A DNA stretch of 43,821 nt from Candidatus Aenigmatarchaeota archaeon. Lineage in GTDB: Archaea; Aenigmatarchaeota; Aenigmatarchaeia; GW2011-AR5; JAHLMP01. Every line of letters begins with the position of its first letter. Positions within the stretch are counted from its first letter, which is position 1. The notes under the pieces were generated by a model. That model did no database searches and had not been told where the DNA came from. It saw only the letters and a program-made list of their open reading frames with translations. The position numbers and the translations under genes were made by a program. The stretch is from NCBI GenBank assembly GCA_018920315.1, contig JAHLMP010000007.1:1-43821 (forward strand). The letters are read 5' to 3'. Shown one piece after another: positions 1 to 43,821 of the stretch.

Positions 1-446
1 AGTTTCGATGCTCCATATAAAGATATAGGATTTGTCGGAGAATCTTCTTTGATAGGAACACTCTTAATAGAAGAGATAGCTTCACCATATACAGTTGAAC
101 TTGATGTAAAAAATATTTTTTTAACATCATTTTTTCTCATGGCTTCTAATACACTTTTTGTTGCCAAAATATTTTGCTCGAAATGAATTTTTGGATCTAT
201 TATCCTAACATTTGGATTTGCTGCAAGATGCCATACCTCATCCACATCTCTAAAATAATCTTCAATTCTATCTAATAAATCCACCTTATAGAACTTAAAA
301 TTTGGTTTGTTTAAATGCTCTTGAATGAATTCAATATTTCCTGTACTCAAATTATCTAAAACTATTACTTCCGACTTCATTCTTATAAATTTATCTACAA
401 GATGGCTTCCTATAAAACCCGCTCCGCCTGTAATGAGAATTTTCAT
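1..446 (-). CDS. NAD-dependent sugar epimerase/dehydratase, N-terminal part (cut by window edge)
   Basis: Extended short-chain dehydrogenase of the UDP-glucose 4-epimerase / dTDP-glucose dehydratase class, which remodels nucleotide sugars for surface glycans. The visible ~148 residues begin MKILITGGAGFIGSH, the Rossmann GxxGxxG NAD-binding motif. They continue through TSSSTVYGE and end in YGASK, which carries the catalytic Tyr-x-x-x-Lys. The C-terminal substrate domain lies outside the window, so the sugar cannot be named. In-frame ATGs also occur at 452 and 455. A TATA-like AAATATTT about 26 nt before 455 could favour that one. Divergent from the glycosyltransferase at 525. Confidence 0.9.
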   Translation of the reverse strand, partial: MKILITGGAGFIGSHLVDKFIRMKSEVIVLDNLSTGNIEFIQEHLNKPNFKFYKVDLLDRIEDYFRDVDEVWHLAANPNVRIIDPKIHFEQNILATKSVLEAMRKNDVKKIFFTSSSTVYGEAISSIKSVPIKEDSPTNPISLYGASK

Positions 447-490
447 ATGCATCATTTCATATTATTTATGATCAGCAAAATATTTGTTAA

Positions 491-502
491 ATTATATAAA
501 AC
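491..502 (+). promoter_or_regulatory. TATA box of the GT-C gene
   Basis: An ATTATATAAA element is centred about 28 nt before the ATG at 525. This spacing suggests a leaderless or nearly leaderless transcript, as is common in this window. Inference from spacing only. Confidence 0.4.
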
Positions 503-524
503 ATTTAAAATATAAATAAAACTT

Positions 525-2381
525 ATGGAAATAAAACTGGAAATTAATAAAATCTTTCTCTCCTTATCTGTTTCGATATTTTTAATAATTAACTATAATC
601 TAATCTCTCAATTCAAATCTCTGCCAAGCCCTTTATATGGAGGAGACCTTTATTATCATCTTGGAATGATGTATCATTTTCTTGATGGCGGTTCTATATT
701 TGAAAACTCTCAATTACTTAATGAAACGCCTTGGGCGCCTTTTCTTTATCAAATTATAATAGTTTTTATTTCAAAAGTTTTGAACACAAGCCTAATTATA
801 GCTAATATTTACTCAAGTTTGCTATTCATGATTATCTCTTCTATAATAGTATACTTTTTATCAAAGGAAATTTTCAAAGAAAAAATAATAGCGATAATTC
901 CAGTTTGCTTTATTCTTTCTCAATTCCCTGTTTTTAAGTATTCTTATTTTACAGAAGTTTTGATTATGCCACTTTTCTTTTATACATTCTTTTTGGCATT
1001 GAAGAAAAATGATTCGAAACATTGGATTTTAGCTGGCTTAACTTATGGTCTTGTTGGTATTTCGCATGTTATAGCTTTTTTCATGGCAACATTCTTCATA
1101 CTTGTTTTATTCTTTTTCATTTTCTTTTTAGGATTTTTTGAAGATCGCAGCGAAAAAAGCGAAAAAGATTTTTGGTTAAAAATATCTAAAAAACATTTAA
1201 GCATTAATTTCTCTGTTTTAAAAAATATTATATCAAAAAACAAATTTTTCTTTCTTGCAATAATTATTGGTTTATTAATTTCTCAGCTTTATTGGTTTAA
1301 GCCAATATTTAAGCACCATCTCTCTACTCCAAATAGAATATCAGAATATGATCAACCTAATCTAAAAAGCATAGATTTAATAGAATATACTATAAATTCT
1401 TTTAAGGAGATATTCCTTGATTTCTCTAGCTTTCAAACATCTATTTTCACTATTTTCTCATTGCTCGGAATATCTTATCTATTACTAAAGAAAAGAAGCT
1501 TTGAAGAAAACTACGTATTAATTATTCTAATCTCTTTGATTTTTTCAAGATTTCATTATCTTATTACAATTCCTTTATTTTCTATAGACCTTTTCTCAAG
1601 GCTTCTAGTGAGCTATATATGGGTCACATTAAAACCTATCTTATTTACATTTAGCCTAGTTTTCATTCTTGAGAAGATCTTCAGTAATAAAAAATATTTT
1701 TCTATAATTTTACTAATTTCATGTTTAATTCTTTCTATCTTTATCTTTGATTATAGAATAAAAAATGATAGGTGGATAGAAGTAGGAAAAATGAGCTTGC
1801 CTAACTACTTAATTGAGGTTTCTTCTTGGATTAGAAATAATACAAATGTTAATGATGTTTTCTTAAGTACAAATGAAATTTCATTCATGCTTAACGCAAT
1901 CTCTGGTAGAAAGGTTGTTAATTCTAGGAGAGCTCATTCTGGCATGTATGTAGATGTCGATACTCGTTGGGCAGATGCAGCGGTTTTGCTCTATGGAAAT
2001 AATTCTGAAAAAATAAAGGAGATTGTAAAGAAATATAATATAAAATATCTTTATTGGCAAGCTAATTGGGTTTCTTTAGATTTTCGATTTGATGACGAAG
2101 GAAATCTAGTAGATATTTTTGATCCTTTACTAATAAGAGATATTAAAAACTATGCTAATTATCTATCTGAAAATGGGGTAAAATTTTTAAGAACAAAGTA
2201 TTGGTTAGATCCTGCAAACAGAGCTGATAACGTAAAAAAGTTTGATGTTTTGCTTGTAATACCTTATAACATGAGCGATTATGATCCTTTCTCTCCTGAA
2301 TTAAAAAAGCATTTGAAGCTTGTTAAAGAGTTTAAAGAAAATAATGAAGTTGTTGCAAAGATTTATGAAATAGTTATTTGA
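525..2381 (+). CDS. GT-C-type polytopic membrane glycosyltransferase
   Basis: A 618-residue membrane protein. An N-terminal anchor is followed by a loop with GGDLYYH (about residues 39-45), resembling the D-x-YYH/DD motif of GT-C enzymes such as STT3/AglB and PMT-type transferases. About ten hydrophobic helices run to residue ~410. A soluble C-terminal region (about 420-618) contains WIRNNTNVNDVFLS, typical of archaeal GT-C proteins. Such enzymes use polyprenyl-phosphate sugar donors on the outer membrane face. The exact donor and acceptor are unknown. Lies between an epimerase and a UPF0104 protein, consistent with surface glycan assembly. Confidence 0.7.
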   Translation: MEIKLEINKIFLSLSVSIFLIINYNLISQFKSLPSPLYGGDLYYHLGMMYHFLDGGSIFENSQLLNETPWAPFLYQIIIVFISKVLNTSLIIANIYSSLLFMIISSIIVYFLSKEIFKEKIIAIIPVCFILSQFPVFKYSYFTEVLIMPLFFYTFFLALKKNDSKHWILAGLTYGLVGISHVIAFFMATFFILVLFFFIFFLGFFEDRSEKSEKDFWLKISKKHLSINFSVLKNIISKNKFFFLAIIIGLLISQLYWFKPIFKHHLSTPNRISEYDQPNLKSIDLIEYTINSFKEIFLDFSSFQTSIFTIFSLLGISYLLLKKRSFEENYVLIILISLIFSRFHYLITIPLFSIDLFSRLLVSYIWVTLKPILFTFSLVFILEKIFSNKKYFSIILLISCLILSIFIFDYRIKNDRWIEVGKMSLPNYLIEVSSWIRNNTNVNDVFLSTNEISFMLNAISGRKVVNSRRAHSGMYVDVDTRWADAAVLLYGNNSEKIKEIVKKYNIKYLYWQANWVSLDFRFDDEGNLVDIFDPLLIRDIKNYANYLSENGVKFLRTKYWLDPANRADNVKKFDVLLVIPYNMSDYDPFSPELKKHLKLVKEFKENNEVVAKIYEIVI

Positions 2382-2464
2382 TTATATATCCGAACTGCAG
2401 AGGTTTGAAAGCAAAAATACAAACGAGAAAAAAACTTAAATAAATTTGAAGTGTTTATAGGCTT

Positions 2465-3430
2465 ATGAATAAAATTCTTTTTATTTTGATATCTACCATT
2501 TTGCTAATATTGTTAATAATCTATTTGGGTCCGATACAATTGCTCAACGAAATAAAAAAGATAGATAGCTTAACAATTCTTATTGTAATTTTTCTTGCAA
2601 ACATTTCTACTATTTTAAGAGCCATGAAATGGAAAGTGCTTCTTGACAATGTAACTCTGAGAGAAATTTTGCCAATTCAGCTTCTTAGCATTTCTATTAG
2701 TAATTTGACTCCTGGCAAAATTGCAGAGCCTATAAAATCTGTTTTATTGAAGATGAAGAAAGGAGTTGCGATCTCAAAAACATTACCTTCTGTAATTTTA
2801 GAAAGGATTCTTGATATCTTTATACTTATTCTCCTGAGTATTTTAGGAATTCTAATCTCGAGCGAATATCTTTCCTCCAAATTTTTAATAATCTCTGTTG
2901 CAACTTTTACCTTTATTCTTTTTTTAATGGTTCTTTTATTAAGTAAAAGATCCTTTGGAGTAAGAATATTTCATTTTTTAAAAAATTTCAGATTCTTCTC
3001 TTTTTTAGATGAAAATTTTATTAATAATTTCTACTCTGCGACTAAAATCAAAAGTAAAAAAATTATTAGCTCGAGTCTGCTAACATTTCTTGCTTGGATA
3101 ATGGATGGACTAATATTTTATTTTATCGCACTATCTATAAACAAAGAGTTAACAGTAAGCATTAATCTATGGTTTTTCTTCTCTGCTCTCGCGATTTCAA
3201 TAATTGCAAGCTTGCTGACATTTCTTCCTGGCGGAATTGGCGGAACAGAAGCTTTAATGACTTATATTCTTATTTCGATAGGATTTGAAAGATCTACCGC
3301 AGGAGCTATAGTTTTCGTAGGTAGATTTGCAACATTGGGTTATAGTATGATTCTAGGTTATTTATCTTTTATTTATCTATCTAAAAGGCTGAAAATAAAA
3401 GGTGATATGTTTAACCTAAATAAAAATTAA
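2465..3430 (+). CDS. UPF0104 / lysylphosphatidylglycerol-synthase-TM-like (flippase-like) membrane protein
   Basis: A 321-residue protein with about eight transmembrane helices. Family signatures visible are RAMKWKVLL after the second helix, PGKIAEPIKSVLL, LERILDI, and LPGGIGGTEALM near the C-terminus. The family (COG0392; related to the membrane half of AglD and to YbhN) is associated with lipid or polyprenyl-linked glycan handling. Flipping activity is proposed rather than proven. Follows the GT-C gene after 83 nt on the same strand, with its own TATA-like ACTTAAATAAAT, so it may have its own promoter. Confidence 0.8.
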   Translation: MNKILFILISTILLILLIIYLGPIQLLNEIKKIDSLTILIVIFLANISTILRAMKWKVLLDNVTLREILPIQLLSISISNLTPGKIAEPIKSVLLKMKKGVAISKTLPSVILERILDIFILILLSILGILISSEYLSSKFLIISVATFTFILFLMVLLLSKRSFGVRIFHFLKNFRFFSFLDENFINNFYSATKIKSKKIISSSLLTFLAWIMDGLIFYFIALSINKELTVSINLWFFFSALAISIIASLLTFLPGGIGGTEALMTYILISIGFERSTAGAIVFVGRFATLGYSMILGYLSFIYLSKRLKIKGDMFNLNKN

Positions 3431-3454
3431 AATGTTTTTATTCAATGCCTAATC

Positions 3455-4333
3455 ATGGGAGCTTTAGTAGATAATAAAAGATATGATAGATTAACACAGC
3501 GCAATAGATCTAGAGCAGATGGTTTTGGTAAAGGTTACAGAAGGGGAATAGGATTTGATTTTATAAAGCAAATATATGAATTAATAGAAACGAAAACCCC
3601 TAATCCAGGAGATATTGGAGAGATAATATTAGTTCATGGAACAAGAGGTTGGTGCTTGGAGCATGGGAAAGATATCGGATATTTAAGATACGATACAGAA
3701 ATAGAAGGATTTTTAAAAGAGTTGAACTTTCCATATCAAAGAGAAAAAAATATTCTACTTGTTTTCTCTGACGATACTACAAAGGAAATATATTCTAGAT
3801 ATGCTGAATCAAGAGATAGAAGAAAAAGAGATGGAAAAAAGTATACAATAGGAAGATTTTTAGAGGATGTGGCAATATTAACTGGTTATCCTGGTTGCTG
3901 CTCTGTTTGTTATGGAAAGTGGGCTGACTCTAATAGAAGTATTAGCGAGCATCCATTTTACTCTGAATGTAGAAATGAGATAATCGAAGGCTTAGGAATA
4001 CCTATAGAAGATATCTCTATTGAAGAGATAAGAAAATTGATATTAAATGGAGAAGTTTATCCAATATCTCTATTAGTTAGCGGAAAAATAATCGGCCCAG
4101 AAGAAATGTTTTCTAAATCTATAGAAAGAATGTTGCCTTGCTCGAGAAAATGTGAGAAGGCCAATAAAATATGTGAAGAGTGGGATACGTTTATTTCTGA
4201 GGTTGGAGACCTTTTATATCCTTTTGGGCTAGAAGCTTACAATATTGGAGAGAGTATTAAAAGTGAGAATTCAATAATTGATGCTATCAGAATAAAAATG
4301 AGAGGATTAGAACATTACAAAAATTTAAATTAA
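3455..4333 (+). CDS. Cysteine-rich conserved protein, possibly DUF483-like
   Basis: A 292-residue soluble protein of unknown function. It has a basic, Arg-rich start (residues 1-30) and two cysteine clusters: GYPGCCSVCYGKW around 145-157 and PCSRKCEKANKIC around 228-240. The GYPxCC plus PCSxxC layout recalls the DUF483 family of archaea, which may bind a metal or Fe-S cluster. This assignment is from memory of the motif and is tentative. No signal peptide or membrane segment. Follows the UPF0104 gene after 24 nt, so possibly co-transcribed, but nothing links it to glycans. Confidence 0.6.
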   Translation: MGALVDNKRYDRLTQRNRSRADGFGKGYRRGIGFDFIKQIYELIETKTPNPGDIGEIILVHGTRGWCLEHGKDIGYLRYDTEIEGFLKELNFPYQREKNILLVFSDDTTKEIYSRYAESRDRRKRDGKKYTIGRFLEDVAILTGYPGCCSVCYGKWADSNRSISEHPFYSECRNEIIEGLGIPIEDISIEEIRKLILNGEVYPISLLVSGKIIGPEEMFSKSIERMLPCSRKCEKANKICEEWDTFISEVGDLLYPFGLEAYNIGESIKSENSIIDAIRIKMRGLEHYKNLN

Positions 4334-4349
4334 AAATGAAAATAAAAAA

Positions 4350-4835
4350 TTACTGAGTATATTCTCTAATTCTGATCACTGGGTGACGTGAAGACTTATT
4401 ATTACATTTTCTTCTAGCCTTACCTACATACTCTCTTAATACTGCTGTTAGCGCACTTGAAAACAAATGCCTTACAACCTCTTCTTTTATTGATGAATTA
4501 TCTGGACTTAAAGTTATATAAATGCTTCCTTGTCCGAATGAGTATTCAGGCATTCCATTTAATGGAGAGACGCTAACATCCCAAACAGAATGTCCGTCTA
4601 GCTCGAAAACTCTTCTCACTTTATCCTCTAAAGATCGAAATAAACCCTCATAGAAATCTCTTTTTATCCCTACCCAATAATCTGTTGGTAAATCGCTATT
4701 TTCCTCTCTTAATCCCTTTAATACGCCTCTCACATCAAACTCTCCGTTATATGAAGTTACCGGATACTCTCTTCCTCTTTCTCCTGTTTTATAAACTTTC
4801 AATGTAATTTCCCAAGGATTGATTTGTGGAGTCAT
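4350..4835 (-). CDS. Hypothetical protein, 161 aa
   Basis: Not recognised. A mixed alpha/beta, soluble protein with a basic tail (KARRKCNNKSSRH). It has no membrane segment, no obvious catalytic motif, and one cysteine, near the end. Composition and codon use resemble neighbouring genes and the frame is open throughout, supporting a real gene. Converges with the cysteine-rich gene at 3455 (16-nt gap) and lies just downstream of eS6 on the same strand (64-nt gap). Confidence 0.6.
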   Translation of the reverse strand: MTPQINPWEITLKVYKTGERGREYPVTSYNGEFDVRGVLKGLREENSDLPTDYWVGIKRDFYEGLFRSLEDKVRRVFELDGHSVWDVSVSPLNGMPEYSFGQGSIYITLSPDNSSIKEEVVRHLFSSALTAVLREYVGKARRKCNNKSSRHPVIRIREYTQ

Positions 4836-4899
4836 GTTATAACTATGTAAAAGTAAAAATTTTTAAACTTTAAGAAATCGATTATTATGCATTTGTTTA

Positions 4900-5313
4900 T
4901 TATTTCTTCTCCTTCTTAGGTATTAGCTCTTCTAAACTCTTTTCTCCTCTTTTTACAACTACACAATTAATCTGAGATATAAAATTACTTATTGTATTTC
5001 CTCTTACGGTTTTTCTTCTTCTCAATCCCTTTATCTTTACCATTCTCTTTTTTATTCTCTTTTTTCCACGAAAGCCACATGACTTTGATATAAGAATTCT
5101 TTTCTTTCCCATTCCTTCTATGTCAGCTCTCATCGAAAATCCATCTCTATCTGTCCCGCCAGTTATCTTTAGCTCATAACCATTTAATCCTATAATATCA
5201 CCGCTAAACTTATCGCCTATTTTTAATCCTATTATACCTTCGCATTTAGCTTGATCTACCTCAAGCTGATAACTTTTCCCATTATCTGAAATAACAAATT
5301 TAAACACTGCCAT
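4900..5313 (-). CDS. rps6e: Small-subunit ribosomal protein eS6
   Basis: Archaeal/eukaryotic 30S ribosomal protein S6e, 137 residues, the usual archaeal length of about 125-140. Recognised by GYELKITGGTDRDGFSMR in the first half, the basic stretch RRRKTVRGNTIS, and the ending SQINCVVVKRGE followed by a charged tail. It lacks the long phosphorylated C-terminal extension of eukaryotes, as expected for archaea. The start MAVFKFVISD matches the family start. Not embedded in a ribosomal operon here. Divergent from ribL. Confidence 0.95.
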   Translation of the reverse strand: MAVFKFVISDNGKSYQLEVDQAKCEGIIGLKIGDKFSGDIIGLNGYELKITGGTDRDGFSMRADIEGMGKKRILISKSCGFRGKKRIKKRMVKIKGLRRRKTVRGNTISNFISQINCVVVKRGEKSLEELIPKKEKK

Positions 5314-5382
5314 ATTAAATTCAAAATTAGAATAAAAGTTTAAAAATTAATTTTATTTCAGAATTCTACTATTTGTGATTTT

Positions 5383-5766
5383 ATGAAAAAGGTTTTGGTT
5401 GGAGGTTGTTTTAATAAAATTCATAAAGGACATATTTTCTTTCTGAAAGAAGCTAAAAAGCTTGGAGACTCGCTAGTTGTTGTTCTTACTCATGACAAAA
5501 ACAACAAAAAACCCTATAGAGTTTCTGCGAAAGAAAGAAAAAGGAATTTGGAAAAATTGAGAATTGCAGATAAAGTAATAATCGGGGCTCCAAAAAATTT
5601 TTATAAAGTTGTTTTAAAAGAGAAGCCTAGCGTAATTGCTTTGGGTTATGACCAAAAGCTTCCTAACAGCGTTAAACATATTGTGAAAAAAATGAATATT
5701 AATGTTGTGAGAATTAAAAAATTTGGAGATTATGCAACAAGAAAGATTATAAATAAAAATGTTTAA
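5383..5766 (+). CDS. ribL: Archaeal FAD synthetase (FMN adenylyltransferase, RibL-like)
   Basis: A small cytidylyltransferase-fold enzyme (127 aa) that adenylylates FMN to FAD. It shows the nucleotide-binding GGCFNKIHKGH (HxGH type, residues 7-17), the KKLGDSLVVVLTHD strand-turn, and the GYDQKLP motif around residue 89, which is characteristic of archaeal RibL. Slightly shorter than the ~145-residue methanogen enzyme. A related glycerol-3-phosphate cytidylyltransferase-like activity cannot be fully excluded, but GYDQ favours RibL. Converges with the TIM-barrel gene. Confidence 0.8.
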   Translation: MKKVLVGGCFNKIHKGHIFFLKEAKKLGDSLVVVLTHDKNNKKPYRVSAKERKRNLEKLRIADKVIIGAPKNFYKVVLKEKPSVIALGYDQKLPNSVKHIVKKMNINVVRIKKFGDYATRKIINKNV

Positions 5767-5782
5767 AAAGATCTCATGATGT

Positions 5783-7621
5783 TTATCTATATTTTTCTTC
5801 TTCCCATTCCCGAGCTTTTCCTCTTTCTACTGCTCTCCTTCCTATTGCGCTCCACTTATCCTCTGGCATTACTAATAGATTTTTTATAGGATCTAAGGCA
5901 TGTTCCATAATTGCTGCTCTTTGTCTTGCCTCGAAATCTTTATCAATTCCATAAAATTCTCTTGGCAAGTTTTCTGGTGGAGTATCCTTTTCCAACTCTT
6001 CTACTATCTTTCTAAAAGCTATTGCACTTTGTCTTACACCAAAACTTCCCATCTCACATATAATGTAAGAATCTTTCATCCCCGCTTTTCTTAGAGTGTG
6101 AAGCCATTTATATAATATTAATATGTCGTTTGACATAACTTCAATTGGTGCATGTGCACCAATAATTGGACGAGGGGCATTTGTATGCAAGCAAGAGATA
6201 TATCTTCCATCTCCTGGCTGTTCTTTTAATAAGCGTTTCGCTTCTTCTATTGGATCTATTAAATTCGTTAATAAATGTTCAAAATCTATACAATAATTTA
6301 TGATTTTACCGTCATCTACAGCCTTGCAAAAATTTATATGGTCTAATGCTGAAAGAATTCTTAACTCGCCTTCTACGCCCCTTTCTGGCATCGCTGTTTC
6401 TATATAAATTCTTACATTCTTCTTTTTGCAGTAATCGTATATTGAATAAATCTTATCACCCTCCTTAATTCCATATTGCTCAGATTTGGCAAACAAATGC
6501 CCTTCTATATATTTTCCTGCAACGCTTGCGATAATCTTTTTCAGATTTTCTATTTCTTTTGTACTCAGTTCTCCTGCTTTTTTGCTTGCTTCTCTTGCTA
6601 AAAAATATGGACTTTGATTTATTTTTGCTACTGCTTTCCATATCTTATCATTTGTTTTATACATATACTCTGCCACAGTAAGATAAGCAACATATTCTTC
6701 GCCCTCTGCTCCTTGCCTAACCCAAAAGTCAAATATGCTATCAAAATCGTAATTCATTGTATACCTCGCTACATTTATGCATCTCTCGGCTTCTTGTGTA
6801 GAAATGCCATTAACTAATGCTGTAATCTCAATTAAATAACTCCTGGTTCTTTTTCTTTCCAATTCTTTTCTCAAAGATTCGTATTCTCTTTCCTCTTCTT
6901 TTGTAAATCCTCTTATTCTTCTAATCTTTTCTAATTCTTCGAGCCTTACAGTAATTCTCATTGTCTCTTCTGCCCATGCAGCATCACCCTTATTATAAAC
7001 ACTTTCAGCATATCTCTTTGCATCGCTGAAAGATTCCATACTCTCAAAATAATCTATGACCGCAGGATCTCCAGCAGCACCCATGGCTGAGAATAAAACT
7101 CTTATAAACTTTGCCATAAACCAATCTTTCATTCCATTTTTAATTATCCAAACACCTAAATTGCTTCCATCTGGTCCAAATAATTTTCCATAGGGTTCTC
7201 GCCTTCCTAAGAATGCTGTAGTTATATTCGGTCTTGGATGTGAAGATGTATGAAATAGGATATATTTTGCTTCAGATTCTCCTGCAATCTTAGCACAAAT
7301 TCTAAGTTGGTCGTGAGAATATCTCCACTCAAATGCATATGCAAGCGTTAAATCTATATTAACCGGAGCATGAATTCCTATTTCTATATTTTGCGCTTTT
7401 TTTATTTGTTTAATTTGATTTACTATCTCAGGTTCAAATGCTTCACCAAGTTCTTCAAAATCTATTTGAGCAAAATCAAATCCTAGGCGAGCTGCTTTTG
7501 TAATCTTTCTTGCCATGCCCATATAAACTAATCTAAGATCCCCTGTCTCAAATTGAGAAAATCCTGGAGTAACACCAATAATATATCCTATTGGCTTGTT
7601 ATCTTCTCTCCACTTTGGCAT
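5783..7621 (-). CDS. Xylose-isomerase/endonuclease IV-like TIM-barrel protein with large helical insertion
   Basis: A 612-residue soluble protein. Barrel strands carry putative metal ligands in the order of AP-endonuclease-2 / xylose-isomerase-like enzymes: GIHAPV (H84), LFHTSSH (H124), YIETAMPE (E408), CIDFEH (D446, H449), CLHTNAP (H479), GAHAPI (H490) and CEMGS (E523). Residues ~160-390 form a helical, charged insertion interrupting the barrel, so it is about twice the size of endonuclease IV. Substrate unknown: DNA repair, sugar isomerisation or something else are all possible. ATG at 7621 is chosen over the upstream GTG because GTGAT serves as its ribosome site. Starts 19 nt after the stop of the orphan gene at 7641, so probably one operon. 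Confidence 0.75.
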   Translation of the reverse strand: MPKWREDNKPIGYIIGVTPGFSQFETGDLRLVYMGMARKITKAARLGFDFAQIDFEELGEAFEPEIVNQIKQIKKAQNIEIGIHAPVNIDLTLAYAFEWRYSHDQLRICAKIAGESEAKYILFHTSSHPRPNITTAFLGRREPYGKLFGPDGSNLGVWIIKNGMKDWFMAKFIRVLFSAMGAAGDPAVIDYFESMESFSDAKRYAESVYNKGDAAWAEETMRITVRLEELEKIRRIRGFTKEEEREYESLRKELERKRTRSYLIEITALVNGISTQEAERCINVARYTMNYDFDSIFDFWVRQGAEGEEYVAYLTVAEYMYKTNDKIWKAVAKINQSPYFLAREASKKAGELSTKEIENLKKIIASVAGKYIEGHLFAKSEQYGIKEGDKIYSIYDYCKKKNVRIYIETAMPERGVEGELRILSALDHINFCKAVDDGKIINYCIDFEHLLTNLIDPIEEAKRLLKEQPGDGRYISCLHTNAPRPIIGAHAPIEVMSNDILILYKWLHTLRKAGMKDSYIICEMGSFGVRQSAIAFRKIVEELEKDTPPENLPREFYGIDKDFEARQRAAIMEHALDPIKNLLVMPEDKWSAIGRRAVERGKAREWEEEKYR

Positions 7622-7640
7622 TTTAATCACAAAATTATAA

Positions 7641-9344
7641 CTATACCATTATCTTGCTTTTTAAGAATCCTACAAGAGGACCATAGGCGTATCTTCCAGT
7701 TCCTACTAAATAAAATTTTGTAATTCTGTTTTCAAAATCCTTTTCATAAGGCCCTCTTTTTATAAATTTGAAATCGAGCCCAAAAAAATCTGAAAACTTT
7801 TCCCATGCTTTTAATAATGGCTCATAAAACTTCTCTTTCTTCTTTACCATATACCTTTTTACTTCTTCTATATCTACATGTTCGCCGATCGCCTCTAACT
7901 TTGCTTTTATTTCTTCCTCGCTTAGGTTTGAAAAATTTCTTGATAAATACCTTATTTTATCCTCTTTTTTCATGTCTATCAGCTCTTTTTTTAATCTTTC
8001 TATTTCTACTTTTGATTCTAAACCTAATAACCTATTGATGTATCTTTCAAATTCCTCTTCTTTTGCTTTTAGCTCGAGCAATTTTACTAATAGAACATTT
8101 TGTGACATTAAATAACATCTTACAATAATATCCATATCTTCTATTTCCTTTCCTTGAGGCGTTCTAAGTGTTCTTTTATCAAATATTATCTCGAGAAAAC
8201 TATAATATAAATATCTTTTTTCTACTCGTCTTCTTGTAATCATTAGATCATCTTTTTCCATTATCTCCTTTATTGCATTTTCAACCCATTTCTCTGTGAT
8301 CCAAGGATATTTTTGTTTCAATCCAAGCTCCTCGTGAAATATCAAATGTTCTTTTGTCCATTCATCATCTGGCCTAATATTTCTTAATGCAAGGATCTCT
8401 CCTGGAGTTTTAAAAAACTCTTCTACCTCAAACTGTTTCCACGCCCAAAGTGTAATAACTTCTTCGCTAGTTTGCTCTCCAACCACATGCCAAAGAGAAG
8501 ATGTTGCCTCTTTTCTAACACTTGTTCTACTTAATCCTTCTTCTAAAAGCTTGTGTCTAGCTATATGTGGTTTTATCCATTCTCTTGTTTGTTCTATCAT
8601 AGATCTTTTAGAATCTATAAGCTCTTTCAATCTTTCATATCTCTTTTTTACTTCATTTCCAAACAAAGATTTCCATTCTTGATATGCTCTCCACTTCGTG
8701 AGAAGCATATCCTTCTCGACCTTAGGCAATCCTTTTAATCGCTCCTTCTTTTCCAAATCCTCTTCGCTTTCCATCTCATAAAAATCTTGAATTATCGTTG
8801 GAAATATATTTTGCTGTTGCATAAAACTCATAGAAAGCCTTCCCGGAGCACCTTCTCCTGCATGAAAATCAACTTGATCTATAAATATCGCTTTTAAAGA
8901 ATGCTCATCCTTTTTTTCAATATAATCTAAAAATTCCTTATATCTTCTCAGGTCATGTTCTAATAATTCTAAATCAGATATGTGCTTGATCATATCATCT
9001 AGCACAGTCTTTATCTTTATTTCAATTCTTTCCTTTTCGCCTAAAACTAAATCATAATACGCTTTATGAACAGGAGAGACCTCTATCCACTCATCAACCT
9101 TTCTAACTAAAAATTCTGAGTTTGTTAAAAAACCTATTGTGGCGTAATAAATGTTTTGAAAGCTTCCTATTGGCATCGTTGGATTTAGTATTACATATTG
9201 GTCTAATGGCTGTATAAGCAAAGCCTTTCCAAGCCATTTTGCTCTTGCACCTGGCCATGGATTTATATATCTATCCCAAGGTGTTCTTCCTACTATTCCT
9301 CCTCCTGGTCGAGCAGCAAATAATGGATCTAAAATATAAGGCAT
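7641..9344 (-). CDS. Large orphan protein, 567 aa, helical/coiled-coil rich
   Basis: I do not recognise this family. The N-terminus is rich in Gly, Pro and Trp (RPGGGIVGRTPWDRYINPWP, residues 13-32). It continues with QPLDQYVILNPTMPIG and a mostly helical body with long charged heptad-like stretches around 95-260 and 410-520. A conserved-looking patch around 295-320 has WHVVGEQTSEE and WAWKQFEVEEFF, and the end reads VGTGRYAYGPLVGF. No signal peptide, membrane helix, P-loop or zinc site is evident. Heads a two-gene unit with the TIM-barrel protein. A TTTAAAAAATAAA element about 26 nt before the ATG suggests leaderless transcription. A scaffold or partner role is conceivable but unproven. Confidence 0.7.
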   Translation of the reverse strand: MPYILDPLFAARPGGGIVGRTPWDRYINPWPGARAKWLGKALLIQPLDQYVILNPTMPIGSFQNIYYATIGFLTNSEFLVRKVDEWIEVSPVHKAYYDLVLGEKERIEIKIKTVLDDMIKHISDLELLEHDLRRYKEFLDYIEKKDEHSLKAIFIDQVDFHAGEGAPGRLSMSFMQQQNIFPTIIQDFYEMESEEDLEKKERLKGLPKVEKDMLLTKWRAYQEWKSLFGNEVKKRYERLKELIDSKRSMIEQTREWIKPHIARHKLLEEGLSRTSVRKEATSSLWHVVGEQTSEEVITLWAWKQFEVEEFFKTPGEILALRNIRPDDEWTKEHLIFHEELGLKQKYPWITEKWVENAIKEIMEKDDLMITRRRVEKRYLYYSFLEIIFDKRTLRTPQGKEIEDMDIIVRCYLMSQNVLLVKLLELKAKEEEFERYINRLLGLESKVEIERLKKELIDMKKEDKIRYLSRNFSNLSEEEIKAKLEAIGEHVDIEEVKRYMVKKKEKFYEPLLKAWEKFSDFFGLDFKFIKRGPYEKDFENRITKFYLVGTGRYAYGPLVGFLKSKIMV

Positions 9345-9457
9345 ATATAAAATATAGAATTTTATTTTTTAAATCACTTGGTAAAACTCGTGCTGAAGGT
9401 AAAGAGAGGATTAAAAGAGTTTCAAAAACTCTATATTAAAAGTGTTATATTCTTTGA

Positions 9458-10702
9458 TTACAAAAGAATATTATATTCTTTGATTACTCTTAGAATTTCA
9501 GCTACGCTCCATGCTTGTGAAGTTGTTCCACCAGGTTCGTGAGGATAATCACCTGAAAATAATTCTGGCAATGATTTATATGGACTTCTTATACAAAAAT
9601 CAACAAGAGGAGCAAGATAATATCTAATCTCGCTTTTTATTTCTTCTAAGTTTTTGTTTTGATACTTTCTAATCTTTACCAAAGCATCTATGAAAGCTCC
9701 AATAAGCCAAGGCCAAGCTGTGCCTTGATGATATGCTAAATCCTTTTGCTCTATAGGCAAAAATGTGTCATAGCTTCCTATATATTTTTCATCTTCTGGA
9801 GAAAGTGTTCTCAGACCACAAGGAGTTAGTAGATGCTTCTTAACACAATCAAAAACAAGCATTTCTTTGTTTTTGTTCAGAAGGTTATTACAATGGCTCA
9901 CTGCAAATAGCATATTTGGCCTTATTGCATTACCATGAGGATCTCCTTCTATAACATCGTAAAGAGCTTTCTTTTCCTTATTCCAAAACTTTTTGTTAAA
10001 AGATAATTTCATTTTAGTTAATATTTCATTTAAGTCTATGTTAAATTCATACCCAAAAATATATTCCAAACTTTTTGCAAAAGTTATTGCTGAATAAAAC
10101 AATGCATTAATTTCTACGGCCTTTCCATTTCTTGGTGTTATTGGCTGAAGCTTTCCGAAAGCGTTGGCATCCATCCAAGTCGCTTGAGGTGGAGTTACAA
10201 TAAGATAATCGCTGTCCATATAGATTCTTTGAAACTCACCATAGCGATAGTAACCTGTGCCATTCACATAGCTTTCTAGAATATTTTTTATTGTTTGTAA
10301 CATTTCTTTTATGAATGCGAAGTCATGACTATGCTGAATATACTTTTTCAATGAATATATAAACCATAAGGAAACGTCTGCATTATTATACTCTACCTCA
10401 TTAGAAATTTTTGTTGGTAGCAAGCCGTTCTTTTCTAATTTTGCGAACTTTCTAAAAATATTTCTAGCATCCTCAAAACGATTTCTAACCAGTAGAATCC
10501 CTGGTAAAGAAATGAAAGTATCTCTTCCCCATGGTTCGAGGAACCAATCCCTACTTGCTGCCCAAATTTCTACCTCGTTATTATGATATTTTATAAAGCT
10601 GTCTGCCGCAATTTCTAAAATATTTAATATTTCAGAATTGTTCCAAAAGTTATCTTCAATCTCATTAAAATTTCTTATCCTTGTTTCTTGATTTGCATGC
10701 AT
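9458..10702 (-). CDS. Glycogen debranching enzyme, amylo-alpha-1,6-glucosidase catalytic domain only
   Basis: GH133-type (alpha/alpha)6-barrel that hydrolyses alpha-1,6 branch stubs of glycogen. Signatures are EPWGRDTFISLPG (about 56-68), LWFIYSLKKY, PPQATWMDANAFG (about 171-183), RPNMLFAVS (261-269) and YHQGTAWPWLIGAFIDA (324-340). At 414 residues it is the C-terminal catalytic part. Many archaeal and bacterial homologues are ~620-700 residues with an N-terminal beta-rich domain that is absent here. Divergent from the phosphorylase, with which it should cooperate in glucan breakdown. Confidence 0.85.
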   Translation of the reverse strand: MHANQETRIRNFNEIEDNFWNNSEILNILEIAADSFIKYHNNEVEIWAASRDWFLEPWGRDTFISLPGILLVRNRFEDARNIFRKFAKLEKNGLLPTKISNEVEYNNADVSLWFIYSLKKYIQHSHDFAFIKEMLQTIKNILESYVNGTGYYRYGEFQRIYMDSDYLIVTPPQATWMDANAFGKLQPITPRNGKAVEINALFYSAITFAKSLEYIFGYEFNIDLNEILTKMKLSFNKKFWNKEKKALYDVIEGDPHGNAIRPNMLFAVSHCNNLLNKNKEMLVFDCVKKHLLTPCGLRTLSPEDEKYIGSYDTFLPIEQKDLAYHQGTAWPWLIGAFIDALVKIRKYQNKNLEEIKSEIRYYLAPLVDFCIRSPYKSLPELFSGDYPHEPGGTTSQAWSVAEILRVIKEYNILL

Positions 10703-10842
10703 AATTATTATTTCATTTTTCAGGTTATTAATTTATTTGCATTTCATTTTAATAATTTCGAGAATAATTATATAAATCAACATCCATTAATCTCTCCATT
10801 CCTCTCGAATAAAATTAAAGAGTTTGAAATATAATTATAAGC
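10703..10842. promoter_or_regulatory. Divergent promoter region between debranching enzyme and phosphorylase
   Basis: A 140-nt AT-rich spacer driving both directions. On the plus side AATATAATTATAAG lies about 20 nt before the ATG at 10843 and about 26 nt before the second in-frame ATG at 10858. No inverted-repeat operator stands out. Confidence 0.4.
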
Positions 10843-12330
10843 ATGCAAAACTTGAATATGAAAATAATAAATATTGCGCCGGAGATTGCAATAGAAAATT
10901 CTAATAATTATGCGGGTGGTTTAGGGACTTTAGAAGGAGATAAATTTTATGAGCTTGCAAAGCTTGGTGTAGATTACAATGTATTTTCTCTTCTTTATAG
11001 AAATGGGTATGTAAGTTATGAATTTGATTTAAATGGAAATCCTCAGCCAATGCCACAACCGCAGCCAAAAGAATTTTTAGAAAAGTTGAAAAAAGATTTG
11101 GAGTTTGATGTTAGGGTCTCTGACGAAGATGTCAAAGTAATTGCATGGAAGTTTTCCATAAATAAAGCTAATGCTATTTTCTTTGAAGCAAAAAGCAACA
11201 AATGGAATTTTTTAAACAATCGTGTATACATAGAGAATTCGACAGAAGAAAGATTTTATAAATATGTGTTTCTTGCAAAAGCAATAAAAGAATATATTGA
11301 AAAAAACATGGAAATTGATAAAATAAAATATATTGATATGCAAGAAGCTTATACGGCGATTCTTCCTTTAATTTTCAGATTTAATAATTATAGATTTGTT
11401 ATTCACACGCCTGGAAAATGGGGGCATCCAGATTTTCCTAAAGCTTTATTTAAGAAAGAATTCGAGCTAGATTTTTTCAATGATAAAGTAGTTTTAACAG
11501 AAATTGGAAATGCAACCGCAAGCAAAATATTTTGCGTTTCAAAAAAGCATTTTGAAATTATTAATAAAATGTTTCCCCACTTTTCAAATAAAATTGACTA
11601 TGTAACAAATGGAATAAACTTGGATCGATGGATGGATAATGAGATAAAATCGCATTATGAGAAAAATGATTTAAGCATAGAAAGATTCTTAAAAATTAAA
11701 GAAAGATTGAAAAATAATTTAGAAAATTTTATCTCCAATTTTAAAAATCTTGAAATAAAGAATAAGCTTGTTGTTGCTTGGGCTAGAAGAATTGTTGAAT
11801 ATAAAAGACCTGAGCTAATACTTCGCTTTATAAAAAGAAATCCTGATTTAAATGCAGTTTACATAATTGCAGGAAAAGCTCATCCTCATGATACTTATGG
11901 ATTAAAAATGATGAAAGAATTTTATAGAATTTCTCAAGAGAAGAAAAATGTAGTTTTTATTCCAGAATATAATATTGAGATTGCAAAACTTATAACTCAA
12001 AGCGTAGATATATTTCTCTTTACTCCTACTCCTGGATGGGAAGCGAGTGGCACGAGCTTTATGAAAGCCTGTGTTAATGGAACGCCGATCTTAACTTCTT
12101 TTGATGGAGCTGTACCAGAAGTAGTAGAAAATAATAAAAACTCTTGGATTTTCGGAGATGAAAAAAATAGTAGCTATGAACTCTTCGAATCAAAATTAAA
12201 AGAGATTTACAAAATTTTCTTTGAAAAAAGAGAAGAATATAATAAAATATGCTTAAATGCTATCTTCTCTTTTATTTCGAAAGTAGACATAAAAAACGCC
12301 TTGAAAAAATACTATCCTGAGTTTTTGTAG
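10843..12330 (+). CDS. Compact GT35 alpha-glucan (maltodextrin/glycogen) phosphorylase
   Basis: Releases glucose-1-phosphate from alpha-1,4-glucan using pyridoxal phosphate. The N-terminus has YAGGLGTLEGDK followed by LLYRNGY, as in GT35 enzymes. The C-terminal half has ARRIVEYKRPELIL, IAGKAHPHD and EASGTSFMKACVNG (residues 400-413), matching the phosphorylase PLP signature with K408 as the Schiff-base lysine. At 495 residues it is much shorter than the usual 700-850. An alternative start is ATG 10858 (MKIINIAPEI), which fits the TATA spacing better. A synthase-like role is possible, but the PLP lysine motif favours phosphorylase. Confidence 0.75.
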   Translation: MQNLNMKIINIAPEIAIENSNNYAGGLGTLEGDKFYELAKLGVDYNVFSLLYRNGYVSYEFDLNGNPQPMPQPQPKEFLEKLKKDLEFDVRVSDEDVKVIAWKFSINKANAIFFEAKSNKWNFLNNRVYIENSTEERFYKYVFLAKAIKEYIEKNMEIDKIKYIDMQEAYTAILPLIFRFNNYRFVIHTPGKWGHPDFPKALFKKEFELDFFNDKVVLTEIGNATASKIFCVSKKHFEIINKMFPHFSNKIDYVTNGINLDRWMDNEIKSHYEKNDLSIERFLKIKERLKNNLENFISNFKNLEIKNKLVVAWARRIVEYKRPELILRFIKRNPDLNAVYIIAGKAHPHDTYGLKMMKEFYRISQEKKNVVFIPEYNIEIAKLITQSVDIFLFTPTPGWEASGTSFMKACVNGTPILTSFDGAVPEVVENNKNSWIFGDEKNSSYELFESKLKEIYKIFFEKREEYNKICLNAIFSFISKVDIKNALKKYYPEFL

Positions 12331-12405
12331 ATTATTGTAGAAAAACTCTTATTTATACTACTATAAAATGTTTAATAAATGTTTTACAAATAATAATTGA
12401 TAAAA

Positions 12406-13641
12406 ATGAAAATTGCAATCTTTGTTTGGGAGTTTTGGCCGAGATTGGTTGGAGGTTTAGGAACGTATGCAATAGAGATAACGAGAAAGCTCGAAGAATT
12501 TGGGCATGAGATTGTAGTTTTCACATTAAATGATGGTAATTTACCTACATTAGAAAATTGGCAGGGGATAGAAGTTCATCGCCCATTAATTTTAGATATT
12601 ACTTACACTTTACCTTTAGTTATAAGAGAGGATATAAAACGCTGGGGTACAGGGTTAAAATTCTTTGCAGATGTTTTTTGTTATAATTATTTATCTGCTA
12701 CTAAGTTTGTGAATCAGCTTATTAAAAAAGAGAAAAGAAATTTTGATATTGTAGCTTTTCATGACTGGCTTTCTGCATTTTCAGGAATAGCTATAAAAGA
12801 TAATGTAAGAAATTTGCCGTGTGTTTTCCATATTCACTCTGTAGAAGAGCAAAGAAACTTAGGAGGAGGAGCGGAGATAATAAAAGAGGTTGAAAAGATC
12901 GCGAGCAAAAAAGCCGATAAAATTATTACAGTTTCACATTCCTTAAAAGATTATTTAATTGCTCTTGGTTATGAGCCTGAAAAAATAGAAGTTTGCTGGA
13001 ATGGTTGTGACCCAAATAAATACAATACTAAAAATATGAATAAAGAATTATTAGAGAATCTTAAAAAAAGATATGGTGTTGAAGATAAAAGAGTTATACT
13101 ATTTGTAGGTAGGTTAACGTATATAAAAGGTGTAAGGCAGTTAATAGAAGCTTTTCCATTAGTTAAGCAAGAATTTCCTGATACGAAGCTTGTAATGCTT
13201 GGAAAAGGTGAAGAATATAGTGAGCTTGTTACTCTTGCACAAAGATTAGGAGTTTTTGAAGACATAGTTATACGCTCGGAGTGGGTTTCAGAAGAGGAAA
13301 GGATTGCACATTATGCTTTAGCTGATGTTTGTGTATTTCCAAGCCTAAGCGAACCCTTTGGAATTGTAAGCTTAGAAGCAATGGCAATGGAAAGGCCAGT
13401 AGTAGTTGGAGCAAGCGGTATTAGCGGACTTAAAGAGCAGGTTATACCAAGTGGAGATGAAAGAACAGGCGTGCATGTTGATGGAAGAAATCCTAGCGAT
13501 ATAGCATGGGGAATTAAAGAGGTTTTAAGAAACCCAGAAGAAGCTAAAAAATGGGGAAAAAATGGAAGAAAGCGTGTGGTTGAAAATTTTACTTGGGATA
13601 TTGTTGCAAAAAGAACAGTCAAAATTTATGAATCGCTTTAA
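12406..13641 (+). CDS. GT4/GT5 family glycosyltransferase, probable glycogen synthase
   Basis: A GT-B fold transferase (411 aa). The N-terminal domain has FWPRLVGGLGTYAIEITRKL, the GGLG loop used by glycogen/starch synthases. The C-terminal domain has LFVGRLTYIKGVRQLIEAF, the nucleotide-sugar site around SEPFGIVSLEAMAMERPVV (E-x7-E motif), and an ending of the FTWDIVAKRTVKIYE type. It resembles Thermococcales-type glycogen synthase, which elongates alpha-1,4-glucan from ADP- or UDP-glucose. ATG at 12406 (MKIAIFVWEF) is preferred to the TTG at 12397. Placed after the phosphorylase on the same strand with its own AT-rich upstream region. Confidence 0.8.
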   Translation: MKIAIFVWEFWPRLVGGLGTYAIEITRKLEEFGHEIVVFTLNDGNLPTLENWQGIEVHRPLILDITYTLPLVIREDIKRWGTGLKFFADVFCYNYLSATKFVNQLIKKEKRNFDIVAFHDWLSAFSGIAIKDNVRNLPCVFHIHSVEEQRNLGGGAEIIKEVEKIASKKADKIITVSHSLKDYLIALGYEPEKIEVCWNGCDPNKYNTKNMNKELLENLKKRYGVEDKRVILFVGRLTYIKGVRQLIEAFPLVKQEFPDTKLVMLGKGEEYSELVTLAQRLGVFEDIVIRSEWVSEEERIAHYALADVCVFPSLSEPFGIVSLEAMAMERPVVVGASGISGLKEQVIPSGDERTGVHVDGRNPSDIAWGIKEVLRNPEEAKKWGKNGRKRVVENFTWDIVAKRTVKIYESL

Positions 13642-13701
13642 TAATAGTTAATATGAAATTCGTCGCCCGAGATTCTTAAGTCTTTATCATAAATTCGCTA
13701 T

Positions 13702-15177
13702 TTATAAAATGCTTCTTCTGATTTTCTTTTCCAATTCCTTTATTCTATTTTCAACTATTTGTGAAGCTTCCTCTTTACTTTTTACTTTTCTCAGATCATT
13801 TGCAAGCTTTTCATCCTTTATTACATCTCTTACCCAATTGCTAAAGTCGTTTTTCTCATTATTTGCATGGTAGCTATAAGTTTCATTGCTCATATTCTTT
13901 AGCCCGTCTCTTAGCTCGTATAAGTTTTTAAATACCTTTCCATCGTGGCACCAAAAAATATCGCTAAAATCACTTAAAATTCTTAAAGCCTCTTCTTTCT
14001 TCATTTCAGCTTCACCTCTCAATCTTTGTTTTATATCATTTATTATATTCATAAATATTATAAAGGCTTCATAAGGTGAATCATAAGGATTGAAATATTT
14101 ATGCACATCGCCATCAGCAAACCATTTTGTACACATATAATAAAAATGATCGGCAGTTTGTAATTTTCTCCATGCATCTATTATATTTCTATCTTTTGTT
14201 GCCAAAATAGCTTGCTCTAAACTATAAAGCTCATTTAAAGCAAATTGTTGCATCTTATTTCCTATCCATGCAGTAAGATCTCGCTCAGTATCTGCCCAAG
14301 AAACGTAGTTTGGAAAATCTAAATCTGCTACGGGCTTAAATTTCTTTATTGCTTCAGAAGGCAAAACAAAATCTATTCCTCTTTTCAGTGCTTCTATAGG
14401 AAATTCTTCTAAAAATTCAAATATACCGCTCTCTTTCCACTGATGTTCTCCAAATGTTTCATAGTCCATAAAAATGTTGACAATATCGCCTTGAACTTGA
14501 GACACCCAACTAATATATTTATCTGGAGTTAGTGGCCATTCGCTCCATGAGCTATTTGAAAATCTAAAAGCTATGTCATCGCTCAACCTATAATGTTTTA
14601 AGAGCAAAATGATGTTAGCATCTTTTGCTTTATATAAGAAGCATGGTGATCTCCACTCCAAAATTTTATCGGCCCCTTCTGCTAATATTGCTTTATAACC
14701 CAAAGATTCTACAATTTTTCCTATTTGATTTTGATAAACTAACTCAGTATTTCTAAAAATCTTTGGCTTCTTTCCAAAAATTTCCTTGAGCTTTTTCTCA
14801 TGCAACTTTATTTGTGCAACAAACTCTTTTAAAGAATATATACTCGCAAGCGAATGATAATATGTTTCTCCGACAAGCTCTGCGCAACCAGTTTTTATAA
14901 TTTTTTCGAATGACTCTATAACATGAGGATATTCTTCTAATTGTTCAAGTAAAGTTCCTGTAATACTAAAACTTATCTTAAATCTTCCATCAGTTTTATG
15001 AATTAGCTCTAAAATTATTTTGTTTGTAGGCAAGTAACTTTTTTCTATTATTCTTTCTAAGTATAATTTATTTCTTTCTTTATCGAAATAGTCTATATCT
15101 TTACCAATATCGAAGAATGTAAATCTTTTTAGTCTTATTGGTTGATGAACATGAAGATAAAAACATATGCTAGCCAT
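13702..15177 (-). CDS. GH57 family alpha-amylase / glucanotransferase-like hydrolase
   Basis: A 491-residue glycoside hydrolase of family 57, acting on alpha-glucans. Motifs in order are LHVHQP (residues 8-13), GETYYHSL (103-110), IFRNTELVY with the nucleophile E145, and MDYETFGEHQW with acid/base D238. A helical C-terminal domain follows, with SWADTERDLTAWIGN. The layout fits the Methanocaldococcus-type amylase annotation. Intracellular, as no signal peptide is seen. ATG 15177 is chosen over 15198 because GGTGAG sits just upstream and because it lies 4 nt after the preceding gene's stop, so the two genes are translationally coupled. Confidence 0.85.
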   Translation of the reverse strand: MASICFYLHVHQPIRLKRFTFFDIGKDIDYFDKERNKLYLERIIEKSYLPTNKIILELIHKTDGRFKISFSITGTLLEQLEEYPHVIESFEKIIKTGCAELVGETYYHSLASIYSLKEFVAQIKLHEKKLKEIFGKKPKIFRNTELVYQNQIGKIVESLGYKAILAEGADKILEWRSPCFLYKAKDANIILLLKHYRLSDDIAFRFSNSSWSEWPLTPDKYISWVSQVQGDIVNIFMDYETFGEHQWKESGIFEFLEEFPIEALKRGIDFVLPSEAIKKFKPVADLDFPNYVSWADTERDLTAWIGNKMQQFALNELYSLEQAILATKDRNIIDAWRKLQTADHFYYMCTKWFADGDVHKYFNPYDSPYEAFIIFMNIINDIKQRLRGEAEMKKEEALRILSDFSDIFWCHDGKVFKNLYELRDGLKNMSNETYSYHANNEKNDFSNWVRDVIKDEKLANDLRKVKSKEEASQIVENRIKELEKKIRRSIL

Positions 15178-15181
15178 TTTC

Positions 15182-16390
15182 TCACCATAATTTTTCATAA
15201 ATGTTATTTATAATCTTTTCAGTTTGCATACTCCAAGTAATTTTTTCTACATCTTTTCTTCCATTTTCTTTTAAAACTTCATTAAGCACATCGTAATTTA
15301 AAACTGCTAAAATTTTATTAGCTATGTCTCTGACATCCCAAAAATCTATGAGAATTGAATTCTTCAAAACTTCTTTTACTCCAGAATTCTTAGAAATGAT
15401 TGTGGGATTTCCATAAAAGGCTGCTTCTAAAGCAGTGATTCCGAATGGCTCGCTAACACTTGGCATTACATAAACGTCTGCGATTCTATAAAGATATTCT
15501 ACTTCCTCATCTTTTAAATAACCTGTAAATATCACTTTATCTATAATTCCAAGCTCACAAGCAAGCTCTATCATTTTTGTCAAAAGTTCTCCGTAACCAG
15601 CAAAAACAAATACAACATCTTTATAGAAGTCTGAGACAATTTTTGCAGCTCTCAGGAAATATTCTGGACCTTTTTGAAGAGTTACTCTGCCTAAGTATAA
15701 AACTACTTTTTTATTCTTTATTAATTTACTAATCGAACTCTTATTTTCCTTTTTCTCTTTATCATCCATTCTATATTTTCCAAATGCGTTGTGGACAACC
15801 TCTATCTTATTTTCTTGCACATTATAAAATTCCATAATTTTATTTTTCATAAAATTTGAAACTGTAATAATTTTATCGGCTTCCTCGAATGCTTTTCTCT
15901 CTATTTCGAATATCTCTTTGCAAATCCCTAATCCACAACCTCTATCAAGCTCTGTTGAATGTACATGAACAACCAATGGCTTTTTCTTTATCTTTTTTGC
16001 AAGAATACCTGCTTCAAAAGTCATCCAGTCATGACAGTGTATTATATCAAACTCCTCTTCTCTAATTATCTTTTCACATTCTTTTGTAAATCTCTTTACT
16101 TCTTCTAAAATATTTTCATAATATACGCCATTAACACCCTGAATTGATATATTGCATTTCTTTTTCTCATAATAATAAGGGTTTATCCAACTACCTATTT
16201 TCACTATTTTTAGCTTTGGAGAAATAAATTTCACTCTCTCATCCTTCTTATCAATTGGAAATGGAGTAAGAAATATAACCTCTAATTCTTTATTAACAAG
16301 TTCCTTAGTTAGGTGATAACAAACCCTACCTAAGCCACCTATAATGTAAGGTGGATATTCCCATCCTATCATAAATATTTTTTTGTTCAT
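15182..16390 (-). CDS. GT4/GT5 family glycosyltransferase, second glycogen/starch synthase-like enzyme
   Basis: A 402-residue GT-B transferase. It opens with IGWEYPPYIIGGLGRVCYHLTKEL (GGLG donor loop), has DIIHCHDWMTFEAG, and VLYLGRVTLQKGPEYFLRAA in the second domain. The sugar-nucleotide motif SEPFGITALEAAFYGNPTI and the ending ITWSMQTEKIINNIYEKL follow. Likely extends alpha-glucan or transfers a glucose-type sugar. First gene of a two-gene unit with the GH57 enzyme, which suggests both work on the same polymer. Why two synthase-like enzymes are present within 4 kb is unclear. One may start chains or use another donor. Confidence 0.8.
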   Translation of the reverse strand: MNKKIFMIGWEYPPYIIGGLGRVCYHLTKELVNKELEVIFLTPFPIDKKDERVKFISPKLKIVKIGSWINPYYYEKKKCNISIQGVNGVYYENILEEVKRFTKECEKIIREEEFDIIHCHDWMTFEAGILAKKIKKKPLVVHVHSTELDRGCGLGICKEIFEIERKAFEEADKIITVSNFMKNKIMEFYNVQENKIEVVHNAFGKYRMDDKEKKENKSSISKLIKNKKVVLYLGRVTLQKGPEYFLRAAKIVSDFYKDVVFVFAGYGELLTKMIELACELGIIDKVIFTGYLKDEEVEYLYRIADVYVMPSVSEPFGITALEAAFYGNPTIISKNSGVKEVLKNSILIDFWDVRDIANKILAVLNYDVLNEVLKENGRKDVEKITWSMQTEKIINNIYEKLW

Positions 16391-16488
16391 GTTATCTAAA
16401 TTAGGTGGACGAATTTATTATAAAATTTATAACTATCAATTTTATTTAAGTTAAAATAAATATTAAACTTGATAGAGTTGATACTAAA

Positions 16489-17142
16489 ATGCGTCAACCT
16501 ATTGTAATACTTAATTTTAAGGCTTACCCTGAAGCTATAGGAAAAAATGCAATAAAATTAGCAAAGATCTGCGAGGATGTTGTAAGAGTTAAAAATACTG
16601 AAATAATGATAGCGGTGCAACCTTCAGATATATTTCAAATAACCTCTAAATTCAGTATAAAAGTGCTTGCACAACATGTTGATGCTGATTATGGTAAATT
16701 TACTGGATCGATAAATGTGAAAGCTGTAAAAGATGCAAAAGCTTATGGTACTTTGTTAAACCATGCGGAGAAAAAAATAGATTATGAAAGATTAAAAGCA
16801 ACAATAGAAGAATGTAAGAAAATGAAGCTTAAAGTTATAGTGTGTGCATCTGATATAAAAGAAGCTGAAGATATTGCAAAGCTTAAGCCAGAATTTATAG
16901 CGTTTGAAATACCAGAGCTTATAGGTACTGAAAAATCTATTACAAAGGAAGCACCAGAATCTGTAAAAAATTTTGTAGAAATAGCAAGAAAAAATAAGAT
17001 AATTCCTCTATGCGGAGCAGGAATAAATAGTAGAGAAGATGTAGAAACTGCGATAAAGCTCGGTACAGATGGCGTTTTACTTTCTAGCGCTTTTGTGAAG
17101 GCAAAGAATCATAAAAAATTCTTAATGGATCTAATTCCATAA
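16489..17142 (+). CDS. tpiA: Triosephosphate isomerase, archaeal type
   Basis: Interconverts dihydroxyacetone phosphate and glyceraldehyde 3-phosphate in glycolysis/gluconeogenesis. The 217-residue length is typical of the short archaeal enzyme. It has the N-terminal NFKAYPEA (Asn/Lys of the active site), LLNHAEKK with the catalytic His, FEIPELIGTEKSI holding the catalytic Glu, and the phosphate-binding CGAGINSREDV with LLSSAFVKA at the end. Follows the glucan block, supplying the pathway downstream of glycogen breakdown. Confidence 0.95.
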   Translation: MRQPIVILNFKAYPEAIGKNAIKLAKICEDVVRVKNTEIMIAVQPSDIFQITSKFSIKVLAQHVDADYGKFTGSINVKAVKDAKAYGTLLNHAEKKIDYERLKATIEECKKMKLKVIVCASDIKEAEDIAKLKPEFIAFEIPELIGTEKSITKEAPESVKNFVEIARKNKIIPLCGAGINSREDVETAIKLGTDGVLLSSAFVKAKNHKKFLMDLIP

Positions 17143-17174
17143 AATTTTATTAAAAGCGTTTTTCGATAATCTTT

Positions 17175-18035
17175 CTATCTATTCTTTAAAACCTCTGGTA
17201 TAGCATCTATAATATCGCTTGCTAGCAAAGCTTCTCTTTTTTTCTTTGCTACTATATCCCCGGCCTTTCCATTTATGTATGCTGCACAACATGCTGAAAG
17301 AAAACTTTCCTTACCTTGTGCTAATAAAGAGCCACATATACCAGCAAGTGTGTCGCCAGTTCCACCTTTTGTCATATAAGGGTTTCCTGTTTCATTTATC
17401 GCTATTCTATAGCCATCTGAAATTATATCTATAGGGCCTTTTAATAATATGATAGAATTCAGCTTTTTTGCCACATCTTTAACCATCTTCTTAGATTTTT
17501 CCATATTCTCTATCGAAATACCAGAAAGGACTTTAAATTCAAATCTATGTGGTGTTAAAATAAAATTCTTTTTCAAAATATCTTTATTTTCTGCTACAGC
17601 GTAAATTGCATCCGCATCTATAACGCAAGGTATAGTAACTTTTATTAATATTTCTTTTATAGCATCTAAGGTTTCTCTTTCTCTTCCCATACCGCCGCCT
17701 ATTACTAGGGCATCGCTTTTCTTTGCAAAAGATAGAATTGTCTCTAAATGCTCTTTTGTGATATAATCGCCAGAGAGAGGATATGTAATTAAGTCTGGAG
17801 AAAAGCTTGCAATAATGTTTGCTGCTCTTTCTGGTGCTAATATGAAAACTAAATCAACGCCTGAACGATAAGCTGCCAAAGCATTAAAAGCTGGAGAACC
17901 GTGATATAACTTTGAGCCCCCTACTACAAGAAGCTTTCCAAAATCGCCTTTTTTCGCTTCTTTTGCTCTTTTTGTAAATACCTTTTTTATTATCCATTTT
18001 CCAATTTTTATTTCTTTCCTATCTCTTTTTCTCAT
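17175..18035 (-). CDS. nnrD: ADP/ATP-dependent NAD(P)H-hydrate dehydratase
   Basis: A ribokinase-like enzyme of the YjeF C-terminal family that repairs damaged NAD(P)H hydrates. Features are FGKLLVVGGSKLYHGSPAFNALAAYRSG (about 32-59), ALVIGGGMGRE, PCVIDADAIYAV, LTPHRFEF, and the catalytic MTKGGTGDTLAGI near residue 225. At 286 residues it is the stand-alone dehydratase. The epimerase half (YjeF_N/NnrE), often fused in archaea, is absent here and must be elsewhere or missing. Confidence 0.92.
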   Translation of the reverse strand: MRKRDRKEIKIGKWIIKKVFTKRAKEAKKGDFGKLLVVGGSKLYHGSPAFNALAAYRSGVDLVFILAPERAANIIASFSPDLITYPLSGDYITKEHLETILSFAKKSDALVIGGGMGRERETLDAIKEILIKVTIPCVIDADAIYAVAENKDILKKNFILTPHRFEFKVLSGISIENMEKSKKMVKDVAKKLNSIILLKGPIDIISDGYRIAINETGNPYMTKGGTGDTLAGICGSLLAQGKESFLSACCAAYINGKAGDIVAKKKREALLASDIIDAIPEVLKNR

Positions 18036-18142
18036 GATTTAATTTTATTGCTAACATGATAAAAGCATTGAAAAAATCATAAAAAGCGTCAGAATAAACA
18101 TTTTTAAATTTTACTACTAAATGATTATTATAAGGTGATAAA

Positions 18143-18250
18143 ATGAAAAACAAGTGTAAATATTGTAAGGATGGAAGAATAATAGTAAATAAACAAAAAG
18201 GCATAGTATTCTGTACATTATGCGGGCATGAATTTAGAAGTAGAGTATAG
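18143..18250 (+). CDS. 35-residue single zinc-ribbon protein
   Basis: A tiny protein, MKNKCKYCKDGR... to ...VFCTLCGHEFRSRV, made of two CxxC knuckles (C5/C8 and C24/C27) with an intervening beta turn: a minimal zinc ribbon like that of TFIIB/TFS. The ribosome site AAGGTGAT lies about 4 nt before the ATG and the frame ends in TAG. Sits alone on the plus strand between two minus-strand genes. Function unknown; binding of nucleic acid or a protein partner is inferred from the fold. Confidence 0.65.
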   Translation: MKNKCKYCKDGRIIVNKQKGIVFCTLCGHEFRSRV

Positions 18251-18293
18251 GTTTTAAAGTCAAAAAAATTATTCTAAAATACAGACCTAAAAT

Positions 18294-19196
18294 TTATTTT
18301 AAAATACAAATATTAAGTCTATTTGCAAGCTCAACAACTTTGTCATACTCCTCCGTTGTTATCCTTCTATTTATTTCTTCATAATTATAAGACTCGAAAG
18401 TTGGATAATATTGATCCATTATATTAACTATACATCTTTCTTTAAGATTTCTCGCAATCCATTTTATGATTTTGTGAGAGCAGCATCCTATATGATTTGG
18501 AAGAATTAGATGTCTTATACAAAGGTCTCCTTTAGCTAATTTCAAATTTCTTGTAACAACTTCAAAATATTTTTCTACTTTTGATAAGCTTCTTGCACAA
18601 CTATTGTTTCCGTATTTAAAATCTGGTAGAAAAAGATCTACAACCTCATTAAGTATCTCCATTGCTTTTCTACTCATATAGAAATTTGAATTCCAAACTA
18701 TGGGAATGTTGATCTTTAATTCTCTTAGATTTTTTAATATCTCCAAAATAAATGGTAAGTAAGGTGTTGGCTCACCTCCAACAAAATTTACATTCTTAGC
18801 TCCTTCACGAAATCTATTTCTTATTATTATTGCTAGCTCTCTTGGAGAGATCTCAATTCCTTCCTCAATCCAATTAGAAATCGCCCAATTTTGGCAATAA
18901 ACGCAATGAAAATTACAACCCATGAAGAATATAGTATGAGAAGGCACAAGAAAGCTCTCTTCTCCATAATGAAGAAATTCTGAAGATATCATAATCTTAT
19001 TTGGGGCTCTACAAAATCCTTTTGTTTTATTTCTATCTATTTTGCATTTTCTTTCACAAAGCTCGCATGAGCTAAGAATTTCTTTCGCCTCTTCTAATAA
19101 TTTTTCTAATTCTGCTGAGAAAAATTTTGGGTTCTTTTTATGTCTTAATATTGAGATATAGTTTTCTATATTCTTTTCTATGCAATATTCTATCAT
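18294..19196 (-). CDS. Radical SAM protein, PflX / COG1313-like
   Basis: A 300-residue radical SAM enzyme. It has an N-terminal cysteine cluster CELCERKCKID...GFC (C44, C47, C51, C62), then the SAM-cluster motif CNFHCVYC (C94, C98, C101). NFVGGEPTPYLPF is the GGE-type SAM-contact loop, followed by VWNSNFY and LPDFKYGN. This is typical of PflX-type proteins, whose substrate is unknown. It is distinct from NrdG, which lacks the first cluster, so it is probably not the dedicated activase of the nrdD product encoded at 21897. Confidence 0.85.
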   Translation of the reverse strand: MIEYCIEKNIENYISILRHKKNPKFFSAELEKLLEEAKEILSSCELCERKCKIDRNKTKGFCRAPNKIMISSEFLHYGEESFLVPSHTIFFMGCNFHCVYCQNWAISNWIEEGIEISPRELAIIIRNRFREGAKNVNFVGGEPTPYLPFILEILKNLRELKINIPIVWNSNFYMSRKAMEILNEVVDLFLPDFKYGNNSCARSLSKVEKYFEVVTRNLKLAKGDLCIRHLILPNHIGCCSHKIIKWIARNLKERCIVNIMDQYYPTFESYNYEEINRRITTEEYDKVVELANRLNICILK

Positions 19197-19316
19197 AAAT
19201 AAATTAAGGTTTGATTAAATAATATTATATTTCGCTGTAAAATTCGAATTAAAAAATCTTTAAAAGTTTAACTCCTAATTGAGAATAAAAGACTTCAAGA
19301 ATTTCAGCAAATAAAT

Positions 19317-19326
19317 AGGAGGTGAG
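19317..19326 (+). promoter_or_regulatory. Strong ribosome-binding site of alba
   Basis: AGGAGGTGAG, an extended anti-16S match, ends 4 nt before the GTG at 19331. It overlaps the more upstream GTG at 19322 and so argues for the downstream start. Confidence 0.6.
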
Positions 19327-19330
19327 AAAT

Positions 19331-19606
19331 GTGGTAGAAAAAGGAGACAACACTATTTTAGTTGGAAAGAAGCCACCAATGGCTTATGTATTAGCAGCGA
19401 TAACGCAGTTTAGCGATGGACAGGAGGAGATTCACATAAAAGCTAGAGGAAGATGTATAAGCAATGCTGTAGACGTTTCGCAAATAATAAAAAACAAGTT
19501 TATTAAGGATGTAAAAATAGCGAAGGTAGAAATAGGAACAGAAACTATAGAATCTGAAGGAAAGCAGATGAATGTTTCAACGATTGATATAACATTGAAG
19601 AAATAA
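19331..19606 (+). CDS. alba: Chromatin/RNA-binding protein Alba
   Basis: A small basic Alba-family protein that coats DNA and RNA as a dimer. It shows GDNTILVGKKPPMAYVLAAI with the nucleic-acid-binding lysines, EIHIKARGRCISNAVDVSQIIKNKF and the C-terminal hairpin VSTIDITLKK. With the GTG start at 19331 it is 91 residues, the normal length. A GTG at 19322 adds three residues but overlaps the ribosome site. A strong Shine-Dalgarno fits an abundant protein. A T-rich terminator follows. Confidence 0.93.
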   Translation: MVEKGDNTILVGKKPPMAYVLAAITQFSDGQEEIHIKARGRCISNAVDVSQIIKNKFIKDVKIAKVEIGTETIESEGKQMNVSTIDITLKK

Positions 19607-19631
19607 TTGGTGGCTACAAATAATTTGAGAG

Positions 19632-19650
19632 ATTTTTCTTTTTTGTTTTT
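19632..19650 (+). terminator. T-rich terminator after alba
   Basis: The run of T residues (TTTTTCTTTTTTGTTTTT) starts about 26 nt after the alba stop, a typical archaeal oligo-T termination signal. Confidence 0.5.
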
Positions 19651-19691
19651 ACAATTTTATTTCTTTTGATAAATAGTGTTATAAGCTTATA

Positions 19692-19726
19692 AAAATTGCC
19701 AAGAAAGGGTCAAAATTGCTAAGAAA
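19692..19726 (+). repeat. Tandem 15-bp near-repeat with downstream palindrome
   Basis: AAAATTGCCAAGAAA at 19692 recurs as AAAATTGCTAAGAAA at 19712, a 20-bp period. The second copy runs into a perfect inverted repeat, CTAAGAA-ATA-TTCTTAG (19719-19735), 4 nt from the infB stop. Possible hairpin terminator for infB or a protein-binding site; undetermined. Confidence 0.4.
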
Positions 19727-19738
19727 TATTCTTAGGAA

Positions 19739-21472
19739 TTATAGTTTCTTTATTTCTTTTATTTCTTCTAATAGCTTTTTCTCTTCCTCGCTTAGAATAT
19801 TTTCATATTTCTTTAATGTTGCATAACTATTTTCATCTATATTTGAAAATAATATATCATTTTCAAAAATATTTCTACCGACAACAGCATTGGTAATAGA
19901 GATTGCAACCTTCATACCTTTGGTTGCAATTGATAAATTAACGCCTTTATCTTGTATCTCTTTTATTTTTCCTAATTCTATTATTTTTTTATCCTCTACT
20001 TTAAACAAATCATAATCACCTTTTATTCTTCCTTCTAATATCTCGCAGCCGACTATTGCTGGCTTGCTTGCTCTAAAAATATATCCTGGAATTATTCTTA
20101 TCTTTGCGGGAAAAACAACATTTTCTAGCTCTTTTTCTAAAAGTTCTTTTTTCTTTTCTTCTTTCCATTTCATATAATTTTCAAAAAGTTCGTAGATTAT
20201 ATCTGAGCTTATAATTTTCACTCCATTCTCTTTTGCTATTTTATTTATTTCTTCACTACTCTTTATATTGAAAGCAATAATAACTCTTAGAAAAATGTCT
20301 GAGTTTATACTTGCTTCTAAGATATCTTCTTTTGTAACCTCCCCTATATCACAATATTTAATCTTGAAATCTTTGAAAATATTTTTCAAGGCATCGAGCG
20401 CTCCCAATGTGTCTGCCTTTAGAATCATTCCTTCCTCTTTTTTAATAGTAAAATCTTGTGAGTATTTCTTTTCTAAATCTTTTGCAATAAGTTCAGCTTT
20501 TCTAATATCTTTTGTCAAAAAGAATTCAAATCCTGCTATTATATCTTCTGTGTCTTGAACCAATAATTTTACTCCATAAGAAGCTTCTATAAAATTTACA
20601 TTCTCAAATGTTTTCTCTACTCTTATGTCTTGGATTTGTTTTGGAATTAAAATCGCTCTTATCTTTGTTATCTTTGCTTTTTTACCAAATGTCACTAAAT
20701 AATCTCCAACTTCTATTTTTCCATCTATTAATATCGCGTCTATTGTCTTTCCTAATCCTTTAACATCCTTTATTTCTAATATGACCCCACAAGAATTTTC
20801 AGTTTTTAACAAAAATCTTTTTAGAAATTTTTCAGACAAACCGGCAAGAATATATAGAAGTTCTGGAATACCTTCGCCGGTTTTAGCACTTATAGGCACT
20901 GCCGCTATTTCTTTTGTGAAGTCGCTTACCCTATCGAATCTTTCACCCTTAAGGTTAAATTTTTCTAACTCGCTTATTATTTCATAGAATCTTTTTTCAA
21001 ATTCTATTTTCACGTTCTCATTTTGATAATTATAATTTTCCAAAAAGCTTTGGGAAATTGACTTCCAACCATGAAATTTATCAATTTTATTTACCGCGAG
21101 CACAAAAGGTGTTTTACTTTCTCTCAAAAGCTCGATACATTCTTTTGTTTGTTGCATAAAACCTTCTAAAATATCAACAACAAGTATAGCTATATCTGCA
21201 ATCTTACAACTTCGCTCGCGCATGCATTTGAATGCTTCATGCCCTGGGGTGTCGATAAACAACAAACCTGGAATGGAAGACTCAAAACTTCTAAATTTTT
21301 TGCTTATACTCTTTATCAAACTCATTGGAACAAATGTAGAGCCTATCGATTGTGTTATCTGTCCAGCTTCTTTGTCTGCTACTCTCGTATTTCTAATTCT
21401 GTCTAATAATGTTGTTTTTCCATGGTCTATATGACCCATTACTGTGATTATGGGCGATCTGTACATAAACAA
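19739..21472 (-). CDS. infB: Translation initiation factor aIF5B
   Basis: A GTPase that joins ribosomal subunits and checks initiator tRNA. Visible elements are G1 GHIDHGKTT (13-21), G3 DTPGHEAF, G4 NKID (about 127-130) and SAKTGEG. Beta-barrel domain II, alpha/beta domain III (AIIIFNIKSSEEI-type region) and the C-terminal barrel with FRASKPAIVGCEILEG follow. At 577 residues it is near the archaeal norm of ~600 and has no intein. ATG 21466 is an alternative start. It is the neighbour of the split initiator tRNA genes, its functional ligand. Confidence 0.95.
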   Translation of the reverse strand: MFMYRSPIITVMGHIDHGKTTLLDRIRNTRVADKEAGQITQSIGSTFVPMSLIKSISKKFRSFESSIPGLLFIDTPGHEAFKCMRERSCKIADIAILVVDILEGFMQQTKECIELLRESKTPFVLAVNKIDKFHGWKSISQSFLENYNYQNENVKIEFEKRFYEIISELEKFNLKGERFDRVSDFTKEIAAVPISAKTGEGIPELLYILAGLSEKFLKRFLLKTENSCGVILEIKDVKGLGKTIDAILIDGKIEVGDYLVTFGKKAKITKIRAILIPKQIQDIRVEKTFENVNFIEASYGVKLLVQDTEDIIAGFEFFLTKDIRKAELIAKDLEKKYSQDFTIKKEEGMILKADTLGALDALKNIFKDFKIKYCDIGEVTKEDILEASINSDIFLRVIIAFNIKSSEEINKIAKENGVKIISSDIIYELFENYMKWKEEKKKELLEKELENVVFPAKIRIIPGYIFRASKPAIVGCEILEGRIKGDYDLFKVEDKKIIELGKIKEIQDKGVNLSIATKGMKVAISITNAVVGRNIFENDILFSNIDENSYATLKKYENILSEEEKKLLEEIKEIKKL

Positions 21473-21541
21473 AAAATTGTAATATAGAATTAAAAATTAA
21501 TAGAAATGAAAAATGCGACTCTACAAAATTTGTAGAAAAAG

Positions 21542-21593
21542 TAGCGGGGGGTGGATTTGAACCACCGACCTCCGGGTTTCTAACGAGTCCGCC
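21542..21593 (-). tRNA. Split initiator tRNA-Met, 3' half gene with leader
   Basis: Read on the minus strand, a 16-nt leader GGCGGACTCGTTAGAA (21593-21578) precedes tRNA positions 38-73 (21577-21542). These are A38, CCCGG (anticodon-stem 3' strand), AGGTC variable loop, GGTGG-TTCAAAT-CCACC T arm, CCCCGCT acceptor strand and discriminator A; CCA is not encoded. The 5' anticodon-stem strand CCGGG is missing upstream, so this is not a complete tRNA. The leader pairs with the trailer of the 5' half at 21675, and GA-A/A-ACC gives a 3-nt AA|A bulge for the splicing endonuclease. A TATA-like TTTTAATTATA lies about 22-24 nt before the leader. Confidence 0.85.
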
Positions 21594-21674
21594 TAATTAA
21601 TGCTTTATCTATAATTAAAATGAAAGATTTAAATATGATATAAGAGACTAATTAATAATAGCACTCTTAGGCAT

Positions 21675-21747
21675 AGCGGGGTAGAAAGCTTTTTTAGCTT
21701 GCCTAAAGCAGCCTGGAGTGCTCGCCGGGCCCATAGCGTGGTCCGCC
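21675..21747 (+). tRNA. Split initiator tRNA-Met(CAT), 5' half gene with trailer and D-arm intron
   Basis: It encodes AGCGGGG (acceptor strand, perfect match to CCCCGCT of the 3' half), TA, then after removal of a 22-nt intron the D arm GAGC-AGCCTGGAGT-GCTC, G26, CCGGG and CCCATA (32-37, anticodon CAT at 21732-21734). The trailer GCGTGGTCCGCC (21736-21747) is complementary to the 3'-half leader (GTCCGCC/GGCGGAC plus further pairs). Joined product: 75 nt, with A1:U72, three G:C pairs at 29-31/39-41 and C33, hallmarks of initiator tRNA. The A37|G cut falls in a 3-nt bulge TA|G. A T-rich tract follows the trailer. Confidence 0.87.
21685..21706 (+). other. 22-nt BHB intron within the 5' tRNA half, between positions 10 and 11
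   Basis: Excising AAAGC...CCTAA restores a four-pair D stem (GAGC/GCTC). Its fold is a bulge-helix-bulge: outer hairpin AAGCT/AGCTT closing a TTTTT loop, central 4-bp helix GGGT/GCCT (two wobbles), and 3-nt bulges AG|A and AA|A with symmetric cuts. The exon-side outer helix is weak, as in relaxed noncanonical archaeal introns. Confidence 0.75.
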
Positions 21748-21896
21748 ATTTTCTTTTTTATTTTACTATGTTCATTTTAACCTATTTTTATACATTTAGC
21801 TATTTTTATCTGAAATAAAATGTTAAGCGAAGAGAATAGAAATAACTATAATAATACTTATTCTTGAGAACTTTCAAAGATTATTACCTAAATCTT
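21748..21896. other. Spacer after the 5' tRNA half
   Basis: An AT-rich gap with a T-rich tract (21749-21765), likely the terminator of the 5' tRNA half. The rest shows no gene, repeat or RNA fold that I can support. Confidence 0.4.
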
Positions 21897-24014
21897 CTAT
21901 TGAATATTTGAAATTTTATAAGTTTTCCTAAGTTTAAACTCTTCTTTTTTTCCAACATTCCATTGGCTAACTGGCCTAAAGTAACCAACAATTCTAGAAT
22001 AAACCTCTGTTTGAGAATTACATTGAGGACAAGTTTGATGTTCTCCAGCTATATAACCATGATTTGGGCAAATACTAAATGTTGGTGTTATTGTAAAGTA
22101 AGGTAAACGATAATTTTCACATATCTTTTTAACTAAATTCTTCACAACTTTCTCGTTTTCTATCCTCTCACCGACAAATATATGAAGCACTGTGCCACCG
22201 GTATATTTTGATTGAAGTTCATCTTGATGCTCAAGGGCTTCAAATATATCGTCTGTATAATTAACAGGAAGATGTGTTGAATTTGTATAAAATGGCTCGG
22301 CTCCTTTTTTATATTCTTCTTCATTTGCACATATTATGTCATGATACTTCATTTTATCTATCTTTGCTAACCTATAGCTAGTTCCCTCGCCTGGAGTTGC
22401 TTCAAGATTATAATTGTTTCCTGTTTCTTCTTGAAATTCGATAATCTTCTCTCTCATAAAATCTAAAACTTTTAGTGCAAATTTTTTGCCTTCTGGGTGA
22501 GCGATGTTCACGCCTAAAAAATTCAAACATGCTTCATTCATTCCTATGATCCCAATAGTTGCAAAATGGTTCTTCCAATATTCTCCAAATCTTTCTTCGA
22601 CTTTTCTCAAATAGAACTTTGAATATGGATAAAGATCCTTTGCTGTTAATCTTTCTAACATTTTTCTTTTTATTTCCAAACTATTCTTTGCTAATGTCAT
22701 AAGTTTTTCTAACCTTTCAAAAAATTCTTTATCATCCTTAGAAAGATATCCTATTCTTGGCATGTTTATTGTAACTACTCCAACTGAGCCTGTTAATGGA
22801 TTCGCACCGAAGAAACCTCCACCCTTCTTATACAATTCGCGTAAATCCAATCTTAACCTGCAACACATGCTCCTCGCATCTTCTGGACGCATATCAGAAT
22901 TTATGAAATTTGCAAAATATGGAATTCCATACTTGGCTGTAACCTTCCATAGAATTTCCAAGTTGCCATTGTTGTTTTTCCAAAAATCTCTTGTAATGTT
23001 ATAAGTTGGAATCGGAAATGTGAATATTCTTCCTTTTGCATCGCCTTCCATCATAACCTCAAGAAATGCTCTATTGAATATATCTATTTCCTCTTGGAAA
23101 TCGCTATAAACCTCTTTTTGGGGCACTCCTCCAATAATTACTGGTTGATTTGCAAAATAGCTCGGAGGTGTTAAATCAAGTGTTATATTAGTAAATGGTG
23201 TTTGAAATCCAACCCGAGTAGGAACATTCATATTAAATATAAACTCTTGCATAGCTTGTCTAACTTCTTTGTAGTTTAGATTATCGTATCTTATGAATGG
23301 AGCTAACAAAGTATCGAAGTTTGAAAAAGCAATAGCTCCTGCTGCTTCTCCTTGCATAGTGTAAAAGAAGTTTACCGCTTGGCCCAATGCTGCCCTAAAA
23401 TGTTTTGCTGGCTTGCTTTCTATCTTTCCGATAGCCCCTTTAAATCCTTCGACCAATAAATCGTAAAGATCCCAGCCAACACAATAGACAGAAAGCAATC
23501 CTAAATCATGGATGTGAAAATCTCCATTCCTGTATGCATCTCTTATCTCAGGAGGATATATTTTATTCAACCAATAAACCTTTGTTATCTCTGAAGATAC
23601 GTAATAATTTAGTCCTTGCAAGGAAAAGGTCATATTACTATTTTCATTTACTTGCCAATCTAATTTTTCTATATATTCGTCCATCAATTTAGTATTTGCC
23701 TTTTCTACAATTTCTCTAATCTCGCGATGTTGCTCTCTATATATTATATAAGCTTTAGCAACTCTAAACTCTCCTTCATCTACAAGTGTTTCTTCTACTA
23801 CGTCTTGTATCTCTTCGACGCTTATTATTTTTGTTGGGTCTTTCTTCTGAATCTCTTCTAGCTTTCTTACAACTTTATCAGAAATCTCCTTTGCTCTTTT
23901 TCCATCTTTTTCTCCTGTTGCTTCAAAGGCTTTTCTAATTGCTTCTGTAATTTTACTTTGATCAAAAGGAACAATTCTTCCGTCTCTTTTCTTGATTTTT
24001 TCTATCAATGGCAT
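21897..24014 (-). CDS. nrdD: Anaerobic (class III) ribonucleoside-triphosphate reductase
   Basis: A glycyl-radical enzyme making deoxyribonucleotides without oxygen. At 705 residues it contains an N-terminal ATP-cone (KIKKRDGRIVPFDQSKITEAI), the catalytic barrel with SMCCRLRLDLRELY and NPLTGSVGVVTINMPR, and the C-terminal zinc site CPNHGYIAGEHQTCPQC. The glycyl-radical region RIVGYFRPVSQWNVGKKEEF completes it. Needs a radical SAM activase (NrdG), not evident in this window. Implies an anaerobic lifestyle. Divergent from thpR. Confidence 0.95.
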   Translation of the reverse strand: MPLIEKIKKRDGRIVPFDQSKITEAIRKAFEATGEKDGKRAKEISDKVVRKLEEIQKKDPTKIISVEEIQDVVEETLVDEGEFRVAKAYIIYREQHREIREIVEKANTKLMDEYIEKLDWQVNENSNMTFSLQGLNYYVSSEITKVYWLNKIYPPEIRDAYRNGDFHIHDLGLLSVYCVGWDLYDLLVEGFKGAIGKIESKPAKHFRAALGQAVNFFYTMQGEAAGAIAFSNFDTLLAPFIRYDNLNYKEVRQAMQEFIFNMNVPTRVGFQTPFTNITLDLTPPSYFANQPVIIGGVPQKEVYSDFQEEIDIFNRAFLEVMMEGDAKGRIFTFPIPTYNITRDFWKNNNGNLEILWKVTAKYGIPYFANFINSDMRPEDARSMCCRLRLDLRELYKKGGGFFGANPLTGSVGVVTINMPRIGYLSKDDKEFFERLEKLMTLAKNSLEIKRKMLERLTAKDLYPYSKFYLRKVEERFGEYWKNHFATIGIIGMNEACLNFLGVNIAHPEGKKFALKVLDFMREKIIEFQEETGNNYNLEATPGEGTSYRLAKIDKMKYHDIICANEEEYKKGAEPFYTNSTHLPVNYTDDIFEALEHQDELQSKYTGGTVLHIFVGERIENEKVVKNLVKKICENYRLPYFTITPTFSICPNHGYIAGEHQTCPQCNSQTEVYSRIVGYFRPVSQWNVGKKEEFKLRKTYKISNIQ

Positions 24015-24147
24015 TAGAACACCTTGTAATTCTTTTCTACATGTAATGAAAATATTATTAATTGCTTTTTTAATTATTTTCTATGTTTTAGAATATTTCT
24101 CGAAAAATATCTTTTTGCTTAAATACGTTCGACGTAATATTAACTTT

Positions 24148-24669
24148 ATGAGATGTTTCGTAGCGATAGACATTCCTAATGAACTTGTAGAAAAGATTGA
24201 AAAGATTCAGAAAGAGATAGAGTCAAATAATATAAAGCTTGCAAAGGATTTTCATATAACATTGAAATTTTTAGGAGAATTAGAAGAAAATAAAATAAAC
24301 GAAATAGTAAGCGATTTGGAAAAAATAAAAGAAAATAGATTTGAAATTGAGATTAAAAATCTCGGTGCTTTTCCTAACGAAAAATATATAAGAGTTTTAT
24401 GGCTTGGTTGCAACTCTTCTAAGCTAATCGAATTAGCAAGAAAAGTAAGAAATTGTCTAAAAGATTTTGGAAACAAAGAGAAATTTACTCCTCATATAAC
24501 AATTGCAAGAATAAAAGGAAAGCTGCAAAATAATATTTATAATTTTATTTCGAAGTATAAGAATGTAGAAGTAGGAAAATTTGAGGTAAGAGAATTTAAA
24601 TTGAAAAGAAGTACCTTAACACCGGCTGGAGCGATATATAACGATTTACATATATTTAGAGTAGATTAA
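24148..24669 (+). CDS. thpR: RNA 2',3'-cyclic phosphodiesterase (2H family, ThpR)
   Basis: A 2H phosphoesterase that opens 2',3'-cyclic phosphate RNA ends and was historically called 2'-5' RNA ligase. About 173 residues, with the two catalytic HxT motifs HITLKF (about residue 36) and HITIAR (about 116). It has the usual start MRCFVAIDIP. A longer in-frame reading from 23992 overlaps the nrdD start and adds a hydrophobic stretch foreign to the family, so ATG 24148 is chosen. Relevant here because the archaeal splicing endonuclease leaves 2',3'-cyclic phosphate ends. First gene of a pair with the nucleotidyltransferase (5-nt gap). Confidence 0.92.
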   Translation: MRCFVAIDIPNELVEKIEKIQKEIESNNIKLAKDFHITLKFLGELEENKINEIVSDLEKIKENRFEIEIKNLGAFPNEKYIRVLWLGCNSSKLIELARKVRNCLKDFGNKEKFTPHITIARIKGKLQNNIYNFISKYKNVEVGKFEVREFKLKRSTLTPAGAIYNDLHIFRVD

Positions 24670-24674
24670 AGGTA

Positions 24675-25478
24675 ATGGAAATGAAAGAATTTAACAATTT
24701 GATAGAAGAGATTAAAAAAACTCAGGTTATAATAATGGCAGGAGGAAGTGCTAAGAGATTCGGATTTTCCCTTTATGATATGCCAAAAGCCCTGCTACAG
24801 TTAAATAGAAAGCCTCTGATAGATTGGTGTATTGAATACTATAGTTCTTGTGGGTTTGAAGATTTTATATTAATAACAAAACATCATCATGAGAAGATAG
24901 AAGAGCATATAAAAAGTAATAAAGAAAAATACGGAGAGTGTATTAGAATAAAATTTGTAATTGACCCTGAAGAAAATATGGGAAAAGGAAAATCGTTGGT
25001 AGCTGCATTGAACAAAATAGACACAAATAGAAGAGCTATTATATCTTATCCAGATGATATATTTATAGATAGCTCTATACCGATTTCTCTTCTTTTACAT
25101 CATATAAGTGGAGTTAAAAGATTAAATATCATCGCAACTATTTTATTTGTTTCTGGTACAAAATATCCATTTGGGGTTGGAGAGATTGATGAATTTGGAG
25201 TAGTTAAAAACTTTATCGAAAAACCTATTATAAATAAGTTCTCGTCAACAGGAACAATAGTTGTGGAGCCAGAGTTTTATAAAATATTAAAAGAATGTAT
25301 TGATATGAACGCTCCTTATCCCATAGAGTTCGAAAGTGTTGTACTTCCTAAAATAGCATCAATGGGCAAGCTTTACTCTATGGTCGTTTCTTCTGATGTT
25401 TGGATTCCAATAAATACTATTAAAGAATACGAGCTAGCAGAGAAAATATTTAAAGAAAAGAGGGGCGAGTTCTATTAA
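24675..25478 (+). CDS. Nucleotidyltransferase of the sugar-phosphate/NTP-transferase family
   Basis: A 267-residue Rossmann-like transferase. Its N-terminal signature IIMAGGSAKRFGF...MPKALLQLNRKPLIDW is the pyrophosphorylase nucleotide loop with its lysine. SYPDDIFIDSSIPISLL holds the metal-binding Asp, and GVGEIDEFGVVKNFIEKP is typical of sugar-1-phosphate nucleotidylyltransferases. It lacks a C-terminal left-handed beta-helix. The sugar is unknown; glucose-1-phosphate would fit the glucan genes but this is only inference. Its last 45 nt overlap the 3' end of the convergent flavoprotein gene. Confidence 0.8.
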   Translation: MEMKEFNNLIEEIKKTQVIIMAGGSAKRFGFSLYDMPKALLQLNRKPLIDWCIEYYSSCGFEDFILITKHHHEKIEEHIKSNKEKYGECIRIKFVIDPEENMGKGKSLVAALNKIDTNRRAIISYPDDIFIDSSIPISLLLHHISGVKRLNIIATILFVSGTKYPFGVGEIDEFGVVKNFIEKPIINKFSSTGTIVVEPEFYKILKECIDMNAPYPIEFESVVLPKIASMGKLYSMVVSSDVWIPINTIKEYELAEKIFKEKRGEFY

Positions 25479-26567
25479 ATCTTTCTTAGGAGTTTGTAGA
25501 AAAATCTTCTTTGCTATATCGATTGAGATATCATAATCGAACTCATTAAAATGCAGCTCTTTTATTTTTCTTGTAATCTTTTCTATATCTCTCTGAGCTA
25601 ATCTCTCGTAGAAATCTCTTAATTTTTCCTGGAACCAAATTTCATGACCTATTTCCCTTTTCCACATATCTTCGTAACTTTTTATTATCTTTTCATCGTT
25701 TTTTTCTAAAAATTCCTTTATTACTTTCATTGCACCTTTAGCACAAATTAATGAGTAGACTATCCCGCCTCCTGTCAAAGGTTTTACTTGTCCACAAGCA
25801 TCTCCTAATAAAATGCTTTTTGATCCATAAGATTTTGTAGTTCCGAATGGAATTAAGTGATAATGTCTCTCTTTTACTATTATTTCATTTTCTTTTTTAA
25901 TATCAGAAATAAAATTATCTATACTTTTTTTACAATCTACCAATTCTGTTATCATTCCAAGCTCTTTGTTAGCTTCTATTTTCCATGCAAAGAATCTTTT
26001 CGAATATCTCTTATTATGAAAAACGAAAATGTTTTCATTTCTATTTTTGTTTTTTTCTATGTAATTGCAGAGAAAGCCAAGATAAAGTTTTGGAGAAGAA
26101 ATTCCTAAGCACTTTCTTATAATAGAATTTGCTCCATCAGCACCCACTATTAACTTTCCTCTATATCTATTTTTAATTCCTATAGCTTCTATTTCTTTAT
26201 TTCTTATTCTAAGGCCAACGATTTCATCAAAAATTATTTTTGCGCCACTATCGATCGCTTTCTTTCTCAAATATCTTCCGAAATTTTTTCTGTTTAGAAT
26301 TATTGCAAATGGCTTTTTGGATGTTATATTAAATGCATTATCACCAAAATATATTTTCATCCTTTTTATTTTCTGTTTTATCAAGCTATCGTCAATTTTT
26401 ATAAAATTAAATATTCGGTTTGAGACGATTCCAGAATCTTTTTTAACATCTTTGCTTTTCTCAATAATAATAACATTTATATCGTTAGAAGCTAAAAGGT
26501 AACCTAAATAACTACCACTAACACCTGCGCCAACAATTATTACTTTACTATTCTTAACATCTTTCAT
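25434..26567 (-). CDS. Geranylgeranyl reductase family FAD-dependent oxidoreductase
   Basis: A 377-residue flavoprotein likely saturating isoprenoid chains of archaeal lipids (digeranylgeranylglycerophospholipid reductase class). It shows the Rossmann FAD motif VIIVGAGVSGSYLGYLLA, then VGADGANSIIRKCLG, and the second FAD motif ILLGDACGQVKPLTGGGIVYSLICA (GDA...P.TGGGI), which typifies this family. The pyrophosphatase and thiolase/DUF35 genes elsewhere in the window fit isoprenoid supply. A related halogenase/hydroxylase activity is less likely. Convergent overlap of 45 nt with the preceding gene. Confidence 0.85.
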   Translation of the reverse strand: MKDVKNSKVIIVGAGVSGSYLGYLLASNDINVIIIEKSKDVKKDSGIVSNRIFNFIKIDDSLIKQKIKRMKIYFGDNAFNITSKKPFAIILNRKNFGRYLRKKAIDSGAKIIFDEIVGLRIRNKEIEAIGIKNRYRGKLIVGADGANSIIRKCLGISSPKLYLGFLCNYIEKNKNRNENIFVFHNKRYSKRFFAWKIEANKELGMITELVDCKKSIDNFISDIKKENEIIVKERHYHLIPFGTTKSYGSKSILLGDACGQVKPLTGGGIVYSLICAKGAMKVIKEFLEKNDEKIIKSYEDMWKREIGHEIWFQEKLRDFYERLAQRDIEKITRKIKELHFNEFDYDISIDIAKKIFLQTPKKDLIELAPLFFKYFLC

Positions 26568-26606
26568 TAATTCATTTTTAAATCTTTATCATTAAAAACA
26601 AATGTT

Positions 26607-27443
26607 ATGAAAGTTGATCTCAAAAAGTTGATGGTTATACCTATAGTTCTTGTAGCATTCTCTTTAGCAATAATAATAAATAATATTCTCACATATGGGT
26701 TTATCATAGATAGAGATGTTGAACTTTCTGGTGGATTAAGAATAACAATACCGATAAATGAAAGTGTAGATGTAAAAAAGCTAGAAAGCTCGATTAAAGA
26801 TTCTCATGTTAGAATTGCAAGAGGATATAACACAAATATCTTGATATTGCAAGTAAAAGAAAGAAATGAAAGCGAAGTAATAGAAAAATTGAAGAGCATT
26901 ATCAACTTTGATGAAGAAAATATTGAAATTGGAAAAATAGATGCAGCAATTGGAGATGTTTTTTGGAGGCAGGCTGGAATTGCCATAATTCTTTCTTTTG
27001 TTGCTATTTTTATCATAATATTCATCGCTTTCAGAAATTTAATCCCTAGTTTTTCGATGGTTCTATCAACAATATTCGATATAATAATTACAATCTCTTT
27101 TCTCTCCTTGCTTGATGTTAAGCTTTCTCTCCCTGTGCTTGCTGGCTTACTAATGATAATTGGCTATTCTGTTGATACTGACGTATTGCTTGCAACAAGA
27201 ATGTTAAAAAGGAGTGGGGAGATGAAAGAAAGAATATTTTCTGCGATAAAAACTGGAATAACAATGACTTTAACATCAATTGCTGCATTAATCTGCATGT
27301 ATATTTTTTCAGGGGGTACTGTACTAAGAGATATTTCCCTAACTTTAATTATAGGGCTTTCTGCAGATATAATAAATACTTGGATAACAAATACAAATCT
27401 ATTTTTATTTTGGCTGGAGAGGAGAGAAAGTAAATCAAGTTAA
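26607..27443 (+). CDS. secF: Protein-export membrane protein SecF
   Basis: A membrane partner of SecD that aids protein translocation. 278 residues: a first helix, an extracellular loop starting ELSGGLRITIPI, then a cluster of five helices with IGYSVDTDVLLATRML (SecF/SecD D4-type signature) and MTLTSIAALICMYIFSGG. Normal archaeal length. It comes directly before secD (14-nt gap), the usual archaeal pairing though with secF first. Confidence 0.92.
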   Translation: MKVDLKKLMVIPIVLVAFSLAIIINNILTYGFIIDRDVELSGGLRITIPINESVDVKKLESSIKDSHVRIARGYNTNILILQVKERNESEVIEKLKSIINFDEENIEIGKIDAAIGDVFWRQAGIAIILSFVAIFIIIFIAFRNLIPSFSMVLSTIFDIIITISFLSLLDVKLSLPVLAGLLMIIGYSVDTDVLLATRMLKRSGEMKERIFSAIKTGITMTLTSIAALICMYIFSGGTVLRDISLTLIIGLSADIINTWITNTNLFLFWLERRESKSS

Positions 27444-27457
27444 AATTGTGAGTTGAC

Positions 27458-29089
27458 ATGATTAAAAATTTAAGAATAATAGTTTGGTTGATTTTTGTTA
27501 TATCTTCAATATTCTTGATAATATCCTTTGATAGAAAAGGTTTGATAGTTATAAGCGTTTCAGAAAATCTTTCAGAAATGATTAAACCTGGAGATATAAT
27601 CTATGAAATTGACGGAAAAGAAGCTAAAGAAGAAGATTTGACCGGATTCGTGACATTGAAAACAAATCGCGGGGAATTTGATGTAAATATAAATAGCAAA
27701 GAGTTGCTTGTTGAAAAAAGACCTTCTACAAATCTAAAATTTGGTCTTGACATTAGAGGAGGGGTTATTGCTATAGTAAAGCCAGAAAAGAATATTAGCG
27801 AAGATGTTCTTGAAGTTATAAAGACAAATTTAGAAAGAAGGATGTCATCTCTTCGTGAATCTGTGTTTCAAATTGTTAGATATGAAAATAAAAGCTTTAT
27901 ACAGATTCAAATTGCTGGTGGCACTGAAGATGAGATAAGAAGATTGATAAACACTACTGGGGTTTTTGAAGCAAAGATACCTATTCCAGCGTATATTTAT
28001 AATTCAAGTGGTATTATAAAATTTGGAGAAGAAAATGAATGGTTTGAAATAAAATTAAGCGAGGATAAAAATGCTATAATAATTGACAACAAAAAAATAT
28101 TTCTCAATGAAACTTTTTCGAGAAACGATACAAAATTTACATTATGGAAAATAGAGAACCTTACAAATGGTTCCATGAGAGTTTATCTTGCAGCCATAGT
28201 ATTTGAAAATAGCGGAGAAAAGATAGATGTTGTAAGAGTTTACACAGACGCTCAACATTCCTATGTTCAAAAAGCCGGGGACTACTATGAATGGAAATTT
28301 GATATAGAGGTTTCTAAGGACGGTGCTGAAAGATTCTATAAAGCTGTTAAAAATCTTGGAATAAGATACGAAGGTGGTAGATCTTACTTAGAGTCTAATA
28401 TCTATCTATATTTAGATGGAAAGGAAATTACTAACTTATCGATATCATCATCATTAAAAAATAAGCCAACTACGTCAGCAACTGTTTCAGGGGCTGCGCC
28501 AACAAAAGAAGAAGCGATTGAAGAGAAGAAATGGTTACAAACTATTCTTCGTTCTGGAGCATTGCCAACAAGCTTAGAAATAGTTTCTTTGAATTATATA
28601 TCTCCAAAGCTAGGAGAAAACTTTTTACAAAATGTTATGCTAGCTCTTTTCGCTTCTATAATCTTTGTCTCTTTGATTATTTTCATGAGATATAAAAATT
28701 TGCGTATTAGTATACCTGCCTTGATTATATCTTTTAGTGAAGTTATAATATTGCTTGGGGCCTCTGTCTTAATAAATTGGAACTTAGATCTTGCTTCAAT
28801 AGCTGGAATTATCATCATTGTTGGTACTGGAGTGGATCAACAAATAATGATAATAGATGAAACTATCTCAAAGAAAGAAGAACTTTCCTTAAAAGCAAAG
28901 ATTAAGAGAGCTTTCTTCATGATAGCCACGTCTGCAGGTACAACGATAGGGGCAATGATACCTTTATTTAGTGTTGGTTTTGGATTGCTACGCGGTTTTG
29001 CTATAACAACTATCTTAGGAATATTGATTGCCATATTTGTAACTAGACCGGCATTTACTGAAATACTTCAAAATCTATTAAAAGAGTGA
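27458..29089 (+). CDS. secD: Protein-export membrane protein SecD
   Basis: A 543-residue RND-like membrane protein. It has an N-terminal helix, an extracellular region of ~370 residues (with LKFGLDIRGGVIAIV, the D1 motif, and ERRMSSLRESVFQIVRYENKSFIQIQIAG), then five C-terminal helices with IAGIIIIVGTGVDQQIMIIDE and TIGAMIPLFSVGFGLLRGFAI. A PDZ-like stretch near the start (IKPGDIIYEIDGKEAKEEDL, residues ~41-60) is notable. Probably works with SecF and SecYEG using the proton gradient. Confidence 0.92.
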   Translation: MIKNLRIIVWLIFVISSIFLIISFDRKGLIVISVSENLSEMIKPGDIIYEIDGKEAKEEDLTGFVTLKTNRGEFDVNINSKELLVEKRPSTNLKFGLDIRGGVIAIVKPEKNISEDVLEVIKTNLERRMSSLRESVFQIVRYENKSFIQIQIAGGTEDEIRRLINTTGVFEAKIPIPAYIYNSSGIIKFGEENEWFEIKLSEDKNAIIIDNKKIFLNETFSRNDTKFTLWKIENLTNGSMRVYLAAIVFENSGEKIDVVRVYTDAQHSYVQKAGDYYEWKFDIEVSKDGAERFYKAVKNLGIRYEGGRSYLESNIYLYLDGKEITNLSISSSLKNKPTTSATVSGAAPTKEEAIEEKKWLQTILRSGALPTSLEIVSLNYISPKLGENFLQNVMLALFASIIFVSLIIFMRYKNLRISIPALIISFSEVIILLGASVLINWNLDLASIAGIIIIVGTGVDQQIMIIDETISKKEELSLKAKIKRAFFMIATSAGTTIGAMIPLFSVGFGLLRGFAITTILGILIAIFVTRPAFTEILQNLLKE

Positions 29090-29176
29090 AACAAATTATA
29101 GACTATTGTAATAATTAAAACGCTATATTTGCTTTTATTGCTTATTTGTTTTACGAATATGAATTAAAGTGAGAAG

Positions 29177-29665
29177 ATGATAAATAAGTATCTTTTTCTA
29201 AGATACGCTTTACCTTGCGCAGAAGAGCTAATAAAGCGTAAAGAAGTTACAAAAGAATATGTAGAAGAAATAAAAGATTGTTTAAAAAGCAATAAAAAAA
29301 TAAAGGAAGATTATATAAAGATTTTCAAGATTGCTTATTCGTATTGCAAAGAAATTGGTAAAAAAATAAAAAGAAATGCAATGGATGAAGAAGTGATAAG
29401 AAAATATTTTTGGTTTGAACATGATAAAGTTGTTGATATTTTAGGCTCGAAATTAGATTGTAAAGTTTTTCCAGGAAAGATTGAAAAGATAGAGGGAGAA
29501 GAAGCGGTTGTAATTACGCCAATGGGAAAAAGGATTTGCTCTTTAGAATTTGCAAAAGATATAAAGGAAGGTGATTTTGTAACTTTGCATTATAATTATG
29601 TTGTTGAAAAGATTTCTAAAAAAGATGCTGAAATTTTATGGAAATATAAAGAGCATTTTATATAA
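29177..29665 (+). CDS. HypC/HupF-like hydrogenase maturation protein with N-terminal helical extension
   Basis: 162 residues. The C-terminal ~70 read DCKVFPGKIEKIEGEEAVV...CSLEFAKDIKEGDFVTLHYNYVVEKISKKDAEILW, which parallels HypC (xC.xxPGKIxxI...GDyVLVHxGxAIxxIxxxEA). HypC is the chaperone that delivers the iron centre to [NiFe] hydrogenase. Normally the key Cys is residue 2. Here it follows ~95 helical residues, so it cannot be an N-terminal Cys unless processed. Next to the hydrogenase protease and subunit genes, supporting the link. Moderately sure of the fold, less of the function. Confidence 0.6.
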   Translation: MINKYLFLRYALPCAEELIKRKEVTKEYVEEIKDCLKSNKKIKEDYIKIFKIAYSYCKEIGKKIKRNAMDEEVIRKYFWFEHDKVVDILGSKLDCKVFPGKIEKIEGEEAVVITPMGKRICSLEFAKDIKEGDFVTLHYNYVVEKISKKDAEILWKYKEHFI

Positions 29666-29669
29666 CTTA

Positions 29670-30122
29670 CTATTTATTCGCAATTTTTATCTCTGCTAAC
29701 AATTTTTCGATGTTCTCTTCTAATTCTTTTAAAACATTTTTCTCCTTTGCATTTTTAGGAATTCCTATTATTGTTGCTTTTTTAATCAATTTTAATTTTT
29801 TTAGTAGTTTTAGCAAAAAGGCAGTGTCAAAATCGTGAGTTGAATATATCTTTCTTGTTTTAATCTTTGATAAGTCATTTATTATTTTTACATTGTCTAT
29901 TCCTTCTACTACATCCAAAAGTATAATATCGTCTACGAATAAATCTTCGGTAGGGTCGAATTCTAAAAAATTTATTTGCGGAAATTTCTTTTGAAGTCTT
30001 GGAATTAATTTTAGTGGCAAGGAATCTTCCTTTAATAAAGGGTTTCCTAAAACAAATATCTGAATTTTTTTGCTATCTCCATTCTCTTTCTCATTCCTTC
30101 TTTTAATTTTTATGTTGCACAT
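29670..30122 (-). CDS. [NiFe] hydrogenase maturation endopeptidase
   Basis: Trims the C-terminal peptide of the hydrogenase large subunit after nickel insertion. 150 residues with VLGNPLLKEDSLPL (about 24-37), FDPTEDLFV, the central nickel-binding Asp in ILLDVVEG (D70) and STHDFD with H96, all HycI/HyaD-family positions. The downstream-cleavable tail is present in the partner (DPCMSCASH followed by nine residues). Lies 26 nt after the large subunit stop on the same strand, forming a small-large-protease operon. Confidence 0.88.
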   Translation of the reverse strand: MCNIKIKRRNEKENGDSKKIQIFVLGNPLLKEDSLPLKLIPRLQKKFPQINFLEFDPTEDLFVDDIILLDVVEGIDNVKIINDLSKIKTRKIYSTHDFDTAFLLKLLKKLKLIKKATIIGIPKNAKEKNVLKELEENIEKLLAEIKIANK

Positions 30123-30148
30123 AATTTTATAAATTCTTTTTTATAATA

Positions 30149-31429
30149 TTAATCCGAATCCCACTTCACTCTTAGAAAATGGCTTGCACAACTCATACAT
30201 GGATCGTAAGCTCTAATCAATTTCTCTATTTCGTGAATTATTTCATGTTTAGATTTATCTATCATTTTTGAAACCATATCTTTTATATCTCTCTCCATGA
30301 TTATTTGATTTTGAGCAGTTGGTATAACTATATTTCCATAATTTATTTTTCCTTCATCGTTTATAGAAAGCATATAATATAGAGTTCCTCTTGGAGCTTC
30401 TAAAACTCCTACACCATCGTTACTCTTTATTTTTATCTCTGGTTTTTCTTCTTTCTTGAATTCACTTGTTTCTAACAATTCTATTGAGTGATCAATTGAG
30501 TGTAGAATCTCGATGGCTTGAGCAAGATTATTATGAAAAACGTTGTTAGAAGGAAATCTTGAAAGATATTTTGCAACCTCTTTCTTAGTATCTTTATGAA
30601 TAGCATCCTTATTCAAGTTCATTCTTGCTAAAGCACCTACCATATATTCGCGGCCTTTAAATTGAAACCCTGTTGCCTGAGAATAGGGGATTACAACCCT
30701 ATTTAAATAATCCCAATAATCCTCTTCTTTTATTATGCTTCCATCAGAACTTTTTATCTCACCTTCTATGAATGTATAGTCTTTTGTGATGAGTGCTACA
30801 AAAATCTTTTGTCGAGTATAATCAAAGGTGCATTTATCAAAAATCTCTATTAAATTCAAAACGTCTTTTCTCACGCTTTTTAAATTGTTGATAACCTTTT
30901 TTATCTCTTCTCTATTATCTGGAACTTTCTCGAAGTATCCAACTTGAATATAGCTTGGGTGTATTGCTCTACCTCCTATTAAAGAAGCTAGAGAATTGCC
31001 AGCTGCCTTAACCCTAAACGCTTGCTCTAATATTTTTGTATCATCTATTTCTAAAATTGAATCTATACCAAGAATATCTGGAAGCACGAAAAAATAAAGA
31101 TGTAAAGCATGGTCTCTTATCATAGTTCCATATAAAGCTAACTTTCTCAAAAGCATAGTTTGCTCGCTTGGTTTGATGTTCAAAGCCTTTTCAACTGCTT
31201 CTATGCAACAAAGCAAATGAGCTACGCTGCACGTACCACAAATTCTTGAAACAATTTGATGAACTGCTAAACAATTTTTTCCTCTAATAGCTTGAGTATA
31301 GAATCTTTTATTTTCAGTTATTTTTAACTTAACCTTTTTTACTTGATTTTTTCTAATCTTTATCTCTAAGCTTGCGCTCCCTTCTATTTTACTTATTTTA
31401 TCCAATGATATGTCTAGCTCCTTATGCAT
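30149..31429 (-). CDS. [NiFe] hydrogenase large (catalytic, alpha) subunit, group 3-like
   Basis: Binds the Ni-Fe(CN)2CO centre and makes or oxidises H2. 426 residues with the N-terminal ligand motif RICGTC (C64, C67) and the C-terminal DPCMSC (C411, C414) followed by ASH and a nine-residue tail FLRVKWDSD removed at maturation. Sequence style resembles soluble sulfhydrogenase/MvhA-type alpha subunits. Its ATG overlaps the small-subunit stop by 8 nt. No beta/gamma flavoprotein or Fe-S subunits are nearby, so the electron acceptor cannot be told from here. Confidence 0.93.
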   Translation of the reverse strand: MHKELDISLDKISKIEGSASLEIKIRKNQVKKVKLKITENKRFYTQAIRGKNCLAVHQIVSRICGTCSVAHLLCCIEAVEKALNIKPSEQTMLLRKLALYGTMIRDHALHLYFFVLPDILGIDSILEIDDTKILEQAFRVKAAGNSLASLIGGRAIHPSYIQVGYFEKVPDNREEIKKVINNLKSVRKDVLNLIEIFDKCTFDYTRQKIFVALITKDYTFIEGEIKSSDGSIIKEEDYWDYLNRVVIPYSQATGFQFKGREYMVGALARMNLNKDAIHKDTKKEVAKYLSRFPSNNVFHNNLAQAIEILHSIDHSIELLETSEFKKEEKPEIKIKSNDGVGVLEAPRGTLYYMLSINDEGKINYGNIVIPTAQNQIIMERDIKDMVSKMIDKSKHEIIHEIEKLIRAYDPCMSCASHFLRVKWDSD

Positions 31430-31931
31430 GTTTCTTATCGCCTCTCATCTCTTTAATATATCTCTCAAAAGTCTCGATGAATATTTTTTCATCCATAGGG
31501 CAACCTGGAACTGTAGCATCTGCTTTTATTATATCTAAAACAGAAGATACCTTATCTCTATATTTGAACTTTTTTAATATATGAGAAATCTCTTCTATCG
31601 TTTTATCATCAAAAAAGTTGCGATGGTTCGAAGGTGCTCCTGAAATAGCGCAGCTACCTACAGCTACCACAACCTTAGAAACCTTTCTTATCTTTTTTAA
31701 TAAAGATTCTTCCTCTTTATTAGAGATAGCTCCTTCTATAAAAGCTATGTCTATACTTCTCATTAATCTTTTCTCCTTAACTAGTGAAAAGTGTCTAAGC
31801 TCAACAAGATTTCTCCATGTTACCCATTTTTTATTTAGTATTTCCATAAATACTACAGAAGAATCTCCTCCGCATCCTGTAAATGAAAACCAAGCGATTT
31901 TAATTTTTTTATTTTTCTTTTTTTCTTTCAT
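31422..31931 (-). CDS. [NiFe] hydrogenase small (delta) subunit, one proximal-cluster Cys replaced
   Basis: 169 residues; the short, single-cluster type of group 3 hydrogenases. Expected proximal [4Fe-4S] ligands are two Cys of CxGC, one in GSCA and one in VPGCP. Present are C20 (SFTGC), C94 (VGSCAISGAP) and C144 (VPGCP). The first ligand position is F17 (codon TTT), giving FTGC rather than CxGC. The cluster may be three-Cys, with another residue or water as fourth ligand. ATG at 31931 is preferred to the TTG at 31934. Divergent from the regulator across a shared TATA element. Confidence 0.88.
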   Translation of the reverse strand: MKEKKKNKKIKIAWFSFTGCGGDSSVVFMEILNKKWVTWRNLVELRHFSLVKEKRLMRSIDIAFIEGAISNKEEESLLKKIRKVSKVVVAVGSCAISGAPSNHRNFFDDKTIEEISHILKKFKYRDKVSSVLDIIKADATVPGCPMDEKIFIETFERYIKEMRGDKKHA

Positions 31932-31951
31932 CAAAGAATTATTATCATCTT

Positions 31952-31964
31952 AATTTTAAAAATT
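31952..31964. promoter_or_regulatory. Bidirectional palindromic TATA element between hydrogenase and regulator
   Basis: AATTTTAAAAATT is almost symmetric. Its centre lies about 26 nt from the regulator ATG (31984) and about 27 nt from the small-subunit ATG (31931), suiting leaderless transcripts in both directions from one site. Confidence 0.45.
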
Positions 31965-31983
31965 TGGAAGAATATTCACAATC

Positions 31984-32700
31984 ATGGGAAGCGAGAAAGA
32001 AGAATTGAAAGTTAAAATCGCTGGTGAAATAGTTTTAAGTGAAAGCCCGGGAAGTGTAATAAGAAAATGGAGGAATATATTTAGAATACAGCAAAAAAAA
32101 CTTGCATTGGCTATTGGCGTTAAACCATCTGTAATTTCTGATTATGAAGCAGATAGAAGAAAATCTCCTGGTACTAAGATCATAAATAAAATTGTGAATG
32201 CTATTGTAGATATTGGATTTATGCAAAACGTTAATTTTGAGCATTCTGAAAGTGATGTACATCAAGAAAAATCAAGAGCAAGCATAGTAAATGCTATCAT
32301 AGATATGAAAGAGTTTCTCGAGCCTATAGATATTATAAAATTCTGTAAAACTATAAAGGCGGATCTATTAACAAGAATTGATAGCGAAAAAAAGATTTTT
32401 GGATACACAATAATAGATTCTATCTCTGCTATTGTAAATTTACCTGCTTCTGAGCTTGTTAAAATCTATGGAGCTAACCCAAGAAGAGCACTAATATTTA
32501 CAAAAGTTACAACAGGTAAAGGACCTTTAATTGCGATAAAGGTTACTAGCCCTAAACCAGAGTTAATAGTATTGCATGGATTAGAAAAGGTTGACCCTGT
32601 AGCATTAGATATTGCAAAATCTGAAAATATAGCACTTGCTATCTCAAGAGTAGAGAGTGTGGAAAAGCTTATAAATGATTTGAAAAAATTATCTTCCTAA
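31984..32700 (+). CDS. Cro/CI-type HTH transcriptional regulator, COG1709-like
   Basis: A 238-residue DNA-binding protein. The HTH occupies about residues 20-70 (VIRKWRNIFRIQQKKLALAIGVKPSVISDYEADRRKSPG). A conserved archaeal C-terminal domain follows, with RALIFTKVTTGKGPLIAIKVTSPKPELIVLHGLEKVDP. This matches the archaeal COG1709 predicted-regulator family, whose targets are mostly unknown. Divergent from the hydrogenase operon with only 52 nt between, so control of hydrogenase or autoregulation is a reasonable inference. Confidence 0.8.
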   Translation: MGSEKEELKVKIAGEIVLSESPGSVIRKWRNIFRIQQKKLALAIGVKPSVISDYEADRRKSPGTKIINKIVNAIVDIGFMQNVNFEHSESDVHQEKSRASIVNAIIDMKEFLEPIDIIKFCKTIKADLLTRIDSEKKIFGYTIIDSISAIVNLPASELVKIYGANPRRALIFTKVTTGKGPLIAIKVTSPKPELIVLHGLEKVDPVALDIAKSENIALAISRVESVEKLINDLKKLSS

Positions 32701-32708
32701 ATTTGCTC

Positions 32709-33176
32709 TTATTTAAAATTTTCAATCATCGTTTCACTTGATAACTCTATCTCCCTTATATCTTTCTTATCTATAAAGATTATGGCACTAGAGACGCTTT
32801 CTGGTATGTCAAGCCTTTTTGTGGAGCTAAGAATTAATAAGTTTTCTTCCACTCCTTTAAGAATACCGCTAATAAGCGCGCCACCATATGTTCTTATTTT
32901 TATATTTTTACCCAAGAACGATGAAATATTAAACTCTCCAATGCTAGATTCTCTAATGTTATTTATATTTTCTTTCGCTTCGCTATTTATTCTTCTTTTT
33001 AAATTTTCTTCTTTTTCGATTTCTATCACAAAGCTTGAGAGAGCACCAACTAAAGGAAGAGTATAAAGAAGCATGACTTCCTTGGTTGTCGCGCCTTTTG
33101 TAATTATAAATGGCATTAGTACATTCATCATAATAGTTCCGACAAATGCCCCAGTAACTACATTTTTTAATTTCAT
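32709..33176 (-). CDS. Two-helix membrane protein with cytoplasmic Sm-like beta-barrel domain
   Basis: 155 residues. Two N-terminal transmembrane helices (about 5-27 and 33-52) are followed by a charged linker (53-80). A C-terminal domain has FLGKNIKIRTYGGALISGILKGVEENLLILSS (about 87-118) and IIFIDKKDIREIEL. This spacing mimics the Sm1 and Sm2 motifs of LSM/Sm-like proteins (GKxVxVxLxxGxxxxGxLxGxDxxxNLxL and a second strand pair). If correct, it would tether an Sm-like fold to the membrane. Fold assignment is by eye. Convergent with the regulator; same strand as the membrane protein at 33220. Confidence 0.6.
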   Translation of the reverse strand: MKLKNVVTGAFVGTIMMNVLMPFIITKGATTKEVMLLYTLPLVGALSSFVIEIEKEENLKRRINSEAKENINNIRESSIGEFNISSFLGKNIKIRTYGGALISGILKGVEENLLILSSTKRLDIPESVSSAIIFIDKKDIREIELSSETMIENFK

Positions 33177-33219
33177 GCCAATTTCTTTTTATAGCATTAA
33201 CTTATAAAAATGATTTTGA

Positions 33220-33756
33220 TTAATGATGCTCGTCTCCTTTCTTTTCTTTTCCTCTACTAAGATACCCAAGATAGAAAAGTAAAACTACAAGCACTATTCC
33301 AATTAACCATAAAATGTCCTTTTGAGAAAGCGATAAATAACTTTGAAAAGGAAAATTTGCAAATTCTCCAAAAACTCCTAAAATTAATATTAAGATTCCT
33401 ATTGAAACAAGAAAAGGTATTGGATCCTTTTCCTCGCTTCTAATACTCTCTCTTATAAAAGCTATAAAAAAGAAAATTATGAAGATTATACTAGAGATTG
33501 GAAGTAGACTCCATATAAAATTTATAAATGGTTGATATGAAATACATATAAATGAGATTGCTAGAGCTAATAATACATTAACCCTTTCTGGAAATAACCT
33601 TTCTTCTTTAAAATTCTTTTCATCTACTTTTATCCTCCTTTTTGTAATTTGCAAAATTCCAAATATTAGTGCAAAAACAAAAAGAAATGATACGCCGATT
33701 CTAAATAGCTCTATATTTTCACCTATGATCGAGGATATATTTAGCATAAAACTCAA
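33220..33756 (-). CDS. Four-helix membrane protein of unknown function
   Basis: 178 residues with about four or five hydrophobic helices (residues ~17-37, ~58-75, ~82-103, ~113-130, ~143-162), a charged loop after the first and a basic/His tail KEKKGDEHH. No catalytic motif seen. It precedes the Sm-like membrane gene on the same strand (43-nt gap), so the two may be co-transcribed. Similar small polytopic proteins are common orphans in reduced archaea. Not recognised further. Confidence 0.6.
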   Translation of the reverse strand: MSFMLNISSIIGENIELFRIGVSFLFVFALIFGILQITKRRIKVDEKNFKEERLFPERVNVLLALAISFICISYQPFINFIWSLLPISSIIFIIFFFIAFIRESIRSEEKDPIPFLVSIGILILILGVFGEFANFPFQSYLSLSQKDILWLIGIVLVVLLFYLGYLSRGKEKKGDEHH

Positions 33757-34017
33757 AATTAAATAAGGTGAAAATAAATAAAAGTTTGAAAAATAATATA
33801 AATTGCTTAAATTATTCTTTTTCTTGTTTTCTTATCTGATTTAGTTTTACAGAAATACTTAAAGTTCCTATAAGAAAACAAAGCAAAAAGTAATTTAGAA
33901 GATGCTTATTATTCTATTAAGAATGTTTTGCAATGCTAATTAATTTTCAGATTTAAAGATGTTTTGTAGGTATATTAATAATGTTGGTTCATCTCTACTT
34001 ACAAAAGATGGTTTAAA

Positions 34018-34959
34018 ATGACTATGATGGAAATAACAATATTGGGCACAACTGCAGCTGTCCCAACAAGGAAAAGAAATCATCCAGCAATATATTTAAG
34101 ATATGTCGGAAGAAAAGAGCAGTGTATTTTGTTTGATTGTGGTGAAGGTACTCAAAGGCAAATATTATTAAGCAATCTTAATTTCATGAGGATAGACCAT
34201 ATATTCATAACACATTGGCATGCTGACCACTTTGCCGGATTGTTAGGAATTTTTGAAACGATGTCCTTAGAAAAAAGAAAAAAACCTTTGTTTGTATATG
34301 GACCAGAAGCAGAAAAGCATATAAAAATATTATTAAACGCTGGTTATGGACATAAAGGATTTGAAATAGTTGCAAAAGATATTCCATTAACAAAAGATTA
34401 TAAAGTCTATGAAGAGGATGAATTTTTTATTATTTCAACGCCTGTTCAGCACGGAATTCCAAGTGTTGCCTATGCGTTTGTTGAGAAGGATAGAGTAAAA
34501 GTTGATAAAAATAAAGCAATAGCTATGGGTCTTCCTGAAAAAGGTAAAATATATGACAAATTGAAAAAAGAAGGTTTACTGAATTATAAAGGAAAGAAAA
34601 TTCATATTGATGATATTTCTTATATAGAAAGGGGTAAAAAGGTTGTTTACTCTGGTGATACAAAGCTTTGCAAAAATCTAATAGATATTTTACAAGAAGC
34701 TGATTTAGCTATACTTGATTGCACATATTTCAATAATGGAAAATTAAAAGAAAAGATTGAAGGAAGATTTCACATGTCTTTAAGTGATATAATTAAAATT
34801 TTAGATGTAACAAGAGCGAGAATTGTTTTAACTCATATAAGTAGAAGATATCAAAATTATAAAGAGCTTGAAAATATTATTAATGAAAAAATAGAAGATA
34901 AGACCCAATATAGAGATAGAATAATTATAGCAAGAGATCTTCTAAAAATTACGCTTTAG
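34018..34959 (+). CDS. rnz: Ribonuclease Z (tRNA 3'-end endonuclease)
   Basis: A metallo-beta-lactamase nuclease that cuts tRNA precursors after the discriminator base. 313 residues with GTTAAVPTRKRNHPAIYL at the N-terminus, the zinc motif THWHADHFAGLLG (H66, H68, D70, H71), PVQHGIPSVAYAF, VVYSGDTKLC and LTHISRRYQ near the end. Important here because both tRNAs in the window lack an encoded CCA. In-frame ATGs at 34024 and 34027 are equally plausible starts. Its stop directly abuts the minD stop on the other strand (TAGCTA). Confidence 0.93.
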   Translation: MTMMEITILGTTAAVPTRKRNHPAIYLRYVGRKEQCILFDCGEGTQRQILLSNLNFMRIDHIFITHWHADHFAGLLGIFETMSLEKRKKPLFVYGPEAEKHIKILLNAGYGHKGFEIVAKDIPLTKDYKVYEEDEFFIISTPVQHGIPSVAYAFVEKDRVKVDKNKAIAMGLPEKGKIYDKLKKEGLLNYKGKKIHIDDISYIERGKKVVYSGDTKLCKNLIDILQEADLAILDCTYFNNGKLKEKIEGRFHMSLSDIIKILDVTRARIVLTHISRRYQNYKELENIINEKIEDKTQYRDRIIIARDLLKITL

Positions 34960-35724
34960 CTAAAAGAAATATTTTGAGAAAATTCTTCTATACCAAGGTA
35001 TATTTAAATTACTTATAGGTATTCCTGAAATAATTCTTGCAAGTTTTCTAAACTCATAACTATTATATGAATATGGTTTATATTGTATTATAGATAAACG
35101 TTGATTAATTGCCTTTTTTATATTTTCGTCTTCCATTATTCTTGCCAATATAGGTAGCTCTATCAGACTTGTTATCTCTTCTTCTCTCATCTCATGTTTC
35201 TTTCTTGATATGCGATTAAGCACGATTCCTCTTGTTTCTATTCCCATCTCTTCTGTTATTTTATGGATTTTTAGTGCATCCAATATAGCAGGAAGCTCTG
35301 GGTTTGTAACAATTAATACTTCATCACTATTTTCTATAGCAGCTAAAGCTTCTCTTCCTATACCAGCTGCAGCATCTATTAAAATTATATCTGTACTTCC
35401 GAAAAGACCTAATAATACCTGAGATAATCTTCTTGGATCTATTCCTTTCAGATGCTCAACACTTAAGCCTGCTGGCACTATCTTTAATCCGGAGTCATGC
35501 TCATATACTGCATCCATTATTTCCACTTTTCCTTTTAGTACATCGTGCAATGTATTGGGAAATGATGGAATTCCTAAATGCAAACCAAGGTTTGGAGTAG
35601 TTAAATTACCATCAATTAAAGTTACATCTTTTCCTATCTCTAATAAAGCCATACCTAAATTGGCCGTGACCATTGTTTTACCTACGCCACCCTTTCCAGA
35701 AACAATAGTAATAATCTTAGTCAT
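34960..35724 (-). CDS. minD: MinD/ParA-type ATPase
   Basis: 254 residues. A deviant Walker A SGKGGVGKTMVTANLG (about 9-24), TLIDGNLTTPNLGLHLG switch region, IILIDAAAGIG (Walker B-type) and VTNPELPAILDALK mark it as the archaeal MinD branch. Members position cell-division, archaellum or chemosensory machinery. No archaellum or division genes are adjacent, so its role is open. The C-terminal end is basic (IPWYRRIFSKYFF) and could be a weak membrane-targeting helix. Confidence 0.88.
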   Translation of the reverse strand: MTKIITIVSGKGGVGKTMVTANLGMALLEIGKDVTLIDGNLTTPNLGLHLGIPSFPNTLHDVLKGKVEIMDAVYEHDSGLKIVPAGLSVEHLKGIDPRRLSQVLLGLFGSTDIILIDAAAGIGREALAAIENSDEVLIVTNPELPAILDALKIHKITEEMGIETRGIVLNRISRKKHEMREEEITSLIELPILARIMEDENIKKAINQRLSIIQYKPYSYNSYEFRKLARIISGIPISNLNIPWYRRIFSKYFF

Positions 35725-35802
35725 ATAATTATTTTTACTGTTTGGTTATTTAAATATGATTTAAAAAATATGAAAATTTTCATTTAGAAAAAATCTCTAA
35801 AA

Positions 35803-35917
35803 TGGGCGTGCGAGGATTCGAACCCCGGACCCCCAGCTTGCTTCGTTCTCATCATTTATCAGAGCTTCTATGTTTACATAGAAGGCTGGTGCTCTATCCA
35901 AGCTGAGCTACACGCCC
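35803..35917 (-). tRNA. tRNA-Arg(TCT) with 40-nt intron at 37/38
   Basis: Acceptor GGGCGTG/CACGCCC, D arm GCTC-AGCTTGGATA-GAGC, anticodon stem CCAGC/GCTGG and loop CTTCTA|A give anticodon TCT. The T arm is CGGGG-TTCGAAT-CCTCG with discriminator A; no CCA is encoded. The intron spans 35878-35839. A canonical bulge-helix-bulge fits: central helix CTTC/GAAG with perfect pairing, bulges TA|T and CA|A. Confidence 0.95.
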
Positions 35918-35936
35918 AAATCTTTTATTCATATTA

Positions 35937-35947
35937 TTTATTAAAAT
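35937..35947 (-). promoter_or_regulatory. TATA box of tRNA-Arg, about 26 nt before mature 5' end
   Basis: On the minus strand TTTTAATAAAT is centred about 25-26 nt before G1 of the tRNA. This would start transcription at or next to the mature 5' end, leaving little or no leader to trim, as in Nanoarchaeum. Confidence 0.45.
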
Positions 35948-36009
35948 TTTTAAGAATTCTATTATATAACTACGCTCAATTCATTACTCTATACTTAAGT
36001 AAAGATTTG

Positions 36010-37143
36010 TTAATCGAATCTCAATTGCTTATATTCTCTTGTATCTAAATCTATGATTACTGGCCTAAAATCTGCTAATAAAGAGCCTGCATTTACAATC
36101 GTAATACATTTATAATTTATTATCTCTGGTTCGTGCGTATATCCACAGGCTACAATATCTGGTACCTCATTCAATGTTAGATAATCTTCCTCAAATATTA
36201 TCCTTGATTTTCCAAGATACCTCTTCTTTAGCATAGAAATGTCAAATCTATGTATTAATAATATCTTGATATTGTTTATCTCTATCATGCTTGGATTGCT
36301 GAGCGATATTATAATATCATTTCCATTTATTTCAAGTGGTAAGGAAGGATATGTATTATCGTCTACTTCTCCAGGAATTAAAAATATAACCTTATCTCTT
36401 ATTTTTCTAAACATTTCTATGAATTTTTCTTTTTTTCCAATATCCCCTATAACAATTAAGAATTTTATATCGCTTTTTTCAAAAAAATCTATAAATTTTT
36501 CTAATCTTTCAAGCGGGGCTTCGTCTAAATGCAAATCAGAAATTATTGCAATCTTGCCATAGCCTTTAGAAGGTTCTCTGATAGGAACATCTGGATACAA
36601 AATTTCCTTTCCTATAAAATAATTTTCAGAGTATAGGTTTGATGTTACACAAGCTAGGACTATATCATCTATCTGAATATCCTTTGGGATTGCTTCATTA
36701 TCGAAAACAAATTCCTTAGAGCCAGAGAAATCTTCAAGTGCTATTTTTGTTTTGTTATCAAAAGATTCTATATCAATTACCCTTCCTATTATATATGCTA
36801 GCTTTCTATGTTTTATGTTTTCTATGGAAACAAAATCCTTTTGAAACTTGTTTATTATTATATTTTTCATTTTCTCAAATTTAGAAGCGTAAAACTTTGT
36901 AAATATTTCAGGAGTAAGTTCTGTCGGCTTTGATGTTATATTCATTATTATCTTTACCTTATTTTGCATGTTTTCGAGCGTTATATCTTCTTTTGTTAAT
37001 AGTATCCTATCTTTTTTAGAAAGTTTTTCTAAAATCTTTGTAATATCATCTAAATTTGTCAAAACTTCTAAAGCCTCTGGTGTAAGCAATTTCTCTTTTA
37101 ATAAAAACTTTTCTACTATTTCTTTTTTTGTTAGTTTAACCAT
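36010..37143 (-). CDS. polB: DNA polymerase D small subunit DP1 (degenerate phosphoesterase)
   Basis: 377 residues: an OB-fold region (about 120-185) followed by a calcineurin-like phosphoesterase domain (about 195-360). Motif I is kept (ISDLHLDE), but others are altered. GDIGKKE lacks the second Asp of GDxxD, PGEVDD replaces GNHD, and GYTHEP replaces GHxH; a His in LLIHRFD remains. Proofreading 3'-5' exonuclease activity is therefore doubtful, as in eukaryotic B subunits. Shorter than the ~600 residues of euryarchaeal DP1. ATG 37143 is chosen because TATAAAA lies about 28 nt before it. Next to orc1/cdc6 as in Thermococcales. Confidence 0.85.
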   Translation of the reverse strand: MVKLTKKEIVEKFLLKEKLLTPEALEVLTNLDDITKILEKLSKKDRILLTKEDITLENMQNKVKIIMNITSKPTELTPEIFTKFYASKFEKMKNIIINKFQKDFVSIENIKHRKLAYIIGRVIDIESFDNKTKIALEDFSGSKEFVFDNEAIPKDIQIDDIVLACVTSNLYSENYFIGKEILYPDVPIREPSKGYGKIAIISDLHLDEAPLERLEKFIDFFEKSDIKFLIVIGDIGKKEKFIEMFRKIRDKVIFLIPGEVDDNTYPSLPLEINGNDIIISLSNPSMIEINNIKILLIHRFDISMLKKRYLGKSRIIFEEDYLTLNEVPDIVACGYTHEPEIINYKCITIVNAGSLLADFRPVIIDLDTREYKQLRFD

Positions 37144-37341
37144 ATAAGAATTTTGTAAAATCAATTTTATAATATTAATCTCAATTTTTGTTTTTGTAGT
37201 CAAATCAATTTTTTGAAGTAATTGACCTTTTATTTGAAATGGTATAGTTTTATTTTTAAAATAATGTTTTTCTTTATTACCAATTATAACCTTCTTTGCT
37301 AATATAATCTTTTCTTCAATTCCGCTCCTACACTTATAAAT

Positions 37342-38571
37342 TTATTTGAAATTGGCATATATATTTCTTTTTACATGATCTAAAATCTCTTTTGGTATAG
37401 AAAGCTCTATCTCTCTTGTTCTTCCATATCTTCCTTTTGATATAACTTTTGCTTCTATTATTCCGAACGTTTCTAATTCATTTAAAATATCACTTATCCT
37501 TCTCTGCGTCAAAATACGCAAACCATTTTTTCTACATAGCTCTCTGTATTTTATAATAATCTCGCCTGTCATCACGCTATTTTTATTTTCTGTTAGCTTA
37601 AGAATAGAATGTAGCACAGCTTGCGATTGTTTAGGAAGTGACTTTATAGCTTCTAAAACACAATCTACACTAATCTTCTCTTCTGCCATATCTACATGCT
37701 CCTCTTTTATCTCTGAGGCTCCCACTCTCTCTGCTATCTCACCAGCAACTCTTAAAAGGTCTATCGCCCTTCTAGCATCTCCATGCTCTTGGGCTGCTAT
37801 TGCAGCACATTTTGCTATTACCTCTTCTGAAATTTTATAAAAAGCTAGCTCTGCCCTTTGCATCAATATATCCTTAAGTTGCATTGCATTATATGGTTTA
37901 AATAGTATCTCTTCTTCTCCTAAGCTAGATTTTACTCTTATATCCAAACTATTGCTAAATGTTAAACTATTGGTAATGCCGATGAGCGATATTCTAGCTT
38001 GTTCGAGATCTGCTCTTGTAATATTGTATAAGAACTCATCGCCTATTTTTCTTACTAATGCGTCTATCTCGTCAAGAACAATTATTATTGTCTGATCTTT
38101 CTTATCTACCTCTTCAAAAAACTTTTTATAAAGAATTTCGGTTGGCAATCCTGTTTCAGGAACCTTTATATTAAAGGATTCTAAGATTTGGCTTAATACT
38201 CTATATTCTGTATCCGCTGTCTTCTTCATTTTACAATTTAGATATATTATTTTTATGAGTTTAGCATCATGCTTCTTGGCCACATTTTCAAGCTGAGTCA
38301 AAACTTGTCTAACACAGACCGTTTTACCTGTCCCGACACCTCCATATACAAATATATTACTAGGTTTATAGCCCTTTATAGCAGGTGCTAAAATAGAAGA
38401 AAGTTGCATAAGCTCATAATCCCTATGTAATATTCTCTCTGGAAAATATGAATGGTATAGAACGCTTTTATCTTTGAATATAGAATTTGATTGTAAATAT
38501 CTTTCAAATATTTCGCTAACATTCTTTTCTATACCTTCTCCATTATAGAATATTAAGCTTGCTTGTTTCAT
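37342..38571 (-). CDS. cdc6: Orc1/Cdc6 replication initiator
   Basis: An AAA+ origin-binding protein and MCM loader. About 409 residues with FVYGGVGTGKTVCVRQVL (Walker A, ~74-91), IIIVLDEIDALV (Walker B), sensor-1 GITNSLTFSNSLD, sensor-2 GDARRAIDLLRVAG, and a C-terminal winged helix (GEIIIKYRELCRKNGLRILTQRRISDILNEL). ATG 38571 (MKQASLIFYN) is preferred over 38610: GGAG lies just upstream, and the TATA element at ~38625 would start transcription near 38598, beyond the longer start. Faces away from a repeat-rich spacer likely to be the origin. Confidence 0.93.
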   Translation of the reverse strand: MKQASLIFYNGEGIEKNVSEIFERYLQSNSIFKDKSVLYHSYFPERILHRDYELMQLSSILAPAIKGYKPSNIFVYGGVGTGKTVCVRQVLTQLENVAKKHDAKLIKIIYLNCKMKKTADTEYRVLSQILESFNIKVPETGLPTEILYKKFFEEVDKKDQTIIIVLDEIDALVRKIGDEFLYNITRADLEQARISLIGITNSLTFSNSLDIRVKSSLGEEEILFKPYNAMQLKDILMQRAELAFYKISEEVIAKCAAIAAQEHGDARRAIDLLRVAGEIAERVGASEIKEEHVDMAEEKISVDCVLEAIKSLPKQSQAVLHSILKLTENKNSVMTGEIIIKYRELCRKNGLRILTQRRISDILNELETFGIIEAKVISKGRYGRTREIELSIPKEILDHVKRNIYANFK

Positions 38572-38684
38572 GGTATATCTCCATGCGAAGAAGAGGTCAT
38601 GATACATCATTGTCTTTCCAAATATTTAAACTTTTCTCCACTGGAAAATAAGGTATTAAAAATATTTATTACAAATAACAAACC

Positions 38685-38708
38685 ACACCCCTTAAATTCT
38701 TATGGAAA
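38685..38708 (-). repeat. Origin-box-like repeat copy 1
   Basis: Minus-strand reading TTTCCATAAGAATTTAAGGG, continuing to GTGT, is inverted relative to copies 2 and 3 and shares the core ATAAGAA...AAGGGG. Confidence 0.5.
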
Positions 38709-38740
38709 TTTTTATTATTTTAGATAAACAAAAAATAACA

Positions 38741-38764
38741 TTGTTATAAGAAATTTAGGTGTAT
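38741..38764 (+). repeat. Origin-box-like repeat copy 2
   Basis: TTATAAGAAATTTAGGTGTA, the most diverged G-tract (AGGTG) of the three copies. Confidence 0.45.
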
Positions 38765-38800
38765 ATTTTTATTATTTGTTCGAAAACCTTCTCAATTTAC

Positions 38801-38825
38801 ATTTTCATAAGAAATAAAGGGGATT
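38801..38825 (+). repeat. Origin-box-like repeat copy 3
   Basis: CATAAGAAATAAAGGGGATT, in inverted orientation to copy 1 about 100 bp away. Confidence 0.5.
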
Positions 38826-38933
38826 CTGGGACAACCAAATTATAGGATTTTTATCTTATAGGCATTTTGTCTTTGTCAAAAGGTTTATCCCTATTATATA
38901 CTTTTTATTTCAAACCCTCATCAATAATCTAAT

Positions 38934-39353
38934 TTAAGAAGATCCCTCATCAATAACCTCAAACTTTAACCCATAATTTATAAATCCATCCTCACTTACA
39001 GACATCTTTCTAAAAACAGCTCTAACCCTTTTTCCAATCCTAATACTCTCTACTTTACCGATAATTTGGGATGTAAATAATACCCCTTCTCTCAGTTTTA
39101 TAATCCCAACTACATATGGTTTTTGATACTCGAAGCCTTCTGGAGCAGTGTTTAATATTGTAAAAGAGTATATTTCTCCTTCTCCTGAGAATTCATATTC
39201 TTTCATTCTTCCTTTTCTTCTACAATTTGGGCAAATTATTCGAGGAGGCATAAACATGCTTTTGCAATTTTCGCATAGGCTACCTATAAGTCTGTATCTA
39301 TTTTTTATTATTCTTCTTGCAACAGGTATCGAGGATATTGGAGATAAAGGCAT
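38934..39353 (-). CDS. DUF35 zinc-ribbon/OB-fold protein, thiolase partner
   Basis: 139 residues: a zinc ribbon CENCKSMFMPPRIICPNC (about residues 27-44) and an OB-fold beginning GEGEIYSFTILNTAPEGFEYQKPYVVGIIKL. In archaea this family scaffolds acetyl-CoA thiolase with HMG-CoA synthase, channelling acetoacetyl-CoA into the mevalonate pathway. Directly downstream of the thiolase gene with a 7-nt gap, supporting that role. HMG-CoA synthase itself is not in the window. Confidence 0.88.
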   Translation of the reverse strand: MPLSPISSIPVARRIIKNRYRLIGSLCENCKSMFMPPRIICPNCRRKGRMKEYEFSGEGEIYSFTILNTAPEGFEYQKPYVVGIIKLREGVLFTSQIIGKVESIRIGKRVRAVFRKMSVSEDGFINYGLKFEVIDEGSS

Positions 39354-39360
39354 GGCTATC

Positions 39361-40506
39361 TCACCCTTTTATACTATCTTTAGATCCAAGGATTGTGACA
39401 ACACATGTAGAGCCAGAGCCACCAACATTTTGTGCAAGCCCATACTTTCCTTTCTCTCTTAAAATTCTGGTTAAGTCGCAAAGCTGTCTTATTCCTGTAG
39501 CTCCAACAGGATGTCCTATTGCTTTTAATCCTCCTGTCGAATTAACCTTTACAACCTCATTTATTCCGTTTTTTTCTACGAATTTTCCTCCTTCTCCCTT
39601 TTCACAGAAGCCAAGATCTTCGATTGCAAGTATCTCGTTTATAGAAAAACAATCATGAACTTCTGCATACTCTATATCTTTTGCAGATATTTTAGCTTGT
39701 GAATAAGCTTTTCTCGCTGCAATAATTGTAGAATCAAACCTAGTTAATGATTTTCTATCATGCAAGGCAAGAGGCGCAGAAGCTTGGCCGACACCCAATA
39801 CCCAAATAGGGTTCTCTATTTTTAATCTCTTTATCGCTTCTTCACTCGCTAATATAATTGCTGCAGCACCATCTGTAATAGGTGAGCAATCCAATAAATG
39901 TAAAGGATCGCTTATAATAGGAGAAGATAATACATCTTCTACTGTTATTTCTTGTCTAAATTGAGCATACTCATTTTTTAGTGCATTTTTATGATTATTT
40001 ACGCTAACTAATGCAAGCTGCTCTTGGGTTGTTCCAAATTCATGCATATGCCTTCTCGCAATCAAAGCATATAAACCAGCGAAAGTAAGGCCTACGAAAC
40101 CCTCCCATTCCTGATCTCCAGCACTCATTAATGCATTCAATGCTCCGGCATCTACGATATCTGTCATCTTTTCAGCTCCGGCAGCCATTACAATATCATG
40201 CTGTCCAGATAAAATTGAAAGGTAAGCATTTCTAAATGCCACTGAGCCAGAAGCGCAAGCAGCTTCGCATCTTATGCTAGGTATTGGATTTAGCCCAGCC
40301 ATATCGGCTGCTAATGCAGCTAAATGCTCCTGCGAGGTAAATATTCCAGACATATTGCCTATATACAATGCTTCAATTTCTTTTCCTTCTATTTTTGCAT
40401 CTTCTATTGCCTTTATCCCAGCTTCTATAGCTAAGTCCCTTAAAGATTTTGTCCACTCTTCTCCAAATTTTGTTTGTCCTACTCCAATAATTGCAATCTT
40501 TCTCAT
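39361..40506 (-). CDS. Acetyl-CoA C-acetyltransferase (SCP2-type archaeal thiolase)
   Basis: 381 residues. Condenses two acetyl-CoA into acetoacetyl-CoA for isoprenoid synthesis. Motifs: the nucleophilic cysteine loop RCEAACASGSVAF (around residue 85), EVHDCFSINEILAIEDLGF, NSTGGLKAIGHPVGATG with the catalytic His, and AQNVGGSGSTCVV at the C-terminus. This is the SCP2-like lineage found in archaeal mevalonate operons. Probably co-transcribed with the DUF35 gene. Confidence 0.92.
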   Translation of the reverse strand: MRKIAIIGVGQTKFGEEWTKSLRDLAIEAGIKAIEDAKIEGKEIEALYIGNMSGIFTSQEHLAALAADMAGLNPIPSIRCEAACASGSVAFRNAYLSILSGQHDIVMAAGAEKMTDIVDAGALNALMSAGDQEWEGFVGLTFAGLYALIARRHMHEFGTTQEQLALVSVNNHKNALKNEYAQFRQEITVEDVLSSPIISDPLHLLDCSPITDGAAAIILASEEAIKRLKIENPIWVLGVGQASAPLALHDRKSLTRFDSTIIAARKAYSQAKISAKDIEYAEVHDCFSINEILAIEDLGFCEKGEGGKFVEKNGINEVVKVNSTGGLKAIGHPVGATGIRQLCDLTRILREKGKYGLAQNVGGSGSTCVVTILGSKDSIKG

Positions 40507-40585
40507 GAATCCTCATTAGTAATCAATATAGTTAAGTATATAAACCCATTTCTATTAAATTCGACAATTTATAAATTATTATAGA

Positions 40586-40606
40586 TTTCTATCCACTCAA
40601 TAGAAA
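40586..40606. repeat. Perfect 7-bp inverted repeat (hairpin)
   Basis: TTTCTAT-CCACTCA-ATAGAAA lies between the divergent thiolase and deaminase genes. It could be an operator or RNA hairpin; role unknown. Confidence 0.35.
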
Positions 40607-40726
40607 AACCATGGAAAAGAAAGGCTAAATTTTTATATTTCTCGAACTCATGTTTCGCTGAAAGTATTCAAGAGAGCATTTTATTGTTTTCTTAAAAATA
40701 AATAATTTGAGAGAAAGGTTAAGTGT

Positions 40727-41236
40727 ATGGATAAAAATAATAGACCATCAAAAGAAGAATACTATCTTGAGATTGCTAAAGCAGTAAGTAAAAGATCACC
40801 TTGTATAAGAAGAAGATACGGAGCAATAATAGTAAAAGATGATACAATAGTTTCTACAGGATATAATGGACCAGCAAGAAAGGTTTTGAATTGTTATGAA
40901 ATAGGTTGTATAAAAGATGCTCTTAATCTTCCTCATGGCTCAAGTTATGAGCTTTGTCCAGGTGTGCATGCAGAAGAAAATGCTGTTGTCAATGCTGCCC
41001 GCTCCGGGGCAAATGTTTTAGGAGGTGTTTTATATATCTATGGAGAAAACACAAAAGATAATGAAATAGTAGAGGCAATCCCTTGTAATAGATGTAAAAG
41101 AATTTTGATAAATGCAGGAATAGAAGAGGTTGTGATGAAAACTATCAGTGGAATAAAGAAAATAAAGGTTAGCGAATGGATCAAGGAAGATAGTGAAAAT
41201 TATATTAAAATTTGGAATTCAAGAAAAGAGAAATAA
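40727..41236 (+). CDS. Deoxycytidylate (dCMP) deaminase-like zinc enzyme
   Basis: 169-residue cytidine-deaminase-fold protein, likely converting dCMP to dUMP for thymidylate synthesis. It has STGYNGPARKVLNC near the N-terminal half, the zinc/proton-shuttle motif HAEENAVVNAA and PCNRCKRILINAGIEEVV (PCxxC). Typical of ComEB/dCMP deaminase family in length and motifs. Complements the ribonucleotide reductase in the window. Confidence 0.88.
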   Translation: MDKNNRPSKEEYYLEIAKAVSKRSPCIRRRYGAIIVKDDTIVSTGYNGPARKVLNCYEIGCIKDALNLPHGSSYELCPGVHAEENAVVNAARSGANVLGGVLYIYGENTKDNEIVEAIPCNRCKRILINAGIEEVVMKTISGIKKIKVSEWIKEDSENYIKIWNSRKEK

Positions 41237-41366
41237 ACCATTGGAAACCGGGTTTAAGGATGTTTAACATGTAAAAAAGTTTCTAATTTTCAAAACCATA
41301 AAATTTAAATTTTTAAAAACATAACATTTCGGTATATTTAGCTTATCTGTTTCGAAGGTGTAGATA

Positions 41367-43451
41367 ATGCAAGCTATTGAAACATTTTTTATAGTTCCAA
41401 TTTCAGGAATAATAGGCATTATTTTCTCACTAATTCTCATAAAAAATATTTTTAAGAAAGACGAAGGAACAGAAAAGATGAAAGAAATAGGTAAAACCAT
41501 CTTTGAAGCTGCTATGGCTTATTTAAAAAGACAATACAAAACTATTGCAATAGTAGCTTTGATAACTTCAATACTAATAGGGTTAGCCACAGGTTATAAT
41601 AATGTAGAAATGGGTATGAAAACAGCAATTTCATTCTTGCTCGGAGCTTTATGTTCAGGTGCTTCTGGATTTATAGGCATGTATGTTTCAGTAAAGTCAA
41701 ATGTAAGATGTGCTAGTGCAGCAAGAAGAAGTTTGAACGAAGCTATACAAGTAGCTATAAGGGGAGGAGCTGTTTCAGGTTTCTTAATAGTTAGTCTTTG
41801 CTTACTTGGAATTTCAGGAATATTCTTTGCTTACAATGGATTAGAGAGACCAAATATAGTACCTTATGAAATCGTTGGTTTTAGCTTTGGTGCAAGCTTT
41901 GTTGCAATATTTGCTTTGCTTGGTGGTGGCATATATACAAAGGCTGCTGACATGGGGGCTGATTTAGTAGGAAAGGTTGAGAAAGGTATTCCTGAAGATG
42001 ATCCAAGAAATGCAGCTGTAATAGCAGATCTTGTTGGTGATAATGTTGGAGATTGTGCTGGGAGAGGTGCTGACCTCTTCGAATCTACTGCTGCTGCTAT
42101 AATAGGTGGCATGGTATTAGGCATTGCTATGTATTCCATTTCAAAAGATATAAACTGGATCATTTACCCATTACTAATAATCTCCATAGGACTTATTGCC
42201 TCTATTGTAGGAATATTATCTGTTAGAGGAAATGAGGATGAAAACCCAATATTAGCTTTAAATCGTGGCTATTATATTACGATTTTAATAAGCCTTATTG
42301 GAATTTATATTATTACTACAACTCTTCTAGGAAAGGTTATATACTTCTTTGCAACATTGGTTGGCATAGCAACTAGCATAGTTTTTGTTTATATTACAAG
42401 GTATTATACTGAAGCAAAATTTAGGCCGGTAAAGAGCATAGCAGAAGCGAGCAAGACAGGAGCAGCAACAAATATTCTTACAGGAATTTCCGTAGCTTTT
42501 GAGTGCATCTTTCCTACTGTTATAACGATTAGTGCAGCATTGTTAATTTCATATTGGTTAGGAAGTTTAGAGGGCTCTGGCCTCTATGGTACAGCTTTAG
42601 CTGCAATAGGTATGCTTACAAGCTGCGCTTATCTATTAGCCATGGATACATTTGGTCCAATCTCTGATAATGCAAATGGAATAATAGAGATGAGTGGAGA
42701 AGAAAAAGCAAGAAAGAGAACAGAGGGATTGGATGCAGTAGGAAATACTACAAAAGCTTTAACAAAAGGTTATGCAATAGGTTCTGCTGCTTTAGCTGCA
42801 TTTGTCCTATTTTCTGCTTATATCTCAAAAGTCAGAGAGATAAGAGGTTTAGGAATAGATGTAAATATTTTACAACCAGATGTATTTGTAGCAAGTTTAA
42901 TTGCAGGAGCATTAGTATTTTTATTTAGCGCTTTGGGGTTCAGGGCAGTTGGAAAAACAGCAAGTAAGATAATAGAAGAGGTAAGAAGGCAATTTAAAGA
43001 AAACCCTCTTATAATGAAAGGAAAAGCAAAGCCAGATTATAAGAAGGTAGTGGACATAGCAACAAAAGCAGGTTTAAAAGAGATGACAACACCATCAATA
43101 CTTGCAATATCTACTCCTATCCTTCTAGGCATTATATTTAAACTTCTTGGTTTCAATGCAGCAGAAGCAGTAGGAGGCTTTTTGATAGTAGGGACAATAA
43201 CAGGAATATTAGTAGGAACTTTCATGAATAATGGTGGTGGCGCTTGGGATAATGCAAAGAAGTATATTGAAGCAGGAGGCTTAAAAGATGAAGAAGGAAA
43301 AACCATAACAAAAGGTACTCCAACACATGCTGCAGCTGTTGTAGGCGATACAGTCGGAGATCCATTCAAAGATACTGTAGGACCTTCTCTTAATGTATTG
43401 ATAAAAATAATAAGCACAAGCACTCTAATTTTATGCGTTCTTTTCTTGTAA
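41367..43451 (+). CDS. hppA: Membrane proton-translocating pyrophosphatase, K+-independent type
   Basis: 694 residues, about 16 transmembrane helices. It couples PPi hydrolysis to proton pumping. Substrate loops are visible: DMGADLVGKVEKGIPEDDPRNAAVIADLVGDNVGDCAGRGADLFES, DTFGPISDNANGI, GGAWDNAKKYIE and GDTVGDPFKDTVGPSLN. The motif GNTTKALTKGYAIGSA with Lys at residue 463 (rather than Ala) is the known marker of the K+-independent H+-pumping subclass. Supports energy saving from PPi in an anaerobe. Confidence 0.95.
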   Translation: MQAIETFFIVPISGIIGIIFSLILIKNIFKKDEGTEKMKEIGKTIFEAAMAYLKRQYKTIAIVALITSILIGLATGYNNVEMGMKTAISFLLGALCSGASGFIGMYVSVKSNVRCASAARRSLNEAIQVAIRGGAVSGFLIVSLCLLGISGIFFAYNGLERPNIVPYEIVGFSFGASFVAIFALLGGGIYTKAADMGADLVGKVEKGIPEDDPRNAAVIADLVGDNVGDCAGRGADLFESTAAAIIGGMVLGIAMYSISKDINWIIYPLLIISIGLIASIVGILSVRGNEDENPILALNRGYYITILISLIGIYIITTTLLGKVIYFFATLVGIATSIVFVYITRYYTEAKFRPVKSIAEASKTGAATNILTGISVAFECIFPTVITISAALLISYWLGSLEGSGLYGTALAAIGMLTSCAYLLAMDTFGPISDNANGIIEMSGEEKARKRTEGLDAVGNTTKALTKGYAIGSAALAAFVLFSAYISKVREIRGLGIDVNILQPDVFVASLIAGALVFLFSALGFRAVGKTASKIIEEVRRQFKENPLIMKGKAKPDYKKVVDIATKAGLKEMTTPSILAISTPILLGIIFKLLGFNAAEAVGGFLIVGTITGILVGTFMNNGGGAWDNAKKYIEAGGLKDEEGKTITKGTPTHAAAVVGDTVGDPFKDTVGPSLNVLIKIISTSTLILCVLFL

Positions 43452-43482
43452 AATTAAATTTCTTATCAGACTTCCATGTTTT

Positions 43483-43821
43483 TCAAATTTTATTGCCTTT
43501 TTTGCTAATCAATGATAGAATCTCGTTAACATTTATCTCGAAGGCTGCAACAGGAAATACTATATTCCATTTTTCTAATACATAAGGATTCAATTCTCCA
43601 ATAATTCCAACTTCTTTTTTCTCAACGACGATTTTTGCAACTCTACCTTCTATAAAACTTTCATGAGTAGTTGGGATTAGCTCATATTTTAATTTCAAAT
43701 TTCTTAAAAGCGCATCTAAGCAAGGTGCTATATCTTCGTACCCAGCCTTTGTATCACTTATAGCTGCAGAAAGCTTCTCTATGTCTTTTGCTTCTTTATC
43801 TTCTAATATAACACAAGTACC
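43483..43821 (-). CDS. pheT: Phenylalanyl-tRNA synthetase beta subunit, C-terminal end (cut by window edge)
   Basis: The frame stays open to the window end, giving ~112 residues beginning GTCVILEDKEAKDIEKLSAA and running through KYELIPTTHESFIEGRVAKIVV, VGIIGELNPYVLEKWNIVFPVAAFEINVNEI to the stop. The GIIGExxPxVLxxWxIxxPVAAFEI stretch is characteristic of archaeal/eukaryotic PheT, ending the tRNA-synthetase-like domain. The N-terminal two-thirds lie outside. An internal TTG at 43698 is not the true start. Confidence 0.88.
   Translation of the reverse strand, partial: GTCVILEDKEAKDIEKLSAAISDTKAGYEDIAPCLDALLRNLKLKYELIPTTHESFIEGRVAKIVVEKKEVGIIGELNPYVLEKWNIVFPVAAFEINVNEILSLISKKGNKI

What the first reader, a model, noticed from the sequence alone, without database searches (positions are those of the whole stretch)
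21542..21747. Trans-split initiator tRNA-Met encoded by two half genes on opposite strands, ~80 bp apart
Seen directly: a 5' half (+, AGCGGGG ... CCGGGCCCATA) and a 3' half (-, ACCCGG ... CCCCGCT A) that join into a full tRNA with seven perfect acceptor pairs and five anticodon-stem pairs. The trailer GTCCGCC and leader GGCGGAC are complementary, and extra pairs extend the helix. Both junctions sit in 3-nt bulges (TA|G and AA|A) as the splicing endonuclease needs. The four-position central helix is weak (2 of 4 pairs). Known: split tRNAs, including an initiator, occur in Nanoarchaeum equitans, and others in Caldivirga. Inference: divergent close pairing from one promoter region may be a snapshot of how a tRNA gene was split by local inversion.
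Basis: partly seen in the sequence, partly recalled or inferred. Interest (0 to 1): 0.9.

Follow-up and report, generated by a model that had tools for sequence, protein, structure and literature searches.

The report
Split initiator tRNA, divergent half genes
A tiny uncultured archaeon appears to encode the tRNA that starts every protein as two half-genes on opposite DNA strands that must be spliced together as RNA, while its nearest sequenced relative has the gene in one piece, so the locus looks like a recent case of a gene being broken by a local DNA inversion.

Summary
A 5' half (+, 21675-21735) and a 3' half (-, 21542-21577) rebuild a canonical archaeal initiator tRNA-Met. Trailer and leader share a perfect 7-bp GC-rich helix, about 1 in 20,000 by chance. 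One thing was missed: the 5' half carries a 22-nt cis intron in its D arm, so maturation needs two splicing events. No intact initiator gene was found in the 713-kb assembly. In 156 genomes of the class no other opposite-strand pair was seen; the only other genome held of its family (G001) has an intact gene. The split is therefore recent and lineage-specific. The genome encodes a three-unit, epsilon2-type splicing endonuclease (Micrarchaeum/ARMAN-2 type), RtcB and RNase P RNA. It lacks reverse gyrase and its 16S rRNA is about 51% GC, so it is probably not a hyperthermophile, unlike the hosts known as of 2011. The same genome has a permuted tRNA-Ile(GAU) with a textbook splice motif and many cis introns; a 2014 review knew of no organism with both split and permuted tRNAs. 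Weak points: the junction bulge-helix-bulge has 2 of 4 central pairs and is not the predicted minimum-energy fold, there are no RNA data, and the inversion is inferred. New variant of a known kind.

The parts
21675..21684 (+). 5' half, exon 1: acceptor 5' strand AGCGGGG plus TAG (positions 1-10)
21685..21706 (+). 22-nt cis intron in the D arm (AAAGCTTTTTTAGCTTGCCTAA); bulge-helix-bulge GGGU AG|A AAGCU...AGCUU GCCU AA|A, 4 of 4 central pairs counting two G-U; G033 has an intron at the same position
   Evidence: read; fold; G033 (L050); motif assigned by hand
21707..21735 (+). 5' half, exon 2: D arm and anticodon arm up to A37 (anticodon CAT at 21732-21734)
21736..21747 (+). 3' trailer of the 5' half, GCGTG-GTCCGCC; last 7 nt complementary to the 3'-half leader
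21748..21767 (+). T-rich tract (15 of 20 T), likely terminator of the 5'-half transcript
   Evidence: 0.17% of 20-nt stretches in the window reach this
21542..21577 (-). 3' half: positions 38-73 (ACCCGGAGGTC...CCCCGCTA), discriminator A73, no encoded CCA
21578..21593 (-). 5' leader of the 3' half, GGCGGAC-TCGTTAGAA
21594..21674 (.). 81-bp, about 20% GC divergent promoter region; palindromic TATA-like ATTTAAAT at 21627-21634 faces both halves; second TATA-like box TTTAATTATA (- strand) at 21610-21619 faces the 3' half
   Evidence: promoter assignment inferred
21615..21624 (.). arm TTAAAATGAA of a candidate inversion repeat; partner TTCATTTTAA at 21771-21780
   Evidence: could be chance
21771..21780 (.). 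partner arm TTCATTTTAA of the candidate inversion repeat
19739..21472 (-). neighbour: translation initiation factor aIF5B/IF-2, about 70 bp downstream of the 3' half in the same direction

Best explanation
This is a trans-spliced (split) initiator tRNA-Met gene in a Micrarchaeota-like archaeon. The two halves are transcribed divergently from the short AT-rich region between them. In the 5' transcript a 22-nt D-arm intron is removed in cis. The GC-rich trailer of the 5' half pairs with the leader of the 3' half, while the acceptor and anticodon stems also pair across the halves. The epsilon2-type splicing endonuclease cuts after A37 and before A38, and RtcB joins the ends. RNase P is expected to trim the 5' leader. 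The state is derived: a collinear gene, probably with a canonical 37/38 intron, was broken when a small segment carrying the promoter and the 5' half was inverted next to aIF5B after divergence from G001. Shown: the halves, the complementarity, the absence of another copy in the assembly, the intact gene in the sister genome, the presence of the enzymes. Inferred: promoters, splicing, order of steps, inversion.
For: The joined tRNA is canonical, with A1:U72 and GGG/CCC anticodon-stem pairs typical of initiators, and fits all 22 stem pairs; two differences from G001 (7:68 and 30:44, alignment columns) are compensated across the split. Trailer/leader helix. The only two initiator-like pieces in the 713-kb assembly are these halves; all other hits of an initiator covariance model lie at other tRNA genes, and elongator Met is a separate gene, L020. 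G001 (same family) has an intact gene at 92% identity. Class survey: 117 of 156 genomes match, none other with halves on opposite strands; 31 partial cases inspected were not opposite-strand either. Epsilon2 endonuclease matches 4fz2 at E=8.6e-107, with the catalytic Y/H/K and the loop Y-K pair named in PMC12397907 kept. RtcB, RNase P RNA. T-rich tract after the trailer. Reverting the flip gives a collinear gene.
Against: The junction bulge-helix-bulge is degenerate: 2 of 4 central pairs, and 12.5 kcal/mol above the predicted best fold. Cis introns of G007 and G035 also have 2 of 4, and this enzyme type is reported to accept relaxed motifs (PMC12397907). The assembly is a MAG, 86% complete by marker genes, so an intact copy in the missing part is not excluded. 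No RNA data. Promoters are not clear against the AT-rich background. If the flip occurred at the 10-bp repeats, the ancestral intron would contain a T-rich terminator-like run, which is awkward.
Confidence: 0.87

Rival explanations
1. Assembly artefact or inversion polymorphism: most cells carry an ordinary cis-intron initiator gene, and the assembly shows a flipped minor or chimeric form.
For: Flipping one 166-bp segment restores a collinear gene with an 82-nt intron. Short inverted repeats flank the segment.
Against: The best flanking inverted repeat is only 10 bp, too short to mislead a k-mer assembler, and the longer AT-rich pairs are imperfect. The ancestral intron would contain a T-rich terminator-like run.
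Confidence: 0.07
2. The halves are relics: a pseudogene broken by inversion, with a working initiator gene in the unassembled part of the genome.
For: The assembly is rated 85.9% complete. The splice motif is weak.
Against: No invariant position has decayed and all stem pairs hold. Trailer/leader complementarity is kept. No other copy in the assembly. Marker completeness is usually underestimated in ultrasmall archaea (general knowledge).
Confidence: 0.05
3. The split is ancestral, a primitive half-gene state kept in this lineage (as Di Giulio proposed for Nanoarchaeum).
For: The break lies at the 37/38 site also used by cis introns of relatives.
Against: G001 (same family) and the examined genomes of the class have cis genes, so a recent break is far more parsimonious.
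Confidence: 0.01

Closest known systems
Nanoarchaeum equitans split tRNA-iMet (Randau 2005; table in PMC3218864)
   Same: Initiator tRNA; junction 37/38; complementary trailer and leader; two separate transcripts; similar 3'-half precursor size (about 52 there, about 52 predicted here).
   Different: There the halves are about 32 kb apart, RNase P is absent, the endonuclease is a heterotetramer and the host is a hyperthermophile. Here the halves are 81 bp apart and divergent, the endonuclease is epsilon2 type, RNase P RNA is present and the 5' half has its own cis intron.
Thermosphaera aggregans split tRNA-Asp (PMC3218864)
   Same: Adjacent halves on opposite strands; 37/38 junction; a relative with an uninterrupted gene; local rearrangement proposed as cause.
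   Different: Halves are convergent there, divergent here; different tRNA, phylum and endonuclease type; no extra cis intron is listed there.
Aeropyrum pernix split tRNA-Asp (PMC3218864)
   Same: Adjacent halves, 37/38 junction, likely derived from a cis-intron gene.
   Different: Same strand in A. pernix, with some read-through; here read-through cannot make a tRNA.
Thermofilum pendens permuted tRNA-iMet (PMC3218864)
   Same: Rearranged initiator gene in an archaeon.
   Different: Permuted in one transcript, not split. The permuted gene in the present genome is tRNA-Ile.
ARMAN-2 (Ca. Micrarchaeum acidiphilum) epsilon2 splicing endonuclease, PDB 4fz2
   Same: Three-unit architecture, catalytic triad and loop Y-K pair conserved.
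   Different: I found no report of a split tRNA in an organism with this enzyme type in the papers held.

Membership tests
Split (trans-spliced) tRNA | Two separate transcription units encode the 5' and 3' parts | tested here: met
   The halves lie on opposite strands, so one transcript cannot contain both
Split (trans-spliced) tRNA | Parts join into one complete canonical tRNA | tested here: met
   22/22 pairs, all class-invariant positions kept, joined fold
Split (trans-spliced) tRNA | Complementary GC-rich trailer and leader | tested here: met
   7-bp perfect core; 1 of 20,000 random window pairs as stable; hairpin test z = -4.7 with an artificial AAAA loop
Split (trans-spliced) tRNA | Bulge-helix-bulge at the junction | tested here: inconclusive
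   Possible with 2 of 4 central pairs, not the best fold
Split (trans-spliced) tRNA | No contiguous copy of the same tRNA in the genome | tested here: met
   within an assembly rated 86% complete
Split (trans-spliced) tRNA | Each half has its own promoter | tested here: inconclusive
   Palindromic ATTTAAAT and other TATA-like boxes between the halves; background too AT-rich
Split (trans-spliced) tRNA | Splicing endonuclease and RtcB ligase encoded | tested here: met
Split (trans-spliced) tRNA | Joined mature RNA observed | not testable with these tools
   No RNA data
Archaeal initiator tRNA-Met | Anticodon CAU, A1:U72 pair, three G-C pairs closing the anticodon stem | tested here: met
   elongator Met is a separate gene (L020)
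Permuted tRNA gene | 3' part upstream of 5' part on the same strand | tested here: not met
   Opposite strands in the window; but met by tRNA-Ile at G000:C6 about 14390-14510
Intron-containing (cis) tRNA gene | Both parts collinear in one transcript | tested here: not met
   Opposite strands for the 37/38 junction; met only for the small D-arm intron inside the 5' half

The most novel reading that the evidence does not exclude
One small, probably non-hyperthermophilic Micrarchaeota genome combines all three kinds of disrupted tRNA gene: multiple cis introns, a permuted tRNA-Ile(GAU), and a trans-split initiator tRNA whose 5' half also carries a cis intron. The split and the permuted gene both arose after divergence from a family-mate with linear genes, and the split arose by a single small inversion. 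A permissive epsilon2 splicing endonuclease would make such breaks nearly neutral.
Probability: 0.6. Interest if true: 0.82.

Novelty: new variant of a known kind. Interest (0 to 1): 0.74.

Why it matters
Whether split tRNAs are ancient or recent has been argued since Nanoarchaeum. Here an essential single-copy tRNA is split in one genome and intact in its family-mate, and one small inversion explains the geometry, so the 'recent' answer can be tested step by step. It extends split tRNAs to a new phylum, to a new endonuclease type (epsilon2) and probably to non-hyperthermophiles; the 2011 survey linked them to hyperthermophiles and to heterotetrameric enzymes. Coexistence with a permuted tRNA would fill a gap stated in a 2014 review (PMC3978253). 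It also shows how gene finders miss an essential tRNA: ARAGORN and Rfam at its curated cut-off report nothing here.

Tried and rejected
Intact copy elsewhere in the genome: not found. Chance pairing: rejected. Alternative junction 36/37: gives at most 1 of 4 central pairs by hand, so 37/38 is kept. Synteny of initiator and aIF5B in G001: absent, its gene lies beside rtcB, so flanking genes cannot date the inversion. Reading the direction of the ancestral promoter from relatives: too AT-rich to decide. Inverted repeat as proven break point: not significant, 47 of 300 shuffles. Naming the organism through genome contigs: the aIF5B query returned only unrelated bacteria; placement rests on the endonuclease match. 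Viral contigs hold no copy of the 3'-half junction. The direct repeat CATAGCGGGGT/CATAGCGTGGT (21672, 21732) was noted, but a 10-of-11 match in 700 bp is expected by chance. I did not pull the whole genome piecewise, since the tool declines to lay it as a file.

Full report
What is there. On the + strand 21675-21735 encodes AGCGGGGTAG, a 22-nt insert, then AGCAGCCTGGAGTGCTCGCCGGGCCCATA. On the - strand 21577-21542 encodes ACCCGGAGGTCGGTGGTTCAAATCCACCCCCCGCTA. Joined without the insert they give a 75-nt tRNA with 7/7 acceptor and 5/5 anticodon-stem pairs. Against initiators of 11 relatives (several spliced by hand) all 22 stem pairs hold and every invariant column is kept. Anticodon CAU, the A1:U72 pair and the GGG/CCC anticodon stem mark it as an initiator. 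ARAGORN finds no tRNA in the window, and Rfam at its gathering cut-off finds only another tRNA at 35803-35917.

Extensions. After A37 the 5' half continues GCGTG-GTCCGCC and then a T-rich tract, 15 T in 20, seen in 0.17% of 20-mers. The 3' half is preceded by GGCGGAC-TCGTTAGAA. The two form a 7-bp perfect core plus outer pairs. One of 20,000 random window pairs of these lengths was as stable (leader shifted by one base). Folded as a hairpin with an artificial loop the pair is 4.7 sd below shuffles.

The overlooked intron. The insert 21685-21706 fits a bulge-helix-bulge with 4 of 4 central pairs (two G-U) and a 5-bp intron helix (read by hand). G033 has an intron at the same place (L050). So this split tRNA needs one cis and one trans splicing reaction. 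I found no statement of such a case in the papers read, but the original Caldivirga paper was not read.

The weak point. At the trans junction the canonical motif has C-G and A-U but also C.A and C.U, 2 of 4. In a nearest-neighbour model the best fold instead pairs U36-A37-G with the leader (-30.0 against -17.5 kcal/mol). Cis introns at 37/38 in relatives range from 2 to 4 of 4, so 2 of 4 is at the low end but not unique. The enzyme type present is reported to accept relaxed motifs such as bulge-helix-loop (PMC12397907).

Machinery. The genome encodes a 410-aa endonuclease covering the ARMAN-2 epsilon2 enzyme 4fz2 almost end to end (E=8.6e-107). By the alignment its catalytic Tyr, His and Lys and the Tyr-Lys of the ARMAN-specific loop are kept. 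RtcB and archaeal RNase P RNA are present. No reverse gyrase passes its cut-off and the 16S rRNA is 51% GC, which argues against a hyperthermophile. Chan et al. 2011 noted that all split-tRNA hosts then known were hyperthermophiles and tied the trait to heterotetrameric endonucleases.

Only copy, and recent. A covariance model of class initiators finds in this genome the two halves and otherwise other tRNA genes. BLAST of the joined tRNA finds only the halves. G001, the only other genome of the family held, has an intact contiguous gene, 92% identical, beside rtcB. Across 156 genomes of the class, 117 match and no listed pair other than this one lies on opposite strands of a contig; 31 regions with partial matches were read, and where both parts were recognised they were on one strand with introns. 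Two stem differences between G000 and G001 (7:68, 30:44) are compensated across the present break, although they may predate it.

How it may have arisen. Flipping 21615-21780, bounded by TTAAAATGAA and TTCATTTTAA, restores promoter, 5' half, 82-nt intron and 3' half in one line, just upstream of and codirectional with aIF5B. A single small inversion therefore explains the divergent geometry and why trailer and leader are complementary: they are the two sides of a former intron stem. The particular repeat is not significant (47 of 300 shuffles), and a T-rich tract would then have lain inside the old intron, so the exact break point is open. The palindromic ATTTAAAT (21627-21634) could serve both directions after the flip; this is inferred.

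Wider context. The same genome holds a permuted tRNA-Ile(GAU) at G000:C6 about 14390-14510: 3' part, CTAT, 5' part, junction 30/31, with central helix CGUC/GACG (4 of 4, read by hand) and outer helix GCUGCACAG/CUGUGCAGC. G001 has a linear tRNA-Ile(GAU) with a 37/38 intron. With many cis introns, T-loop introns included, this genome shows all three disruption types. A 2014 review stated that no organism with both split and permuted tRNAs had been reported (PMC3978253), and searches of later held papers gave none. Subscription papers are mostly not held, so priority is not certain. Nanopusillus and Nst1 lack split tRNAs.

Verdict. Real, and most likely a functional split initiator tRNA of recent origin. 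It is a member of the split-tRNA kind on every sequence test except the junction motif and the promoters, which are inconclusive. It is a new variant: divergent adjacent halves, a cis intron inside one half, an epsilon2 endonuclease, and coexistence with a permuted tRNA.

Noticed in passing
L024 (G000:C6 about 14390-14510): Permuted tRNA-Ile(GAU): 3' part, CTAT, 5' part on one strand, junction 30/31 with a perfect hand-read bulge-helix-bulge; G001 has a linear gene with a 37/38 intron.
   Followed up: partly
L064 (G000:C9:3163-3441): Second, alpha-type splicing endonuclease gene (212 aa) in which the catalytic Lys (VRK in relatives) reads IRA; possibly a non-catalytic subunit.
   Followed up: partly
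L011-L017, L021, L025 and others in G000: Many tRNA genes have introns inside the T loop (GTTCG followed by an insert), often with similar ends such as AAGCGATTTTC; this looks like a family of spreading introns.
   Followed up: no
L067 (G000:C6:49859-51516): The 16S rRNA gene carries an intron-like insert near its 3' end (after GGGGGTCATC).
   Followed up: no
L111 (G013:C8:895-1253): Initiator tRNA of a relative with an intron of about 285 nt at 37/38 that seems to encode a small nuclease-like protein (..EVFLIEFKKPGQ..).
   Followed up: no
L034 (G001:C29): The initiator tRNA gene of G001 sits directly upstream of rtcB, the tRNA-splicing ligase gene, whose reading frame appears to carry an intein.
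   Followed up: no

What the first reader, a model, noticed from the sequence alone, without database searches (positions are those of the whole stretch)
21685..21706. A cis intron inside the half gene: three RNA segments are needed for one tRNA
The 5' half contains 22 extra nucleotides between tRNA positions 10 and 11. Their removal restores GAGC/GCTC in the D stem. They fold as a bulge-helix-bulge with two symmetric 3-nt bulges (AG|A, AA|A), a 4-bp central helix and a 5-bp hairpin. So maturation would need one cis and one trans splicing event. D-arm introns are known in Thermoproteales and a tri-split tRNA in Caldivirga. An intron-bearing half of a split initiator tRNA is, to my knowledge, unusual.
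Basis: partly seen in the sequence, partly recalled or inferred. Interest (0 to 1): 0.75.

Follow-up and report, generated by a model that had tools for sequence, protein, structure and literature searches.

The report
Split initiator tRNA with intron-bearing half
In this tiny uncultured archaeon the tRNA that starts every protein appears to be encoded as two separate half genes on opposite strands, and one half is itself interrupted by a 22-nt intron, so one essential RNA would need both ordinary and trans splicing.

Summary
Window 21675-21735 (+) is the 5' half of an initiator tRNA-Met (CAU). 21577-21542 (-) is its 3' half, in divergent orientation. The 22 nt at 21685-21706 sit exactly between tRNA positions 10 and 11. 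Removing them gives a perfect cloverleaf that differs from the intact, intronless gene of a same-family genome at only 6 of 75 sites, which form three compensatory pairs; two of these span the split. The insert folds as stated (two of four central pairs are G-U). Twelve distinct genes, mostly Aenigmatarchaeota, carry introns at the same site, with 46 of 48 central pairs formed. The genome encodes an ARMAN-type three-unit splicing endonuclease and RtcB. Of 56 related genomes in which the initiator tRNA was recovered, only this one lacks the 3' part downstream on the same strand; several others carry D-arm and 37/38 introns together in one cis gene, a plausible ancestor. Corrections: there are two transcripts and three exons, not three RNAs; the trans junction is not a strict bulge-helix-bulge. 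The genome also has a permuted tRNA-Ile(GAU) and many multi-intron tRNAs. Transcription and splicing are inferred, not shown. New variant of a known kind.

The parts
21675..21684 (+). exon 1: initiator tRNA positions 1-10
   Evidence: same layout as intact relative G001
21685..21706 (+). 22-nt cis intron between positions 10 and 11 (bulges 21683-21685 and 21705-21707; central helix 21679-21682/21701-21704; hairpin 21686-21690/21696-21700)
   Evidence: absent in G001, same-site introns in 11 further distinct genes
21707..21735 (+). exon 2: positions 11-37 with anticodon CAU at 21732-21734 (ends 21734 if the junction is 36/37)
21736..21747 (+). 3' trailer of the 5' half, complementary to the leader of the 3' half
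21748..21766 (+). T-rich stretch, possible terminator of the 5' half
   Evidence: sequence; inference
21542..21577 (-). exon 3: positions 38-73 (no CCA encoded)
21578..21593 (-). 5' leader of the 3' half (GGCGGACTCGTTAGAA), pairs with the trailer
21594..21674 (.). AT-rich divergent spacer, presumed to hold a promoter for each half
   Evidence: no clear positional box, inference
19739..21472 (-). aIF5B/IF-2-type initiation factor gene directly downstream of the 3' half, same strand (context)

Best explanation
The only initiator tRNA gene found in this Aenigmatarchaeota genome is split at the anticodon loop (36/37 or 37/38) into two half genes transcribed in opposite directions, and the 5' half keeps a 22-nt intron in its D stem (10/11). 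The 5' half transcript would lose the D-stem intron by cis splicing. The 5' trailer would pair with the 3' leader and the splicing endonuclease would cut both away. RtcB would join the exons. The central helix of the intron motif uses G5-G7 and U8, so it competes with the acceptor stem; I infer that the cis intron is removed best before or during assembly of the halves. The likely origin is the breakage of a gene with two cis introns (10/11 and 37/38), a form still seen in relatives. Shown: the sequences, the pairings, the relatives and the enzyme genes. Inferred: transcription, cleavage, ligation and order.
For: The halves together give a perfect cloverleaf, and co-folding the intron-less 5' half with the 3' half recovers all four tRNA arms plus the trailer/leader helix at -58.5 kcal/mol. 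The predicted mature tRNA is 69/75 identical to the intact G001 gene and all six differences are three compensatory pairs (7/68, 30/44, 51/67 by index), of which 7/68 and 30/44 join the two halves. Each half occurs once in the genome and no other copy was found; each of the 56 genomes with a match has exactly one match to the initiator 5' pattern. Same-site introns: 12 distinct sequences, 46/48 central pairs. Cis genes with both the 10/11 and the 37/38 intron: G033, G093, G094. Endonuclease of 410 aa similar over nearly its full length to ARMAN-2 (4fz2, E 8.6e-107) with the Tyr, His and Lys motifs kept; RtcB present. Only G000 lacks the 3' half in cis: of 62 loci checked by script, five gave no hit; two of these are G000 and the other three have disrupted 3' parts visible by eye.
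Against: No RNA data. The genome is a 9-contig assembly, about 86% complete, so an intact copy in the missing part cannot be excluded. The trans junction folds with a 4x4 internal loop, 5 bp, a 1-nt bulge and 8 bp; a strict 37/38 motif would have only 2 of 4 central pairs (the count of 2 is by hand). The trailer/leader Watson-Crick run of 7 is reached by 256 of 20,000 shuffles, so it is only moderately unlikely. No clear promoter box stands out for either half. The split is seen in one genome only.
Confidence: 0.85

Rival explanations
1. The two halves are decaying remnants and a normal initiator tRNA gene lies in the unsequenced ~14% of the genome.
For: Completeness is 85.9% and no transcript data exist.
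Against: All stems are perfect, and all six differences from G001 are compensatory, two pairs across the split. The initiator tRNA is single-copy in the relatives. Trailer and leader are complementary.
Confidence: 0.06
2. Assembly or binning error: an inversion or chimera put the 3' half on the wrong strand of a normal cis gene with a 37/38 intron.
For: Metagenome-type assembly; relatives have cis 37/38 introns.
Against: The only inverted repeat is about 8 bp, too short to mislead an assembler. A simple inversion of a cis gene would not put the two 5' ends face to face with an 81-nt spacer. The 3' half has its own leader and lies directly upstream of aIF5B on the same strand.
Confidence: 0.05
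3. The 22 nt are a retained expansion of the D arm, not an intron.
For: None found.
Against: It breaks the D stem. G001 and most relatives lack it, relatives have unrelated inserts of 18-39 nt at the same site, and the central pairing covaries with the acceptor strand.
Confidence: 0.02
4. The gene structure is right, but the two junctions are cut by different enzymes: the three-unit endonuclease and the 212-aa EndA paralogue.
For: A second EndA-like gene exists.
Against: The paralogue aligns Ala where the 410-aa enzyme and its relatives have the Lys of HSVRK, so it is probably not catalytic by itself.
Confidence: 0.1

Closest known systems
Split initiator tRNA of Nanoarchaeum equitans (PMC3218864 Table 1; PMC3491384)
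   Same: tRNA-iMet(CAU) encoded as two halves joined at 37/38 with complementary trailer and leader
   Different: N. equitans halves lie at distant loci and Table 1 lists no intron in them; here they are adjacent and divergent, and the 5' half has a D-stem intron
Split tRNA-Asp of Thermosphaera aggregans (PMC3218864)
   Same: adjacent halves on opposite strands, junction 37/38
   Different: convergent there, divergent here; no cis intron listed; other isotype and phylum
Tri-split tRNA-Gly of Caldivirga maquilingensis (PMC4033280, PMC4390854)
   Same: three tRNA segments joined by two splicing events
   Different: three transcripts there; here two transcripts, with one junction in cis
Permuted tRNAs with a cis intron (Thermofilum pendens iMet 37/38; Cyanidioschyzon merolae Arg 14/15; PMC3218864, PMC3978253)
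   Same: two kinds of disruption combined in one tRNA gene
   Different: permutation rather than split
Non-canonical, multi-intron tRNAs and the epsilon2 endonuclease of ARMAN (PMC4033280, PMC12397907)
   Same: non-canonical introns together with a three-unit endonuclease
   Different: no split tRNA is listed for ARMAN in PMC4033280

Membership tests
split (trans-spliced) tRNA | 5' and 3' halves encoded as separate transcription units | tested here: met
   opposite strands; transcription itself not testable
split (trans-spliced) tRNA | halves together form a complete tRNA | tested here: met
split (trans-spliced) tRNA | complementary trailer and leader | tested here: met
   8 bp plus 5 bp; 256 of 20,000 shuffles reach the 7-bp Watson-Crick run
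split (trans-spliced) tRNA | bulge-helix-bulge or relaxed motif at the junction | tested here: inconclusive
   strict motif not formed (2 of 4 central pairs); internal loop instead
split (trans-spliced) tRNA | joined product present in RNA | not testable with these tools
   no RNA reads
archaeal BHB tRNA intron | two 3-nt bulges around a 4-bp helix at the exon-intron borders | tested here: met
   outer exon helix weak
archaeal BHB tRNA intron | removal restores the tRNA; absent in homologues | tested here: met
archaeal BHB tRNA intron | excised in vivo | not testable with these tools
   no RNA reads
tri-split tRNA | three separate transcripts | tested here: not met
   exons 1 and 2 are contiguous on one strand 22 nt apart
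epsilon2-type splicing endonuclease (enzyme, not the RNA) | single chain with pseudo, catalytic and structural units, and Tyr/His/Lys | tested here: met
   dimer and activity not tested

The most novel reading that the evidence does not exclude
One small archaeal genome holds all three known kinds of disrupted tRNA gene (multiple cis introns, a split gene, a permuted gene). Its initiator tRNA requires cis and trans splicing of the same molecule, and arose by breaking a two-intron gene still preserved in relatives. A 2014 review (PMC3978253) states that no organism with all three types had been identified.
Probability: 0.65. Interest if true: 0.75.

Novelty: new variant of a known kind. Interest (0 to 1): 0.62.

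Why it matters
Whether split tRNAs are ancient or derived from intron-containing genes is a long-standing question. Here intact, one-intron, two-intron and split versions of the same essential gene occur within one class, so the direction can be tested on a tree. It also adds Aenigmatarchaeota, with an ARMAN-like endonuclease, to the few lineages with split tRNAs, and shows that automatic annotation misses the gene: ARAGORN finds no tRNA in the window and Rfam sees only a T-arm fragment here.

Tried and rejected
Standard tRNA finders: ARAGORN gives none in the window, Rfam only a 13.9-bit T-arm fragment at this locus. G013 and G042 first looked like further split genes, because a protein gene follows the 5' half; the 3' half was then found 287 nt downstream, so they are cis genes with a coding intron. 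The alternative junction 11/12 gives the same mature RNA but breaks the central helix, and relatives whose intron starts with T fix the site at 10/11 (hand check). A TATA-box search over tRNA upstream regions gave no clear positional signal. Shuffle support for trailer/leader pairing is only moderate. The primary Caldivirga and ARMAN endonuclease papers were not held. Literature: no paper on tRNA splitting in Aenigmatarchaeota was found.

Full report
Observation. The stretch 21675-21747 on the + strand reads AGCGGGGTAG AAAGCTTTTTTAGCTTGCCTAA AGCAGCCTGGAGTGCTCGCCGGGCCCATA GCGTGGTCCGCC. Without the middle 22 nt it is the 5' part of an archaeal initiator tRNA up to anticodon CAU. On the opposite strand 21593-21542 reads GGCGGACTCGTTAGAA ACCCGGAGGTCGGTGGTTCAAATCCACCCCCCGCTA, the 3' half with a leader. 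ARAGORN finds no tRNA in the window, and Rfam only a 13.9-bit T-arm piece at this locus.

The insert. The 22 nt at 21685-21706 lie between positions 10 and 11. The described fold is present: bulges AG|A and AA|A, central helix GGGU/GCCU (end pairs G-U), hairpin AAGCU/AGCUU with a U5 loop. It is within 0.1 kcal/mol of the minimum when two weak exon pairs are added. Shuffled inserts satisfy the same test in 194 of 200,000 trials.

Relatives. The window's genome (G000, 713 kb, 9 contigs, 86% complete) belongs to a class whose member G033 has a contig of 118,560 bases with the same match as JACQNZ010000006.1, a Candidatus Aenigmatarchaeota record. I infer that the window is Aenigmatarchaeota. G001 (same family) has an uninterrupted, unsplit gene. 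The predicted mature tRNA matches it at 69 of 75 positions, and the six differences are three compensatory pairs. Two of these pairs have one base in each half gene, which is hard to explain unless both halves serve one molecule.

Same-site introns. Twelve distinct genes from this class and from named genome records have introns of 18-39 nt at 10/11. Central-helix positions pair in 46 of 48 cases, against 17-30 for slid registers; dealing the introns among genes reaches 46 in 23 of 2000 trials. A second D-arm site, which I place at 14/15 by hand, is also common. G033, G093 and G094 carry the 10/11 intron and a 37/38 intron together in cis. That is the expected ancestor of the arrangement in the window.

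The split. Among 56 genomes with the initiator 5' part, only G000 lacks the 3' part downstream on the same strand. A script flagged five loci of 62; two are G000 and three have disrupted 3' parts that can be read by eye. Both halves are unique in G000. Co-folding the intron-less 5' half with the 3' half recovers the cloverleaf and an 8-bp plus 5-bp trailer/leader helix. The junction is 36/37 or 37/38, because the A can come from either side. It is not a strict bulge-helix-bulge: only 2 of the 4 expected central pairs form.

Machinery. G000 has a 410-aa endonuclease matching ARMAN-2 (4fz2) over residues 27-410 at E 8.6e-107 with the catalytic motifs kept, a 212-aa EndA paralogue in which the catalytic Lys appears replaced by Ala, and RtcB. 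Three-unit endonucleases cleave non-canonical introns (PMC4033280, PMC12397907). This fits a genome where only two of twelve above-threshold Rfam tRNA hits span 71-74 nt and introns in T loops are frequent.

Mechanism. Most likely the D-stem intron is removed in cis, the halves anneal through trailer and leader, the endonuclease trims them and RtcB ligates. The central helix of the intron borrows G5-G7 of the acceptor strand, so intron recognition and acceptor-stem closure compete. I infer cis removal before or during assembly. None of these steps has been observed.

Comparison. Split initiator tRNA is known from N. equitans, and adjacent halves on opposite strands from T. aggregans (PMC3218864). 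In that paper's table cis introns are listed for permuted tRNAs only, not for split ones; Caldivirga is not in the table and its primary paper could not be read, so priority is not proven. It is not a tri-split tRNA, since there are two transcripts. Hence: a new variant of a known kind.

Context. The same genome carries a permuted tRNA-Ile(GAU): the 3' part at C6:14403-14445 is followed after 4 nt by the 5' part at C6:14450-14486, with a 9-bp leader/trailer match. With cis introns and the split gene, all three disruption types would be present in one organism, which a 2014 review said had not been found (PMC3978253).

Noticed in passing
G000:C6:14403-14486 (L032, L137): Permuted tRNA-Ile(GAU): 3' part, 4-nt spacer, then 5' part, joined near 30/31 with a 9-bp complementary leader and trailer; each part occurs once in the genome.
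   Followed up: partly
L039 (G042:C5:292-576) and L006 (G013:C8, minus strand): Initiator tRNA genes whose 37/38 intron (about 287 nt) is filled by an ORF of about 89 aa weakly similar to a small nuclease (4qbo, E 0.002) and phage endonuclease/Holliday resolvase families; a tRNA intron that encodes a possible homing nuclease. The G013 copy looks frameshifted.
   Followed up: partly
G000, e.g. L019, L021, L023, L024, L025, L027, L029, L098: Many tRNAs of this genome have T-loop introns, and L098 appears to have three introns.
   Followed up: partly
window 35803-35917 (-): Probable tRNA-Arg(UCU) with an intron at 37/38.
   Followed up: no
G000:C9:3163-3441 (L134): 212-aa EndA paralogue with Ala in place of the catalytic Lys, next to a tRNA; possibly a structural partner of the 410-aa endonuclease.
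   Followed up: partly
window 19739-21472 (-) and 21542-21593 (-): The 3' half of the initiator tRNA lies about 70 nt upstream of the aIF5B gene on the same strand, so two parts of translation initiation are neighbours.
   Followed up: no
L003, L040, L060, L074: Initiator tRNA genes of relatives with introns that appear to lie inside the acceptor stem.
   Followed up: no
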